DNA of 64,000 bases from Pseudomonadota bacterium (lineage in GTDB: Bacteria > Pseudomonadota > Gammaproteobacteria > Nitrosococcales > Methylophagaceae): positions 1 to 64,000 of the forward strand of contig JALIBN010000012.1 of NCBI GenBank assembly GCA_030576275.1, in the 5' to 3' direction. A program made the translations under genes and the position numbers. Position 1 is the first letter of the stretch. Every line of letters starts with the position of its first letter. Positions 1 to 64,000 of the stretch are shown here, piece after piece. Below the pieces are notes generated by a model. It was not told where the DNA came from, made no database searches, and worked only from the letters and a program-made list of their open reading frames with translations.

Positions 1-250
1 CCGTAATAGTTTGCATTGCCACGCCCAATAATATACTCACAGACGAACCTATCCACGTGACCGAACTGAGAAGAAGTAGACTGGCAATCACCACAAAAAT
101 ATCGTTAAAACCAGTGATCAAACGGAAAGATTCTTCATCAATTGCTGGTGCCGAATTATCTTCTGCAACGTGATTTCGAAATGCGAGGGCGGTTTGTTCA
201 GTCAATATGCCTGCTTTAACTGCTGATGCAATATCTTCGTCACTGTACAT
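1..250 (-). CDS. Membrane protein, N-terminal part only (runs off window)
   Basis: An open frame starts with ATG at 250 on the minus strand and runs off the left edge, giving 83 residues. It begins MYSDEDIASAVKAGILT, has a soluble acidic first half containing LITGFNDIFVVIASLLLL, and then enters a hydrophobic stretch that should be a membrane helix. From memory, this start resembles predicted multi-spanning membrane proteins of the DUF2157 type found in many proteobacteria; no function is known to me. The gene lies 31 bases after the parB stop, in the same direction, so it could be co-transcribed with parAB. The family name is tentative; that the frame is coding is more certain. Confidence 0.6.
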   Translation of the reverse strand, partial: MYSDEDIASAVKAGILTEQTALAFRNHVAEDNSAPAIDEESFRLITGFNDIFVVIASLLLLSSVTWIGSSVSILLGVAMQTIT

Positions 251-281
251 GGATCAATAATTCCTCAAAATTTTGGCGATT

Positions 282-1136
282 TCATTTTATACGTTTAATA
301 ATTTTCTTTAACTCGCCAACATCAGCATAATCAATGACCAATTTACCCTTGCCACTTACAGTATGTTTTATCGCGAATTTATCACCGAATTTTTCACTGA
401 TAAGACTTTCAATATAATTTATCTCTTCTAAGTCTGTCGATTGCTCTACCGCTTCTTTTCCAGGCTTTAAGAGTCGTCTAATTAATTGTTCTGTCTCACG
501 TACTGAAAGTCCTTTTTCAACGATATGTCTTGCGCTATCAGACTGACCGTCACCTTCGAGTGCCAACAAGGCACGGGCATGGCCCATCTCGAGATCACAA
601 TTTTCTACTAATCTTTTCACATCATCATTCAGATTTCGTAATCGTAACAAATTTGATACTGCAGCTCGAGAACGTCCTACTGCTTCGGCGGCTTCTTGGT
701 GAGTCATAGTAAACTCTTCCCGTAGCCGGTGTAGGGCGTTAGCTTCCTCCATCGGGTTTAAGTTTTCCCGTTGAATATTTTCGATTAGAGCCATAGCAAT
801 GGCACTACGATCTGACACGTCACGCACCAAGGCAGGGATAAGATCTAAGCCCGCGAGTTTAGATGCTCGCCAGCGCCGTTCACCAGCGATAATTTCATAG
901 CGGCCACCATTAATAGGACGTACCACGATTGGCTGCACTAAGCCTTGTGCTCGAATTGAGTCTGCAAGTTCATTTAACGATTCTTCTGACATATCGACAC
1001 GTGGTTGATATTTACCTGGCTGAATCATATCGAGAGGAAAGTATTGCAGGCTATCATCCAAGCTTTCATCGTCACGTTGTACATCAGACAGTAAGGCGTC
1101 TAATCCGCGACCTAATCCTCGTTTTTTAATTGCCAT
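282..1136 (-). CDS. parB: Chromosome-partitioning protein ParB
   Basis: DNA-binding CTP-dependent clamp of the chromosome segregation system, which loads at parS sites near the origin and works with ParA. The 284 residues show the basic N-terminal LGRGLDALL tail that contacts ParA, the ParB/Srx CTP-binding motif GERRWR (residues 85-90), the ENIQRENLNP box (about 118-127), a helix-turn-helix around 143-167 (HQEAAEAVGRSRAAVSNLL) and a C-terminal dimerisation region. Length is normal. Its ATG directly abuts the parA stop codon, so the two are translationally coupled. No clear parS palindrome was found in this window, so the sites must lie elsewhere or be degenerate. Confidence 0.97.
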   Translation of the reverse strand: MAIKKRGLGRGLDALLSDVQRDDESLDDSLQYFPLDMIQPGKYQPRVDMSEESLNELADSIRAQGLVQPIVVRPINGGRYEIIAGERRWRASKLAGLDLIPALVRDVSDRSAIAMALIENIQRENLNPMEEANALHRLREEFTMTHQEAAEAVGRSRAAVSNLLRLRNLNDDVKRLVENCDLEMGHARALLALEGDGQSDSARHIVEKGLSVRETEQLIRRLLKPGKEAVEQSTDLEEINYIESLISEKFGDKFAIKHTVSGKGKLVIDYADVGELKKIIKRIK

Positions 1137-1928
1137 CTATTTATCCACTTTTTCAGGGTTTTTAGTGCTTTCACGCCGCATAAACTCGCTCGCCATGGCC
1201 ATATAAGCAATCGAACCTCGTGAGCTTCGATCATAACTTATAACAGGTATTCCATGACTTGGTGCTTCAGCCAACCGAACATTTCTTGGAATTATGGAAT
1301 GAAATACTTTTTTATTAAAGTGCGTAATCAGCTGCCGGGAAACCTGACCGGCTAAGTTATTTCGAGCATCAAACATGGTGCGGACTAAGCCTGAGACTTC
1401 TAGTGCTGGATTGGCACGTTGTTTTACCCGTTCGATGGTTTTTAATAGAGAGGACAAGCCCTCCAAGGCATAATATTCACACTGTATAGGAATTATGACA
1501 CCTTTTGATGCCACTAAGGCATTCACCGTCAGCATGCTTAGTGATGGTGGACAATCAATCAAAATGAAGTCATATTTTTCGCGGGTAGACTCTAAGGCCA
1601 AACGCAATCGGTGCTCACGTAACTTCACATCTAATAACTGCACTTCGGCGGCGGTAAGATCGGAATTTGTCGGCATAACATCGAAGTCTAAATCTTCAGG
1701 TCGTACTATAGCTTCGGCCGCTTTAGCTGTTGTCATAATGACATCGTAACTGCTTTTATCTATAGCATCTTTGTCCACACCACAGCCTGTAGAGGCATTG
1801 CCTTGTGGATCTAGATCGATTAAGAGTACTTTTTTACCCGCGTCAGCTAAGGCAGCAGCTAAATTAACTGTGGTGGTGGTTTTCCCTACCCCACCCTTTT
1901 GATTGGTAACCGCGTAAATATTTCCCAT
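1137..1928 (-). CDS. parA: Chromosome-partitioning ATPase ParA (Soj)
   Basis: Deviant Walker-A ATPase that binds DNA non-specifically as an ATP dimer and, with ParB, segregates origin regions. The P-loop KGGVGKTT is at residues 11-18 and Walker B is LIDCPPS near residue 125; LIDLDPQGNAS is the switch region. Length (263 residues) fits the chromosomal Soj/ParA group, without the long N-terminal HTH extension of plasmid ParA proteins. It is followed without a gap by parB and preceded 11 bases away by rsmG, the usual order in many gammaproteobacteria. Confidence 0.97.
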   Translation of the reverse strand: MGNIYAVTNQKGGVGKTTTTVNLAAALADAGKKVLLIDLDPQGNASTGCGVDKDAIDKSSYDVIMTTAKAAEAIVRPEDLDFDVMPTNSDLTAAEVQLLDVKLREHRLRLALESTREKYDFILIDCPPSLSMLTVNALVASKGVIIPIQCEYYALEGLSSLLKTIERVKQRANPALEVSGLVRTMFDARNNLAGQVSRQLITHFNKKVFHSIIPRNVRLAEAPSHGIPVISYDRSSRGSIAYMAMASEFMRRESTKNPEKVDK

Positions 1929-1939
1929 TCACTTTGCCT

Positions 1940-2566
1940 TTAATTCTTAATCAAACGTACCAAGTGTCTTTTACCAGGGCAATTCGGCACGTCCAGTGAC
2001 ACAACATCTTTCAAGCTGAAACCATCAATGTTCGCAGCCAATTCTTCTTCGGGATAAAGGCCCTTCATAAGTACGAGACTTCCGGCATCATCGCAGTGTC
2101 TGCCTGCTAAATCAATAATGACATCGATCGTCGAGAAAGCACGTGCAGTTACAGTAGCAAACTTAGGTAATTCAGCTTGCTCAACGCGGGCATGCACCAC
2201 CGTTATATTGGTCAAGCTAAGTTCAGATTTTACTTGCTGTAAAAAACGTGTTTTTTTTGAATTACTATCTAACAAGGTCACAGCCATGTTTGGATTGGCT
2301 ATGGCAACGGGGATGCCAGGTAAACCAGCGCCGGTACCAACATCCAACAATGATGCTCCTGACAAATAAGGCAAAACCGCTAGACTATCTAGAATGTGAC
2401 GACTGATCATTTCTTGAGGATCTCGCACTGAGGTTAGGTTATATACCTTGTTCCATTTGTCGAGCAGTTGAACATAAGTCAGTAACTGACTTATTTGTAG
2501 CTTGTTCAGACTCAGTCCTAAAGTGTCACAGCCTTGAAGTAGTTGCTGCTTTAGTTGATCATCCAT
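1940..2566 (-). CDS. rsmG: 16S rRNA m7G527 methyltransferase RsmG
   Basis: Transfers a methyl group from S-adenosylmethionine to N7 of G527 in 16S rRNA; loss gives low-level streptomycin resistance in other bacteria. The 208 residues contain the SAM-binding loop [12 protein letters not shown] (residues 73-84) and the GidB-type N-terminus with [20 protein letters not shown]. Length matches the family. Its start overlaps the end of mnmG by 8 bases, so translation is coupled to the upstream tRNA-modification gene. Confidence 0.96.
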
Positions 2567-4448
2567 TTATTACCTTTCCCTGTTCACCGCGCTTCAAGTG
2601 CACTAATAATAATGAGACGGCTGCGGGTGTTACACCTGAAATACGTGCAGCTTGTCCTAAACTATTTGGCCGTGCATTCGCGAGTTTTTCACGTACTTCG
2701 TTTGATAGGCCGCGCACCGTTCCATAATCAATATCATTTGGTAAGGTGGTCGTTTCATGGCGTTTTAAGCGGTCAATTTCACTTTGCTGACGCGTTATAT
2801 AACCTGCATATTTAGTATGAATAACGACTTGCTCAGATACCTCTTCATTAAGCACACTGTCTTCACCCATCAATAATAACAAGGCCGCATAATCTACTTT
2901 AGGACGCCGTAGTAACTCTAATGCCGTGTTCACTTTATTTAATGGCTCACCTAAAATCTGTTCCGCTACGATTTGATCAACATTTTCAGGGGTAAATTTA
3001 TACGCCGTTAATCGTTGTGTTTCTTTAGCAACCGCTTCTTGTTTAGCAGAAAATATAGCCCAACGTTCATCATTGACTAGACCCAACTCACGACCTTTAG
3101 GCGTCAATCTAATATCGGCATTATCTTCGCGCAATAACAGGCGATATTCTGCACGACTGGTAAACATACGATAGGGTTCACGCGTACCAGAGGTAATCAA
3201 ATCATCAATCATAACGCCTATATAAGCTTCGTCACGACGGGGAAACCAAGCTTCTAAACCTCGTGCTTGTAAGCCGGCATTTATGCCAGCAATTAAACCT
3301 TGAGCCGCGGCTTCTTCATAACCTGTGGTGCCGTTAATTTGACCAGCAAAAAATAAGCCTGCCATATGTTTGGTTTCTAGCCACGGTTGCAAATCACGCG
3401 GGTCAAAATAGTCATATTCGATCGCATAACCAGGCCGAGTAATATGCGCATTTTCCAAGCCTTTCATTGACCGTACAATTTCATATTGCACATCAAACGG
3501 TAAGCTAGTTGAAATACCGTTGGGATAGACTTCACCGCATTTCAAGCCTTCAGGTTCAAGGAAAATCTGATGAGATGTACGATCAGCAAAACGTACTACC
3601 TTGTCTTCTATCGACGGGCAATAACGCGGACCAATGCCTTCAATTTCACCACTGTACATCGGCGAACGATCCAAGTTATTGCGGATAACGTCATGGGTCG
3701 CTTCATTAGTATGAGTGATATGACATGAAATCTGCTCGGGATGATCGCTTCGTTTGCCTAAAAATGAAAAGACTGGTGTCGGCGTATCGCCTGGTTGTTC
3801 TGCTAACTGAGAAAAATCGATACTATTGGTCGCAATGCGAGGTGGCGTACCAGTTTTTAAACGATCAACTCTAAATGGTAAGGCGCGAAGTCTCTGTGAC
3901 AAGGTCATCGAAGCAGGATCACCTGCACGTCCACCCTGATGATTTTGCATGCCAATATGAATTAAACCACCTAGGAAGGTACCCACAGTAAGTATTACTG
4001 CTTTAGCGGAAAAACGTAAACCCACTTGGGTAACTACGCCGACGACGCGATCATTCTCAACCACCAGATCATCAACGGTTTGTTGAAATAAATAGAGGTT
4101 AGGCTGATTTTCCAAATAAGTTCGAACAGCGGCTTTATAGCGAACACGATCCGCTTGAGCGCGTGTAGCTCTTACTGCGGGGCCTTTGCTCGCATTCAAA
4201 ATACGAAACTGAATGCCACCTTTATCGGCTGCTTGCGCCATGATGCCCCCAAGAGCATCGATCTCTTTAACTAGATGCCCTTTACCGATACCACCAATAG
4301 CAGGATTACAGCTCATCTGACCTAATGTTTCTATGTTCTGCGTCAGCAAGAGGGTTTTAACGCCCTGACGCGCAGAAGCCAATGCGGCCTCAGTACCAGC
4401 ATGACCGCCGCCGACAACAATCACATCATAATGATCTTGATAACTCAT
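2559..4448 (-). CDS. mnmG: tRNA uridine-5-carboxymethylaminomethyl enzyme MnmG (GidA)
   Basis: FAD protein that, with MnmE, installs the cmnm5 group on the wobble uridine of several tRNAs. The 629 residues are the normal length. The dinucleotide-binding motif [12 protein letters not shown] (from residue 11), the GidA signatures [17 protein letters not shown] and [11 protein letters not shown], and the C-terminal helical MnmE/tRNA-binding domain are all visible. It is first in the minus-strand run mnmG-rsmG-parA-parB. The 182 bases to divergent dgkA must hold the promoter; no DnaA-box cluster is seen there, so this is not shown to be the replication origin. Confidence 0.98.
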
Positions 4449-4630
4449 AAAACACCAAACACGTTTAAAATTAATGATCGGTTATTTTAACATGCGTGCA
4501 ATAATTATGAGTCAAAATGATTGTTAACTCTATTTTCACTGCCGCTATAACTGTCTGACATTACAAGATTTTACGCTAGATTAATCCATGTTATAGTCCC
4601 AGCCAATCTCACTTCTGGAAGAAATTTATT

Positions 4631-4984
4631 ATGGAAAAGAATACCGGTATTAAACGGATTTTATACGCCACGCTTTATTCTTGGCAGGGTTTTAAATCTG
4701 CAATCACCAACGAATCTGCCTTCCAACAAGAATTCCTTGCGGTTATCCTCCTCGGTGGATTCAGCTTTTTTCTTGAAGTAACTACTTATGAACAGCTCGC
4801 AATGATCATCAGTTTAGTCGTCATTCTTATTGTTGAAATCTTAAACTCCGCGATCGAATGTGTCGTCGATCGCGTAGGTCCAGAACATCATGCGCTGTCA
4901 GGGCGTGCAAAAGATTATGGTTCTTTAGCGGTTTTACTTTGTATCGTGATCGCTGTAGCCATTTGGGCTACTATCCTCATCTAA
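4631..4984 (+). CDS. dgkA: Diacylglycerol kinase DgkA
   Basis: Small integral-membrane kinase that phosphorylates diacylglycerol to phosphatidic acid, recycling lipid released when phospholipid head groups are used for envelope glycans. The 117 residues contain the family core EILNSAIECVVDRVG followed by HALSGRAKDYGSLAV, which carry the conserved Glu, Asn and Asp residues of the active site, and three hydrophobic helices. It sits between divergent mnmG and convergent lgt, only 4 bases from the latter's stop. Confidence 0.95.
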   Translation: MEKNTGIKRILYATLYSWQGFKSAITNESAFQQEFLAVILLGGFSFFLEVTTYEQLAMIISLVVILIVEILNSAIECVVDRVGPEHHALSGRAKDYGSLAVLLCIVIAVAIWATILI

Positions 4985-4988
4985 ATGC

Positions 4989-5756
4989 TTATTTACGATA
5001 AGCACGAATTAATATAAAACCACCCAGTAGAATCATTGGCAACGACAGAATTTGCCCCATCGTAAGCCAATCAAAAGCGAAATAGCCATATTGCTGATCA
5101 GGAATGCGAACAAGTTCAACCAGTGATCGAAATACGCCGTAGCCCAGTAAGAATAAACCCGACACCGCAGACACTGGTTTGGGTTTGGCAGAATAGAGCC
5201 ATAGAATTATGAATAAAACCAGGCCTTCTAATCCCGCCTCATAGAGCTGAGAAGGATGACGCGGCAATGGTCCACCATGCGGAAACACCATCGCCCAAGG
5301 TACATCACTGACTTTGCCCCATAATTCGCCATTGATAAAATTGCCAATTCGGCCAAAAAATAAACCTATCGGCACCATCGGGGCAATAAAATCACTAATA
5401 GCAAAAAAAGACTTGCCTGTTTTTCTAGCAAAGAACCAAAATGCGGCTAATACACCTAATAGGCCACCATGAAATGACATGCCGCCCTGCCAAATTTTCA
5501 ACACATTTAAAGGGTGAGCCAGCGTGTTTGGCAAATCATAAAAAATGACTGAACCTAAACGACCACCGAGAATGACACCAATCGCACCATAAAATAATAA
5601 GTCTTCAACCTGCTCGGCAGTCCAGCCATAGCGTTCAGCACGTAAACGCCCTAACCACCAAGCACCAACAAAACCGCATAAATACATTAAGCCATACCAA
5701 TGCAGGTGTAACGGTCCCAGTGATAAAGCAACTGGATCAATTGTTGGGTATACCAT
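4989..5756 (-). CDS. lgt: Prolipoprotein diacylglyceryl transferase Lgt
   Basis: Inner-membrane enzyme moving diacylglycerol from phosphatidylglycerol to the lipobox cysteine of prolipoproteins, the first step of lipoprotein maturation. Visible signatures are [18 protein letters not shown] and the Lgt box [13 protein letters not shown]. The frame is open upstream to 5873, but those 39 residues lack the family pattern; the ATG at 5756 gives the standard MVYPTIDP start and is preceded by AGGTG eight bases away, so it was chosen (255 residues). It would process the lipoproteins encoded at 23979-26347. Confidence 0.95.
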
Positions 5757-5947
5757 CGTTATCACACCTATATAAATTAGACGACTATGATAACAAGCCT
5801 TGCTGGAAATCAATACAACCTCATAAACGGTTTGCTCGCACCAATATGAAGCGCGAAACTGGCGAAATCGCACTAAAATACACCGACAATCTGAATACGA
5901 AAAACTGAAATCTCAGTAACATACTGAATTTAATGTAAATTAAAGTT

Positions 5948-5963
5948 TGGCACACATTCTGCA
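5948..5963 (+). promoter_or_regulatory. Sigma-54 (RpoN) promoter upstream of the porin-glnK-amtB unit
   Basis: TGGCACACATTCTGCA matches the -24/-12 consensus TGGCAC-N5-TTGCW at all but one fixed position (C for the first T). The spacing between the GG and GC pairs is exactly 10 bases, which is the strict requirement. It lies about 95 bases upstream of the porin ATG. Sigma-54 control with NtrC is the usual control of glnK-amtB. No clear NtrC-binding palindrome was seen further upstream, so the activator is inferred. Confidence 0.72.
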
Positions 5964-6057
5964 AAATATGTTGCAGTCTGAATACAAAATGTTGTTACTA
6001 AACAACACTCATAATTCAAACGGTTTTATTTATTTTAATAGTTACGAGGAATGAACA

Positions 6058-6756
6058 ATGAATCTGAAAAAAATCTCAACGTTATGTTTTGCAGCAAGTA
6101 CTTTAGTTGCAGCTTCATCAGTAATGGCATGGGAAAGCGCTGATGGTGCTTTTTCTACAAGTGCAAGTGTAGCTCTATCTTCAGAGTATGTATGGCGTGG
6201 TATTACCCAAACAGATAGCGAACCTGCAATTTCTGGTAGCTTCGATGTTGCTCACTCAAGTGGCGCTTATGCTGGTGTTTGGGCATCAAACGTAGACTTT
6301 GGTGATAACACATCTATTGAAATCGACTACTACGCCGGTTTTGGTGGTGAATTTGGTGAGTCAGGCGTTTCTTATGACATCGGAGGTTTGTACTACAACT
6401 ACCCAGATCAAAGTGATTTAGACTTTTTTGAATTTTACGGTTCAGTTGGCTACAGCTTCGTAACAGCGGGCGTTTCATATTCTCAAGATCTTTTTGGTAC
6501 AGAAGCTCAAGATGACCTCTACTACACACTTGGTGCAGCATATGATGTTGGCATGATTAGTCTAGCAGCTGGTATTGGTTACTATGATTTTGATTCAGGT
6601 GACGATTACACTAACTACCACATTGGTGCATCAACTGAGCTTGCTGGTTTTGGTTTAGACCTGACTTACACTGATACTGACGATAACGCAGATGATCTTT
6701 ATGGCTCAAACGCAGCTGATAGCGCTTTAATCTTCACAATCTCTAAATCAATGTAA
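6058..6756 (+). CDS. TorF-family putative outer-membrane porin
   Basis: A 232-residue protein with a clear signal peptide (MNLKKISTLCFAASTLVAASS, cut after VMA) followed by SSEYVWRGITQTDSEPAISG, a hallmark of the TIGR02001/TorF porin-like family. The mature part is rich in alternating aromatic and small residues, as expected of a beta barrel, and ends in an aliphatic SKSM. Family members often sit beside glnK-amtB, as here (57 bases upstream of glnK). I infer that it lets ammonium or another small nitrogen compound through the outer membrane under nitrogen limitation; the substrate has not been shown by sequence. A short 6-bp GC stem (6765-6793) followed by five T residues lies between it and glnK and might lower downstream transcription. 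Confidence 0.85.
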   Translation: MNLKKISTLCFAASTLVAASSVMAWESADGAFSTSASVALSSEYVWRGITQTDSEPAISGSFDVAHSSGAYAGVWASNVDFGDNTSIEIDYYAGFGGEFGESGVSYDIGGLYYNYPDQSDLDFFEFYGSVGYSFVTAGVSYSQDLFGTEAQDDLYYTLGAAYDVGMISLAAGIGYYDFDSGDDYTNYHIGASTELAGFGLDLTYTDTDDNADDLYGSNAADSALIFTISKSM

Positions 6757-7152
<396 letters not shown>

Positions 7153-7167
7153 TTTGAGGAGCATCAA

Positions 7168-8448
7168 ATGGAAAATGTAACAAATCAGATCTTTGAACTG
7201 CAATATGCCTTAGATACCTTTTACTTTTTGGTAATGGGTGCACTGGTTATGTGGATGGCGGCTGGCTTCTCAATGCTAGAAGCGGGTCTCGTTCGTGCAA
7301 AGAATACCACTGAAATTTTAACGAAAAATGTTTTATTATTCGCAATTGCGTGTACGGCTTATATGGTGGTTGGTTATGACATCATGTATGGCGGTGGTAT
7401 CTTCTTAGAAGGCATTGCCGGTGGTGACAATTTAACAGCCGATGCTCTAGCCGCATCAGCTGAAGCAGGTTTTGATGGTGGCTCTGTTTACTCAGCAGCA
7501 TCGGATTTCTTCTTCCAAGTAGTATTTGTGGCGACAGCGATGTCGATTGTTTCAGGTGCGGTTGCTGAACGAATGAAGTTATGGGCATTTGCTGCTTTTG
7601 CAGTAGTAATGACGGCATTCATTTACCCAATGGAAGGCTTATGGACTTGGGGCGGCGGTGACGTATTTGGCATGTACAACTTAGGTGACCTTGGCTTCCT
7701 AGATTTCGCTGGTTCAGGCATTGTCCACATGGCCGGTGCATCAGCAGCATTAGCAGGTGTAATCTTACTTGGTGCACGCATTGGTAAATATGGCCCTAAT
7801 GGTGAAATTCGTCCAATTCAAGGCGCTAACTTACCAATGGCTACACTAGGTACGTTCATCTTATGGATGGGTTGGTTCGGCTTTAATGGTGGTTCTGTAC
7901 TAAAACTTGGCGACATGGCCAGCTCAAACGCAGTAGCAATGGTATTTCTAAACACAAATGCTGCAGCGGCAGGTGGTGTTATTGCTGCACTTATCGTTGC
8001 TAAGTTAATGTTTGGTAAAGCTGATTTAACCATGATATTAAATGGTGCACTAGCTGGTCTGGTAGCTATTACAGCGGGTCCAGATACACCAACGCCATTA
8101 GTGGCAACAATGATTGGTGCTGTCGGTGGTGCGTTGGTAGTGTTATCAATCGTAACCTTGGACAAAATGAAACTTGATGATCCTGTAGGTGCTATCTCGG
8201 TTCACGGTGTAGTTGGTTTATGGGGTCTATTAGCAGTTCCATTAACTAACCCTGATGCGAGCTTTACAGCGCAATTGATTGGTGCCGCAACTATCTTTAC
8301 TTGGGTCTTTGTAACAAGTTTTGTAGTCTGGTTAGTAATCAAAATGGTGATGGGTATCCGCGTCACTGCAGAAGAAGAGTACGAAGGTGTTGATTTAAGT
8401 GAATGTGGTATGGAAGCATATCCAGAGTTCACTAGTAATACTAAGTAA
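7168..8448 (+). CDS. amtB: Ammonium transporter AmtB
   Basis: Trimeric inner-membrane ammonium channel. The 426-residue protein has about eleven hydrophobic helices and the paired pore histidines in GIVHMAG (His187) and SVHGVVG (His346). Other conserved parts are VRAKNTTEIL, GAVAERMK and WMGWFGFNGGS. The C-terminal cytoplasmic tail that contacts GlnK is present. It is last in the porin-glnK-amtB unit and is followed by a strong terminator at 8475. Confidence 0.96.
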   Translation: MENVTNQIFELQYALDTFYFLVMGALVMWMAAGFSMLEAGLVRAKNTTEILTKNVLLFAIACTAYMVVGYDIMYGGGIFLEGIAGGDNLTADALAASAEAGFDGGSVYSAASDFFFQVVFVATAMSIVSGAVAERMKLWAFAAFAVVMTAFIYPMEGLWTWGGGDVFGMYNLGDLGFLDFAGSGIVHMAGASAALAGVILLGARIGKYGPNGEIRPIQGANLPMATLGTFILWMGWFGFNGGSVLKLGDMASSNAVAMVFLNTNAAAAGGVIAALIVAKLMFGKADLTMILNGALAGLVAITAGPDTPTPLVATMIGAVGGALVVLSIVTLDKMKLDDPVGAISVHGVVGLWGLLAVPLTNPDASFTAQLIGAATIFTWVFVTSFVVWLVIKMVMGIRVTAEEEYEGVDLSECGMEAYPEFTSNTK

Positions 8449-8474
8449 ACCTTTTCTTAGTTAGTTTAAAATGT

Positions 8475-8506
8475 GGGCGACTCGTAATTCGAGTCGCCCT
8501 TTTTTA
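8475..8506 (+). terminator. Rho-independent terminator after amtB
   Basis: A perfect 10-bp stem (GGGCGACTCG / CGAGTCGCCC) with a 5-base loop is followed by six T residues. It lies 26 bases past the amtB stop and closes the nitrogen unit. Confidence 0.93.
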
Positions 8507-8575
8507 TTGTCTGCTTGCAATCTATTTACCGACATATTATTTTAGGCTCCCGACTACTAGAAAGGCTATTCATTT

Positions 8576-9034
8576 ATGGATAACTCAGCACAAGATACAA
8601 CAGATTTTTTATCTATCGTAGTAAGATTACTCGGCCTGGTGATGTTACTTATTGGATTGTTCGTTGGTATTAAGGTGATTTTCCAAGCCTGGGAGCTCTA
8701 TAAAGAACCCCAAAATATTGAACGCTTTGCTGACGCCATTGAACAAGGCTCACACCTCGATGTAATGCTTGCCAAGTTTACACCGCACCCCAAAGTAAAC
8801 AACAGTGAGGCTGTTACCCAACAACCCCTACAAAAATCTGAAACCAGCACTGAGTCATTACGTCTTACATACTTTTTAGCATGGATAATCGCCGTATTAT
8901 TACTAATGGTCATTGGTGGTCTTGCATCTAGCGCAATTAGAACAGGTGGCCAGCTTGCTTTATATGATTTACAGGTTAAGCGTTTTGCCCGACAGTTAAT
9001 TGAGGAAGCACGTAAAACAGACCGCCGCGATTAA
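8576..9034 (+). CDS. Hypothetical protein with two membrane helices
   Basis: A 152-residue protein not recognised with confidence. One hydrophobic helix lies near the N-terminus (LLGLVMLLIGLFVGIKVIF) and a second near residue 105-125 (AWIIAVLLLMVIGGLA); between them is a polar loop of about 60 residues, and a basic C-terminal tail follows (VKRFARQLIEEARKTDRRD). Both ends would sit on the same side of the membrane. It stands alone between the amtB terminator and a convergent exporter gene 21 bases away. ATG at 8576 has an AAAGG-like ribosome site just upstream. Confidence 0.65.
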   Translation: MDNSAQDTTDFLSIVVRLLGLVMLLIGLFVGIKVIFQAWELYKEPQNIERFADAIEQGSHLDVMLAKFTPHPKVNNSEAVTQQPLQKSETSTESLRLTYFLAWIIAVLLLMVIGGLASSAIRTGGQLALYDLQVKRFARQLIEEARKTDRRD

Positions 9035-9055
9035 GTTAAGGTTCTGACTCTATAC

Positions 9056-9976
9056 TTATCTCTTGTTCAACATAAGGCTCATAACTCCAACAATCACCAA
9101 TAAAACGCCGATAGCGATCATGAAAGTAAATGGCTCACCTAGCAGATAAACGGCCAAACCAATGGTAAATATCGGCCCTAACATCCCAACGATACCCGTT
9201 TGGGCGGGGCCAATACGATGTATTGCCTCAGTCATCATAAAACTCGGAATCACGGTACTAAAGATAACAAGCATAATAAGCCACAACCAAGCTGAGTTCG
9301 TTATTGTTAGTTGAGCAAAATCTATAATAACTATGCCATGAATCAAGCCAAAAATGCTGGAAGCAATCATCGCAATACTGGTAAATAACCTACTGCCTAA
9401 CTGCTTAATGAAAGAGCGGCTCAACAAGACGTAGAAAGCAAAACTTAAAGCCGAAGCTAAAACCAAGCTAACACCCTGAACGACATTATTGCCTGTTAGT
9501 TGCAACTCTTGTCCCATTACGACAAAAAGTCCTGAGTAAGTAATTATTAATGCTAAAACAAGGCGGCGAGTTAGGCCTTCATTGAATAAAAAATAACCGA
9601 TCACTGCAACCATGAAAGGGTAGGTAAACAAGCTCAATCTTTCGAGCTGAGCACTGATCAACTCAAGTCCCATTAAATCCAATAATGAGGCGAGGTAATA
9701 ACCTAAAAATCCCAGCAGAAATATAGATCTTAAGGTGGCAAAATTAAGTGACGATGATTTTTTTTCATATCGTAATAACCATATCAAGATCATTAGATAA
9801 ATCGGCAACGCTAAAGTCATACGCAGAACTAATACTGCGTTAGCATCTAGGCCTTGTTGATACAAAAATTTGATAAATATTGATTTTAGCGAAAACAGCA
9901 AAGTGCCGAATATCGCCAAAAAAAAGCCTATCAATAGATTTTTATTGGTTAAATAGGTCAAGTTTGTGGTGTTCAT
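9056..9976 (-). CDS. EamA/DMT-superfamily transporter
   Basis: Drug/metabolite transporter family membrane protein of about 306 residues with ten predicted hydrophobic segments and the duplicated five-helix EamA layout. Diagnostic parts are LKSIFIKFLYQQGLDANAVLVLRM near the start of repeat one and the second repeat ending in GPIFTIGLAVYLLGEPFTF. Substrate is unknown; relatives export amino acids or other metabolites. The frame opens with TTG at 9982, but ATG at 9976 is preferred. It is the only gene between the 152-residue protein and hemE and does not look to be in an operon. Confidence 0.85.
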   Translation of the reverse strand: MNTTNLTYLTNKNLLIGFFLAIFGTLLFSLKSIFIKFLYQQGLDANAVLVLRMTLALPIYLMILIWLLRYEKKSSSLNFATLRSIFLLGFLGYYLASLLDLMGLELISAQLERLSLFTYPFMVAVIGYFLFNEGLTRRLVLALIITYSGLFVVMGQELQLTGNNVVQGVSLVLASALSFAFYVLLSRSFIKQLGSRLFTSIAMIASSIFGLIHGIVIIDFAQLTITNSAWLWLIMLVIFSTVIPSFMMTEAIHRIGPAQTGIVGMLGPIFTIGLAVYLLGEPFTFMIAIGVLLVIVGVMSLMLNKR

Positions 9977-10200
9977 ATTCAAGATTGATATTTACCGCGG
10001 CGTTGAAATGAGAGTAGAAATAATATTCACGTTTCACTTTCACAGTGAACCACTGCGGCTTAATAAAGGAAATAAGACATTACTCGTATTTGGATTCACC
10101 CTTATACAGAGACATGTAATCTCATATAAATATATGACTACTGAAATGTCTACCCTTTCATACCTACTACAATGGTTAAATCTCTTCTGGCAGGCAACGC

Positions 10201-11271
10201 CTATTTTTGGTGGTATGGTTCACTCAACGTATGTACCGAGTTAACTAACCTTTCCATCTTTTCAGGCGCAATCGTTGGATGAATACCATGACCCAAATTA
10301 AAGACATGGCCTGTTTCACCCTTGCCAAAGCGAGCTAGTACACTGGCGACTTCTTGTTCTACACGATCAGCAGAAGCATAAAGCACGCAAGGATCCATAT
10401 TACCTTGCAAGGTCACTTTATCGCCAACACGTTGTCGTGCTAGACCAAGATCAGTTGTCCAATCAAGACCAATAGCATCAACGCCAGTTTGTGCCATCAG
10501 TTCTAACCATTGACCACCGCCTTTAGTAAACATCGTAACAGGCACTATACGACCTTCACTTTCACGAGTTAATCCAGAGATGATTTTTTGCATATAGGCG
10601 AGAGAAAATTCTTGATAATTTTCAGTACTCAATGCGCCACCCCAAGTATCAAATAACATGATTGCTTGAGCGCCAGCAGCGATCTGAGCATTCAAATATG
10701 CTGTAACTGAATCAGCTAATACATTCAGTAAGGCATGCATTTGCTTTGGTGCATCAAACATCATGCCTTTGACTTTGGCAAAATCTTTACTCGAACTACC
10801 TTCCACCATGTAACACGCTAAGGTCCATGGACTACCACTAAAACCAATTAGTGGTACTTTACCGTCAATTTCACGCCTGGCTAAACGAATCGCATCCATC
10901 ACATAACCCAGATTATCTTCCATATCTGGCACGCCAAGCTTAGCAATATCAGCCGCTGACTTAATAATATTAGTGAATTTAGGACCTTCGCCAGCAACAA
11001 AATGTAAACCCAGTCCCATTGCATCTGGAATAGTCAGAATATCTGAAAAGATAATCGCCGCATCTAAATCAAAACGCCGTAGCGGCTGCATTGTCACTTC
11101 GGCGGCTAGTTCTGGCGTAGTACACAAGGTCATAAAATCGCCCGCTTTCGCTCGTACTTCACGGTACTCAGGCAAATAACGACCTGCTTGTCGCATAACC
11201 CATACTGGCGTTTTATCTACTGGTTGACGTTGTAAAGCTCGTAAATAGCGATCATTTTTTAATTCTGGCAC
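10201..11271 (-). CDS. hemE: Uroporphyrinogen decarboxylase HemE
   Basis: Removes four acetate carboxyls from uroporphyrinogen III to give coproporphyrinogen III in haem synthesis; cytoplasmic and cofactor-free. The 356 residues carry both signatures: [16 protein letters not shown] near the N-terminus with the substrate-binding arginines, and [16 protein letters not shown] in the middle. Length is normal. Translation starts at GTG (11271) behind AAGGA, six bases away. It follows gltD in the same direction after 49 bases and may be read through from the gltBD transcript. Confidence 0.97.
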
Positions 11272-11320
11272 TGTAATCCTTCGACGTTTTTTGTTCTGAA
11301 TTCTAGGCGCGGCCTAATAA

Positions 11321-12757
<1,437 letters not shown>

Positions 12758-15700
12758 TTATGCTGCTTTGCTTGGTGAGGACGACAGCAAGGTTGCTAGC
12801 GCTGCCGCTTTCGGTTTAACCAACCAGAATTGTTGCAAGCGTTGCTCGAACATATCTAACAATTGGTTACCCCAGTCACTGCCTGTTTCACGGACGTGAT
12901 CTTCAATCAAACCTTTCAAATGCAAGACATGTTCAGATAAGTCACTGTTATTCATTCGAATCAATTCAACTAGTTCAGGGTTATAACGTTTGTCAAAGGT
13001 ATCTTCGACATCAAGTACGTAAGCAAAACCACCAGTCATTCCAGCACCGAAGTTCAAGCCAGACTCACCTAATACCGCAACAACACCACCAGTCATATAT
13101 TCACAACCGTGGTCTCCAATGCCTTCAACTATTGCCGTTGCACCCGAGTTACGAACAGCAAAGCGTTCGCCAGCCATACCCGCAGCATATAATTTACCGC
13201 CAGTCGCACCATATAAACAGGTATTACCCATAATGCTCGCTTGTTGCGTTGCAAAATGACTTTCTGGTGATGGGTAGATAACGAGCTTGCCCGCCGCCAT
13301 ACCTTTACCAACATAATCATTGGCATCACCTTCTAAGCGCATTTCTAAACCACCCGCGTTCCACACGCCAAAGCTTTGGCCTGCCGAACCTTTAAGTTGC
13401 ATTCTTATAGGCGCATCACTCATGCCATAGTTGCCGTGATGACGGGCAATTTCGCCCGAAATACGTGCGCCAATAGAACGGTTAATATTACGAATATCAT
13501 ACTCAAAGAATCCGCCTGTTTTATTGGCAATGGCATCTTTCATGTCAACGATCATTTGTTCCGCTAATTCGCCTTTGTCATAAGGCGTATTTTTTGGCGC
13601 TACGCAATATTGTGGTTTATCGCTAGCAACACCTGCGTTTGATAATAATGGCGTAAGATCAAGTTTGCGTTGTTTATCGGTGATACCAGGCAAGATTTCA
13701 AGCAGATCAGTACGACCAATCAACTCCGCCATACTGCTCACACCAAGAATGGCTAACCATTCTTGTGTTTCACGGGCAACAAACTGGAAGTAGTTCATCA
13801 CCATTTGAGGCAATCCAATAAAGTGTTTGCTGCGTAAGGCATCATTTTGAGTTGCAACACCGGTTGCACAGTTATTTAAGTGACAAATTCGCAAGAATTT
13901 ACAGCCTAAGGCCACCATTGGACCAGTACCAAAGCCAAAACTTTCAGCGCCTAAGATTGCGGCCTTAATAACATCAAGCCCTGTTTTTAAACCACCATCT
14001 GTTTGCAGGCGAACTTTGTCACGCAAATCATTAGCACGTAGCGTCTGATGTGTTTCACTCAAGCCTAACTCCCAAGGGCCACCAGCATATTTAACTGATG
14101 ACAATGGGCTTGCCGCCGTACCACCGTCATAGCCTGAAATAGTAATTAAATCAGCATAGGCTTTAGCTACACCAGCAGCAATCGTACCTACTCCGGCTTC
14201 AGAAACTAATTTCACTGAGATTAACGCGGCAGGATTCACTTGTTTCAAATCAAAAATTAGCTGTGCTAAATCTTCGATTGAATAAATATCATGATGCGGC
14301 GGCGGTGAAATCAGGGTAACGCCAGGAACCGAATGACGCAAAGTAGCAATCATTTGATTAACCTTACCACCTGGTAATTGACCTCCTTCACCTGGTTTAG
14401 CACCTTGGGCTACTTTGATCTGTAAAACTTCAGCATTAACCAAATAGTTTGGCGTTACACCAAAACGACCCGAAGCAACTTGCTTGATTTTAGAAACACG
14501 TTCCGTTCCATAACGAGCAGGATCTTCACCACCCTCACCAGAATTAGACCGCCCACCTAAGCGGTTCATCGCCGTTGCCATTGCTTCATGCGCTTCTGGT
14601 GATAAGGCACCTAAAGACATACCGGCACTATCAAAACGGGACAAGATTTTAGCTATCGGCTCAACTTGTTCTAATACTAGCGGTACATCAGCAGCTTTAA
14701 GCCCCAATAAATCACGCAATACCATCGCAGGACGCTCATTAACTAAAGCTGCATAGGTTTTATAATCATCATAATTACCACCTTGTACTGCTTTTTGTAG
14801 CGTACCAATAATATCTGGGTTGTAAGCATGATATTCGCCGCCGTGAACAAATTTCAATAAACCGCCTTGCTCGCGTTTTTTGCGATTATTCCAAGCACGA
14901 TCTGCGACTGATTGTTGCTCAGCCTGCAGTTCTTCAAAGCCCGTGCCACTGATACGGCTAGTCGTAGCAGTAAAGCACTTATCCACTACGGCTTCATTTA
15001 ATCCGATAATTTCATACAACTGACCACCACGATAGCTTGCTATGGTGGAAATACCCATTTTCGAAATAATCTTGAATAAGCCTTTATCGATACCTTTGCG
15101 GTAACGTTTACACACTTCAGGACGTGATAATTCTTGAATTTCACCGGTGCCAATCAAATCATTCAATGTGGCGTAAGCTAAATAAGGATAAACAGCGGTT
15201 GCACCGTTGCCTATCAATACCGCAAAGTGATGTGAATCACGTGCCGTTGCTGTTTCAACCACAATATTGGCATTGCAACGTAAACCCGCTTTAATTAAAT
15301 GCTGATGCACCGCGCCAGTCGCTAATAAAGCGTGAACCGGTAATTGTTCTTTTGTTACGCCGCGATCACTCAATATCACAATAACCACGCCATCACGCAC
15401 TGCTTGTTCAGCCTGTTCGACAACAGCATCAATTGCCGCTTCCAAACCTATTGATGCTGAATAAGCCAATGAAATAGTGACTGTTTTGTATTCGCTATTA
15501 CTTTCACCTAATGTAATTAATTGGTGGAAGCGGCTTTCAGACAATACTGGCGAATTAACCACGACGCGTTGGGCGTGATCGGCCGCTTCTTCAAACAGAT
15601 TACGTTCTTGGCCAAAACAGGTTTCCAATGACATCACAATATTTTCGCGTAGTGGATCAATCGGTGGATTGGTCACCTGTGCAAACTGTTGGCGGAAATA

Positions 15701-17230
15701 ATCAAACAATGAACGTTCACGTTGTGACATAACCGCAAACGGGGTGTCATCACCCATTGAACCCATCGCTTCTTGTCCAGACTCACCTAAAACACGAATA
15801 ACTTGATCGCGCTCTTCATAGCTTATTTGGAACAATTTTTCGTAAGTAGTAAGGTCACCACCTTCAAGTGTAGGCAAGGTTTCATCATCAGCCTTGTCTT
15901 CTAAGCGTTGCAGATGTGTTTCGATCCATTCGCGGTAAGGCTGCGCTTTTTTCAATGCATTATTAATGTCTTCAGGCAATAAGAACTCACCTGTAGAAGT
16001 ATCGACCGCCAACATTTGTCCTGGTTTTAAACGACCTTTAGCGACAACATCTTCAGGTTTATATTTATAGACACCGACTTCAGAAGCAATCGTAATATGA
16101 CGATCTTTAGTGATGATATAACGTGCTGGACGCAGACCATTACGATCTAAAGTACAAGCAGCATATCGACCATTGGTTAATACTACGCCAGCGGGACCAT
16201 CCCAAGGCTCCATGTGCATAGAATTGTAGTCATAAAAGGCTTTCAGGTCTTTATCCATGGTGTTGTCATTCTGCCATGCCGCAGGCACTAACAAACGCAT
16301 CGCTCGGAACATGTTGACGCCACCGGCCATTAAGGCTTCCAACATATTATCCATGCTCGATGAATCTGATCCTGTCACGCCAACAAGTGGACGAATATCA
16401 TCCATATTGTCGATCAATGACGTAGCAAATTTGGCACCACGAGCCAAAGCCCAGTTACGGTTACCTTGCACTGTGTTAATTTCACCATTGTGAGCTAAAT
16501 AACGGAAAGGTTGTGCCAATTTCCATTGTGGCCACGTATTGGTAGAAAAACGCTGATGAAACACACAGATAGCGGTCTCCATACGTTTATCTTTCAGATC
16601 TTTATAAAAGATAGGTAGATACGAAGGCATAACCAAACCTTTGTACGACACAACTTGTGATGACAAGGTTGGAATATAAAAAGCATCGTCATTCGTCACA
16701 GCTTTTTCAGCCAAACGACGTGCAATATATAAGTGACGTTCAAATGCCGCCACATCCATCTCCGCACCCGCATTCACAAATACCTGACGCATTATCGGCA
16801 ATAATGCCAAGGCGGTCTCGCCACATGCGACTTCAGCATCGACGGGCACATCTCGCCAGCCTAATACTTCAAGGCCTTGCGCCGTCAGTTGTTGCGTAAC
16901 AATCGCCTGATTAGTTTCGGCCTTTAAGGCATCTTGAGATAAAAATACCATACCCACGGCATAATTATCAGCTAGCGCAAAACCAAGCTCAGCGGCAATC
17001 GCACGGAAAAACCCATCGGGCTTTTTCATCAAAAGACCACAGCCGTCACCCGTCTTACCATCGGCACCAATTGCACCACGATGCGTTAGATTACCTAATG
17101 CTTCAATCGCAGTTTCAACTAACCAATGACTAGGCTTGCCATCCATCTGAGCGATCAGACCGAAGCCGCAGTTATCTTTTTCAAATTCTGGCCGATAAAG
17201 GCCTTGTGTTAATTCTGTTGGCTGACTCAC
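12758..17230 (-). CDS. gltB: Glutamate synthase large (alpha) subunit GltB
   Basis: Makes two glutamates from glutamine and 2-oxoglutarate. Domains in order: class-II glutamine amidotransferase with catalytic Cys21 in KDNCGFGL (the first 20 residues are the propeptide normally removed), a central linker domain, the FMN-binding synthase barrel ([33 protein letters not shown]), the 3Fe-4S motif [12 protein letters not shown], and the C-terminal GXGXG beta-helix domain. 1490 residues is standard. Start is GTG at 17230, seven bases after AAGGT. A leader hairpin lies at 17263-17292. With amtB and glnK nearby, this region covers uptake, sensing and assimilation of ammonium. Confidence 0.98.
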
Positions 17231-17262
17231 GTCCGTACCTTCAAATGACAGTTAGCGCCTGT

Positions 17263-17292
17263 CTCCTCGTCACCCAAAATATAGATGAGGAG
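17263..17292 (-). promoter_or_regulatory. Hairpin in the gltB leader
   Basis: On the minus strand, CTCCTCATC pairs with GACGAGGAG (8 of 9 positions, 12-base loop), 33 bases before the gltB GTG. There is no U-run, so it is not a simple terminator. One arm contains GAGGAG, which resembles a ribosome site. A role in gltB expression is inference only. Confidence 0.35.
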
Positions 17293-17466
17293 CACTGCCT
17301 TTAGAAATAAAAGACGGCAAATTGGATACCCTATTATAGCTATTGATCTAACACCATTCAATCACTAGACGATTTTTTACATGCTTGATATCCCCTACAA
17401 ACTTCCCTAATTTCAATAAAATAGCTAAAATGTTATGTTGCTTTAAAGAAATATAATGGAAAAATC

Positions 17467-17958
17467 ATGGATAAACCGGTAATTGGCGTTGTCATGGGAA
17501 GTAATAGTGACTGGCCTGTAATGCAAAAAGCAGTTGAGCAACTTGAAGCCTTTGGCATTTCTTATGAAGCCAAAGTCGTTTCCGCACATCGCACACCTGA
17601 TGTACTCACGGAATATGCTGTCACAGCTAAAGATAGAGGCATCTCCTGCATTATTGCTGGCGCAGGTGGTGCGGCTCATTTACCGGGTATGTTAGCGGCA
17701 AATACCATACTACCAGTGTTGGGCGTACCAGTACCATCACGCTATCTAAAAGGACAAGACTCCTTATTATCGATAGTGCAAATGCCAAAAGGTATTCCTG
17801 TTGCAACTTTTGCAATTGGAGAAGCAGGCGCTGCTAATGCCGCATTATTTGCTATCGCACAATTAGCAACAACTGATAGCGATCTCGCTACAAAACTCGA
17901 ACAATTCCGCAAAGATCAACATAAAGCGGTTTTAAATATGACGCTTCCTCCGCAATAA
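17467..17958 (+). CDS. purE: N5-carboxyaminoimidazole ribonucleotide mutase PurE
   Basis: Converts N5-CAIR to 4-carboxy-AIR in purine synthesis. The 163 residues contain [13 protein letters not shown] (phosphate-binding loop), SAHRTPD with the catalytic-site histidine, and [12 protein letters not shown]. It is a class-I (bacterial) PurE by length and motifs. It is 29 bases upstream of purK, which supplies its substrate, so the two act as one unit. The divergent promoter region (17231-17466) is shared with gltB. Confidence 0.97.
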
Positions 17959-17987
17959 CGCCTTACTTAAACTAAAGACTCACAACT

Positions 17988-19118
17988 ATGATATTACCTG
18001 GCGCAACTCTCGGCATGCTCGGCGGCGGCCAATTAGGCCGTATGTTTACCACCGCGGCTCAAACTATGGGCTATAACGTCATCGTATTAGATCCTGATGC
18101 CAATAGTCCTGCAGGCATTATTGCTGACCAGCATATCTGTGCAAAATACACCGATGAAACCGCATTGCAACAACTGGCTGAACTATGCGATGCCGTCACC
18201 ACCGAATTTGAAAATATTCCTGCTACAACCTTGTCTTTTCTAGAAGCTCAAACCGTTGTTCACCCATCATCACAAGCGCTGGCAACCACTCAAAATCGAA
18301 TCGTAGAAAAACAATTTATTGCCTCACTTGGTATTCCTGTTGCACCATTTGCCGCCATTCGTTCAATAAATGATATTGATGCGATTGCTGACAGTTTTCA
18401 ACTGCCCGCTATCTTAAAAGTGGCTAACTTTGGTTACGATGGTAAAGGCCAAGTCGTCTGTGAAACAATTGAAGCTGTACGCCAAGCATTCCAAGCGTTA
18501 GGTGAAGTTGAATGTGTGCTAGAACAGCGCATCAACCTTGAACGAGAAGTTTCTACGGTGTTAGCGCGAGGTCAATCAGGTAATATTACAAACTTTCCTT
18601 TAGCTGAAAACGTACATATCAATGGTATTTTGCACGCGACAACGGTTCCGAGTAGTGTACCCGTACAACAGGCACAGACAGCTATTCAAATGGCTGATAA
18701 AATCGCTGAAGGCTTAGGTTATGTTGGCATCATGGCTGTAGAGTTTTTCATTTCTCAAGAAGGCGATGTAATCGCTAATGAAATAGCACCTCGGCCACAT
18801 AACTCAGGCCATTTCACTCTTGATGCCTGTGAAACATCACAATTTGAACAACAAGTACGTATGTTATGCGGCTTACCGTCTGGCAACTGTGAACTTAAAT
18901 CCCCCGTAGTGATGATAAATATTCTCGGCGATATCTGGGGAAGTAGCGTGCCGCATTGGGATACATTGCTGTCGAGACCGAATAACAAACTACATTTATA
19001 TGGTAAGAAAGAAGCGCGCCCTGGTCGAAAAATGGGTCACTTCAATGTGCTCGCCACTAGCATTGAACAAGCGGCAACCATTGCAGTCCAATCCTTTGAA
19101 AACTTGAAAGCGGACTAA
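17988..19118 (+). CDS. purK: N5-carboxyaminoimidazole ribonucleotide synthase PurK
   Basis: ATP-grasp enzyme making N5-CAIR from AIR, bicarbonate and ATP. The 376 residues begin with the family pattern LGMLGGGQLGRMF (N-terminal Rossmann-like domain), followed by the ATP-grasp core with KVANFGYDGKGQ and the metal-binding NEIAPRPHNSGH. Length is normal. It is the downstream partner of purE. Confidence 0.97.
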   Translation: MILPGATLGMLGGGQLGRMFTTAAQTMGYNVIVLDPDANSPAGIIADQHICAKYTDETALQQLAELCDAVTTEFENIPATTLSFLEAQTVVHPSSQALATTQNRIVEKQFIASLGIPVAPFAAIRSINDIDAIADSFQLPAILKVANFGYDGKGQVVCETIEAVRQAFQALGEVECVLEQRINLEREVSTVLARGQSGNITNFPLAENVHINGILHATTVPSSVPVQQAQTAIQMADKIAEGLGYVGIMAVEFFISQEGDVIANEIAPRPHNSGHFTLDACETSQFEQQVRMLCGLPSGNCELKSPVVMINILGDIWGSSVPHWDTLLSRPNNKLHLYGKKEARPGRKMGHFNVLATSIEQAATIAVQSFENLKAD

Positions 19119-19184
19119 ATTAAAAAATCACTTGGGCATAGATCGAACAGATTTAATAACTAATGCAATTAAGAGGATATATCG

Positions 19185-19355
19185 ATGGAAGATAACAACC
19201 CGACTCAAGTTCACATCACCGATATAAAAATGCCTTTTTGGTCTATGGTCATTTTTATGGTGAAGGCATCTATCGCTTCGATTCCTGCTTTTATCATTAT
19301 ATCGATTATCGGCACGATCGTTTTTAGTGTAATTGGTGGTTTTGGGCGGTTTTAA
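19185..19355 (+). CDS. Small conserved-looking membrane protein (56 residues)
   Basis: A short open frame with ATG at 19185 and a good ribosome site (AAGAGG, eight bases away) encodes 56 residues. The first 15 are polar (MEDNNPTQVHITDIK), followed by MPFWSMVIFMVKASIASIP and a long hydrophobic stretch ending GGFGRF. I recall similar ITDI-MPF-SMV-FMVK small proteins in other gammaproteobacteria, of unknown function; this could not be checked. It lies 66 bases after purK in the same direction and ends before a strong hairpin at 19409, consistent with being the last gene of the purEK transcript. Confidence 0.7.
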   Translation: MEDNNPTQVHITDIKMPFWSMVIFMVKASIASIPAFIIISIIGTIVFSVIGGFGRF

Positions 19356-19408
19356 TTTTTCAGAATACTCGACTTAAACAAGAATATCAGCCTTTAAATC
19401 TTACTAAA

Positions 19409-19431
19409 GGACGGGATAAAAGATCCCGTCC
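19409..19431. terminator. Strong hairpin between the small membrane gene and ychF
   Basis: A perfect 9-bp stem (GGACGGGAT / ATCCCGTCC) with a 5-base loop lies between two convergent genes. T-runs are weak on both sides (GGACTTAGATTTTA on plus, TTTAGTAAG on minus), so it may act in both directions with modest efficiency. Confidence 0.65.
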
Positions 19432-19467
19432 GGACTTAGATTTTATGCTGTAAAAGTAAGGCCTTAA

Positions 19468-20559
19468 TTAAACATTAAAACGGAAATGCATTACATCACC
19501 ATCTTTGATAATGTAATCTTTACCCTCTAAACGCCATTTACCGGCATCTTTTGCGCCTTGCTCACCTTTATTGTGAATATAGTCCTCATAACCAATAACT
19601 TCAGCTCGAATAAAGCCTTTTTCAAAGTCGGTATGAATAACGCCGGCACCTTGTGGTGCAGTAGCACCAACACGTACCGTCCAAGCGCGCACTTCTTTAA
19701 CGCCAGCAGTGAAATAGGTTTGTAATCCCAATAAAGAATAACCGCTGCGAATCACTCGGTTTAAACCAGGCTCATCTTGACCAAGTTCAGCTAAAAACTC
19801 ATTTTTTTCTTCATCATCCAGTTCGGCTATCTCAGATTCTATGGCGGCACAAATACTAACTATAGGTGCGCCTTCTTTTGCTGCGTATGCGGTCAAAGCG
19901 TCCAACAGTGGATTATTTTCAAAGCCATCTTCCGCGACATTCGCAATATACATCGTTGGCTTGATAGTGATCAGGTGAACCTCGTTCAACAATACCATTT
20001 GCTCAGCATCTAAGGTCATCGTTCTGACCAACTGACCTTGGTTAAGCACTTCACAAATTTCAGTTAATAATTCAAGTCGAGCTTTCGCTGTTTTATCGCC
20101 ACCTTTTGCATCACGAGTGGTCTTAGTAATTGCTTTTTCGACGCTTTCTAAATCAGCGAGGCACAACTCTGTATTAATGACTTCAACGTCATCAAGTGGA
20201 GAGACCTTGTTCGCCACGTGAATAACATTGTCATCTTCAAAACAACGTACAACATGGGCAATAGCATCTGTTTCACGGATGTTGGCAAGGAACTTATTAC
20301 CTAGACCTTCACCTTTTGATGCGCCAGCAACTAAACCAGCGATATCTACAAACTCCATGGTCGTTGGCAATATCCGTTCAGGTTTAACAAAAATCGCTAA
20401 TGCATCCATCCGCGGATCAGGTACAGGCACAATGCCAACATTAGGTTCAATCGTACAAAACGGATAGTTTTGTGCATCAATACCAGCTTCTGTCAGCGCA
20501 TTAAATAAGGTTGATTTACCAACATTGGGCAGGCCTACTATGCCGCATTTAAATCCCAT
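19468..20559 (-). CDS. ychF: Redox-regulated ATPase YchF
   Basis: Obg-related P-loop protein that prefers ATP to GTP and binds ribosomes; linked to oxidative stress response in E. coli. The 363 residues have the G1 loop [15 protein letters not shown] (9-23), the switch region [19 protein letters not shown], a coiled-coil insertion, and a C-terminal TGS-like domain ending [17 protein letters not shown]. Full length. It ends the minus-strand run lolB-ispE-prs-rplY-pth-ychF, 8 bases after pth. Confidence 0.97.
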
Positions 20560-20567
20560 GATATTTC

Positions 20568-21140
20568 CTATTGTGAATGTAGCCAGTTCATGGCTTTGTC
20601 TAAATTGCCTGATACTATATCTGGCAGAACCCTTAGCGAATTATCTATTGCCGTGAGAATAAGTTGGCGATCTGGCTGCGACGGTTTACTCAATACATAA
20701 TCGGCGACGTGACGACTGTCTCCGGGATGATCAATACCTAAGCGACAGCGCAAAAAATCCTTACTTCCTGTTTGGGTAATAATGTCACGCAAGCCATTAT
20801 GACCGCCATGGCCGCCACCGCGTTTTAAGCGAGCAATACCAGTAGCCAAGTCAAGCTCGTCATGAATGATCAGTGTATTCGTTAAGGGGATTTTGTAAAA
20901 ATTGGCTAATGCTGCTACTGATTGCCCACTGCGATTCATAAATACTAGTGGTTTGAGCAGAAATAGTTTATGTTCAGAAAATTGGCACTGAGCCAACTGG
21001 CCATTAAATTTACTGTCAACGAAAAACGTTGCCGATAAATCATGTGCCAGCTGGTCCAGCCACCAAAAGCCAACATTATGTCGGGTGTGTTCATATTGAG
21101 GACCGGGATTGCCCAATCCAGCGATTAACCAGTTAGCCAC
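20568..21140 (-). CDS. pth: Peptidyl-tRNA hydrolase Pth
   Basis: Releases peptides from prematurely dropped peptidyl-tRNA. In 190 residues: [19 protein letters not shown] with catalytic His21, the Asn of [14 protein letters not shown], and [11 protein letters not shown]. Starts with GTG at 21140, five bases after GAGGAG. Sits between rplY and ychF, the usual gammaproteobacterial order. Confidence 0.97.
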
Positions 21141-21172
21141 TCACGCTCCTCAATTATTACTACTGAAAAGTA

Positions 21173-21850
21173 TTACTCTGCTTCAGCAGTGTCAACCGCT
21201 TCATCTTCATCTTGGTCTTCATCAACATCTGCAGCAGGGCCACGAGGAGCATGAATACTAACAACAGCTTGGTCATAAGAAGAACGTTCGCCTTCTTCTA
21301 ACTCTTCATCTTGGTTATGAGATAAAGCGTTTAGTGTTACACCAGCTGGTAATACAAGTTCAGATAAATGAATTGCTTCATCCATATCCAGTTTAGATAG
21401 ATCAATGTCGATAGACTCAGGTAAATCTTTTGGTAAACAAGAGACTTCAACCTCTGACATTAAGTGAGCAATTAAACCGCCCGATTTAACACCAGGAGCA
21501 ACATCTTCACCAATGAAATGCAGTGGTATATTCATTGTTAATGCATGATTTGCACTAACACGTAAGAAATCTGCATGCATAATTTTTACATCACTTGCAG
21601 GATGACGTTGTAAGTCTTTCAAAACAACTTGTTGTTTTTTACCATCAACATTTAGTGTCAAAATGTGAGAATAGAATGCATCTTCAGCAAGGTGACGTAA
21701 AAACTTGTTGTGCTCTACGGTAATCGAAATCGGTGCTTCTTCAGATCCGTATACAATCGCTGGAACATTACCCGCATGACGAAGACGGCGGCTCGCACCC
21801 TTCCCTAAGTCAGTACGTAGTTCAGCTTGAACTTCAAATAAATTTTTCAT
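21173..21850 (-). CDS. rplY: 50S ribosomal protein L25/general stress protein Ctc
   Basis: 5S rRNA-binding ribosomal protein of the two-domain Ctc type. The N-terminal L25 domain (FEVQAELRTDLGKGASRRLRH, then VPAIVYG) binds 5S rRNA; the C-terminal TL5 domain follows, and the tail is strongly acidic (VDEDQDEDEAVDTAEAE). The ATG at 21850 (225 residues) was chosen over upstream 21889 because it gives the family N-terminus and has GGAG just before it. It is separated from prs by a leader with its own hairpin. Confidence 0.95.
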   Translation of the reverse strand: MKNLFEVQAELRTDLGKGASRRLRHAGNVPAIVYGSEEAPISITVEHNKFLRHLAEDAFYSHILTLNVDGKKQQVVLKDLQRHPASDVKIMHADFLRVSANHALTMNIPLHFIGEDVAPGVKSGGLIAHLMSEVEVSCLPKDLPESIDIDLSKLDMDEAIHLSELVLPAGVTLNALSHNQDEELEEGERSSYDQAVVSIHAPRGPAADVDEDQDEDEAVDTAEAE

Positions 21851-21890
21851 TGTTTTCTCCAAAATCATGAACAAAAATAATTTGTCCATT

Positions 21891-21911
21891 AAAAATACCG
21901 CCTTACGGCGG
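21891..21911 (-). promoter_or_regulatory. Hairpin with U-run in the rplY leader
   Basis: On the minus strand CCGCC-GTAA-GGCGG is followed by TATTTTT, a short terminator-like structure about 40 bases before the rplY start and after prs. It could end prs transcription or act as an attenuator. L25 leaders are known to control rplY in other gammaproteobacteria; whether this is such a leader is inference. Confidence 0.45.
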
Positions 21912-21996
21912 CGCTTTGCCTCCCCGCGACCAGGGTCAGCATATAAAGAACATAAACTGCTCTTTGCAACCCGCTAAACAATTATTTTTAGCGTGG

Positions 21997-22983
21997 TTAA
22001 TCCATATACAAGGAGCTAACAGATTCCTCGTTACTTATTCTATACATCGCTTCAGCTAGCATTTCAGCAATACTTAACTGGCGAATAGTCTTACAATTTC
22101 GGGCATTTTCTTGTAGTGGGATGGTGTCTGTAACAATCAGTTCATCTAATACCGACGCTTCAAGATTATCAATCGCGGCTCCAGATAAAACGGCGTGAGT
22201 ACAATAAGCAACTACATGTGTCGCACCCTGTTTTTTCAACGCTTCAGCCGCTGCGCACAAAGTGCCCGCAGTATCGACCATATCATCAATCAAGATACAT
22301 GCCCGACCTTCAACCTCACCAATAATATTCATTACTTTGGCAACATTGGCTTTAGGACGACGTTTATCGATAATGGCCAGTTCAACACCTAAATGTTTTG
22401 CGAGTGCTCTTGCACGCACTACGCCACCGACATCAGGTGAAACAACCACTAAATCGTTGTATTTATGCTTCCAGATATCGCCTAGCAATACCGGTGAGGC
22501 ATATACATTATCTACTGGACAGTCGAAGAAGCCTTGGATTTGATCAGCATGTAAATCAACCGTTAGTACACGATCTGCACCAACGCCAGTCAACATATTA
22601 GCCACTACTTTAGCGCTAATCGCCACACGAGCAGAGCGTGGTCTGCGATCTTGGCGAGAATAGCCAAAATAAGGGATAACCAGAGTAATTCGTTTTGCGG
22701 ATGAGCGACGGATAGCATCTGTCATTACCATCAGCTCCATCAGATTATCATTGGTAGGGCGAGATGTTGGCTGCACAATGAACACATCTTTACCACGAAC
22801 ATGATCAAGAATTTCGACCATGATCTCACCATCACTAAACTTTTCGACCGTGGCTTTACCAAGCGGTACATTAAGAAATTGAGCGATACTTTGTGCGAGG
22901 ACTGGATGAGCGTTGCCGCTAAAAACCATCATGCTGTTATCAGCGGTGCGTTCTTGTAACTTGAGGAGTCTATTTTTTGTCAC
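21997..22983 (-). CDS. prs: Ribose-phosphate pyrophosphokinase Prs
   Basis: Makes PRPP from ribose-5-phosphate and ATP for nucleotide, His and Trp synthesis. Signatures: SDGEIMVEI, the catalytic flexible loop [13 protein letters not shown], the divalent-cation-site [17 protein letters not shown], and the PRPP loop [13 protein letters not shown]. The start is unclear: GTG at 22983 gives 328 residues, while ATG at 22932 gives 311 residues beginning MMVFSGN, closer to known Prs proteins. Neither has a good ribosome site. It lies downstream of tRNA-Gln on the same strand. Confidence 0.96.
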
Positions 22984-23017
22984 AGTTTATAATGCCGAAT
23001 GTTCTGTCAAAAGAGAA

Positions 23018-23092
23018 TGGCTGGGGTACCAGGATTCGAACCTGGGAATGCAAGGATCAAAACCTTGTGCCTTACCGCTTGGCGATACCCCA
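23018..23092 (-). tRNA. tRNA-Gln (anticodon TTG)
   Basis: The minus strand folds into a full cloverleaf of 75 bases including encoded CCA. The acceptor stem is TGGGGTA / TACCCCA, the anticodon loop is TTTTGAT with anticodon TTG, and the T-arm loop is TTCGAAT. It lies between ispE and prs, the usual gammaproteobacterial location of a tRNA-Gln. Confidence 0.97.
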
Positions 23093-23127
23093 ACTGTAAA
23101 AAAATCATTCTAACATTTGCAGCCACA

Positions 23128-23997
23128 TTATGACTTCTTTTTTTTGAAGCCTTCAGTTAAATGTAACTTTAGTGGCGAGATATTATACCCTTTTGCCACA
23201 AATCCTTGCCATGATTCTGGCAAGTCATCCATTATTTTTTGCGCTTGCTGTTGACTGTTAACAGCAACAAAAACACATCCTCCCGTCCCAGTCATTCTTG
23301 CTTGGCCGTACTGCGCTAACCAAGATAATGATTCGGCCACAGCTGGATAATGGTCTTTCACTACATCTTCACAGACATTTCTGCCTTCCCCCGAAAGGAA
23401 GCGCGATATTGTGATTGGTTCACAGTCTCTCGTCAACTCCGTTGTAGAAAATATTTCACTAGTTGACACCTGACATGGCGGGACAATGACCATATACCAG
23501 GGCTCAACTGGTGAAATCGGACTTAATTTTTCACCCACGCCTTCAGCCCAAGCAGCCTGACCATGAATAAAAACGGGAACATCTGCGCCTAATTCCAAGC
23601 CAATTCTCGCTAATTCATCATTTGATAACTGACAATCCCATAGCTGATTAAGCGCGACTAATGTGGTGGCGGCATTGGAGCTTCCACCGCCTAAACCACC
23701 ACCCATAGGTAGACGTTTATTTAAAGAAATTAGGGCGCCTTTAGTAATGCCCGCATGTTGCTGTAATGCCCTTGCCGCGCGAACGATTAAATTACTATCA
23801 TGCTCAACGCCCTCTATTTGCGTCAATAATTGAATATTGGGCGTATGAGTAGGCTCAAAAGACAAGGTATCGCCATAATCTAAAAACTGAAATACCGTTT
23901 GTAACTCATGATAGCCATCACTGCGGCGGCAGGTAATATGCAAAAAAAGATTTAATTTTGCAGGTGATGGCCAAGCGGTCACTCGATATGATTCCAT
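23128..23997 (-). CDS. ispE: 4-diphosphocytidyl-2-C-methyl-D-erythritol kinase IspE
   Basis: GHMP-family kinase of the MEP isoprenoid pathway. It phosphorylates the 2-hydroxyl of CDP-ME. In 289 residues: WPSPAKLNLFL with catalytic-site Lys14, the ATP loop PMGGGLGGGSSNAA (97-110), and the C-terminal RMTGTGGCVFVAV. The start overlaps lolB by 19 bases, so the two are translationally coupled. Confidence 0.96.
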   Translation of the reverse strand: MESYRVTAWPSPAKLNLFLHITCRRSDGYHELQTVFQFLDYGDTLSFEPTHTPNIQLLTQIEGVEHDSNLIVRAARALQQHAGITKGALISLNKRLPMGGGLGGGSSNAATTLVALNQLWDCQLSNDELARIGLELGADVPVFIHGQAAWAEGVGEKLSPISPVEPWYMVIVPPCQVSTSEIFSTTELTRDCEPITISRFLSGEGRNVCEDVVKDHYPAVAESLSWLAQYGQARMTGTGGCVFVAVNSQQQAQKIMDDLPESWQGFVAKGYNISPLKLHLTEGFKKKKS

Positions 23998-24590
23998 CTG
24001 GTAACAGCGAGTCGAAGACTAAGATCTTGATTCTTAATAAAGATCTTAGTGGGCAGAGAATAGTTTCCAAAGGGCACATATTTTAATAAGCTAATATCCC
24101 AGTCTTGCTGAACAAGATGCGTTACTTGCCCTTGCGCATCTAACTCTAATCGATCAACTTTGATTGAAGAATATGGAATTCCGCGCACCCAATCTCGTAA
24201 TGCACTAACGGGTAGCTGGATGCCAAGGGCTTCTTTTATTAATACTTCGGGATCAGTCGCTGATATTTTCTGGCCATTGGTCATGGTTAACACCGCTTGA
24301 CGGTCATCACCATCAAGGGTGACGCCCCCTTGAGAAAAAGGGCCTTCTATCTTGATTTGATAAGCACCGTGGTTTTCTTGCCAACGTAAGCCGGCATTCC
24401 ACCCTTCTTTGCCTTGTGTAATCGCTGTGCGTCCTTGTAGTTGCCACTGATCAAACTTAACTAAAGCCTTATGCCGCAACTGCCATAATAAATCGGGCTC
24501 ACTGGCTGGTCGTTGTTGCCAGAGAGGTGCGCAGGCTGTAGCAATCAACGAGAGAGCAATAACGGCCACTAATCTCATTAATAATCTCAC
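23979..24590 (-). CDS. lolB: Outer-membrane lipoprotein LolB
   Basis: Receives lipoproteins from periplasmic LolA and inserts them in the outer membrane. The 203-residue precursor has a lipoprotein signal with lipobox IATAC (Cys20) and the LolB fold with WQLQGRTAI, GWNAGLRW and PVSALRDWVRG. It overlaps the upstream TPR gene by 4 bases (ATGA) and ispE by 19 bases. This three-gene coupling is standard in the group. Confidence 0.93.
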   Translation of the reverse strand: MRLLMRLVAVIALSLIATACAPLWQQRPASEPDLLWQLRHKALVKFDQWQLQGRTAITQGKEGWNAGLRWQENHGAYQIKIEGPFSQGGVTLDGDDRQAVLTMTNGQKISATDPEVLIKEALGIQLPVSALRDWVRGIPYSSIKVDRLELDAQGQVTHLVQQDWDISLLKYVPFGNYSLPTKIFIKNQDLSLRLAVTRWNHIE

Positions 24591-26347
24591 AGGCCAAATC
24601 GAGACATCGTATTTAAGATCAGCTTATTGGTAGCATCTTTTTTCAAGCCATCATTCCACGCTTTTTTTGCTTCTAAGTATTTGCCTTGTTGCCATAAAAT
24701 CTCACCTAAATGAGCTAAAAACTCTGGATCGGCTTGAATTGCAACAGCCTGTTTGATAAGCAGTTCTGCTTGAACCAAATCGCCTAAATGATAATGCGCC
24801 CAGGCCAAGCTATCCAAATAAAAAGCATCATTCGGGCTTAGCTCAACCGCTTTACTTATCAATACTAGCGCTTCTTGATGACGGTCTGTTCGATCAGTCA
24901 AGGTGTAACCTAGCGCATTTAAGGCATGACTATTGTTAGGCTCTTTTTCTAAAATAGCGCGTAGGTCCTCTTCCAAAACACTTAAATAATTCAGTGGCTC
25001 GGCAACCATAGCTCGCCCATAAAGCAATTCTGTTTGTCCTGGAAATTGCTTTATGGCCTCGTTGTATAAATCAAATGCCGCTTGATCTTGAGCACGCTCT
25101 CTTAAAAATGCTGTTTCAAATAAGTAATATTGTAGCGCTTTGGTTGGCTGTTCTTTGCGTAGTAATTGTAAGTGCAACCTAACCTTATTCATTTGACCGC
25201 TATCCGCTAATAGATTGATATAGCTCGACTGAGCAGCCTCAAAACGTGGACTATCTGCAGGTACAGATTCAAACCAAATCATTGCGGATTCATTGTTATG
25301 ATTTATTTCTTCTGCCAAACCCATGAAATACGACGCTTGTTTGCCGTTATCTCCTAATGCGATCAATTGACTGAAGTAACGCTTAGCCTCTATGCCTTCT
25401 TGCTCTTGAATGGCTATTAAACCTAAGGCAAAGATAACTTCTTCGTTCTCTGGAAAGTCACTATTAAGCTGCAAAAATATAGTGCGAGCCTCGGCCGTTT
25501 TATTATTTTCACCCAGTAGTTTTGCATACGAGAAACGTATATTTTCACTAGCGTCTTTATGGGTGGCCAGTTTTTTCAGCAAGGCAATGGCCGTTGTTCC
25601 TTTGCCCATTCTTTGTAATATTTCTGCTTTTAAAATAAGCGCGTCTTCGCGCGTAGATTGTTCTTCGAGCACTTTATCAGCATGAAGTAGCGCACTATCG
25701 TAATGCTTATAAAATGCCGCCATCCGCGCATAAGCAAAAACGGCTTCCGGTTCATTATCTTTATAGGCTTTTAATTGCTCCAGCACACTTATTGCTTGTT
25801 CTGGTTGTGCAAGTTCAATCAAAGTTTCAGACACCCGCGCCAAATAAGTTTGCGATTGTTCAGGAGCCAACGCTAATGCCGTATTTACATCTTTGATAAT
25901 GCCATCATAATCACCTTTCAACACTAGAAAAGGCACTTGCATGATATAAATATCGGCATTAGTCGGATCAACCTCAATCCACCTCTTTAATGCGCGATTG
26001 ATTCGCGGTTGACTACGGGTGAAATTGGCAATTTGTGTTGCGCGCGCAGCCACTGCGGGAGAATCAACTAGATTTGCCGCATTGTTATACAGGTCTGCCG
26101 CTATGCCTATCTCCCCCCTTTGACCCGCTATCTCAGCTGTCAAAATATCATAGACCAGCTCTGCACTTAACGGTAAGGAGGGCTGGTCTATGGGTAATTC
26201 TTCTGTAGGAGCGAGTTGCGGCGACGCGACTTCTATTGGTTGAGCAGGCGTAACAGCGCACGCTACCAATAATACTGATGAAGCGAAAACCACGCTTCGT
26301 TGAAAAGATGACACTGAACGAAGCCAATGCAATGATAATAAATCCAT
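24587..26347 (-). CDS. TPR-repeat lipoprotein
   Basis: About 586 residues of tetratricopeptide repeats with a lipoprotein signal: hydrophobic segment VVFASSVLLVACA, lipobox LVAC. Repeats of the 34-residue type are visible from about residue 60 to the end, for example LNALGYTLTDRTDRHQEALV and LDSLAWAHYHLGDLVQAELL. TPR lipoproteins immediately upstream of lolB are common in Pseudomonas and relatives; they are thought to scaffold envelope complexes, but no precise role is known. ATG at 26347 gives the signal peptide; the frame stays open to 26401 without support. Divergent hemA starts 126 bases away. Confidence 0.88.
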   Translation of the reverse strand: MDLLSLHWLRSVSSFQRSVVFASSVLLVACAVTPAQPIEVASPQLAPTEELPIDQPSLPLSAELVYDILTAEIAGQRGEIGIAADLYNNAANLVDSPAVAARATQIANFTRSQPRINRALKRWIEVDPTNADIYIMQVPFLVLKGDYDGIIKDVNTALALAPEQSQTYLARVSETLIELAQPEQAISVLEQLKAYKDNEPEAVFAYARMAAFYKHYDSALLHADKVLEEQSTREDALILKAEILQRMGKGTTAIALLKKLATHKDASENIRFSYAKLLGENNKTAEARTIFLQLNSDFPENEEVIFALGLIAIQEQEGIEAKRYFSQLIALGDNGKQASYFMGLAEEINHNNESAMIWFESVPADSPRFEAAQSSYINLLADSGQMNKVRLHLQLLRKEQPTKALQYYLFETAFLRERAQDQAAFDLYNEAIKQFPGQTELLYGRAMVAEPLNYLSVLEEDLRAILEKEPNNSHALNALGYTLTDRTDRHQEALVLISKAVELSPNDAFYLDSLAWAHYHLGDLVQAELLIKQAVAIQADPEFLAHLGEILWQQGKYLEAKKAWNDGLKKDATNKLILNTMSRFGL

Positions 26348-26472
26348 AATAAAACAACCTGAACGATTGATTTTGGTAGAATGGCACATTGATTTAAACA
26401 ATCTGCCCCCAAAATATTAATTAACGGTTGTAGAGTTTACCAGCATTTAACGATGACTTATCACCAAAAAAT

Positions 26473-27728
26473 ATGCAATTTGTAACCTACGGCATCAACC
26501 ACAACACTGCACCTGTAAGCATTCGTGAAAATATTGCGTTTAATGCCGATGTGCTACCTGCGGCCCTAGCTTCGCTCAAACAGCAGCCTTATGTCCTTGA
26601 AGCGGTCATTTTGTCGACCTGTAACCGCACTGAAATTTATTGTTATATTGATGATGATTGCCAGTTTCTTATTAATAAGTGGTTGCATGAGTTTCATTTA
26701 CAAGCGGAAGATTCATTAAACGAACATCTGTATTGCCATCAAGGAAACGACGCGATGCGACATTTATTACGTGTTGCCTGCGGCCTAGATTCGATGGTAC
26801 TGGGTGAATCACAAATTCTCGGACAGATTAAAACCGCTTATAGTGATGCGCTTAACGCTGAAACATTAGGCAAAATGTTAGGGAGATTATTTCAACATGC
26901 ATTTACCGTTGCCAAACAAGTCCGCACCGATACTGCGATTGGTGATAGCCCTGTATCTGTCGCCTTTGCAGCCGTCAGCCTCGCCAAACAAATTTTCACT
27001 AATTTAGCAGATTCCACAGCATTATTAATTGGCGCTGGTGAAACTATTGAATTAGTAGCCCGTCACCTGCATGATAACGGAGTTGGTCGTATTATTATCG
27101 CCAACCGTACAATCGAGCGCGCCCACGATTTAGCAAAGCAGCTTGGTGGTTATGCTATTAGTTTAAGTGAAATGCCAAACCACTTAGCCGAGGCAGATAT
27201 TGTAATTAGCTCAACAGCAAGTCAACTGCCGATACTAGGTAAAGGCACGGTTGAACGAGCACTAAAAAAACGCAAACGCCGACCTATCTTTATGGTCGAT
27301 ATTGCCGTGCCGCGTGACATCGAGCCTGAAGTGGGTAATTTAGAGGATATCTATCTTTATTGTGTTGATGATTTACAGGGCATCATTGAAGAAAACCTGC
27401 AATCGCGACGCGAAGCGGCAGTGCAAGCAGAAGAAATTATCGATAATCAAGTCGAACACTTCCTTGCTTGGTTACGCACACAAGATGCGGTACCAGTAAT
27501 TAGAGCCATTCGTGAAAAAGCTGAGCTCGAAAGTGAACACTTACTTGAAAAAGCTAAAAAACAACTAGAACAAGGTCTACCCGTTGAGGCCGTATTAAAT
27601 GATCTGGCTAGAACACTAACCAATAAGTTATTACATGAGCCAAGTAGACAGCTACGTCAATCGGGCTTTGATACCGACAACAATTTAATTGAAGCAGCGC
27701 GTAGCCTCTTCAATATTAAGGATTTACC

Positions 27729-27732
<4 letters not shown>
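26473..27732 (+). CDS. hemA: Glutamyl-tRNA reductase HemA
   Basis: First committed step of C5-pathway tetrapyrrole synthesis: reduces Glu-tRNA to glutamate-1-semialdehyde using NADPH. In 419 residues: [14 protein letters not shown] at the N-terminus, [10 protein letters not shown] with catalytic Cys50, [15 protein letters not shown], the NADPH loop [15 protein letters not shown], and the C-terminal dimerisation helix. The stop overlaps the prfA GTG by 4 bases (GTGA). It lies far from hemE in this window but serves the same pathway. Confidence 0.97.
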
Positions 27733-28823
<1,091 letters not shown>

Positions 28824-28870
28824 CCTCTAACATGATTGCATGTTAATTAGATTCGAATTAAGGAGACCTC

Positions 28871-29374
28871 GTGGCTGTTAAAGAACAACTATCCCAACAA
28901 GACTATGTCCAAAAATGTAAAAAAGCAGCTGAGCAAGGTCATATCATTGCACAAAATACCTTAGGCTTTCTTTATCTCAACGGTCAAGGCGTTAATAAAG
29001 ATTATACCGAAGCTGTAAAATGGTATCGCCGCGCCGCTGAACAGGATTATGACGTGGCCCAGTTCAATCTTGCCATCATGTATAAACTGGGCAATGGTAT
29101 TGAACAAAATCATACACAAGCCCTAAAATGGATGACTCTCGCTGCAGTACAAGGACATGCTGATGCACAAAGCAATCTTGGTAATATGTATTACCAAGGT
29201 TTAGCAGTGATGCAGGATTATGTGATGGCCTATAAGTGGTGGTTACTGGCTGAAAACAATGGTTGCAAGGATCTTGACCACAACAAAAAAGAGTTATTGA
29301 AAAAAATGCAGCCATCTCAAATCAATGATGCTGAACAATTAGCCCAAGAGTGGATACAACAACATGATAAATAA
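28871..29374 (+). CDS. Sel1-repeat (TPR-like) protein
   Basis: A 167-residue protein with three clear Sel1-like repeats: AQNTLGFLYLNGQGVNKDY, AQFNLAIMYKLGNGIEQNH, and AQSNLGNMYYQGLAVMQDY, each followed by A-KW-x-x-AA type helices. No signal peptide is visible, so it is probably cytoplasmic. Start is GTG at 28871 with a strong AAGGAG seven bases upstream. Sel1 repeats mediate protein contacts; no partner is suggested by context, since it occupies the place where prmC often lies. Confidence 0.85.
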   Translation: MAVKEQLSQQDYVQKCKKAAEQGHIIAQNTLGFLYLNGQGVNKDYTEAVKWYRRAAEQDYDVAQFNLAIMYKLGNGIEQNHTQALKWMTLAAVQGHADAQSNLGNMYYQGLAVMQDYVMAYKWWLLAENNGCKDLDHNKKELLKKMQPSQINDAEQLAQEWIQQHDK

Positions 29375-29457
29375 ACTCGACTCTCTTTTTACTACGACAT
29401 CACATCTAACTATTTAGACTAAGTTCTATAATTGGTTCCTCAAACTATAGGCATAAT

Positions 29458-30312
29458 ATGAAAACACCCAATCGACTCCAGCCCTTGGTAGATGATGGCT
29501 TAGTAGATGAAGTCATTCGCCGCTTAATGAGCGGCAAAGAAGCAGATGTCTATGTTGTGCGCTGCGGTAATGATATCCGTTGCGCTAAAGTCTATAAAGA
29601 AGCGGCAAAGCGTAATTTCAAACAGGCAGTGCAATACCAAGAAGGTCGTAAAGTACGTAATAGTCGCCGAGCCCGTGCGATGGAAAAAGGTTCTAAATTT
29701 GGTCGAAAGCAACAAGAAGAAACGTGGCAAAATGCTGAAGTAGATGCGCTATATCTGTTAGCGGGTGCAGGAGTTCGCGTACCACAACCCTATGATTGCT
29801 TAAATGGCGTGTTGATTATGGAGCTAATCACCGATGAGTCGGGTGAAGTTGCACCACGATTGAATGATGTCTCTATGTCAGCCGAACAAGCGGTAGAAGA
29901 TCATGCTTTAGTCATGCGTGATGTAGTTCGCATGCTTTGTGCTGGCGTGGTTCATGGTGATCTATCGGAATTTAATGTACTGGTAGACGAATATGGTCCG
30001 GTGATTATTGATCTTCCACAGGCCGTTGATGCCGCAGCAAATAATAATGCTCAAGCCATGTTAACGCGTGACGTTAATAATATGGCTCGCTACTACAGTC
30101 AGTTCGCGCCCGAACTTATTAACACTCAATATGCTAAAGAAATCTGGGCATTATATGAAGATGGCAAATTAACACCCGATGTCGAATTAACAGGCCTTTA
30201 TGCAGAAAGTACTGAAGTAGCAGATGTTGATGCTGTGATGTTAGAAATCCAATCTATCTTAGCCGAAGAAGATGAGAAACAAGCACGCTTGCGTGAAGCG
30301 GATGAATCTTAA
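29458..30312 (+). CDS. RIO1-family serine protein kinase (PA4780-like)
   Basis: An atypical protein kinase of 284 residues. Visible: Lys44 in CAKVYKE (ATP anchor), GRKVRNSRRARAMEKGSKFG as in RIO kinases, catalytic loop HGDLSEFN (His166-Asp168) and metal-binding Asp185 in VIIDLPQ. The RIO-type lack of classical activation-loop elements fits. Relatives occur widely in gammaproteobacteria without a settled substrate. The gene is convergent with the next, only 6 bases from its stop, and appears to be monocistronic. Confidence 0.88.
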   Translation: MKTPNRLQPLVDDGLVDEVIRRLMSGKEADVYVVRCGNDIRCAKVYKEAAKRNFKQAVQYQEGRKVRNSRRARAMEKGSKFGRKQQEETWQNAEVDALYLLAGAGVRVPQPYDCLNGVLIMELITDESGEVAPRLNDVSMSAEQAVEDHALVMRDVVRMLCAGVVHGDLSEFNVLVDEYGPVIIDLPQAVDAAANNNAQAMLTRDVNNMARYYSQFAPELINTQYAKEIWALYEDGKLTPDVELTGLYAESTEVADVDAVMLEIQSILAEEDEKQARLREADES

Positions 30313-30318
30313 AACTGT

Positions 30319-30855
30319 CTATTTGAAAAAAGGTGTCTCGCATTGTGTGCAGACATAATCAAATCCAGCGGTAAATTGATGATATGTTGATTGCAGACAG
30401 CTACTGCATTGACAAAAATTGTCGGCTTCAGAACTATCACTAATGGCCGTATCAACTAAAACTTGGCGTGCGATAAAAAACTCGGCAATCGCTTGTTTCA
30501 TCATGGCAGTAGATTGGGTATCGCGATCAAACTGCACTAAGGCTTCTTGTAATAATTCAATTTGGTCAGACATAAGCTGAATCAACTTGCCGACGTCTAA
30601 GACCTTAAGTGCTTGCTGATGTTGTATGGCATCAACGATAAGCGTATTTTGAGGATCAATCGTCGAAACACATTTCAAAGCGATGACGGTATGTAAGTTG
30701 ATAAACAGCTCATCAAGTGATGCTGCTAACGCTTCCGGCATCGACTCAATATCACCTATTGGCATAGTGACTTGCAGTGTCCGAATCTCATTTTCTATAG
30801 CCTCAATCTGCTGATCATAATGCAGATTTTGTTCGGCGTGATTAATAAAGCTCAT
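30319..30855 (-). CDS. Hypothetical protein with C-terminal zinc ribbon
   Basis: A 178-residue protein not recognised by name. Most of it is helical with repeated short charged segments and could be coiled (residues 10-130). The C-terminus has four cysteines, CQCSSCLQST and YVCTQCETPFFK, plus an extra Cys, arranged as a CxxC pair about 16 residues from a second CxxC, which suggests a zinc ribbon. It sits tail to tail with the RIO-kinase gene. Its start at 30855 precedes a gap of about 100 bases to the next gene. Confidence 0.6.
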   Translation of the reverse strand: MSFINHAEQNLHYDQQIEAIENEIRTLQVTMPIGDIESMPEALAASLDELFINLHTVIALKCVSTIDPQNTLIVDAIQHQQALKVLDVGKLIQLMSDQIELLQEALVQFDRDTQSTAMMKQAIAEFFIARQVLVDTAISDSSEADNFCQCSSCLQSTYHQFTAGFDYVCTQCETPFFK

Positions 30856-30961
30856 TATTGCTTATTCCTGTGCCAATTAATACAAGCCCTTCTACAACCG
30901 TTAGGAAACGTTGTCAACACCATTAACATCGCAGTCTAAAACCGCTTTAACATAAGGTAGC

Positions 30962-32617
30962 TTATACCGGTTTAGTACCTAGAATATCCAAGGCCACTGC
31001 TTGAGCGACTTTAATACCATCGATCGCCGCAGAGAAAATACCACCAGCGTAACCTGCACCCTCTCCTGCAGGATATAAACCACGGGTATTAATGCTTTGG
31101 AAATTTTTACCACGTTGGATACAAATAGGCGCCGATGTGCGTGTTTCTACACCCGTCAAAATAGCATCCGCCATTGCAAAGCCTCTGATCTTGTCATCAA
31201 ACTTCGGAATCGCTTCACGAATGGCTGCAATAGCATATGACGGTAAAACTTGAGTTAAATCGCCCAAGGCTACACCTGGTTTATAAGAAGGGGTCACAGT
31301 ACCCAATTCTGTTGAAGGCTTGTTTTTCAAAAAATCACCGACTAATTGAGCTGGTGCCATGAAGTTACCGCCACCCACTTCATAGGCTAATTTTTCTAAG
31401 TCACGCTGCAAATCAATACCCGCTAATGGGTAACCAGGGAAATCAACTTCAGGGTCAATACCCACCACAATTGCCGCATTGGCATTACGTTCATTACGTG
31501 AATACTGTGACATTCCATTAGTGACTACTCCGCCCTCTTCTGATGAAGCTGCTACTACAGTTCCTCCAGGACACATGCAAAAGCTATAAACACTACGGCC
31601 ATTTTTACAATGGTGAACTAATGAATAATCGGCGGCACCTAAAATAGGGTTACCAGCTTCTTCACCATAACGCGCCTTATCAATCACCGACTGCGGATGC
31701 TCAATACGGAAACCAATCGAAAATGATTTTGGTTCGATAAATACACCATATTCTAATAACATTTCGAAGGTATCACGCGCACTATGGCCAACCGCTAAGA
31801 TAATATGCTCGCCCTGCAATGTTTCTCCATTACTCAGGGTTACACCAGTAATTTTGCCGCTGTTATTAGGCGTGTCACCATCGAGCTCTCGCTGAATGCT
31901 TTCTACTTTACTCTCAAAACGAATTTCACCGCCAAGGCTAATAATTTCGTTACGCATATTTTCGACCATTTTAACCAGCTTGAAGGTACCAATATGCGGC
32001 TTGCTGACCATTAGAATTTCTTCTGGTGCGCCGGCCTTAACAAATTCGTTTAATACTTTACGGCCTAAAAATTGTTTATCTTTAACCTGACTATAGAGTT
32101 TTCCGTCAGAAAACGTACCTGCGCCACCCTCACCGAACTGAACATTGGATTCTGTTTTTAACTTACCATTTTTCCAAAAATCCCAAGTGTCTTGTGTACG
32201 CGGCTTAACGGCTTGGCCACGCTCTAAGACAATCGGCTTTAAACCCATTTGCGCTAATACTAAGGCGGCTAAGATGCCGCAAGGTCCAAAACCAATAATA
32301 ATAGGACGCTCTTGGTTCTCTGCAGGAAAATCAGCAGGCGCTTGTGCCACAAACTTGTATGACGTGTCAGGGGTCACGTTGACGAAAGATTGCTTGGCAA
32401 ACTTTTCCAATACTGCCTTTTCATTCTCATCTGATAACGTCACATCCAAATGATAGATCAGCAGGATATTTGATTTTTTCCGTGCATCATAACTACGCTT
32501 AAAGATAGAAAAGCTCAGCAATTCATCCCTTTTAATGCCGAGGGTTTCGACGATGGCTGCAGGCAGTTCATCTTCTGTGTGATGTAGCGGTAATTTAACT
32601 TCAGTGAGTCGTAACAT
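30962..32617 (-). CDS. FAD-dependent oxidoreductase (COG2509-type)
   Basis: A 551-residue flavoprotein. A N-terminal domain of about 100 residues precedes the FAD fold IIIGFGPCGILAALVLAQMG; further motifs are FGEGGAGTFSDGKL, VGHSARDTFEMLL, FSIGFRIEHPQ and the C-terminal GLYPAGEGAGYAGGI, all typical of the uncharacterised dehydrogenase group COG2509. Reaction and substrate are unknown. It stands alone on the minus strand, 89 bases after a second FAD enzyme of a different family. Confidence 0.88.
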   Translation of the reverse strand: MLRLTEVKLPLHHTEDELPAAIVETLGIKRDELLSFSIFKRSYDARKKSNILLIYHLDVTLSDENEKAVLEKFAKQSFVNVTPDTSYKFVAQAPADFPAENQERPIIIGFGPCGILAALVLAQMGLKPIVLERGQAVKPRTQDTWDFWKNGKLKTESNVQFGEGGAGTFSDGKLYSQVKDKQFLGRKVLNEFVKAGAPEEILMVSKPHIGTFKLVKMVENMRNEIISLGGEIRFESKVESIQRELDGDTPNNSGKITGVTLSNGETLQGEHIILAVGHSARDTFEMLLEYGVFIEPKSFSIGFRIEHPQSVIDKARYGEEAGNPILGAADYSLVHHCKNGRSVYSFCMCPGGTVVAASSEEGGVVTNGMSQYSRNERNANAAIVVGIDPEVDFPGYPLAGIDLQRDLEKLAYEVGGGNFMAPAQLVGDFLKNKPSTELGTVTPSYKPGVALGDLTQVLPSYAIAAIREAIPKFDDKIRGFAMADAILTGVETRTSAPICIQRGKNFQSINTRGLYPAGEGAGYAGGIFSAAIDGIKVAQAVALDILGTKPV

Positions 32618-32706
32618 GATTGTGTCGCTTGCTTATAAGTGAAAAGTTTTAATTGCGCAATTTTAACATGGCTAGACAGATGTCGTATTTATATAGCAAC
32701 CAATGG

Positions 32707-33966
32707 TTAAACAAATAAGCCTGCACTGTAACCGGAGGACCATGCCCATTGAAAATTATAGCCGCCTAGATGACCAGTGACATCAAGCACTTCGCCGATA
32801 AAATAAAGCCCTGCTTGTTGCTTGACCTCCATCGTTTTCGAACTAATGCCGTCAGTATCAACGCCGCCCAAAGTGACTTCTGCCGTACGATAACCTTCAG
32901 TCGCCGAGGGTTTTACTATCCAATTATTAATATGCTCACCAATCGTTATTAATTGTTTATCGTTGAATTCGGCCAATGCTAGGTTTGAAGATCCAGCCCA
33001 CCACAAAGTTTGTAATTCATTAACTAGAGTCTTAGACAATTTATGACCTAAAATGGTTTTTAACAAACTTTTGCCATGTTGCTGTTTCACTTCAAGTAAC
33101 CATTTTGCCGCATCAAGATAAGGCATTAAATTGATCGCCACCTCATCGCCCGGCGACCAGTAATTAGAGATTTGTAAAATAACTGGGCCACTGATTCCAC
33201 GATGGGTAAATAACATGTTTTCACTAAATTCTCGACCATTACAGCTCACGACAACTTCTAAAGCTAGTCCGGCTAAGCGCTCACAGACAAGCTTCATAGC
33301 ATCGCTAAACATAAAGGGAACTAAGCCTGCTTGTCGCTCAGTGAGGGCTAAAGAAAATTGCTTGGCAATGTCGTAACCAATTCCACTTCCGCCCAAAGAA
33401 GGAATCGACAGCGCGCCCGTTGCCACCACCAGCGACTGACATTCGATACTAAGTTTACTACTGGCCTGCGTAAAATTTAGACGATAACGATTGTGCTTAT
33501 GTTGAGTTTGATTTTTATTTGAATCTGACGAGTCATTAGTCGCTAATGATTTGATCGTGTTGATTTCACAATCCGTTTTAATCTCGACACCAGCTGACTC
33601 GCATTCCTCCAACAACATAGCCAAAATTTCTTTCGCCGAATTTTTACAGAATAACTGACTGTGTAGGCGCTCTTCATACTCGATGCCATAGCGTTCAACC
33701 ATGGCGATAAAATCCCACTGACTATAGCGTTTTAATGCCGCTTTACAAAAATGCGGGTTAGCTGAAATAAAATTATCCGCTTCAACAAAATGGTTGGTGA
33801 AATTACAGCGGCCACCACCTGACATTAAAATTTTCTTGCCTATCTTATTGGCTTTTTCCAGCACCAATACCCGTCGCCCACGTTGCGCAGCGGTAAACGC
33901 GCAAAGTAATCCCGATGCACCGGCACCTAAGATAATGACATCGTAATTCTTTGAAGATGATTTCAC
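32707..33966 (-). CDS. HI0933/YhiN-family FAD oxidoreductase
   Basis: A 419-residue flavoprotein of the HI0933-like family. The FAD motif VIILGAGASGLLCAFTAAQRG is followed by KKILMSGGGRCNFTN, a hallmark of this group; LVVATGALSIPSLGGSG, and the C-terminal VTLGGVDTDGISSKTME and LYFIGEVLDVTGHLGGYNFQWAWSSG complete it. The family has been named aminoacetone oxidase in some annotations, but the true reaction is unclear. Full length. Confidence 0.88.
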   Translation of the reverse strand: MKSSSKNYDVIILGAGASGLLCAFTAAQRGRRVLVLEKANKIGKKILMSGGGRCNFTNHFVEADNFISANPHFCKAALKRYSQWDFIAMVERYGIEYEERLHSQLFCKNSAKEILAMLLEECESAGVEIKTDCEINTIKSLATNDSSDSNKNQTQHKHNRYRLNFTQASSKLSIECQSLVVATGALSIPSLGGSGIGYDIAKQFSLALTERQAGLVPFMFSDAMKLVCERLAGLALEVVVSCNGREFSENMLFTHRGISGPVILQISNYWSPGDEVAINLMPYLDAAKWLLEVKQQHGKSLLKTILGHKLSKTLVNELQTLWWAGSSNLALAEFNDKQLITIGEHINNWIVKPSATEGYRTAEVTLGGVDTDGISSKTMEVKQQAGLYFIGEVLDVTGHLGGYNFQWAWSSGYSAGLFV

Positions 33967-34406
33967 TGAGACTTTATCCGAACATTATGAATATCACCGC
34001 GCCAAGCTGCTTAGCGAATATCACTTTATAATTGGTAAATCCTAAGGCTCAAACATTCGCCTCCCCAGACTTGGTGGGGCTTTATGGCTTCGTTAGATTG
34101 TATTACTCTTTAACGGATGGTTATGCCTAGGGTCGAGCTAAGGATCCCATCATTATGAGTGATGTTTCATTTAGTCTGATTCAGAATGGCGCCGGACTAA
34201 ACGTCCATGTATTCAATAATATACAGGTTACTGAATGAGATTTAAAGCTAGAAAGACTATGCTGAGTCACATATTATCCATGCTCAGAGTATAAAAACAT
34301 TCGACTCTTTTATGTAATTACTAGAGACTTCAGGACTCAACAATATCTTGCTTGAGTTGCGTCTACCTCTATTGTAGTAATCGATAAAATTTAGTTGGAA
34401 CAGAAT
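33967..34406. other. Intergenic region (about 440 bases) with a decayed tRNA-Met half
   Basis: No convincing coding frame. A short stem (CCCCA / TGGGG, 34072-34088, 7-base loop) lies in the left part and could weakly stop transcription. The main content is the degenerate tRNA-Met fragment at 34118-34165. The rest, up to the DUF815 gene start, shows nothing else that I can identify. Confidence 0.6.
34118..34165 (-). repeat. Degenerate copy of the 3' half of tRNA-Met
   Basis: These 48 bases align without gaps to 35470-35517 within tRNA-Met, 41 of 48 identical, in the same orientation. The last 20 bases, covering the anticodon arm, are identical; similarity stops at the 5' side of the anticodon stem. 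Arms no longer pair properly (mismatches in the T-arm and no matching acceptor 5' strand), so it is not a working tRNA. Together with the intact tRNA it forms a direct repeat 1352 bases apart, enclosing the DUF815 gene. Confidence 0.8.
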
Positions 34407-35339
34407 ATGAATGATAAATTATCCAAGAGTTGCGACTCTGGATTGATTCAAGCGATGGATCGTCTCTCAAAAACACTTGATAGCTTTTTACCTGATGACC
34501 AAAGGCAAACCCAATCATTATTACCAGATGCCCTTGCTTATCGCTGGCAATATAGTCAAGGGATGTTTATACGGGGGGCTTTAGTACCCGTATTGTCACC
34601 TCAACTCATTTCATTCTCCAATCTCAGAAATATCGATAAGCAGATTGATCAATTGTATAACAATACACGTCAGTTTGTTAACGGTTTCCCAGAAAATAAT
34701 GTACTAATGACGGGCGCTAGAGGAACCGGTAAGTCTTCATTAGTACGAGCGTGTCTCGAGGCATTTCACAACCAAGGGCTACGCCTTATTGAAGTTGAAA
34801 AAGAGCACCTCAATGATCTCCCCGATATTCTTAACCTGATTAGAAATAACAAAGAGAAATATTTGATATTTTGTGATGATCTTTCCTTTGAAGAAGGCGA
34901 GAATAGCTATAAAGGCTTAAAAACCGTTCTGGATGGTTCTATTGTCGGCTCACTAGAAAATGTACTCGTTTATGCCACATCAAATAGAAGGCACATGATC
35001 ACTGAGCGTATGAGTGACAACTTTGAACACAGAAATGATAATCAAGGTGAAATACATCCAGGTGATGCCGTAGAAGAAAAAATCTCTCTCTCGGATCGTT
35101 TTGGTCTACAGCTTACGTTCTACAGCTTTAATCAAGATCAATATCTAGATGCAGTCAGCCATTGGCTAAACAGTTTTGGTATTAAGCTTTGTGATGATGA
35201 GAAGATTCGTTTTGAAGCCATCCAGTGGGCGACAGGACGAGGAACTCGTTCTGGTCGTATAGCTTGGCAGTTTGCAAGAGATTATGCAGGAAGAAAAATG
35301 ATGGTTGATGCGGATGAGCTAAATTCAGACGTCAGATAA
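34407..35339 (+). CDS. DUF815-family AAA-type ATPase
   Basis: A 310-residue P-loop protein. Walker A is MTGARGTGKSSLVRA (Gly-Lys-Ser near residues 106-112), Walker B is YLIFCDDLSF, sensor-1-like is VLVYATSNRRH, and arginine-rich GRGTRSGRIAWQFARDY lies near the end. This is the DUF815 pattern, related to the DnaC/Cdc48-like AAA+ ATPases; function unknown. Start ATG at 34407 was chosen (GGAA seven bases before it) over TTG at 34395. It lies alone between the tRNA-Met fragment and the intact tRNA-Met. Confidence 0.88.
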   Translation: MNDKLSKSCDSGLIQAMDRLSKTLDSFLPDDQRQTQSLLPDALAYRWQYSQGMFIRGALVPVLSPQLISFSNLRNIDKQIDQLYNNTRQFVNGFPENNVLMTGARGTGKSSLVRACLEAFHNQGLRLIEVEKEHLNDLPDILNLIRNNKEKYLIFCDDLSFEEGENSYKGLKTVLDGSIVGSLENVLVYATSNRRHMITERMSDNFEHRNDNQGEIHPGDAVEEKISLSDRFGLQLTFYSFNQDQYLDAVSHWLNSFGIKLCDDEKIRFEAIQWATGRGTRSGRIAWQFARDYAGRKMMVDADELNSDVR

Positions 35340-35466
35340 ACGTTCTAAACTTGTCAGGCGTCATTAGACAAGATGATGAACAGGAAGTTAATTTCTAAAT
35401 TGATGTTGTGATACAACTACAAGAGGATTGTAGAGTTTAAACCCTTACCCATTGCGGGTAAATTAG

Positions 35467-35543
35467 TGGTGGCTATACCTAGATTCGAACTAGGGACCCC
35501 ATCATTATGAGTGATGTGCTCTAACCAACTGAGCTATATAGCC
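35467..35543 (-). tRNA. tRNA-Met (anticodon CAT)
   Basis: A complete 77-base cloverleaf on the minus strand including encoded CCA. Acceptor stem GGCTATA / TATAGCC, D-arm AGCTCAGTTGGTTAGAGC, anticodon loop CTCATAA with CAT, T-loop TTCGAAT. The close match to E. coli metT in D- and anticodon arms points to elongator methionine tRNA rather than a tRNA-Ile2, though the lysidine type cannot be fully excluded. Confidence 0.95.
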
Positions 35544-35603
35544 ATACTAAGTAGGGCATTTTACGATGCCATAAATAAAACATCAAGAAATTACTTAATT
35601 TAT

Positions 35604-36629
35604 TTACAACCAATCCGTTAATTGGACACCAAAACCGATACTATTCGAGTAGGCGTCGTAATCAATAAGGCTTTCACCATAGCCATTAAACCATTGAACA
35701 TAGCCCCTTACGTTGTTTGATAAAGGGAAACTCCAGTTTAATTGAAACGCACCATGATTATCGCTCGTACTTAAGTTATCTCTAATCATGAAATCAAAGT
35801 TTTGGTTTCCTCTTTTATATAAACCAATAAACTCAAAGTTACCTAAATAATCATCGATATCTGGATTATTGTCATCTTCCAATTTTTCAGGAATTCGCCA
35901 CCATGGTTTTGCAGAAAAAAACCAGTTGCCTTTTTCAAAGATAAAATCGGCATACACCCTATTCCAGCTTCGCGATAAAGTACCTGCTTGACCATTTGAT
36001 TGGTGGACTATCCCAGTACGGACAACAGAGTTATGGAAGCCAAAAATAGTCGTGTCATTTCTAAATGATAACCACATTTCTGGCTCGTGGTTCGACTCCC
36101 GAAAAGGTGAAGAGCCCGCTTTATTAAATTGTTGCCAGAAAGATCGGTTGGTATAAGCCGCGTAAAGGTCACCCTGACCATTAAATAAACCACGTGCTAG
36201 TGGCACTTTCAGACTAAGTTGAAATTTGGTTTCCCATGGTTGAAAATGCACGTTCTTATCGGGAAACGCTTCTTTGAAGGGCGCCTCGTGTGGTGATGCC
36301 AGATTATTACTGATGATAATATAATTAGGCTTGTGTGGATGTAATGAAAATGGATTGTTGTTCTCTGATTCAAATGATAATCGACGGGCTAATGCCGATT
36401 CAACAGTGACCATGCCATCTTCATCCGGCAAGGCAATTTCCGCCGTATTGGCATCACTAGAACGTTTAATTCTTAACTTATCACAACGTGATTTTAATTC
36501 TCCAATCGTGACCGTATCTGCTGACATCGCCAGCTGCTCTTGCAGACATTGGTCAATATTTGTTGCTATAGCAAACTGCATGGAAAAGATCCCCCAGCAA
36601 CCGGCCAACAAACTCATCATAAGTTTCAT
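35604..36629 (-). CDS. pldA: Outer-membrane phospholipase A1 (PldA/OMPLA)
   Basis: Calcium-dependent outer-membrane phospholipase, a beta barrel active as a dimer when phospholipids reach the outer leaflet. The catalytic HQSNG box (His209, Ser211) and the third catalytic residue Asn223 in SRSWNRVY are present. A signal peptide (LMMSLLAGCWGIFSMQFAIA) and an N-terminal extension of about 100 residues precede the barrel; this extension is longer than in E. coli PldA. The ATG at 36629 was chosen because it gives MKL plus a proper signal peptide. Sequence ends in LTDWL. Confidence 0.93.
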   Translation of the reverse strand: MKLMMSLLAGCWGIFSMQFAIATNIDQCLQEQLAMSADTVTIGELKSRCDKLRIKRSSDANTAEIALPDEDGMVTVESALARRLSFESENNNPFSLHPHKPNYIIISNNLASPHEAPFKEAFPDKNVHFQPWETKFQLSLKVPLARGLFNGQGDLYAAYTNRSFWQQFNKAGSSPFRESNHEPEMWLSFRNDTTIFGFHNSVVRTGIVHQSNGQAGTLSRSWNRVYADFIFEKGNWFFSAKPWWRIPEKLEDDNNPDIDDYLGNFEFIGLYKRGNQNFDFMIRDNLSTSDNHGAFQLNWSFPLSNNVRGYVQWFNGYGESLIDYDAYSNSIGFGVQLTDWL

Positions 36630-36686
36630 TTCAATTTCATCCAAAAATCAGTTAGTTATCAACCATACTTTTATCACTATTATTCC

Positions 36687-37826
36687 TTATTTCAATCGAA
36701 CACTAAACCGTAATACCAAAGCAATCAATAGAAACACCATCTGTCCCAATACGAAATATAACCATTGTGCATTCAATAGCGGCACGGCGACGCTCGCGAC
36801 AGCCGCACAAATCGACATTTGGATAAAACTTTGCATCGCCGCTGCCGCACCACGGTTATCTGGAAAGCAGTCTAAAGCCAAAATAGTCACTGCAGGCATG
36901 ATGATCGCCATTCCTAATGAATACAGTACCAAGGGTGGAATAACCGTCATAATCTGCGCTTCAAATAGCGAGGCTTGAATTATATTAATAGTAACTGCTA
37001 TCGCCATAACCCCAAGCCCTACATTTATTGTTCGTTTCGTTGGCCAGTAATGTGCCAGCCGGCTACTGATATAAGAGCCCACCATCATGCCGCCAACCAT
37101 TGGCATAAATTGCAGACTAAAGTCATGACGATCCAGCCCTAAAAAGTCATAGATAACGGTGGGTGCGCCAGCGATATAAAGGAATAAACCTGCGAAGGCA
37201 AAAGAGACCGTAAATACCAGCCCTAGAAATCGACCATGCACTAACATCCGAGCATAAACTTTAATAACAGTAAGAGGATGTGCTGACTGTCGTCGCGAAT
37301 AACTCAAGGTTTCCTCGACAAAAATAACGAGCGCAATTACTAGCCCTCCTAAACTCGTCAAAAACCAGAAAATACTATGCCAGCCCGAAACGTCGTATAA
37401 CCAAGCGCCAACGAGCGGTGCAACCGCTGGTGCGATAGCAAACATCAGCATGACATGGGACATTGCTTTATGTGCATCTTCTGCAGAATAGGCATCTCGG
37501 ATCATGGCTCGACCAGCAACCAAACCTCCACTCGCCGCCAAGCCCTGCAAAATGCGAAGTAGTAGGAAGGTATCAATATCTTCAGCTAAAGCACAGCCTG
37601 CAGAGGCCAAAACATAGAGTACCGAACTCGCCAGAATAACAAGGCGACGTCCGATGCGATCCGACAGCGGACCCCAAAATAACGTTGAGATAGCAAACGC
37701 CGCCAAATAGGCGCCCAAGCTTTGTGAAAGTATTGCTCGCCCAACACCAAATTCGGCTTCGATACCAGGAAAAGCAGGCAAATAAGCATCGATGCTAAAA
37801 GGTGCCAGCATCGATAATAAGGCCAC
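36687..37826 (-). CDS. Bcr/CflA-family multidrug efflux MFS transporter
   Basis: Major-facilitator exporter of 379 residues with twelve expected helices. Family motifs: PFSIDAYLPAFPGIEAEFG after helix 1, WGPLSDRIGRR (motif A), LQGLAASGGLVAGRAMIRD and APAVAPLVGAWL. Substrate is likely small drugs or amino-acid-like compounds. The only ordinary start, GTG at 37826, cuts into helix 1 and has no ribosome site; the frame stays open upstream to 37883 without ATG, GTG or TTG. The real start may use a rare codon or lie across a frameshift. Confidence 0.85.
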   Translation of the reverse strand: MALLSMLAPFSIDAYLPAFPGIEAEFGVGRAILSQSLGAYLAAFAISTLFWGPLSDRIGRRLVILASSVLYVLASAGCALAEDIDTFLLLRILQGLAASGGLVAGRAMIRDAYSAEDAHKAMSHVMLMFAIAPAVAPLVGAWLYDVSGWHSIFWFLTSLGGLVIALVIFVEETLSYSRRQSAHPLTVIKVYARMLVHGRFLGLVFTVSFAFAGLFLYIAGAPTVIYDFLGLDRHDFSLQFMPMVGGMMVGSYISSRLAHYWPTKRTINVGLGVMAIAVTINIIQASLFEAQIMTVIPPLVLYSLGMAIIMPAVTILALDCFPDNRGAAAAMQSFIQMSICAAVASVAVPLLNAQWLYFVLGQMVFLLIALVLRFSVRLK

Positions 37827-38304
37827 GATAATCGTCAGATGTGGGCTGGTGATTTTATTTTTAATATGGAAGTCCGTTAATACTTATATCAGGCATTGAT
37901 CAACTTCAAGGTCGGCCATAAAGTCTGCTTCTTGCCGAGCTAAAAGCTTGAGGGTGTTACTGTTTCAACTTCAGACCTAATCGCGGATTTTGTCACGGCT
38001 AATATCCCGGCTTGGCAATTCATTAAAGCCCAGTACAATAGGCAGAAAGAGTCCAACTCGCGTATCTAAAATAATTATCGACTACAATAACAGATTGGCC
38101 ATGATCAATAAGCAAAAATAATACTTCGTTCAAGGCTACAATCATAAACATCAGGCCACTCTATTCCGTTAATATAACTTTTTATAAACATAATCCTATC
38201 GCACTAGTACAGCAGCACAAGAACAAGGCGCATCACTATATTTGATGTCGCCATTAAGCATGTAAATAGACAGTAAAGAACACAATCTCGAGGATAAAGT
38301 CACT
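37827..38304. other. Intergenic region with no recognised gene
   Basis: About 480 bases between bcr-like and arfB, which diverge. Apart from the open extension of the exporter frame (37827-37883), a 26-codon frame on the minus strand with a protein-like ending (LARQEADFMADLEVDQCLI) stops at about 37884 but has no start or family match. The remainder is AT-rich with stops in all frames. It may be decayed coding DNA. Confidence 0.5.
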
Positions 38305-38718
38305 TTGTTAACAATCTCAACCAGCGTTTCATTACCAGATGATGAGATAGAACTCACTGCCATCCGCGCTCAAGGAGCCGGTGGACAGAATGTAAATAAG
38401 GTTTCTTCAGCGATTCATCTACGGTTTGATATCAAAGCCTCATCCTTACCCGATTTTTATAAAGAACGGTTATTAGGCCTGCGTGGTCAAAGAATCAGTA
38501 AAGATGGCGTTATTATCCTCAAAGCACAAAAATTTCGTACCCAAGAAAAAAACCGACAAGAAGCGCTTGATCGATTAGTAGAGATGATCAAATCAGCAGT
38601 CATTGTGCAAAAAGCTCGACGAGCCACCAAGGCCACCAAAGGGTCACAACGAAGACGGATGGATCGTAAAACCTTGCATGGTAAAAATAAAGCGTTACGC
38701 GGCAAGGTATCTGAGTAA
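38305..38718 (+). CDS. arfB: Ribosome rescue hydrolase ArfB (YaeJ)
   Basis: Codon-independent peptidyl-tRNA hydrolase that frees stalled ribosomes. The 137 residues carry the release-factor-like GGQ in AQGAGGQNVNKVSSAIHLRF and a long basic C-terminal tail (RRATKATKGSQRRRMDRKT) that inserts into the mRNA channel. Length is normal. The start is TTG at 38305 with GAGGA ten bases upstream; this gives the common short N-terminus before SVSLPDDEI. Confidence 0.94.
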   Translation: MLTISTSVSLPDDEIELTAIRAQGAGGQNVNKVSSAIHLRFDIKASSLPDFYKERLLGLRGQRISKDGVIILKAQKFRTQEKNRQEALDRLVEMIKSAVIVQKARRATKATKGSQRRRMDRKTLHGKNKALRGKVSE

Positions 38719-38768
38719 GTTGTAAAAATTAGTACCTACAGATAACATTAAAACGAGAACAAACTAAA

Positions 38769-39218
38769 ATGAAAATATGGGTAGATGCTGACGCCTGTCC
38801 GGGTGTGATTAAAGACATTTTATTTCGAGCAGCCGAGCGCACCAAAGTTAATATGACGCTAGTTGCAAATCACAGCATGCGGATCCCACCATCTAGTTAT
38901 GTTACTTTTGTGCATGTTACCCAAGGCTTTGATGTCGCCGATAATGAAATAGTACAAAGGCTCTCCGCCGGTGACTTAGTAATAACCGGCGATATTCCAC
39001 TGGCATCGGAAGTCATCGATAAAGGCGCACATGCCCTCAATCCGCGTGGTGAGTTATACACCACGGATAATATAAAAGCTCGACTCAGCATGAGAGATTT
39101 AATGGAAACCTTACGTGATAACGGCGTTAATACCGGTGGCCCAGCACCATTAAGTCAGGCTGATCGCCAAGCCTTCGCCAATCAACTAGATAGTTTTCTC
39201 ACTAAATACGCTAAGTAG
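38769..39218 (+). CDS. YaiI/YqxD-family (DUF188) protein
   Basis: A 149-residue cytoplasmic protein starting with the family signature [18 protein letters not shown], followed by [18 protein letters not shown] and [19 protein letters not shown]. The aspartates in these motifs resemble those of PIN-domain nucleases, but no activity is established for this family to my knowledge. It is 50 bases after arfB in the same direction and may share its transcript. Confidence 0.92.
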
Positions 39219-39255
39219 CATTCAGCTTCAAATTAGAGGTTTTTATATACCGAAA

Positions 39256-40182
39256 ATGGAAAAATCAAATATTCATTTTGCTAACGAATTGGCTGATCTA
39301 TTAAAGCCATTTGAGCAATCACTAGAGCAACGTAAAGTTCAGAAGCTAAAGCTAATCATTCATGCTGGCACACCCAAAACGGGCACAACGAGCATTCAAA
39401 TCTACCTCGACAAAAAGCAAGGCAAGCTCAGAAGAAAAGGGATTCTTTATCCCCATAATCATAAAAAATTAAATAATTCCAACGCACCTAAACACCAATG
39501 GTTTGAGAAAAACTTAGTTACAACGCACTTGGAAAACTTCCTAGAAAACTTTAAGAACATAATCTCGCAAGTTAAAGAAGACACTCACACTATCATCCTA
39601 TCATCTGAAGGTATTTATAATTACTGGTGGGATTTTCCTGACCAATCAAAAGAATTGTTATGTGAGCTGGGTAAGTGCTTCAATATTGAAATATGGGCAT
39701 GGTTTCGTGAACCACTCGAATTTATTGAAGACTATTACAAACAATGTATTCGCAACCCACAAGTTGAAAATAACCCGTGTTATGGCAAAAACTTATCCTT
39801 TGCTGACATGTTAGATATCAAATGGTTTTCTCAACATTTAAACTATCAAGGCTTCATCACCGAATGCCAATCATTGTTTGGTAAAAATAACGTTTTAGCA
39901 TTTAAATACCAAGGTGATGTGGTCCAAGAAGTCATTCAGAAATTAGGGCTCGCAACGCCACACGACAGCCCAACCCCAAGATATAACAAGAGTTTAAACA
40001 GTGCTTCGGTAGCATTACTGAGAACGATAAACCACTATGATATTAGAGCAAAAGACAAAGCGCTTTTGATGCCTCATTTAAGAGAAATAAGTGGGATTAT
40101 CGAGAATTACGCTAATGATATATTGATCGATGAAGAGTCTAGAAAAAGAGTCCTTGAGATGGCTAGGCCTATAATTTTCTAA
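39256..40182 (+). CDS. Sulfotransferase-like P-loop protein
   Basis: A 308-residue protein with LIIHAGTPKTGTTSIQIYL (residues about 34-52), a match to the 5'-phosphosulfate loop of PAPS-dependent sulfotransferases. WAWFREPLEFIEDYYKQCI fits the second, 3'-phosphate-binding motif (Arg-Glu/Asp-Pro). Its acceptor cannot be told; glycans or lipids are usual. The DNA is visibly richer in A+T and lysine/asparagine codons than neighbours, and it sits between a housekeeping gene and a hairpin-rich repeat, so transfer is plausible. No signal peptide or membrane helix. PAPS-synthesis genes are not nearby. Confidence 0.68.
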   Translation: MEKSNIHFANELADLLKPFEQSLEQRKVQKLKLIIHAGTPKTGTTSIQIYLDKKQGKLRRKGILYPHNHKKLNNSNAPKHQWFEKNLVTTHLENFLENFKNIISQVKEDTHTIILSSEGIYNYWWDFPDQSKELLCELGKCFNIEIWAWFREPLEFIEDYYKQCIRNPQVENNPCYGKNLSFADMLDIKWFSQHLNYQGFITECQSLFGKNNVLAFKYQGDVVQEVIQKLGLATPHDSPTPRYNKSLNSASVALLRTINHYDIRAKDKALLMPHLREISGIIENYANDILIDEESRKRVLEMARPIIF

Positions 40183-40254
40183 TGGCGGAGATAACATGGG
40201 ATAAAGATAAGGCTTATCTCATTGAGTTTCAATCAAATACCCATGGATGCCCTT

Positions 40255-40445
40255 ATACGAAGCCGAGCATCGGAAGAAATGAATGATCAAATACTACGGT
40301 GTTTGAGCGAAGCGAGTTGCGTAGTATTTCATTCAGTTCTGAGAAGCGCAGGGAACCCGTTAGGGCTAGTATGGGATTGGCCTTTTTTGGTTCGTTTTTT
40401 GGCCACGCAAAAAATGAACGCCCAAGCGGCAGCGACAACCCTCTA
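40255..40445. repeat. Hairpin-rich intergenic repeat-like element
   Basis: Two stem-loops lie here. In the first, 40281-40298 pairs with 40320-40334 (15 bp with a 2-base bulge, arms around AAATACTACG / CGTAGTATTT) with GCGAAGCGAG in the loop. In the second, GTTCGTTTTTT (40390-40400) pairs with AAAAAATGAAC (40409-40419) at 10 of 11 positions. The general look (AGCGCAGGGAACCCGTTAGGG, then a T-rich block and GGCCACGC) resembles multi-copy intergenic repeats of gammaproteobacteria. Only one copy occurs in this window, so repetition is not shown. A 74-codon frame across it is not a gene. Confidence 0.5.
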
Positions 40446-40497
40446 ACTACAAAACCGAAATCAAGTGGCTGAACCTTAATCGCTCTTAATTTGAACC

Positions 40498-41514
40498 TTA
40501 TTTAAACCAATGACGAGTCCGATTGGCAAAATAGACCAGCGACAACATCACTGGGACCTCCACTAACACACCAACTACTGTTGCTAGAGCCGCGCCTGAA
40601 TGCAGGCCAAACAGTGAAATTGCAACGGCAACAGCCAGTTCAAAGAAGTTAGATGCACCAATCATTGATGCTGGGGCGGCGATATTATGAGCCAGCTTCA
40701 AGCGTTTTGCTGCCAGATAGGTAATAGCAAAAATCCCGTAAGTCTGAATAAGTAATGGAATAGCAATCAACAAGATAGTTTCTGGTTGCTCAATAATGAC
40801 TTCAGCTTGAAAGCCAAATAATAAAATCACGGTTGCCAATAATCCCAAGATTGACCAAGGTTTTATGGTGTTTAAAAATGATTGTAAACGATGGCCTTGA
40901 CCATTTTTATTTAAACTATTTCGAGTCAAGACTCCTGCAATCAACGGTAATACCACATATAACACCACTGAAATGAGTAGCGTTTGCCAAGGTACAACGA
41001 TATCGCTGACGCCCAATAAAAATGCGGCGATAGGTGCAAAGGCGAAGATCATAATAATGTCGTTAATTGAAACTTGAACTAAGGTGTAATTAGGGTCGCC
41101 TTTGGTTAACTGACTCCAGATAAATACCATCGCCGTGCAGGGTGCCACACCCAGCAAAATCATACCGGCAATATACTGATTCGCCGTTTCAGGGGAAACT
41201 AAATCGGCAAATATCAATCTGAAAAACAACCAACCCAGTAATGCCATGGTGAAGGGTTTAATAAACCAGTTAACGATGACAGTCAGCACGATGCCTTTGG
41301 GTTGTTTGCCAACATTTTTGATGGCATGGAAATCAATTTGCACCATCATCGGGTAAATCATCAACCAGATAAAGACTGCGATAATCAAATTAACATGGGC
41401 GAATTCAAGCTCAGCGATTAAGCCAAAAAAAGCAGGGAACAGACTGCCCATCATCACACCAATAAGAATGCACAGCCCTACCCATACCGATAAATAGCGT
41501 TCAAAAATACCCAT
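40498..41514 (-). CDS. acr3: Arsenite efflux permease of the ACR3 family
   Basis: Inner-membrane exporter of arsenite, about ten helices, 338 residues. The conserved functional cysteine is Cys126 in [30 protein letters not shown] and [13 protein letters not shown] are family marks. It is last of the minus-strand cluster arsR-gapdh-arsJ-acr3, 41 bases after arsJ, and would expel the arsenite made by ArsC (45364). Confidence 0.93.
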
Positions 41515-41555
41515 TGAATAACCTCCATTTAGAACTATCCACTACAGCATCAGCA

Positions 41556-42773
41556 TTAGGCATGACGAGGTAGTTTAGTCGACAACAATGCGGCGGCCCC
41601 TACAAACAAAGAAGAAGTAATTAAGCATCCGATCAAACTATATTGCTGATAAATCAAACCAGATAAAATAGTGCCCGTTAAGCGTCCACCAGCATTGGCC
41701 ATATAATAAAACCCCACATTCATTGCCACCTCGTAATGGTCTGACCATTCAACGATGAGGTAAGAATGTACGGCAGAATTCAAGGCAAAGATAATTGCAA
41801 ACAGGCTTAAACCAATAATAATGACATTGGCTGGATCAAGTTGTTGATAAAGTGCAAAAGCCATTATTACAGGCAACAGCATTAAAAGTACCGCTAGTCC
41901 TTGAGCTGTTTTGCCATCTGGTGAGTGTCCACGCGGCGTATTTTTGAGCAGTTTTGGGGTCGCGGCTTGTAGCACACCATAGCCAATAATCCACAAAGCA
42001 AAAAAAGTACCTACCTGTGCAAAATCCCAGCCTAAGCTTGATGTTAAATATACCGGTAGTCCAACAACAAACCACACATCGCGCGAACCAAATAAAAAAA
42101 ACCGAGCGGCAGATAACCAATTAATTGCTGGGTCATTAGCAAATATTTGTGAGAACTTAGCTTTAGTTTTTGGTTTACCTAGATCACTTGGCAATAGAAA
42201 CCAGGTCAGTAGTAAAACAAGAAATAAACAACCGGACAATACATATAAAGCGCCGTTAAACCCATAAACCGATAACAATAAACCACCTAAGAAAAACCCC
42301 ACGCCTTTCAGAGTATTTTTCGAACCGGTTAATATGGCAATCCATTTGAATAATAGGTTTGAAGTTGTATTGTCCGTTGCGGTCGGCACAAATAATTTAA
42401 CGCTGGCCTTGGCACTCATTTTATTCAGATCTTTGGCAATGCCGGATAACGCTTGAGCGGCCATCACATATATGATCGTCAGATATTCCGTAGGCACCGT
42501 CAGCATTAACAAAGCAAAGACCTGTAATAACATGCCGACATGCATCGTCGTATTAAGGCCAAAGCGAGCGCCTAACCAACCACCGACTAAATTAGTGATA
42601 ATCCCAAAAAACTCATAAAACAAAAACAAGCTGGCAATCGCAAATGGCGTGTAACCAAGCTGATGAAAATATAGCACCACCAGCATTCTAATTGCACCAT
42701 CAGTTAGTGTAAAAGCCCAATATCCGCCGGTGATTACGGCATAATTGCGTAAATTATTAACCGCGGCATTCAC
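41556..42773 (-). CDS. arsJ: Organoarsenical efflux MFS transporter ArsJ
   Basis: Major-facilitator protein of 405 residues, about twelve helices. YWAFTLTDGAIRMLVVLYFHQLGYTP near the start and DLNKMSAKASVKLFVP are typical of ArsJ. It exports 1-arseno-3-phosphoglycerate, the unstable product formed when GAPDH uses arsenate in place of phosphate; the compound breaks down outside, giving net arsenate efflux. The call rests on the motif and on the adjacent GAPDH gene, 2 bases upstream, which is the diagnostic pair. Confidence 0.93.
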   Translation of the reverse strand: MNAAVNNLRNYAVITGGYWAFTLTDGAIRMLVVLYFHQLGYTPFAIASLFLFYEFFGIITNLVGGWLGARFGLNTTMHVGMLLQVFALLMLTVPTEYLTIIYVMAAQALSGIAKDLNKMSAKASVKLFVPTATDNTTSNLLFKWIAILTGSKNTLKGVGFFLGGLLLSVYGFNGALYVLSGCLFLVLLLTWFLLPSDLGKPKTKAKFSQIFANDPAINWLSAARFFLFGSRDVWFVVGLPVYLTSSLGWDFAQVGTFFALWIIGYGVLQAATPKLLKNTPRGHSPDGKTAQGLAVLLMLLPVIMAFALYQQLDPANVIIIGLSLFAIIFALNSAVHSYLIVEWSDHYEVAMNVGFYYMANAGGRLTGTILSGLIYQQYSLIGCLITSSLFVGAAALLSTKLPRHA

Positions 42774-42775
42774 AA

Positions 42776-43789
42776 CTACATCGTCCGAGCAATCATATTG
42801 GCGATATCAATCATTCGATTAACATAACCCCATTCATTGTCATACCACGCCAAGATCTTCACTTGCGTGCCATTAATGACCATGGTGGAAGGCGCATCAA
42901 TAATCGCTGAACGAGGATCATTGGTGTAATCAGCAGACACTAATGGTCGTGTTTCATAACCCAATACATCCTTTAATGAACTTTCGGCGGCGGCTTTAAA
43001 TAAGGCATTTACCTGTTCAGCATCTGTTGCTGTATTGGACTCAAACACAAAGTCGGTAAGTGAACCATTCAATAAAGGTACACGTACCGCTAAACCATTC
43101 AATTTACCTTCCAATTCAGGGAATATTTTCGTAATAGCCTTAGCCGAACCTGTGGTTGTGGGAATTAGCGATTGACCACTCGCACGAGCACGACGTAAAT
43201 CTTTGTGACCTTTATCGACAATTGTTTGGGTATTAGTGATGTTGTGAATGGTGGTCATCGAACCATGTTTAATCCCTAAAGATTCGTGCATAACTTTCAC
43301 TATCGGCGCTAGACAATTAGTCGTACACGATGCTGCCGTCACAATATGATGCAGTGCTGGATCGTACCGTTCATGGTTGACGCCATAGACCAGATTAAGT
43401 GCTGGATCAGGACAAGGCGCAGAAACCACTATTTTTTTAATACCTTGATCAAAATATGTTTGTAACTGTTCGGCTGTTTTGAATTTTCCAGAACACTCCA
43501 GCAGAAGATCAATCTTGTAATCCGCCCAATTGACTCCCTCGGGTGTGCTATCTTGGCTAAAGCTTATGCGGCTGTCATCAATACTTATCTGAGTATCAGT
43601 GCTTGAGATGACTTTATCTTGTCCCCAACGGCCATGTACCGAGTCAAATTGTAATAAGTGGGCATGACAAGCGGCATCGCCTTTTGTTTCATTAATATGC
43701 ACAAACTCGAGCTCGTCACTATTCCATCCCGCCTGCAAAGCGAGCTTGCCCATACGACCAAAACCATTGATACCGACACGTATTGTCAT
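42776..43789 (-). CDS. ArsJ-associated glyceraldehyde-3-phosphate dehydrogenase
   Basis: A 337-residue GAPDH of the arsenic-cluster type. N-terminal NAD fold [18 protein letters not shown], catalytic Cys155 in [12 protein letters not shown], and substrate-site [18 protein letters not shown] are present. In this setting it makes 1-arseno-3-phosphoglycerate from arsenate and glyceraldehyde-3-phosphate for export by ArsJ. Since GAPDH is multi-copy in many species, a glycolytic role cannot be excluded, but the position between arsR and arsJ argues for detoxification. Confidence 0.93.
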
Positions 43790-43805
43790 TTTTTAATTCC
43801 CATTA

Positions 43806-44156
43806 TTAACAGCAAGTTTGATTCGGGCGGTCTAACATAGCCTGTAAAGCCTGCCGATCATCTTGATAAGGCGATGTCGTAGACACACCGGTAATGGTAG
43901 TTTGAATAACCTGTGTTACCCATTCCGGCAAGCGGTCACTGACTCGGTAATACACCCATAAGCCTTGGCGACGGGATAATAATAGCCCTGCTTCTTTGAG
44001 CTGACCAAGGTGACGGGAGATAACAGGCTGCGCTAAGGCTAGGGCATGTGTCAGTTCACAAACGCACAACTCACCCTCTTGCTTGAGTAATAGCAAGGCA
44101 CGCAATCGCATGGGGTGCGATAAGGCGGAATAAAAATCATCAGCTTGCAGATCCAT
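43806..44156 (-). CDS. arsR: ArsR-family arsenite-responsive repressor
   Basis: Winged-helix repressor of 116 residues. The metal site cysteines Cys31 and Cys33 lie in GELCVCELTHAL, the classic ArsR metal box, next to the DNA-recognition helix QPVISRHLGQLKEAGLL. A second cysteine pair ends the protein (QTCC), possibly a further metal ligand. It heads the minus-strand ars operon, 16 bases upstream of the GAPDH gene. The AT-rich DNA just upstream (44167-44205, ATATATA runs) is a likely operator, but no clean palindrome was resolved. Confidence 0.93.
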   Translation of the reverse strand: MDLQADDFYSALSHPMRLRALLLLKQEGELCVCELTHALALAQPVISRHLGQLKEAGLLLSRRQGLWVYYRVSDRLPEWVTQVIQTTITGVSTTSPYQDDRQALQAMLDRPNQTCC

Positions 44157-44336
44157 AAGACTATATCCAAAATCATATATAACTGTAAAACTATATATAC
44201 AGATTTATGAATGTACAATCTTTAATGTGATTATGGCTCTAAAGTTGTAAACGTCAGAGACAAAAAAGACGTGCCCGCAGAGCAGCTAACACGACCTCTC
44301 ATTTTGGAGAAAAGCTAAGCAGAAGAATGGTCGCGC

Positions 44337-45011
44337 TTAAAAATTATTCCAGCTATCTTTTTTCTGAAAACGTAGTCGAGGCAAAATCAAGCCAAGTAAC
44401 AATCCGCCAAACAACACTGCCGCACCGATTAAAAACCAGCTTTTTGCATCGTTATCTTTCAAGGCACTATTTTCTATTATGAGTAATTGCATATCATGAT
44501 CGAGCTGTTGAAACTTCTCTTTTAATTGCCGATTTTCATTATCCAAACCAACGGCATTTGAGGCCGTTTTTCGCAGGTCATCCAGCTCGGTGCTTAAACG
44601 TTGCGCCGTTTCTTTCAACGACATATTTTCACCGTCAGCATCGCTATTTCGAGCGGTTAAATTATTCAATTCTTCTTTATATTTTGCGACTTCCAATTGC
44701 AAATTCACGACTTGCTGCTCACTAGCGGCAATACGATCTCGTGCACTGGGAGTATTTGATAGATAGCGTGAAAGCACCCAACCGTCAACGCCTTGGTCCG
44801 TTCGAACTTTAGAATAGCCAGCAGGATCGGTTTCGAGAACCTCCAACTTAGCGCCACTTGTTAGCATTTTGCGAATGCCGAATTTTACGCCCTGGCCACT
44901 TCGCATGGTTATTTCAAGTTCGTCAGACACATAACGAGTCGCGCCGGCGAAACTAAGTATTGGACTAAGTAAAGGGAGTACTAGGAGCATGCTTAGAAGC
45001 ATCTTTTTCAC
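44337..45011 (-). CDS. TIGR04211-type SH3-domain membrane protein
   Basis: A 224-residue protein: signal peptide (MLLSMLLVLPLLSPILSFAGA), bacterial SH3b domain (ELEITMRSGQGVKFGIRKML through VDGWVLSRYLSN), a coiled coil of about 90 residues rich in Glu/Leu/Lys, and one C-terminal membrane helix (WFLIGAAVLFGGLLLGLIL) followed by RLRFQKKDSW. This layout matches the TIGR04211 family related to E. coli YgiM. It should face the periplasm. It separates arsR from arsC without obvious link to arsenic. Confidence 0.88.
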   Translation of the reverse strand: MKKMLLSMLLVLPLLSPILSFAGATRYVSDELEITMRSGQGVKFGIRKMLTSGAKLEVLETDPAGYSKVRTDQGVDGWVLSRYLSNTPSARDRIAASEQQVVNLQLEVAKYKEELNNLTARNSDADGENMSLKETAQRLSTELDDLRKTASNAVGLDNENRQLKEKFQQLDHDMQLLIIENSALKDNDAKSWFLIGAAVLFGGLLLGLILPRLRFQKKDSWNNF

Positions 45012-45363
45012 GATAAACCTGCTATATCATAGAGTTAATAGTATATTTTATCAGATGATGCCGTAATGAAGGCTATTACGTCAAAATAAATTGTTCGACT
45101 AGCCCACCATAAGCGGCAACAGATCATCTATATGACAGGTGATTTTGAGCTTTTTTTTAACAAGGCTTAGTGCTAACAGCCGATACAAAAATATAATTGT
45201 TAAATAAATAATCTTACTTAAACAAACTTTATATTTGCTAACAAGCAAATATAAAGCCGTCAATTTACTCAGTGACGATCAACAAAAATTGTCGTCTATT
45301 TCATCACGCTGTAACATTAACTTGTTACCTTTCCAGCAGTTAATATGAAAGGTAATAAAATAA
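45012..45363. other. Intergenic region (about 350 bases) before arsC
   Basis: Contains no coding frame of note. The main content is a perfect palindrome at 45227-45256 (separate entry). A smaller GGCT/AGCC stem follows a T-rich stretch near 45150-45180. The two flanking genes diverge, so both promoters must lie here. The DNA is very AT-rich. Confidence 0.6.
45227..45256. promoter_or_regulatory. Perfect 13-bp palindrome upstream of arsC
   Basis: CTTTATATTTGCT and AGCAAATATAAAG are exact inverted repeats around a 4-base loop (AACA). No U-run follows on either strand. It lies 108 bases before the arsC ATG. It may be an operator for a dimeric regulator such as an ArsR protein or an RNA hairpin; the target is unknown. 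Confidence 0.5.
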
Positions 45364-45783
45364 ATGGAAAAGATGAGAATCCTTTTTTTGTGCACAGGGA
45401 ATGCATGCCGCTCACAAATGGCTGAAGGTTGGACAAAAGAGTTGGCTGGAAACCACGTAGAAGTTATATCTGCAGGTATTGAAGCACATGGTCAAAATGA
45501 ACGCGCGATTAATGCCATGGCTGAAGTAGGCATTGATATAACTGAGCAAGAATCCATTCGCGTTAATGGCGAAATGCTGGAATGGGCAGATTTACTGGTC
45601 ACCTTATGTGATAACGCCGAAGAACAATGCCCTATCATCAATCCCCACACTGTTAAATTACATTTGCCACTGTCTGATCCTGCCAAAAAGAGAGGCTCAG
45701 ATGAACAAATTCAAGCTGAGTTTCGTGAAGCACGAGAAAAAGTTAAACAACGTGTTAGTTATGTACTAGAGCAAATAAATTAA
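45364..45783 (+). CDS. arsC: Arsenate reductase ArsC (thioredoxin-coupled, LMW-phosphatase type)
   Basis: Reduces arsenate to arsenite via a disulfide cascade. The 139 residues have the P-loop CTGNACRS with Cys10 and Arg16, and Cys82 and Cys89 in TLCDNAEEQCP, the two resolving cysteines. This places it with the Staphylococcus pI258-like, thioredoxin-dependent group, not with glutaredoxin-dependent E. coli ArsC. It lies on the opposite strand to the other ars genes, 352 bases past the SH3-domain gene. Confidence 0.95.
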   Translation: MEKMRILFLCTGNACRSQMAEGWTKELAGNHVEVISAGIEAHGQNERAINAMAEVGIDITEQESIRVNGEMLEWADLLVTLCDNAEEQCPIINPHTVKLHLPLSDPAKKRGSDEQIQAEFREAREKVKQRVSYVLEQIN

Positions 45784-45814
45784 GGCTGTAAAACCTTAAA
45801 AATTAGCACATAAC

Positions 45815-46216
45815 TTATTTTGGCAACCGCAAGGGTGATGAGCTCTTGCCATCAGGCTTTTTAGTCAGCAATTTGTATGTATCGTAGGCTTTTCCCGCTC
45901 CGTCTCTATAGCTATATCCGGCACTTTTAATCGTATTAAAATCTATAAGTTCATACAATTCAAATAAGCCAAATTGAGTAATCGCCACTTCTCGACACAA
46001 TAAATCAAGCTCAGCAAGGCGACCATGTCGACTAGCGGCATCAAATAAATTTATCGGAGAATGTAATGGGCTATCCGAGGGCCCTCGGATCAGCGCCTCA
46101 TAACCATATATATTGTTTTCTTTAATTGACACAATGGGTTGAAACATCGGCGTCAGCCTGGCATTCTGCAATATATCATCCAACGACTGAAATTGAGTAT
46201 ATTCATCTTTAGTCAT
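45815..46216 (-). pseudogene. Truncated EAL-domain remnant
   Basis: A 133-residue frame. Residues 20-100 match the first third of an EAL (c-di-GMP phosphodiesterase) domain: LTPMFQPIVSIKENNIYGYEALIRGP, then a helix with RLAELDLLCREVAI. The remaining metal-binding motifs and barrel of about 150 residues are missing. After about residue 96 the sequence jumps to DFNTIKSAGYSYRDGAGKAYDTY and a basic tail SPLRLPK, which I do not recognise. It looks like an internal deletion joining two parts of a larger gene. It cannot hydrolyse c-di-GMP, though a binding role is not excluded. Confidence 0.6.
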
Positions 46217-46246
46217 GACTTAGTCCGATTTTCAATTATTTATTTC

Positions 46247-46285
46247 AAAAAAAAGCCCCACCCAAAAAAATCAGGTGAGGCTTTT
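46247..46285 (-). terminator. Rho-independent terminator after the porin gene
   Basis: On the minus strand, AGCCTCACC pairs with GGTGGGGCT (one mismatch) across a T-rich loop and is followed by eight T residues. It lies 43 bases beyond the porin stop and before the EAL remnant. Confidence 0.85.
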
Positions 46286-46328
46286 AGCGTTACGAAATTA
46301 ACTGCAACTTTTTAGCTTAAGTAACGGC

Positions 46329-47675
46329 TTACCAGTAAGCTTGTGCACGGAATTTAAGTGCAGATGGTTCGATGGCTGAACCGGCACCATTTACAGTAAG
46401 ATCTGTAACTTGGTCGTAGTTCAACATTAAACGAATGTTTGATGTTGGATAGTAGTTAACACCGACAGTGAATTTATCGTATTCACTTTCAGAAGCTAAA
46501 CTTGGATCGATTTCAAGTGTTTCGAAACGAGCCGCAACTTGCCATGCACCGCTAGATGATTTGGGTGTGATTCCAGATGTGTAACCATTTTTCCATTTTA
46601 AAGATTCACCTGTTAAGAAATAACCTGCTTCAACTGCGAAGGCTGTTGTGTCGATATCACCAGTATTTTCTTGCTCGACTGTATGGTCTAAGTATTCAGC
46701 CATTGCGTGGAATGAACCGTATACTGCTAATGCATCAATTGTGAATGCATTAGCACCATCAAATTCTGTAGCTGAGCTACTTAATGAAACTGGTTTGTAT
46801 GTATCTTCATGGCTTACTAAATCAGGTTTGAAATCAAATTTATCACCGCCGCCTTGATTTAAGAATGCTGCACCGATTTGAACTAGGTGATTTTTATCTT
46901 GCATAAATGGTAAGAATGAACCACGCACAGCAAATGTGCTGCCGTTTACTTCGTATAAATCACCACCATTATCACTGCTAAACCCTCCGCTTTGTAAACC
47001 GGCAGCTAAAGACCATGAATAATCTTTTGCAGCTAACGATGCGACGGCACCACTTGAACGCGCAGGAGAAACGGAACTGTCAGCAAACATTGGACGATCC
47101 ATGAAAGTCATGTATTTAGAGCTGATTTTTGTGTTTAAGCCAAATGGGATATGAGATTGACCTAATTTTACACCGGCTTTCATATCACCAATTTTAGTCC
47201 CGTAACTGATATATGCATCTTTAACTGATGTATCACCACCCGCGAAGTCAGCTTCAAATTTGTAACCCCAATCATAGACCGAACCTTCGAAACCTAAACG
47301 TGCGCGGCGTAATTCGGTACCTTTAACGTCTGCTGCTCCACCATCTGAATCAGTATCAACGGCATCCCACATTACACGACCGATAGGTTGGAAAGACCAG
47401 TTACCATCTTGGCTTTCAATTTTAATTTTGCCTTCCGTAGTAATTTTAGGCATATCTGATTTTGCTGCTGCTAAATCATTTTTTACTGCTTCAACGACTT
47501 CAGCATCTGCTTTAGAAGCATTACTTAATAATTCATAGTTTTCAGAAGTGATAGTACCTTGGTCACGTAGAACCTTAAGTAAGTCCATCATTGCATCGTT
47601 ATTTGCTTGTGCCGGTAATACTGCGGCGCCAAATAATGCACCAGCAATTAAAAGTGAAGATGTTTTAAGTTTCAA
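46329..47675 (-). CDS. OprP/OprO-like outer-membrane porin
   Basis: An outer-membrane beta barrel of the phosphate-selective porin family. From the TTG start at 47675 (AGAGG eight bases before it) it has 448 residues: signal peptide LKTSSLLIAGALFGAAVLP cut after AQA, a short helical/coiled segment (MMDLLKVLRDQGTITSENYELL), then the barrel with GRVMWDAVDTDSDGG, ELRRARLGFEGSVYDWGYKFEADFAGG, and a C-terminal strand ending in FRAQAYW. The ATG upstream at 47801 adds a membrane-like 42 residues with no family match and was rejected. Phosphate or pyrophosphate is the usual substrate; specificity is inferred. Arsenate could enter by such a channel, next to the ars genes. Confidence 0.9.
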   Translation of the reverse strand: MKLKTSSLLIAGALFGAAVLPAQANNDAMMDLLKVLRDQGTITSENYELLSNASKADAEVVEAVKNDLAAAKSDMPKITTEGKIKIESQDGNWSFQPIGRVMWDAVDTDSDGGAADVKGTELRRARLGFEGSVYDWGYKFEADFAGGDTSVKDAYISYGTKIGDMKAGVKLGQSHIPFGLNTKISSKYMTFMDRPMFADSSVSPARSSGAVASLAAKDYSWSLAAGLQSGGFSSDNGGDLYEVNGSTFAVRGSFLPFMQDKNHLVQIGAAFLNQGGGDKFDFKPDLVSHEDTYKPVSLSSSATEFDGANAFTIDALAVYGSFHAMAEYLDHTVEQENTGDIDTTAFAVEAGYFLTGESLKWKNGYTSGITPKSSSGAWQVAARFETLEIDPSLASESEYDKFTVGVNYYPTSNIRLMLNYDQVTDLTVNGAGSAIEPSALKFRAQAYW

Positions 47676-47986
47676 GGGGATTTCCTCTTGGTTAATTATA
47701 AAAAAAATCTGTCCGGAACGCTGTCCGAGTTGGCTTAGAATAACGATTAAATATTTCAAAAATATTACGGTAATGAAATTATTTGCGATTGTGAGACACA
47801 ATTTAATTATTGTAGTTTTATTGCAACATTATTGACGCGTTTAATTGCTCCTTGAAAATAGCGTTAACTGCCACAATCTATTAAGGTAATGAATCAACAC
47901 CGAATAGCTCTGAGTGCGAGCGGTCATAATGCTAGTGTGATCCCCAGTGTTGCCTTAAACGCTTTGTCATCCTGAAAGGAAAAAGA
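47676..47986. other. Intergenic region between the porin and fxsA
   Basis: Holds the divergent promoters. Within the porin leader, CTGTCCG occurs twice as a direct repeat (47709-47715 and 47721-47727, period 12). A PHO box has a period of 11 with CTGTCAT, so this is only similar. Nothing else identified. Confidence 0.5.
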
Positions 47987-48442
47987 ATGTTTCGCTCTTT
48001 ATTTATTTTATTTCTACTAGTGCCACTGATTGAGATTTATTTCTTAATTAAAGTCGGTTCGATTATTGGTGCAGGCTGGACAATATTTGCAGTGGTGGGT
48101 ACAGCAGTACTGGGAGCTAGCTTATTACGCGTACAAGGTTTAAGTACATTACAACGTGCGCAACTATCCATAAACAAAGGGGAGGTTCCAGCTGTTGCGA
48201 TGTTAGAAGGCGTAACATTGGCAATTAGTGGCGTCTTATTACTCACCCCAGGTTTTTTTACAGATGCACTAGGCTTTGTTTTATTAATTCCAGTCATCAG
48301 GCAATCACTAATCAAGCGGTTATTGAAAAACAGTCAGTTTTTATATCGCCGGCAAACAACGCGTACCCGGAGTGGTCACAGTGAATCAACCATTATCGAA
48401 GGTGAGATTGTTGACGAAGACTCAGATAAATATCTCAAATAA
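47987..48442 (+). CDS. fxsA: FxsA-family membrane protein
   Basis: Inner-membrane protein of 151 residues with four hydrophobic segments: LFILFLLVPLIEIYFLIKVG, then GAGWTIFAVVGTAVLGASLLR, plus GVLLLTPGFFTDALGFVLLIP, and a basic cytoplasmic tail. FxsA is a phage-exclusion suppressor when overproduced in E. coli; its natural role is unclear. It sits upstream of groES, as in many gammaproteobacteria. Confidence 0.92.
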   Translation: MFRSLFILFLLVPLIEIYFLIKVGSIIGAGWTIFAVVGTAVLGASLLRVQGLSTLQRAQLSINKGEVPAVAMLEGVTLAISGVLLLTPGFFTDALGFVLLIPVIRQSLIKRLLKNSQFLYRRQTTRTRSGHSESTIIEGEIVDEDSDKYLK

Positions 48443-48458
48443 ATTTCGTATCTCAGCA

Positions 48459-48486
48459 CTTGAAGTTTATATTTACAACCCCATCT
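48459..48486 (+). promoter_or_regulatory. Sigma-32 (RpoH) heat-shock promoter of groESL
   Basis: CTTGAAG (-35) and CCCCATCT (-10) are spaced by 13 bases, almost the ideal sigma-32 consensus (CTTGAAA-N13-CCCCATNT). It ends about 47 bases upstream of groES. CCCC at the -10 also pairs with GGGG six bases later, making a small hairpin. No CIRCE element (the HrcA inverted repeat) was seen. Confidence 0.88.
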
Positions 48487-48532
48487 TTGGGGTTCGTAAT
48501 TATTTTTGTTAGACATTTTTGAGGTTATATAG

Positions 48533-48823
48533 ATGAATATTCGTCCCCTTCATGATCGTGTTGTTGTACGTCGTACAGAAGAAGAAACAATGAGCGCTGG
48601 CGGTATCGTGCTTCCTGGTAGTGCCGCTGAAAAACCAGCACAAGGCATCATTGTTGCAGCCGGTCATGGCAAAATCACTGATTCTGGTGATGTTCGTGCA
48701 ATGGATGTTAAAGTTGGCGACAAGGTTTTATTCGGCAAATATGCCGGTACAGAAATCAAAGTCGATGGCGAAGAATTATTAGTCATGCGTGAAGATGACA
48801 TCGTTGCGGTAATCGAAGCTTAA
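48533..48823 (+). CDS. groES: Co-chaperonin GroES
   Basis: Heptameric lid of the GroEL folding chamber. The 96 residues follow the family: [19 protein letters not shown], the mobile loop [16 protein letters not shown], and the end [16 protein letters not shown]. Preceded by a sigma-32 promoter. The 181-base gap to groEL is longer than usual and contains nested hairpins (separate entry). Confidence 0.98.
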
Positions 48824-48840
48824 GCAACTATAAAAACATC

Positions 48841-48933
48841 GTCACTCCCTAAGGCGGTTTAACGGGGTTCCGTGCTAAAGAATCTTCTCGTATTTAGCAC
48901 TTTGGACTACCACTTAAATGCTACGGGAATGAC
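48841..48933. repeat. MITE-like structured element between groES and groEL
   Basis: Outer arms GTCACTCCC (48841-48849) and GGGAATGAC (48925-48933) pair at 8 of 9 positions. Nested inside is a perfect 8-bp stem, GTGCTAAA (48872-48879) with TTTAGCAC (48893-48900). GTCATTCCC-type ends flanking about 90 bases are reminiscent of small repeat elements found in many proteobacterial genomes. Only one copy occurs in this window, so its repeat nature is not proven. Confidence 0.45.
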
Positions 48934-48992
48934 ATCAAGACAACTTAAATCAAACCCATATATAGGTTGGTTTAAGATTTACAGAATACTAA

Positions 48993-50642
<1,650 letters not shown>

Positions 50643-50728
50643 GCCACGCTAAACCTAGTAAAAAAATAACCTTAGGCAGTCCAATTCAATCCGAGTAGGA
50701 AAGCTTGAGGTTAAGATAGTAAGAAAAA

Positions 50729-50758
50729 GGCTCAAAGCTCACGCTTTGAGCCTTTTTT
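50729..50758 (+). terminator. Rho-independent terminator after groEL
   Basis: A perfect 10-bp stem (GGCTCAAAGC / GCTTTGAGCC) with a 4-base loop and six T residues lies 86 bases after groEL and ends the groESL transcript. Confidence 0.93.
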
Positions 50759-50841
50759 GTTTTAGATTACTGTATTTTAAATATATTGTTATACGTGGAT
50801 TTTTATCGTTCTGTTATTTAATTTAGATAACGAAATGACTA

Positions 50842-51780
50842 TCAACCTTGATATTTCCAATATGGTGGGCTTCCATAAACTTCAACAAAATAGTCAATAA
50901 CAGCTCGAGCATTTAATGGTGGGCGTCGAGAATTGGGATAAATTGCCGTAATGTCTTGTGGCCCTGTTTTTATGGTGGGTTCGTAGTTACTTAGCAATGA
51001 AATAAGTTGCCCTTTTTTTAAATGATCACCTATTAGCCAATCTGGAAACAGCACCATTCCCATGTCATTCAATGCTGAAATTAGCAAAGTCTCTGCATTG
51101 TTTGACACAAGAACCGGTGAAACCACGTGGTGTGCCCATGAGCTCTTGCTACTTTTGAATAACCATCGATTTTGGCCTGAGTAACCACTATACACAAGGC
51201 ATTGATGATTATTGAGATCTGATGGGCTTTTAGGCATGCCATGACGTGATAGGTATTCTGGAGTCGCCGCTAGGTGATATGTTTGAGTCCCTATTTTCCT
51301 TGCATGGAGTGATGAATCTGTGAGCGAGCCAATACGGAAAATAATGTCGGCCGCATCAATATGAGGGTCAATATATTCATCGGTTTGTGTCAACTCAATC
51401 TGAACCTTTGGATACTGCATTAGAAATCCAGAAAGCCAAGGTGCAATATGTTTCTGACCAAAAAAAACAGGCGCATTAATTCTTATGATCCCTTGGGGCT
51501 CTCTTGCTCTATCTTGTAATTCATTTCTTACTTCACCCAATTGTTCAGTAATAGAGTGAGCATAATCATTGAAAATTCTTCCGGCCTCAGTGGGGATGAT
51601 AGCTCTAGTATTTCGATAAAAAAGTTGCTGGCCAAGAGAGTCTTCTAGCTGCTGGATTACCCTAGAAATCATAGAAGGAGATACGCCTTCTTGACGGGCG
51701 ACAACAGAAAAACTTTTACTGTCAAACACCCCGATAAAAAATTTTAAAGCCCTAATATTGATTGAATCAACATCATTCAT
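50842..51780 (-). CDS. LysR-family transcriptional regulator
   Basis: A 312-residue regulator: N-terminal winged helix (FIGVFDSKSFSVVARQEGVSPSMISRVIQQLEDSLGQQLF) and C-terminal periplasmic-binding-like inducer domain. It diverges from two small DMT-type membrane genes, with 96 bases between its start and the first of them. By the usual LysR pattern it probably controls those genes; the inducer is unknown. Confidence 0.92.
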   Translation of the reverse strand: MNDVDSINIRALKFFIGVFDSKSFSVVARQEGVSPSMISRVIQQLEDSLGQQLFYRNTRAIIPTEAGRIFNDYAHSITEQLGEVRNELQDRAREPQGIIRINAPVFFGQKHIAPWLSGFLMQYPKVQIELTQTDEYIDPHIDAADIIFRIGSLTDSSLHARKIGTQTYHLAATPEYLSRHGMPKSPSDLNNHQCLVYSGYSGQNRWLFKSSKSSWAHHVVSPVLVSNNAETLLISALNDMGMVLFPDWLIGDHLKKGQLISLLSNYEPTIKTGPQDITAIYPNSRRPPLNARAVIDYFVEVYGSPPYWKYQG

Positions 51781-51876
51781 TTGTGCAAATCCTGCATAAG
51801 TATTTATTGGATTGTCCCATTTTTTGATTTGAATAACTAGCGTATCATTTTCTTATTGGTTATTAGGAATCTATGT

Positions 51877-52311
51877 ATGCAGTTTTTTTTGATTTTATTT
51901 ATTGTTATGGGCGGTATGGGGCTTTCTGTTGAAGCTGGCTTATTGGGACCGCTAGGTGAAGGAGTAGGTAAGCTATGGGCAACGTTTAGTATCTTTGGTG
52001 TTGGCGCCGCTTTAACATTTATTTTGATGCTTTTTTTCAGCCCACGAAACAGCCCATCATTTTTTGCACAACCCTCTTGGACGCTCCTTGGCGGAGTGCT
52101 CGGCCCTATCTATGTCGTGATACTGACTATTGCGACTCCAACTATAGGTATAGCGATGACAATGATTGGTATTCTTGCTGGGCAAGTTTCCAAAAGTCTT
52201 ATCATTGATCACTACGGTTTATTTGGTACAAATTATCGTCGAATTGATAGCAAACGCATTATTGCACTGCTATTTATAGTGGCGGCACTCGTTCTCATGG
52301 CACGAGGTTAA
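51877..52311 (+). CDS. Small DMT-superfamily membrane protein (YdcZ/DUF606-like), first of a pair
   Basis: A 144-residue inner-membrane protein with four to five hydrophobic helices: FFLILFIVMGGMGLSVEAGLLGPLG, then TFSIFGVGAALTFILML and LGGVLGPIYVVILTIATPTIGIAM. Such half-size DMT proteins often work as pairs. ATG at 51877 with AGGA nine bases before it is chosen over TTG at 51856. It is 6 bases upstream of its partner. Substrate unknown. Confidence 0.8.
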   Translation: MQFFLILFIVMGGMGLSVEAGLLGPLGEGVGKLWATFSIFGVGAALTFILMLFFSPRNSPSFFAQPSWTLLGGVLGPIYVVILTIATPTIGIAMTMIGILAGQVSKSLIIDHYGLFGTNYRRIDSKRIIALLFIVAALVLMARG

Positions 52312-52317
52312 GGAGAA

Positions 52318-52818
52318 ATGATGACTTTTTTAATGATAATATTAGCTGTAATTGGCGGAGCGACCCTGAGCATTCAGGCCGCAATAAATGGGCAATTAGG
52401 TAGTAAAGTTGGCGTATTTAAAACCGCATTTCTAACCTTCTCTTTAGGAGCATTGATTACAGGGTTACTTATTTTTTACTTTGAACCAGCACAATCAATG
52501 ACTTTATTTGATGTTCCAAAATGGCAATTATTGGGTGCAATGTGTGGCGTGCCTTATATCGTAATCATGGTTCTGGCCGTTCAAAAAGTGGGCACTGCAG
52601 TTGCGACTGTTGCTGTTATTTTTGGTCAGTTACTAATGAGTATGCTGATTGATAATTATGGCTGGCTTGGTAATGATGCCATTGATTTCTCACTTAGCAG
52701 AATTGGCGCCGTAGTCTGCTTGGGTATTGCTCTTTATTTCATACATGCTAGTAGTAAAAAGACAGTTAAATCTTCTGATAAGTATTTAAAAGAAGAGCTT
52801 ATAACTGAAAATAACTAA
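52318..52818 (+). CDS. Small DMT-superfamily membrane protein (YdcZ/DUF606-like), second of a pair
   Basis: A 166-residue protein of the same fold as its neighbour: LAVIGGATLSIQAAINGQLGSKVG, then TFSLGALITGLLIFYF, LLGAMCGVPYIVIMVLAVQKVG and a last helix IGAVVCLGIALYFIH. It shares the GGATLS/GGMGLS and LG-PYIV patterns with the upstream gene, so the two are likely duplicates that may form a heterodimer. ATG ATG start right after AAGGAG. Followed by a strong terminator. Confidence 0.82.
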   Translation: MMTFLMIILAVIGGATLSIQAAINGQLGSKVGVFKTAFLTFSLGALITGLLIFYFEPAQSMTLFDVPKWQLLGAMCGVPYIVIMVLAVQKVGTAVATVAVIFGQLLMSMLIDNYGWLGNDAIDFSLSRIGAVVCLGIALYFIHASSKKTVKSSDKYLKEELITENN

Positions 52819-53126
52819 GTTGATGATGATTCTAGGTTTGTCGCCATCGATATCTAGTTAGATCAATATTGTCAGTTTGCAGATGGACATCGATAACTGT
52901 ACTGCTTAGCTAGACACTTCAAAAGCCCCGATCATTTATTTGATCGGGGCTTTTTTTGTTGGCTAATCTAAGCGATACAAACTTTTGGTCACGTTCATCA
53001 ACGAACAAATTTATTGAAATATTTAGTTGCTTATCTTTTGTCATCAAACTAACTTTAAATCGCCGTCACCCTGTCATATAAGTTTATTAGCCTGACATTA
53101 TTCAATAGTCACTAGGTGTCTGGCAG
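52819..53126. other. Intergenic region before ugd
   Basis: About 308 bases. It contains the terminator at 52925-52957 and presumably the ugd promoter. No coding frame or other structure of note. Confidence 0.5.
52925..52957 (+). terminator. Rho-independent terminator after the DMT pair
   Basis: A perfect 10-bp stem (GCCCCGATCA / TGATCGGGGC), 6-base loop and seven T residues. Confidence 0.93.
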
Positions 53127-54459
53127 ATGAAAATTAGCATATATGGAAGCGGTTATGTTGGCTTAGTCACAGCCACTTGTTTGGCAGAAGTAGGCAACGA
53201 AGTTGTCTGCATGGATATTCATACAGATAAAATCGAGCATCTAAAACAGGAGCGTATCCCAATATATGAACCTGGCTTAGAGCAATTGGTACAGGATAAT
53301 ATTGCTACCGGTCGATTACGTTTTACCTCTGATGTCGCTGAGGCAGTTCAGCATGGTTTGTTTCAATTTATTGCTGTTGGCACGCCACCAGACGAAGATG
53401 GCAGTGCTGATCTGCAATATGTGCTGGCTGTCGCCGAGTCGATTGCACAACACATGGATGGTCATCACATTATTATTGATAAATCTACCATCCCCGTTGG
53501 CACTGCAGATAAGGTTAAATCAACGATATCAGCAATTTTAGAAACCCGAAGCCAGCCCTATGAATTTGATGTTGTTTCCAATCCGGAATTTTTAAAAGAA
53601 GGGTCAGCTATCAATGATTTCATGAAACCGACCGGATAATAATTGGTTCGGATAATCCACGTACGACCGAATTGCTTAAAGCTTTATATGCCCCTTTAAT
53701 AGAAATCATGATCGCATTATCGCCATGGATATTCGTTCTGCAGAACTAACTAAATATCCAGACAATGCCATGTTAGCGACCAAAATAAGCTTTATGAATG
53801 ATTTATCGCACCTAGCTGAACGCCTAGGAGCGGATATAGAACAGGTCCGTCAAGGCATAGGCTCTGATAACCATATCGGTTATCACTTTATTTATCCTGG
53901 CTGTGGCTATGGTGGTTCCTGTTTTCCTAAAGACGTCAAAGCGCTGGAAAGAACAGCCCATGAAATTGGCTATAAGGCAGAATTACTCACTGCCGTTGAA
54001 AACATCAACCAGCGCCAAAAACAGGTGTTATTTAATAAAATCATTGCCCATTATAATAGCGATATTAAAGGTATGACTTTTGCGTTGTGGTGCTTAGCCT
54101 TCAAACCCAAAACGGATGATATGCGTAAGGCGCCCAGCCGTGTATTGTTAGAATCCTTAATCAACGCCGGCGCCTATGTACGTGCTTATGATCCCGAGGC
54201 ATTAGGGGGAGCACGAAAAATTTATACTCATTTAGCTGGTTTGACCTTATTTGACAGCCAAGACTTAACCCTCGATGGTAGCAACGCCCTATGTATAGTG
54301 ACTGAATGGAAAAATTTCTGGAGTCCTGATTTTTCACTGTTAAAACAAAAATTAGCCGATGCAGCGATCTTCGACGGTCGTAACCTTTATAACCCGAATG
54401 AAGTGAAGCGTCATGGTCTCAACTATTTTAGTATTGGCCGGGCAATAGCAGAAGCCTAA
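53127..54459 (+). pseudogene. ugd: UDP-glucose 6-dehydrogenase, broken by two frameshifts
   Basis: Would oxidise UDP-glucose to UDP-glucuronate for polysaccharides. The frame opens at 53127 ([21 protein letters not shown]) and is normal up to NDFMKP, where a base is missing near 53630; TAA at 53637 ends it. In the next frame [22 protein letters not shown] continues; a second base is missing near 53697. The third frame resumes with NHDRIIAMDIRSAELTKY and runs to 54459 with the catalytic cysteine intact in CGYGGSCFPKD. Restoring two bases gives a normal-length enzyme. Either a recent pseudogene or two sequence errors. Confidence 0.9.
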
Positions 54460-54563
54460 CCCTAAGATATTAGCCATATGCGGCATCAGTAATAAACTAA
54501 AACCTCTATCTTGCAACAGCTATCAGACGAAACAATTGAGTAGCACGCTAGTTCTAGGTGATG

Positions 54564-55214
54564 TTACTCACTCCGCGCATAAAAATATCGTAGTTTAAGA
54601 AATTCTGATTGAATCAAAGCATTGTTGAAAGGAGGTTTAAAGGTCGCATACACTCGCCCTTTAGGATCAACGACAAATAAATGATGTTCTTGTTCAATTT
54701 GATAGCTACCATCGGCATAGTCAGTTTGTAGAAACAAGGTAATAAAGCTACTCGCTAATTCGTCGATGATTTTTGGTGATGCAGTGGCGGCTTTGAAATC
54801 AAGTTTCTGTTGATTTAAAAAGTCACTTAAATCATCTGCGGTTTCATGCTCAGTGTCTATCCCGATCACTAAAAACTGAAAATCAACATTCGCAAAGGCA
54901 GATTTAATGTGCTTCATTGCTTGCAATGCTGGCTGACACTCTGGCATACAATGGCTATGTGAAAAATATACTAAGCTCCATTTGCCATCAAACCAATTAT
55001 TGGTAAGCGCCAATTTATTATCCGTATTTAATGAAAATTCAGGTAATGGACGAGGAGGAGATGCGATATAGTCCTGCATTGCTACAGGTATTTCTCGTTG
55101 ATCTTCATGCATCAATGGTAAGCGGTTCATCCATAATACTAATAAAAATCCCACAATCATGAGATAAGTAATCAAAAAACACTTAGAATTAAGCCCTTTA
55201 CACCGTTTGGCCAT
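54564..55214 (-). CDS. SCO1/SenC-like copper chaperone
   Basis: A 216-residue protein with one N-terminal membrane helix (CFLITYLMIVGFLLVLWM) and a thioredoxin-like domain outside it. The copper ligands are visible as CMPEC (CxxxC) and the His of EQEHHLFVVDPKGRVYATF. SCO proteins deliver copper to cytochrome oxidase. No oxidase genes are near, so the partner is not shown. It lies head to head with murJ (63 bases). Confidence 0.82.
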   Translation of the reverse strand: MAKRCKGLNSKCFLITYLMIVGFLLVLWMNRLPLMHEDQREIPVAMQDYIASPPRPLPEFSLNTDNKLALTNNWFDGKWSLVYFSHSHCMPECQPALQAMKHIKSAFANVDFQFLVIGIDTEHETADDLSDFLNQQKLDFKAATASPKIIDELASSFITLFLQTDYADGSYQIEQEHHLFVVDPKGRVYATFKPPFNNALIQSEFLKLRYFYARSE

Positions 55215-55277
55215 AGTTCAGTCTTCTTGTAGTTGATATGAAAAGGTCAAATCGTACCATTAATCATGGATTTATGA

Positions 55278-56825
55278 ATGAGCGAAAAACTATTTAAGTC
55301 AACGGCTATCGTCAGCATCATGACTTTTCTATCGCGGATCCTTGGTTTTGTTCGTGATATTGTAATCGCTAGATTATTTGGCGCAGGCTTGGGTGCTGAC
55401 GTATTTTTCGTCGCATTCAAGATTCCCAATTTTTTACGACGCTTATTTGCCGAAGGTGCCTTCTCACAAGCTTTTATTCCGGTGCTGGCAGAATATCGCA
55501 ATAGGGGCGATCGCGACCTCAAAGAGCTGATAGCTAATACCAGTGGAACTCTCGCTGGCATCTTATTTATTATCACTGCCATCGGCATTTTAGCCGCCCC
55601 ACTACTAATCATCGTATTTGCCCCTGGTTTTGTTGCCAGTCCCGATAAAATAGCATTAGCTGGCGACTTACTTAAAATCACTTTTCCTTATTTATTTTTT
55701 ATTTCGCTCACCGCTCTAGCTGGGTCTATTTTGAATAGTTTTGGCAAGTTCGCCGTACCCGCTCTCACACCTGTATTTCTTAATTTATCATTGATTGGTT
55801 GCGCTTTATGGTTATCACCGCAACTTGATGAACCCGTTACGGCATTAGCATGGGGGGTTTTTATTGGCGGCTTTGTTCAATTACTTTTTCAAATTCCTTT
55901 TTTAATAAACATAAAACATCTACCAAAGCCACGTTGGGGTTGGAAAGACAGTGGTGTAAAAAAAATCTTGAAATTAATGATTCCGGCGATGTTTGGGGTG
56001 TCGGTTGCTCAAATAAACTTATTGCTTGATACCGTATTGGCTTCATTCTTAGTAACGGGCAGTATTTCATGGCTGTATTATTCTGATCGCTTGGTTGAGT
56101 TCCCTTTGGGCGTATTAGGCATTGCGCTATCAACCGTCATTTTACCTAGCCTCTCGAAAAAACATGCTTCAGCTTCCAAAGCCGAATTCTCACACACTAT
56201 TGATTGGGCGCTACGCTGGGTATTTGTTATCGGTACACCAGCCGCCATAGGACTTATTTGGCTAGCAGAGCCACTACTCCTAACCCTGTTCCAATATGGT
56301 GAGTTCACAGCGTTAGATGCCCATAAAGCATCACTCAGCTTAATGGCTTATGGCCTAGGTTTACTGCCGTTCATTTTTATTAAAGTATTGGCGCCTGGTT
56401 ATTATGCACGGCAAGATACTAAAACACCGGTTAAAATTGGTATTATCGCGATGGTGACCAATATGGTGCTCAATATCATCTTAATGCTACAGTTCGCCCA
56501 TGTCGGGCTAGCCTTAGCCACCTCATTATCAGCCATTCTTAATGCTGGCCTATTATTTATCGGCTTACGTAAATTAGGGGTGTATGTTCCCGTTGCTGGC
56601 TGGGGACGATTTATCATCAAACTGCTTGTGGCCAATGCCAGTTTGCTTGTCTTATTGATGTTATTAACGCCGGTAACAAGTGATTGGCTAAGCTGGGCTG
56701 CTAGACAACGATTTGGCATTTTATTTGGCTTAATCGCAAGTTCGGCGGTAATTTATTTTGCGGTATTAGCTATCCTAGGTGTAAAAATTAAAAACCTATT
56801 AAAACCCAATGAAGCGGTAGATTAA
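55278..56825 (+). CDS. murJ: Lipid II flippase MurJ (MviN)
   Basis: MOP-superfamily membrane protein of 515 residues and about fourteen helices that flips lipid II across the inner membrane for peptidoglycan synthesis. Typical features: SFLSRILGFVRDIVIARLFGAG, ARLFGAGLGADVFFVAFKIPNFLRRLFAEGAF with the conserved Arg and Asp residues, and PLLLTLFQYGEF. Followed by a shared terminator with convergent topA. Confidence 0.96.
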   Translation: MSEKLFKSTAIVSIMTFLSRILGFVRDIVIARLFGAGLGADVFFVAFKIPNFLRRLFAEGAFSQAFIPVLAEYRNRGDRDLKELIANTSGTLAGILFIITAIGILAAPLLIIVFAPGFVASPDKIALAGDLLKITFPYLFFISLTALAGSILNSFGKFAVPALTPVFLNLSLIGCALWLSPQLDEPVTALAWGVFIGGFVQLLFQIPFLINIKHLPKPRWGWKDSGVKKILKLMIPAMFGVSVAQINLLLDTVLASFLVTGSISWLYYSDRLVEFPLGVLGIALSTVILPSLSKKHASASKAEFSHTIDWALRWVFVIGTPAAIGLIWLAEPLLLTLFQYGEFTALDAHKASLSLMAYGLGLLPFIFIKVLAPGYYARQDTKTPVKIGIIAMVTNMVLNIILMLQFAHVGLALATSLSAILNAGLLFIGLRKLGVYVPVAGWGRFIIKLLVANASLLVLLMLLTPVTSDWLSWAARQRFGILFGLIASSAVIYFAVLAILGVKIKNLLKPNEAVD

Positions 56826-56844
56826 ATCTAATAATAATCAGACA

Positions 56845-56882
56845 TAAAAAAAGTGCGTTCATTAATATGAACGCACTTTTTT
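56845..56882. terminator. Bidirectional terminator between murJ and topA
   Basis: A perfect 10-bp stem (GTGCGTTCAT / ATGAACGCAC) with a 4-base loop is flanked by A-run on the left and T-run on the right, so it works for both convergent transcripts. Confidence 0.9.
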
Positions 56883-56919
56883 ACAACTTAAATAATATAA
56901 CTATTAGTAGATAATGACC

Positions 56920-59202
56920 TTATGCCGATTCCACTTTTTCCGTAAAGTCACATTCTTTTTGTGGGCAAACTTTTTCAGTCCCGCGACTTTTTGTCGTTTT
57001 AACCGTCAAAATAGGCCATTTACAAGTAGGACATTCCTCTTTCAGTGGCTCATTCCATAAGGCATAATCGCAATCAGGATAATCTGAACAAGAATAGAAT
57101 ATTTTGCCACGACGAGATTTACGGGTAAGAATTTCACCTTTGTTACACTGTGGACAAGTCACACCAGTATTTGTAGGTTGCTCTAATGATTCGATATGCT
57201 TACATTTTGGATAGCTACTACAGCCAATAAACTTGCCGTATTTACCTGTTCTCACCCATAAATCAGACTCACATTTCGGGCATTTGCGATCAGCCACAAC
57301 TTCTGGCTCATTCGAGGTCTCTTCACCATTAATATTGCGCGTGTAATCACATTCCGGATAAGCAGTACAGCCAATAAAACGACCACTACGCCCTAAACGG
57401 CTCGATAGTTTTTTACCACATTTCGGGCAGTCTTCATCCAACAATTCTTGAGTAACATCACTACGCTGTACTTCTTTATCTTTGGTTTCGACCTGTTCTT
57501 TGAACGGCCCCCAAAAGTTGCGTAATAATGGTACCCATTCTTTTTCACCGCGAGCGACCGCATCGAGCTCATCTTCTAATTTGGCAGTGAAATCATAATC
57601 AACATATTTGGTGAAATGTTCTGCCAGAAATTTACCCACTACACGACCTACATCCGTTGGATGAAAACGTTTTTTCTCAAGCTCAACATATTCACGCTGT
57701 AATAACGTTGAAATAATACTGGCATAAGTAGAAGGGCGACCAATGTCATGCTCTTCTAAAGAGCGAACTAAACTCGCTTCACTGAAACGTGGGGGTGGCT
57801 CAGTAAAATGTTGCTCAGGTCGAATTGCAATGAGCTCAACTACATCACCGACCTCCATTATCGGCAAAATACGTTCATCTTTATCTGACTTAGCCGCATC
57901 ATCCTGACCTTCAAGATAGACACTCATAAACCCAGGATTAACCACGGTCGAACCATTGGCGCGGAAGGTGTTCCCTTTACCACAGGCCAAATCAATGGCG
58001 ACAGTATTCATTGTGGCATGAACCATTTGACAAGCAACAGTTCGCTGCCAAATTAAGGTGTAGAGTTTTAACTGATCACTAGAAAGATATTTGGTGAGCG
58101 ATTCAGGTGTGCGCAATACCGATGTAGGACGAACCGCCTCATGGGCCTCTTGAGCATTTTTAGACTTAGTTTTATATTCTTGTGGAGAAGCAGGTACCGC
58201 TTTAGCGCCATATTTATCAGCAATAAAGGCTCGCAATTCTTCAACGGCTTCATTGGCTAAAGTCACCGAATCGGTACGCATATAGGTGATTAAACCTACC
58301 GCGCCATCACCGGTATCAGTACCTTCATATAATTGCTGGGCAACGCTCATCGTACGTTGCGCACCAAAACCTAATTTCCGCGATGCTTCTTGTTGTAATG
58401 TTGAGGTAGTAAATGGCGCGGCTGGATTACGTTTGCGTTGTTTTTTGTCCACCTTGGTAACAAGCAATTGACCTTTGGCCGCTTTATTCAGCGTAGCCAC
58501 TACTTCAGCTGATTGTTCGCCATTATTAACCGTAAATTGCGATAGTTTTTTATCTTTATAGTATGTTAATTTGCCATCAAAATTTTGTTTTTCAAATGCG
58601 GCATCTGCTTCAATTGACCAGTATTCTTGCGGGATGAATGCTTCAATTTCTAGTTCACGTTCAACTATCATTCTCAGCGCAGGACTTTGAACTCGACCTG
58701 CGGATAAACCGCGGCGAACTTTTTTCCATAACAGTGGCGATAAGGTAAAACCTACCAGATAATCAAGTGCTCGACGGGCTTGCTGGGCGTTGACCATGTC
58801 CATCGATAATTCACGAGGATGAGCAACCGCATCATTTACCGCTTGCTTGGTTATTTCATGGAATACTACGCGATGTGTTTCTTTATCCTTCAATACGCCG
58901 CGTTTTTTTAGTAACTCTAATAAATGCCATGAAATCGCTTCTCCCTCGCGATCCGGATCCGTCGCGAGATATAATACATCGGCCTTCTTCATTGCCTTAG
59001 CAATGGCATCGAGATGTTTACTATTACGATCAATAATTTGATACTTCATAGCAAAATCATTGGCAGTATCAACAGCGCCTTCTTTAGGCAATAAATCACG
59101 AACATGACCATAAGACGCCAAGACTTCAACGTCTTTACCTAAATATTTCTGGATCGTTTTTGCCTTCGCGGGCGACTCAACAATGACTAATTTTTTTCCC
59201 AT
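56920..59202 (-). CDS. topA: DNA topoisomerase I TopA
   Basis: Relaxes negative supercoils. The 760 residues start with the TOPRIM domain (LVIVESPAKAKTIQKYLG and ATDPDREGEAISWH with the metal acidic residues), have the catalytic tyrosine in GLITYMRTDSV, and the C-terminal four-cysteine zinc ribbons: three clear ones (CPKCGKKLSSRL, CPKCESDLWVRT, CPQCNKGEILTR) and a fourth (CPTCKWPILTV with CPQKEC). It is the lead of the topA-smg-dprA-LysM minus-strand gene set. Confidence 0.97.
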   Translation of the reverse strand: MGKKLVIVESPAKAKTIQKYLGKDVEVLASYGHVRDLLPKEGAVDTANDFAMKYQIIDRNSKHLDAIAKAMKKADVLYLATDPDREGEAISWHLLELLKKRGVLKDKETHRVVFHEITKQAVNDAVAHPRELSMDMVNAQQARRALDYLVGFTLSPLLWKKVRRGLSAGRVQSPALRMIVERELEIEAFIPQEYWSIEADAAFEKQNFDGKLTYYKDKKLSQFTVNNGEQSAEVVATLNKAAKGQLLVTKVDKKQRKRNPAAPFTTSTLQQEASRKLGFGAQRTMSVAQQLYEGTDTGDGAVGLITYMRTDSVTLANEAVEELRAFIADKYGAKAVPASPQEYKTKSKNAQEAHEAVRPTSVLRTPESLTKYLSSDQLKLYTLIWQRTVACQMVHATMNTVAIDLACGKGNTFRANGSTVVNPGFMSVYLEGQDDAAKSDKDERILPIMEVGDVVELIAIRPEQHFTEPPPRFSEASLVRSLEEHDIGRPSTYASIISTLLQREYVELEKKRFHPTDVGRVVGKFLAEHFTKYVDYDFTAKLEDELDAVARGEKEWVPLLRNFWGPFKEQVETKDKEVQRSDVTQELLDEDCPKCGKKLSSRLGRSGRFIGCTAYPECDYTRNINGEETSNEPEVVADRKCPKCESDLWVRTGKYGKFIGCSSYPKCKHIESLEQPTNTGVTCPQCNKGEILTRKSRRGKIFYSCSDYPDCDYALWNEPLKEECPTCKWPILTVKTTKSRGTEKVCPQKECDFTEKVESA

Positions 59203-59286
59203 ATTTTACAGCACCAAAATGAACAGTATCGAACCATGTAAGCTATTCTACACGGACAGTATTTACGATAGTTATCACTATCATTT

Positions 59287-59772
59287 TTAGTGAATAACTG
59301 CCTCCAAATCTTCAAATACCAAGTCTTCCATCCACGCATATGCAGCTTCGCGGCCTGGCTGATAAAACAGCACCATCAACACTACCCATTTCATTTGATC
59401 TAAATCAATTTCGTCAGTATCTAATGCCATAACTCGCTCGATGACCACTTCGCGAGTTTCACCATCAAGCACTCCTACTTGCTCTAAAAACAACAAGTAT
59501 CCTCGACATTGCACATCGAGCCGTAATAATTCTTGTTCAGTATAGAATCGCATAGCCAATTCAGACTTATGCTCTTCACCTTCATTTGAAGACTCATCTT
59601 CAATCACCGTCATGCTTTCTAACCAATCAAAGGCCTTATGAATTTCGAGATGAGGAAAACCAACACCCTCTAGTTCAGTCTCTAAAGCGTCTTTATCAGG
59701 TTTATTTGAGTCATCTGTGTCAATATAGTTTTCGAACAAATACAGCAACACATCAAATACATCTTCTTTCAT
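59287..59772 (-). CDS. smg: Smg-family (DUF494) protein
   Basis: A 161-residue acidic protein starting MKEDVFDVLLYLFENYID, the hallmark of the Smg/DUF494 family, with HKAFDWLESM and QMKWVVLMVLFYQPGREAAYAWMEDLVF. It has no known function. In other genomes it always lies next to dprA, as here (34 bases downstream of it). Good ribosome site AGAGGAATTAA just before ATG. Confidence 0.93.
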   Translation of the reverse strand: MKEDVFDVLLYLFENYIDTDDSNKPDKDALETELEGVGFPHLEIHKAFDWLESMTVIEDESSNEGEEHKSELAMRFYTEQELLRLDVQCRGYLLFLEQVGVLDGETREVVIERVMALDTDEIDLDQMKWVVLMVLFYQPGREAAYAWMEDLVFEDLEAVIH

Positions 59773-59806
59773 TTAATTCCTCTAAGAGTCTCTATATTAA
59801 GGGAGG

Positions 59807-60928
59807 TTAATTACCACTGCGGACATAGCGGCCACCAGGCAATGATTCAACCTGACCTTGTAGTTCTAATAATAACAGCATGGAGGAAACAACATCCGCC
59901 GTCAATCTACAGCGTTCTATCAAAAGATCAATTTGTATTGGGTCGTAGCCCAAGTGGTTTAGCAAAAGCAGATAATCATCATCTAATGTTATCTCTGGCT
60001 CGACTAAGTCAATATTAGCTTTTTCTTCGCCTTGAACACCAGCCAATGGACCTAGCTCTTCTAAAATATCTTGTGCTGTTTCGACTAGTTTTGCACCATC
60101 ACGAATCAACTGGTGACAGCCGCGCGCTAAGGGATTGTGAATAGAGCCTGGAATAGCAAATACTTCTCTACCTTGTTCTAAAGCCATTCGCGCTGTAATC
60201 AATGAGCCACTCTGCAAAGCCGCCTCGACCACCAACGTTCCTAAAGATAGGCCACTAATGATTCGATTTCGTCGCGGAAAGTTTTCAGCGCGTGGCGCCG
60301 TTCCCAAAGCGAACTCCGACACGATGGCGCCAGCTGAAGCAATATCATGAGCCAGATCGCGATGTTTCGCAGGATAGACACGATCTAAGCCCGTGCCGAT
60401 AACGGCAATTGTTTTACCTTGCCCTGCCAAAGCACCCTGATGCGCCGCTGCATCTATTCCCATTGCTAGACCACTGGTGACCGTTAGACCCACCTGCGCC
60501 ATATAACGAGCAAATTCGTATGCCGTATCTCGTCCTGAGGCCGATGGATTACGACTGCCCACCATGGCAATCTGCCATTGAGACACTAAGTCCACATCAC
60601 CTTGGACAAATAACAGACTAGGAGGATCAGCAATCTGCTTAAGCAACGCTGGATAGCGCGTATCCTGCAAGGTGATAATGTGCCGATCAGGTTCATCAAA
60701 CCAAGCTAAGTCTTGCTCGATCTGATCCCAATCTGGTTCCAGCAAGGCACTGCGAGTTCGGGCAGAAATATTTTCTGCCGTATTTGGCTTAGCAAAAACG
60801 GCTTCTGGGTCGGTAAATTGCGTAAGTAAACGAGCAAATGTTACCGGCCCAATGCCAGGGGTTCGGTGTAGCGCTAACCAACATGCCAAAGGTCGTTGCT
60901 CATTAGAAAATCTATTCAGCTTAAGCAC
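59807..60928 (-). CDS. dprA: DNA-processing protein DprA (Smf)
   Basis: Loads RecA on incoming single-stranded DNA in natural transformation. The 373 residues have a N-terminal HhH-like region (LHRTPGIGPVTFARLL), the Rossmann fold with VGSRNPSASGRDTA, VTSGLAMGIDAAAHQGAL, VIGTGLDRVYPAKH and GTLVVEAALQSGSL, and a C-terminal winged domain. The only start is GTG at 60928, directly after GAGG, so the ribosome site is unusually close. Full length. Confidence 0.95.
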   Translation of the reverse strand: MLKLNRFSNEQRPLACWLALHRTPGIGPVTFARLLTQFTDPEAVFAKPNTAENISARTRSALLEPDWDQIEQDLAWFDEPDRHIITLQDTRYPALLKQIADPPSLLFVQGDVDLVSQWQIAMVGSRNPSASGRDTAYEFARYMAQVGLTVTSGLAMGIDAAAHQGALAGQGKTIAVIGTGLDRVYPAKHRDLAHDIASAGAIVSEFALGTAPRAENFPRRNRIISGLSLGTLVVEAALQSGSLITARMALEQGREVFAIPGSIHNPLARGCHQLIRDGAKLVETAQDILEELGPLAGVQGEEKANIDLVEPEITLDDDYLLLLNHLGYDPIQIDLLIERCRLTADVVSSMLLLLELQGQVESLPGGRYVRSGN

Positions 60929-61010
60929 CCTCGGTTTAAGCCCTGATTGCTGAACAATTGTTGATAGGGAGTCATTGTACGGCTCGCATTATCATCAATG
61001 AAAACACGCT

Positions 61011-62042
61011 TTATTCTATTGCACTCACTTTGTCATTGAGATGAATAGCACGACTTGCTTTCATCACCAGTGCATAACTTACTTTTTCAAATACTTTGAA
61101 AACCATTGCCACCCCAGCAGATTCGTCAGGCAAGGTCACAGTATCATGCCGATCAGGTGTAACGGTGTCCTTCACTATTTGACCAGCGCGCATTACTTCT
61201 AATACATGGCCAACCTCTATGGACTCTCTTGAACCACGGTTTAGTACAACTATCTGATATTGTCCTACCTGTGACACGCCATCAAATACTGAAATAATAC
61301 GACCATTGACGGCTTGTTCTGGCGAATGAGGGAAAAAGTTCATTTCATTCTCGCCATCATCAACCGGCAACAATCTATCTCCGGCTAAAACCTCACGATT
61401 AGTGTTACGTAACATTACTGTAGAGACATCACTTGCTGTCTCTAATAAAGCGTCAGCGGTATAAATAGCTTCATAACCTAGCACTTCAGCAGTTTCAGGA
61501 TCGGTGTACACCTTACCACCACGAAAGACACTGAACTGGTCAATTTCGTCACCATCAATACCGCGCACATAGGCTCTATCGCCAGCACCCAAAATTAAGC
61601 GCTCATCAGTACTTGCAACAATATAAGGTGCGTTATTTAAGGTTTCTTCACCCACTACAAGTGGTTTTGATAAAAAGGCGGCAATTGCAGAGCGAGGAAT
61701 AGTTGAAATAGCTTGTTCTAATTTTATTTCCCGTGCCTCAGGTGACATTTTGTAAGCTGTTGACCCACGGCTTAATGTCAATACGGGCTGGCCATTAACG
61801 TAACTCAGTGATATCAAATCGCCAGGATAAATTAAATGTGGGTTTGAGATCTGTGGATTAACCTGCCAGATTTCCGGCCATAGCCAAGGTTTTTCTAAAA
61901 ATTTAGCAGAAATATCCCACAAGGTATCGCCCTTAACAACCTCGTAATTTTGCGGATGGTTAGCATTCAACATCACATCCTTTGCAAACAAAGGCAAACT
62001 AAACAATACAAACAAAACACTTAAATAAAAGTAGCGAATCAT
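61011..62042 (-). CDS. LysM-domain periplasmic protein
   Basis: A 343-residue protein with a signal peptide (YFYLSVLFVLFSLPLFA), a LysM peptidoglycan-binding domain at about residues 32-80 (YEVVKGDTLWDISAKFLEKPWLWPEIW and ISNPHLIYPGDLI), and a C-terminal part of unknown fold (about 100-343). It is always next to dprA in gammaproteobacteria; role unclear. ATG at 62042 with GAGGA seven bases before it; a TTG at 62045 is rejected. It faces the cytochrome gene. Confidence 0.9.
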   Translation of the reverse strand: MIRYFYLSVLFVLFSLPLFAKDVMLNANHPQNYEVVKGDTLWDISAKFLEKPWLWPEIWQVNPQISNPHLIYPGDLISLSYVNGQPVLTLSRGSTAYKMSPEAREIKLEQAISTIPRSAIAAFLSKPLVVGEETLNNAPYIVASTDERLILGAGDRAYVRGIDGDEIDQFSVFRGGKVYTDPETAEVLGYEAIYTADALLETASDVSTVMLRNTNREVLAGDRLLPVDDGENEMNFFPHSPEQAVNGRIISVFDGVSQVGQYQIVVLNRGSRESIEVGHVLEVMRAGQIVKDTVTPDRHDTVTLPDESAGVAMVFKVFEKVSYALVMKASRAIHLNDKVSAIE

Positions 62043-62332
62043 CAAAATATCCTCATGGATAACTAAATAATTGTCTTAAATCTTGATAAGCACAGACAAC
62101 ACTAAAATCATAGTGTGTTATAAGCGCGAAGAGGAATCAAGCTTCATGACTAAATTTGATCAATCTAAATACTCTTATCCTTAATAAATTCGATGATTAT
62201 TGATGCTCGATATCTATATAGGATGCCACCTTGGCAACTAAGTACTTGCCGCTTAATAGCCCTCATGTTATAAGCTTATTAAACATTTACTATTGTAGCT
62301 CACTTCACTTTGAATATTCAGGATATTGCCAT

Positions 62333-62650
62333 ATGAAACGTCTTATTTTTCCTTTAGTCGCGCTAACAGCACTAGTTAGCGCAAATTCGGCCTTTGCAGC
62401 AGGTGATGTGACAGCAGGAAAAGCCAAAACAGCATTATGCGCAAGCTGTCATGGTGCAGATGGTATCGCTGTTATGGGCATGTATCCTAACCTTGCAGGT
62501 CAAAATGAAGCTTATCTAATCTCGGCTTTAACAGCTTACCGCGGTAAACAACGCAATGGTGGAATGGCGGCAATTATGCAAATGCAAGCCGCTAATTTAT
62601 CAGATGCTGACATTGAAGACATAGCGGCTTATTTTTCCAGCTTAAAATAG
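62333..62650 (+). CDS. Small periplasmic cytochrome c
   Basis: A 105-residue class I cytochrome c: signal peptide ([19 protein letters not shown]), haem motif CASCH (Cys36, Cys39, His40), and a Met-rich axial ligand region ([28 protein letters not shown]). It carries electrons in the periplasm; partner unknown. ATG at 62333 was taken for the signal peptide; the frame is open to 62231 but without a leader there. It lies between the LysM and def genes, and its end is followed by a striking nested hairpin. Confidence 0.93.
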
Positions 62651-62955
62651 CGTTATCTGCTAATAATTGATGCAACAGATCACCTTAGTTGCGATGGCTA
62701 AGGGCTTAGCTCGTTCTGTTGCATCATTTTGCAGAGTGTTTTTTATAGCAAAAATAGTCTTAAAGACCAACGAAACAACAATCTCAACTTGAAAGATTTC
62801 TCTTCCCCCACCAGTCAGTTACAATGAGCTCTATATAGGATAAGTATTTTTAGTCAGGGCACGGCGGAAAAGATAGCTCTTTTCAAAGAGTCTCGTAATA
62901 GTTATCCGATTAAATGACCCGTTTTGGTCAATTGTTTAATCTTATAGGTTTATTT
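62651..62955. other. Intergenic region (about 305 bases) between cytochrome c and def
   Basis: No gene. The left part holds the nested hairpin at 62668-62726. The right part must hold the def-fmt promoter; no strong motif was identified. Confidence 0.5.
62668..62726 (+). terminator. Nested hairpin after the cytochrome c gene
   Basis: Outer arms TGATGCAACAGA (62668-62679) and TCTGTTGCATCA (62715-62726) pair perfectly over 12 bases; inside, CCTTAG (62683-62688) pairs with CTAAGG (62698-62703). TTTT follows directly. It is an odd long terminator or part of a small RNA. Confidence 0.65.
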
Positions 62956-63459
62956 ATGGCGCTACTTGAAATACTTCATTTTCCCGATCAACGCTTACGC
63001 AAAAAAGCGACAGCGGTTACCGAAATAACAGCCAAAATTCGTCAACTAGCAGAAGACATGCTAGAAACGATGTATGACGCACCTGGAGTGGGCTTGGCGG
63101 CCAATCAAGTTAATGTGCAAAAACGTATTGTTGTTATTGATGTCTCAGAAGACAAATCATCACCTCTAATTTTCATCAACCCTGAAATTATCAATAAACA
63201 AGGTGAACGTGAGCACGAGGAAGGTTGTCTATCCGTACCAGAGGCTTATGAATTGGTTACGCGAGCTGACACGGTGCGAGTTAAGGCTCTCAATCTGGAT
63301 GGTGTCGCCTTTGAGCTAGATGCCGATGAGTTATTAGCGACGTGTATTCAGCATGAAATTGATCATCTGGATGGCAAGTTATTTGTTGATTATCTTAGTA
63401 ATTTAAAACGGCAACGCATTAAAAAACGTTTAGAAAAACAATTCAAACAACAACGCTAG
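62956..63459 (+). CDS. def: Peptide deformylase Def
   Basis: Metalloenzyme removing the formyl group from new proteins. In 167 residues the three motifs are [17 protein letters not shown] and QHEIDHLDG (Cys, two His as metal ligands). ATG at 62956 is chosen, with AGG a few bases before it, because [15 protein letters not shown] is the family start; the frame is open to 62914. It pairs with fmt, seven bases downstream, which formylates the initiator tRNA. Confidence 0.96.
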
Positions 63460-63466
63460 GATAACG

Positions 63467-64000
63467 ATGCGCATCATTTTTGCTGGAACCCCTGACTTTG
63501 CAGCAGAAACACTCAAAGCCCTATTAAGCACAAATCATGAAATTTGTGCTGTTTATACCCAGCCAGATCGTCCTTCAGGCCGCGGCCGAAAATTGACAGC
63601 TAGCCCAGTAAAACAATTAGCCCTAGAACATGATATTCCTGTCGAACAACCTCTGAATTTCAAAGAAGATGAAGCGAAACAAATATTAGCCAATTATCAA
63701 GCTGACCTCATGATCGTCGTCGCTTATGGCTTATTATTGCCGCCATCAGTGCTTGATACGCCCTCCTTAGGCTGTATTAATGTTCACGCCTCTTTACTGC
63801 CTCGCTGGCGTGGAGCAGCCCCCATTCAACGGGCAATTCTTGCAGGAGATACAGAAACTGGCGTTTGTATTATGCAAATGGAAGCAGGCTTGGATACTGG
63901 CCCAGTATTGTCGCGAGCAAGTTGCCCGATTAATATTGATGATACAGCGCAAACGTTACATGATCGACTCGCTGTTTTAGGGGCTGACACGCTATTAGCC
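63467..64000 (+). CDS. fmt: Methionyl-tRNA formyltransferase Fmt (start only)
   Basis: Adds a formyl group from 10-formyl-THF to Met-tRNAi. The first 178 residues are in the window and run off the right edge with no frame break. Visible: [59 protein letters not shown] with the catalytic Asn/His/Asp region. Directly downstream of def, as in many bacteria. Confidence 0.96.

Follow-up and report, generated by a model that had tools for sequence, protein, structure and literature searches.

Results

The stretch of DNA that we analysed, hereafter the window, comprises 64,000 nucleotides and is contained in an assembly of 2.37 Mb in 34 contigs, here designated G000. At the locus of interest (Table 1) a single protein-coding gene lies between an intact tRNA-Met gene and a partial copy of that gene's 3' part, the whole being bordered by genes for an HI0933-like flavoprotein and a phospholipase A1 (PLA1). 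The comparisons that follow refer to the 29 genomes G000–G028 of group g1, which we call the genus, to a sister genus (g3), and to a related family (f2).

Table 1. Features of the tRNA-Met locus, in window coordinates
Feature	Position	Strand	Remarks
Left flanking gene, HI0933-like flavoprotein	32707..33966	-	In G006, adjoins the empty tRNA-Met
Native trailer of tRNA-Met, its terminator hairpin decayed	34026..34117	-	Apparently stranded beside the half-copy
tRNA-Met 3' part (positions 27-74), decaying and apparently displaced	34118..34165	-	Far insert end, attR-like
Insert DNA from half-copy to DUF815 (left spacer, 229 bp)	34166..34394	.	
DUF815 (PF05673) AAA-type ATPase gene	34395..35339	+	ATG at 34407; only recognisable cargo
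Insert DNA from DUF815 to tRNA (127 bp)	35340..35466	.	Includes the tRNA's new trailer; short hairpins; fold z -1.40
Intact elongator tRNA-Met (CAT), CCA encoded	35467..35543	-	Putatively regenerated target gene, attL-like insert end
Right flanking gene, phospholipase A1 (PLA1)	35604..36644	-	On the tRNA-Met 5' side

ARAGORN and Rfam place the tRNA gene on the minus strand, at 35467/35470-35543, and because its sequence is unlike that of the initiator-type tRNA-Met of five other genomes it is the elongator tRNA-Met. A repeat search confirmed the partial copy that the initial annotation had described: positions 34118-34165 are identical to 35470-35517 at 41 of 48 bases (85%), ungapped, in the same orientation, and at a spacing of 1352. 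Of all ungapped 48-base comparisons with the tRNA over the 5 kb that follow it on the 3' side, this was also the best, the maximum being 28 in 300 dinucleotide-preserving shuffles of those 5 kb. The half-copy spans position 27, on the 5' side of the anticodon stem in the ARAGORN numbering, to position 74, thus extending, as had been noted, from the acceptor end to the anticodon stem; it reaches the gene end, where the native trailer follows. Upstream of it no similarity to tRNA positions 1-26 was found, only 6 of 26 bases agreeing without gaps and 89% of 2000 letter shuffles scoring equal or higher in a gapped alignment, and the tRNA and ORF searches returned neither a tRNA gene nor an ORF of at least 80 aa at the half-copy. 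The 20 bases 34146-34165, which had been singled out as exact, are indeed identical in G000, but that exactness carries no special meaning, since 3 of the 20 differ in the sister genome G001. Adjoining the half-copy is an inverted repeat, TTTAGTC/GACTAAA (34170-34176 with 34195-34201), which we set aside as a meaningful candidate upon finding that its predicted fold differs in G001 (-12.0 versus -10.2 kcal/mol in G000); the left spacer that holds it has 11 gap columns against G001.

Between the two tRNA copies the sole ORF of at least 80 aa encodes the DUF815 protein (Pfam E 2.9e-98; 328.4 bits versus a cut-off of 23.8), and the original statement that these 1.3 kb hold only a DUF815 ATPase was therefore correct. 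In its translation we recognised by eye a P-loop-like GARGTGKSS and an acidic IFCDDL, which we take to be ATPase motifs; to our knowledge, DUF815 is a widespread ATPase family without a described function, and a comparison with solved structures gave no match. Among the ORFs of at least 80 aa and the Pfam matches no integrase was found in the insert, nor did the integrase of G007 (see below), used as a query, detect a relic there, the short frames of the spacers having been read by eye only; relics of other genes were likewise not recognised by eye. The left spacer had a convincing match only in G001 (E 4e-87) among the 29 genus genomes, the next other genome being at E 0.05, and had no match in phage records, while in plasmid records the whole insert region matched only two entries, both partially (29% of the query, about 66%). 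The GC content of the insert (0.387), slightly below that of the window (0.420), is no clear sign of a foreign origin.

In the surroundings of the locus, a tRNA-Gln gene lies at window 23018-23092, that is, 12 kb on the 3' side of tRNA-Met; in the relatives, tRNA-Gln is found about 3.5-5 kb on the 5' side in 27 of 31 loci, a difference in place that may point to a rearrangement.

The uninterrupted site was found in G006, in whose contig C5 (locus L054) both flanks of the window meet in one intact tRNA-Met. The left flank there corresponds to window 32708-34165 (79% over 1460) and the right flank to window 35469-36644 (81% over 1195), with the two matches overlapping by 49 bases in the tRNA; and because the flanks join in this single gene, 1,352 bases are extra inside the tRNA gene of the window. 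In G001 (L053) the same filled structure occurs with a spacing of 1360 and with its own diverged half-copy, the contig stopping 51 bases 5' of the tRNA, so that the right flank is visible there over those 51 bases only. The presence of the insert in two separate assemblies, G000 and G001, argues against an assembly chimera. Adjacency of the HI0933-like gene and tRNA-Met on one contig was seen only in G000, G001, and G006, that relationship not being readable in G002, G008, G017, G021, and G023, whose contigs end near tRNA-Met.

The distribution of the fragment was surveyed with a tRNA pattern of 23 bases (positions 27-49, at most 3 mismatches), which matched in 26 of the 29 genus genomes and, reversed as a control, in 0. 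The tRNA plus the fragment was present only in G000 and G001; G021 has two full genes, the other 23 genomes gave one match each, and G009, G015, and G026 had no match to this pattern. We also scanned the 3' side of 31 tRNA-Met loci—from 25 further genus genomes, with G021 contributing two loci, and from five genomes of the same family—and found a half-copy only in G001, the available 3' side being 0 to 10 kb and less than 1 kb in G002, G008, G017, G021a, and G023. The right flank with PLA1 was alignable over at least about 800 bp in 15 of these 31 loci, and the 3' side varies. The gene for DUF815 was found in 3 of the 29 genus genomes, namely G000, G001, and, at another locus, G006. The alignment across relatives that had been proposed at the outset, along with the question of whether the ATPase and the half-copy come and go together, gave this answer: the insert, DUF815, and the half-copy occur together in two genomes, and neither DUF815 nor the fragment was seen at the site in the other readable genomes of the genus. 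A larger or integrase-bearing form of the insert was not found among the 29 genus genomes. With respect to G021, its two intact elongator tRNA-Met genes (L061 on C39, L062 on C22) share ~160 bp at 89%, including part of the leader, one of them being at the PLA1 site and the other elsewhere beside BatA/BatB-like ORFs, labels that were assigned by eye.

An alignment of G000, G001, and G006 indicated which of the two 3' halves belongs to the original gene. Behind the half-copy stands a sequence that resembles the trailer of the intact G006 tRNA, terminator hairpin included, and the intact tRNA of G000 and G001 has the native leader but a different trailer. Window 34026-34165, which comprises trailer and half-copy, matches the tRNA-Met plus trailer of G006 at 72% (E 1.3e-12), and 34063-34165 matches the intact tRNA and trailer of G028 at 72.6% over 106 positions; in G028 the native trailer stands next to an intact tRNA-Met, with other genes behind it. 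The predicted fold of the native trailer has a z of -3.12 in G006 and of -0.06 in G000, the latter being no better than shuffles, and the new trailer of the intact tRNA lies between the two. In its 3' half the intact tRNA does not differ from the tRNA of G006. Since the native trailer is on the half-copy and the native leader, with another trailer, is on the intact tRNA, the half-copy is the displaced native 3' half of a split ancestral gene; and the insert supplied a new 3' half and trailer, with the leader and the 5' half staying together. Such an arrangement is the outcome described for integration into tRNA genes in PMC4383910.

Between G000 and G001, with gap columns excluded, the half-copy agrees at 43 of 48 positions, the intergenic flank at 134 of 150, the tRNA at 77 of 77, the HI0933-like gene at 1169 of 1254, and DUF815 at 854 of 945. 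The half-copy drifts at about the intergenic rate, as its 5 differences in 48 compare with 16 in 150 in the flank. In turn, DUF815 evolves under purifying selection (dN 0.045, dS 0.362, ratio 0.125 between the same two genomes), the dS against G006 being saturated at 2.26 and left out of this estimate.

Regarding the relatives of DUF815, the family is nearly universal in the sister genus, where 23 of 24 genomes carry it at E <1e-80, and the 22 g3 proteins compared were 42-45% identical to that of the window. In the DUF815 tree, which has several long branches and in which the placement of G047 with the carriers may be spurious, the three carriers of the genus group with proteins of other families and of a Burkholderiaceae genome, apart from g3; a horizontal acquisition of DUF815 thus seems likely. 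Within that tree G006 pairs with G000 first and only then with G001 (88/76, not starred), the opposite of what the HI0933-like protein indicates, in which G000 and G001 are 94% identical versus 85% with G006, and are thus the closer kin. The ancestor of the trio may have had a DUF815 that later moved, or DUF815 may have come twice.

In the G006 copy, on contig C32, only the gene and not the spacers matches the window; at L055 9520-10440 it has, by eye, an outer-membrane CopB-like gene on one side and on the other a small ORF, after which comes a MarC-like gene. No tRNA was found there in 20 kb and no long direct repeats around the gene in 8 kb, and the two genes to its right sit together in G000 (C12:131916-132841), away from DUF815. 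Nor was a tRNA found near DUF815 in 22 g3 loci (about 3.7 kb each), in 7 further loci, or in L073-L075 and L081-L084 (18-19 kb each). Five f2 genomes (G036, G037, G038, G040, and G041; L076-L080) do have DUF815 near a tRNA-Met, which we considered as an ancestral arrangement and rejected; that tRNA is of the initiator type, with another sequence, and because the tRNA is different we treat the likeness as a coincidence. In G037 this tRNA is beside rimP, nusA, and infB, and the far side of DUF815 is occupied by dapD and dapE (all by eye), neighbours that may hint at the function of DUF815. Viral contigs yielded no relative of DUF815 in a search reaching close relatives only, and phage records contained the family in 8 records, all at <60% identity. 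A DUF815 gene is placed beside ISAba1 and oxa23 in an Acinetobacter prophage in a passage of PMC8942029 that assigns it no function, so that the family is seen, at least there, as a passenger elsewhere.

The same tRNA gene is accompanied by integrases in several relatives. In G007 (L065) a complete integrase ORF begins 115 bp beyond tRNA-Met, with a RadC-like gene next to it; the integrase domains are Arm-DNA-bind_3, Phage_int_M, and Phage_integrase, an architecture that we presume to be P4-like. The integrase in G023 (L060) is as in G007, at the same distance of 115 bp from tRNA-Met, and is truncated where the contig ends. Remnants of this integrase at tRNA-Met were found in G017 (L070; frame-shifted, the contig ending soon after), in G013 (L071; E 5e-5 over 22 residues), and in a genome of the sister genus, G035 (L051; with an in-frame stop). 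The G007 element has no DNA similarity to the insert, about 24 kb did not reveal its far end, and stretches of 17-25 kb in G007, G020, G027, G013, and G021 held no distal tRNA fragment beyond the tRNA itself. A search of G000 for a relative of the G007 integrase gave no match, an outcome that for this kind of search says nothing about absence; G000 does have 7 matches to PF00589. The elongator tRNA-Met is accordingly a used integration site; yet because these elements are unlike the insert and no displaced fragment was found with them, the integrases of the relatives speak for use of the site and not for the enzyme that acted in the window. As for the integrase or larger cargo in other strains that had been suggested initially, integrases and their remnants occur at the same tRNA, but none in a larger form of the insert.

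Discussion

From these comparisons we consider a site-specific integration of a DNA element into the tRNA-Met gene to be very probable, and the locus in the window to be most likely the scar of such a tRNA-targeted integration, with the integrase gone. In the ancestor of G000 and G001 an element would have integrated into the elongator tRNA-Met, between the anticodon arm and the 3' end, bringing with it its own tRNA 3' half and a new trailer, so that the tRNA would have stayed functional; the native 3' half, trailer, and terminator would have been pushed to the far end, where they would have been decaying ever since. The DNA would have been acquired horizontally, and the integrase—presumably a tyrosine integrase—together with other cargo would have been lost later, leaving the present insert of 1,352 bp with one gene under selection, the DUF815 ATPase. 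Loss of a larger cargo is less certain than the integration event itself, and we infer it as the most economical explanation, given that an integrase is normally part of elements that integrate into tRNA genes. The earlier proposal of a former island that lost most of its content is consequently upheld in what concerns the integration, through the empty site in G006 and the native trailer on the half-copy, but no larger version was found, and the loss of content would be a deduction from the general pattern.

The other proposal of the initial annotation, that the half-copy remains from a tandem duplicate of tRNA-Met that decayed, with DUF815 between the copies by chance, finds a precedent in the whole-gene duplication that G021 presents within the genus; nevertheless, the half-copy lacks a 5' half, the native trailer goes with the copy and the native leader with the intact gene, as would correspond to one split gene, and the single gene of G006 has both leader and trailer, so that we hold this origin to be highly improbable. 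Recombination that was not site-specific—homologous or illegitimate, through a fragment ending in a tRNA-Met gene that brought DUF815 along—would be compatible with the identity between the 3' half of the intact tRNA and that of G006, which makes a donor close to the lineage possible, and with the lack of an integrase; the limitation of the repeat to the 3' part of the tRNA, with an edge at the anticodon stem that is the usual footprint of an integrase (an anticodon-centred class of tRNA-gene integrases being described in PMC4383910), makes such an event improbable. Similarly improbable, in our opinion, is that DUF815 and the repeat were ancestral and that G006 lost both through recombination between the repeats. 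A deletion of that kind would produce the G006 site, nearly all g3 genomes have DUF815, and the gene may predate the split of G000 and G001 according to the branching order of its tree; against this, the DUF815 proteins of the carriers do not group with g3, the DUF815 of G006 is located elsewhere, in G028 the native trailer belongs to an intact tRNA-Met with other genes behind it, and the adjacency of the HI0933-like gene and tRNA-Met is confined to G000, G001, and G006, with five genomes blurred by contig ends.

A further alternative concerns the size of the element alone: the insert may never have been larger, being a non-autonomous cassette of 1.35 kb (att, DUF815, att) moved by an integrase from elsewhere. 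This possibility, which shares the integration step with the preferred explanation, so that the odds of the two overlap, is suggested by the same small content in both carriers, by the short spacers of G000 (229 and 127 bp), and by the failure to recognise relics of other genes either by eye or with the G007 integrase. We judge it unlikely, as no second unit was found, only G000 and G001 have the left spacer among the genus genomes, the plasmid records gave just the two partial matches, and the viral contigs, within the reach of that search, had no relative of DUF815; moreover, tyrosine-integrase islands usually carry their integrase. Its stricter form, a minimal mobile cassette with DUF815 between tRNA-Met att sites, its integrase encoded elsewhere, and its retention due to usefulness to the host, is improbable.

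Among known systems, the closest to the integration scar that we favour are the islands detected by Islander, which, according to PMC4383910, likewise have a regenerated tRNA at one end and, in like orientation, a displaced 3' fragment at the opposite end. The fragment in the window lies downstream of the tRNA and starts at the anticodon arm, which fits the anticodon-centred class of that source, and the window has in addition an empty site in a relative. The differences are that it has no integrase and that its length of 1,352 bp is below the Islander range of 2-200 kb, so that Islander would reject it. Because both aspects were examined, and neither an integrase nor sufficient length was found, we do not file the insert as an intact island. 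Closer in phylogeny, the integrase element of G007 and G023 shares with the insert the target gene and its side, but in G007 it differs in its intact integrase, in the absence of DNA similarity, and in a far end and crossover class that were not found. The remnants of G017, G013, and G035 are, like the window, decayed traces of an integration that struck the same tRNA; part of the integrase survives in them, and no displaced tRNA fragment was seen in the DNA covered (only 569 bp in G017), which is the reverse of the window.

None of the papers retrieved on genomic islands and tRNA genes in Methylophaga was, from its title and opening lines, evidently on this locus, and a search in general terms for island scars found none; the trace of integration is real but fairly ordinary, the scars of tRNA-targeted integrations being already known. 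What the locus offers is a clean case of integration into a tRNA gene in which a single gene under selection is left, and for which the unoccupied site and another carrier are available for comparison, along with relatives that represent other stages at the same tRNA, with an intact or a broken integrase. Such an insert, which shows DUF815 kept under selection as a lone gene, would escape programs that demand an integrase or a minimum of 2 kb.
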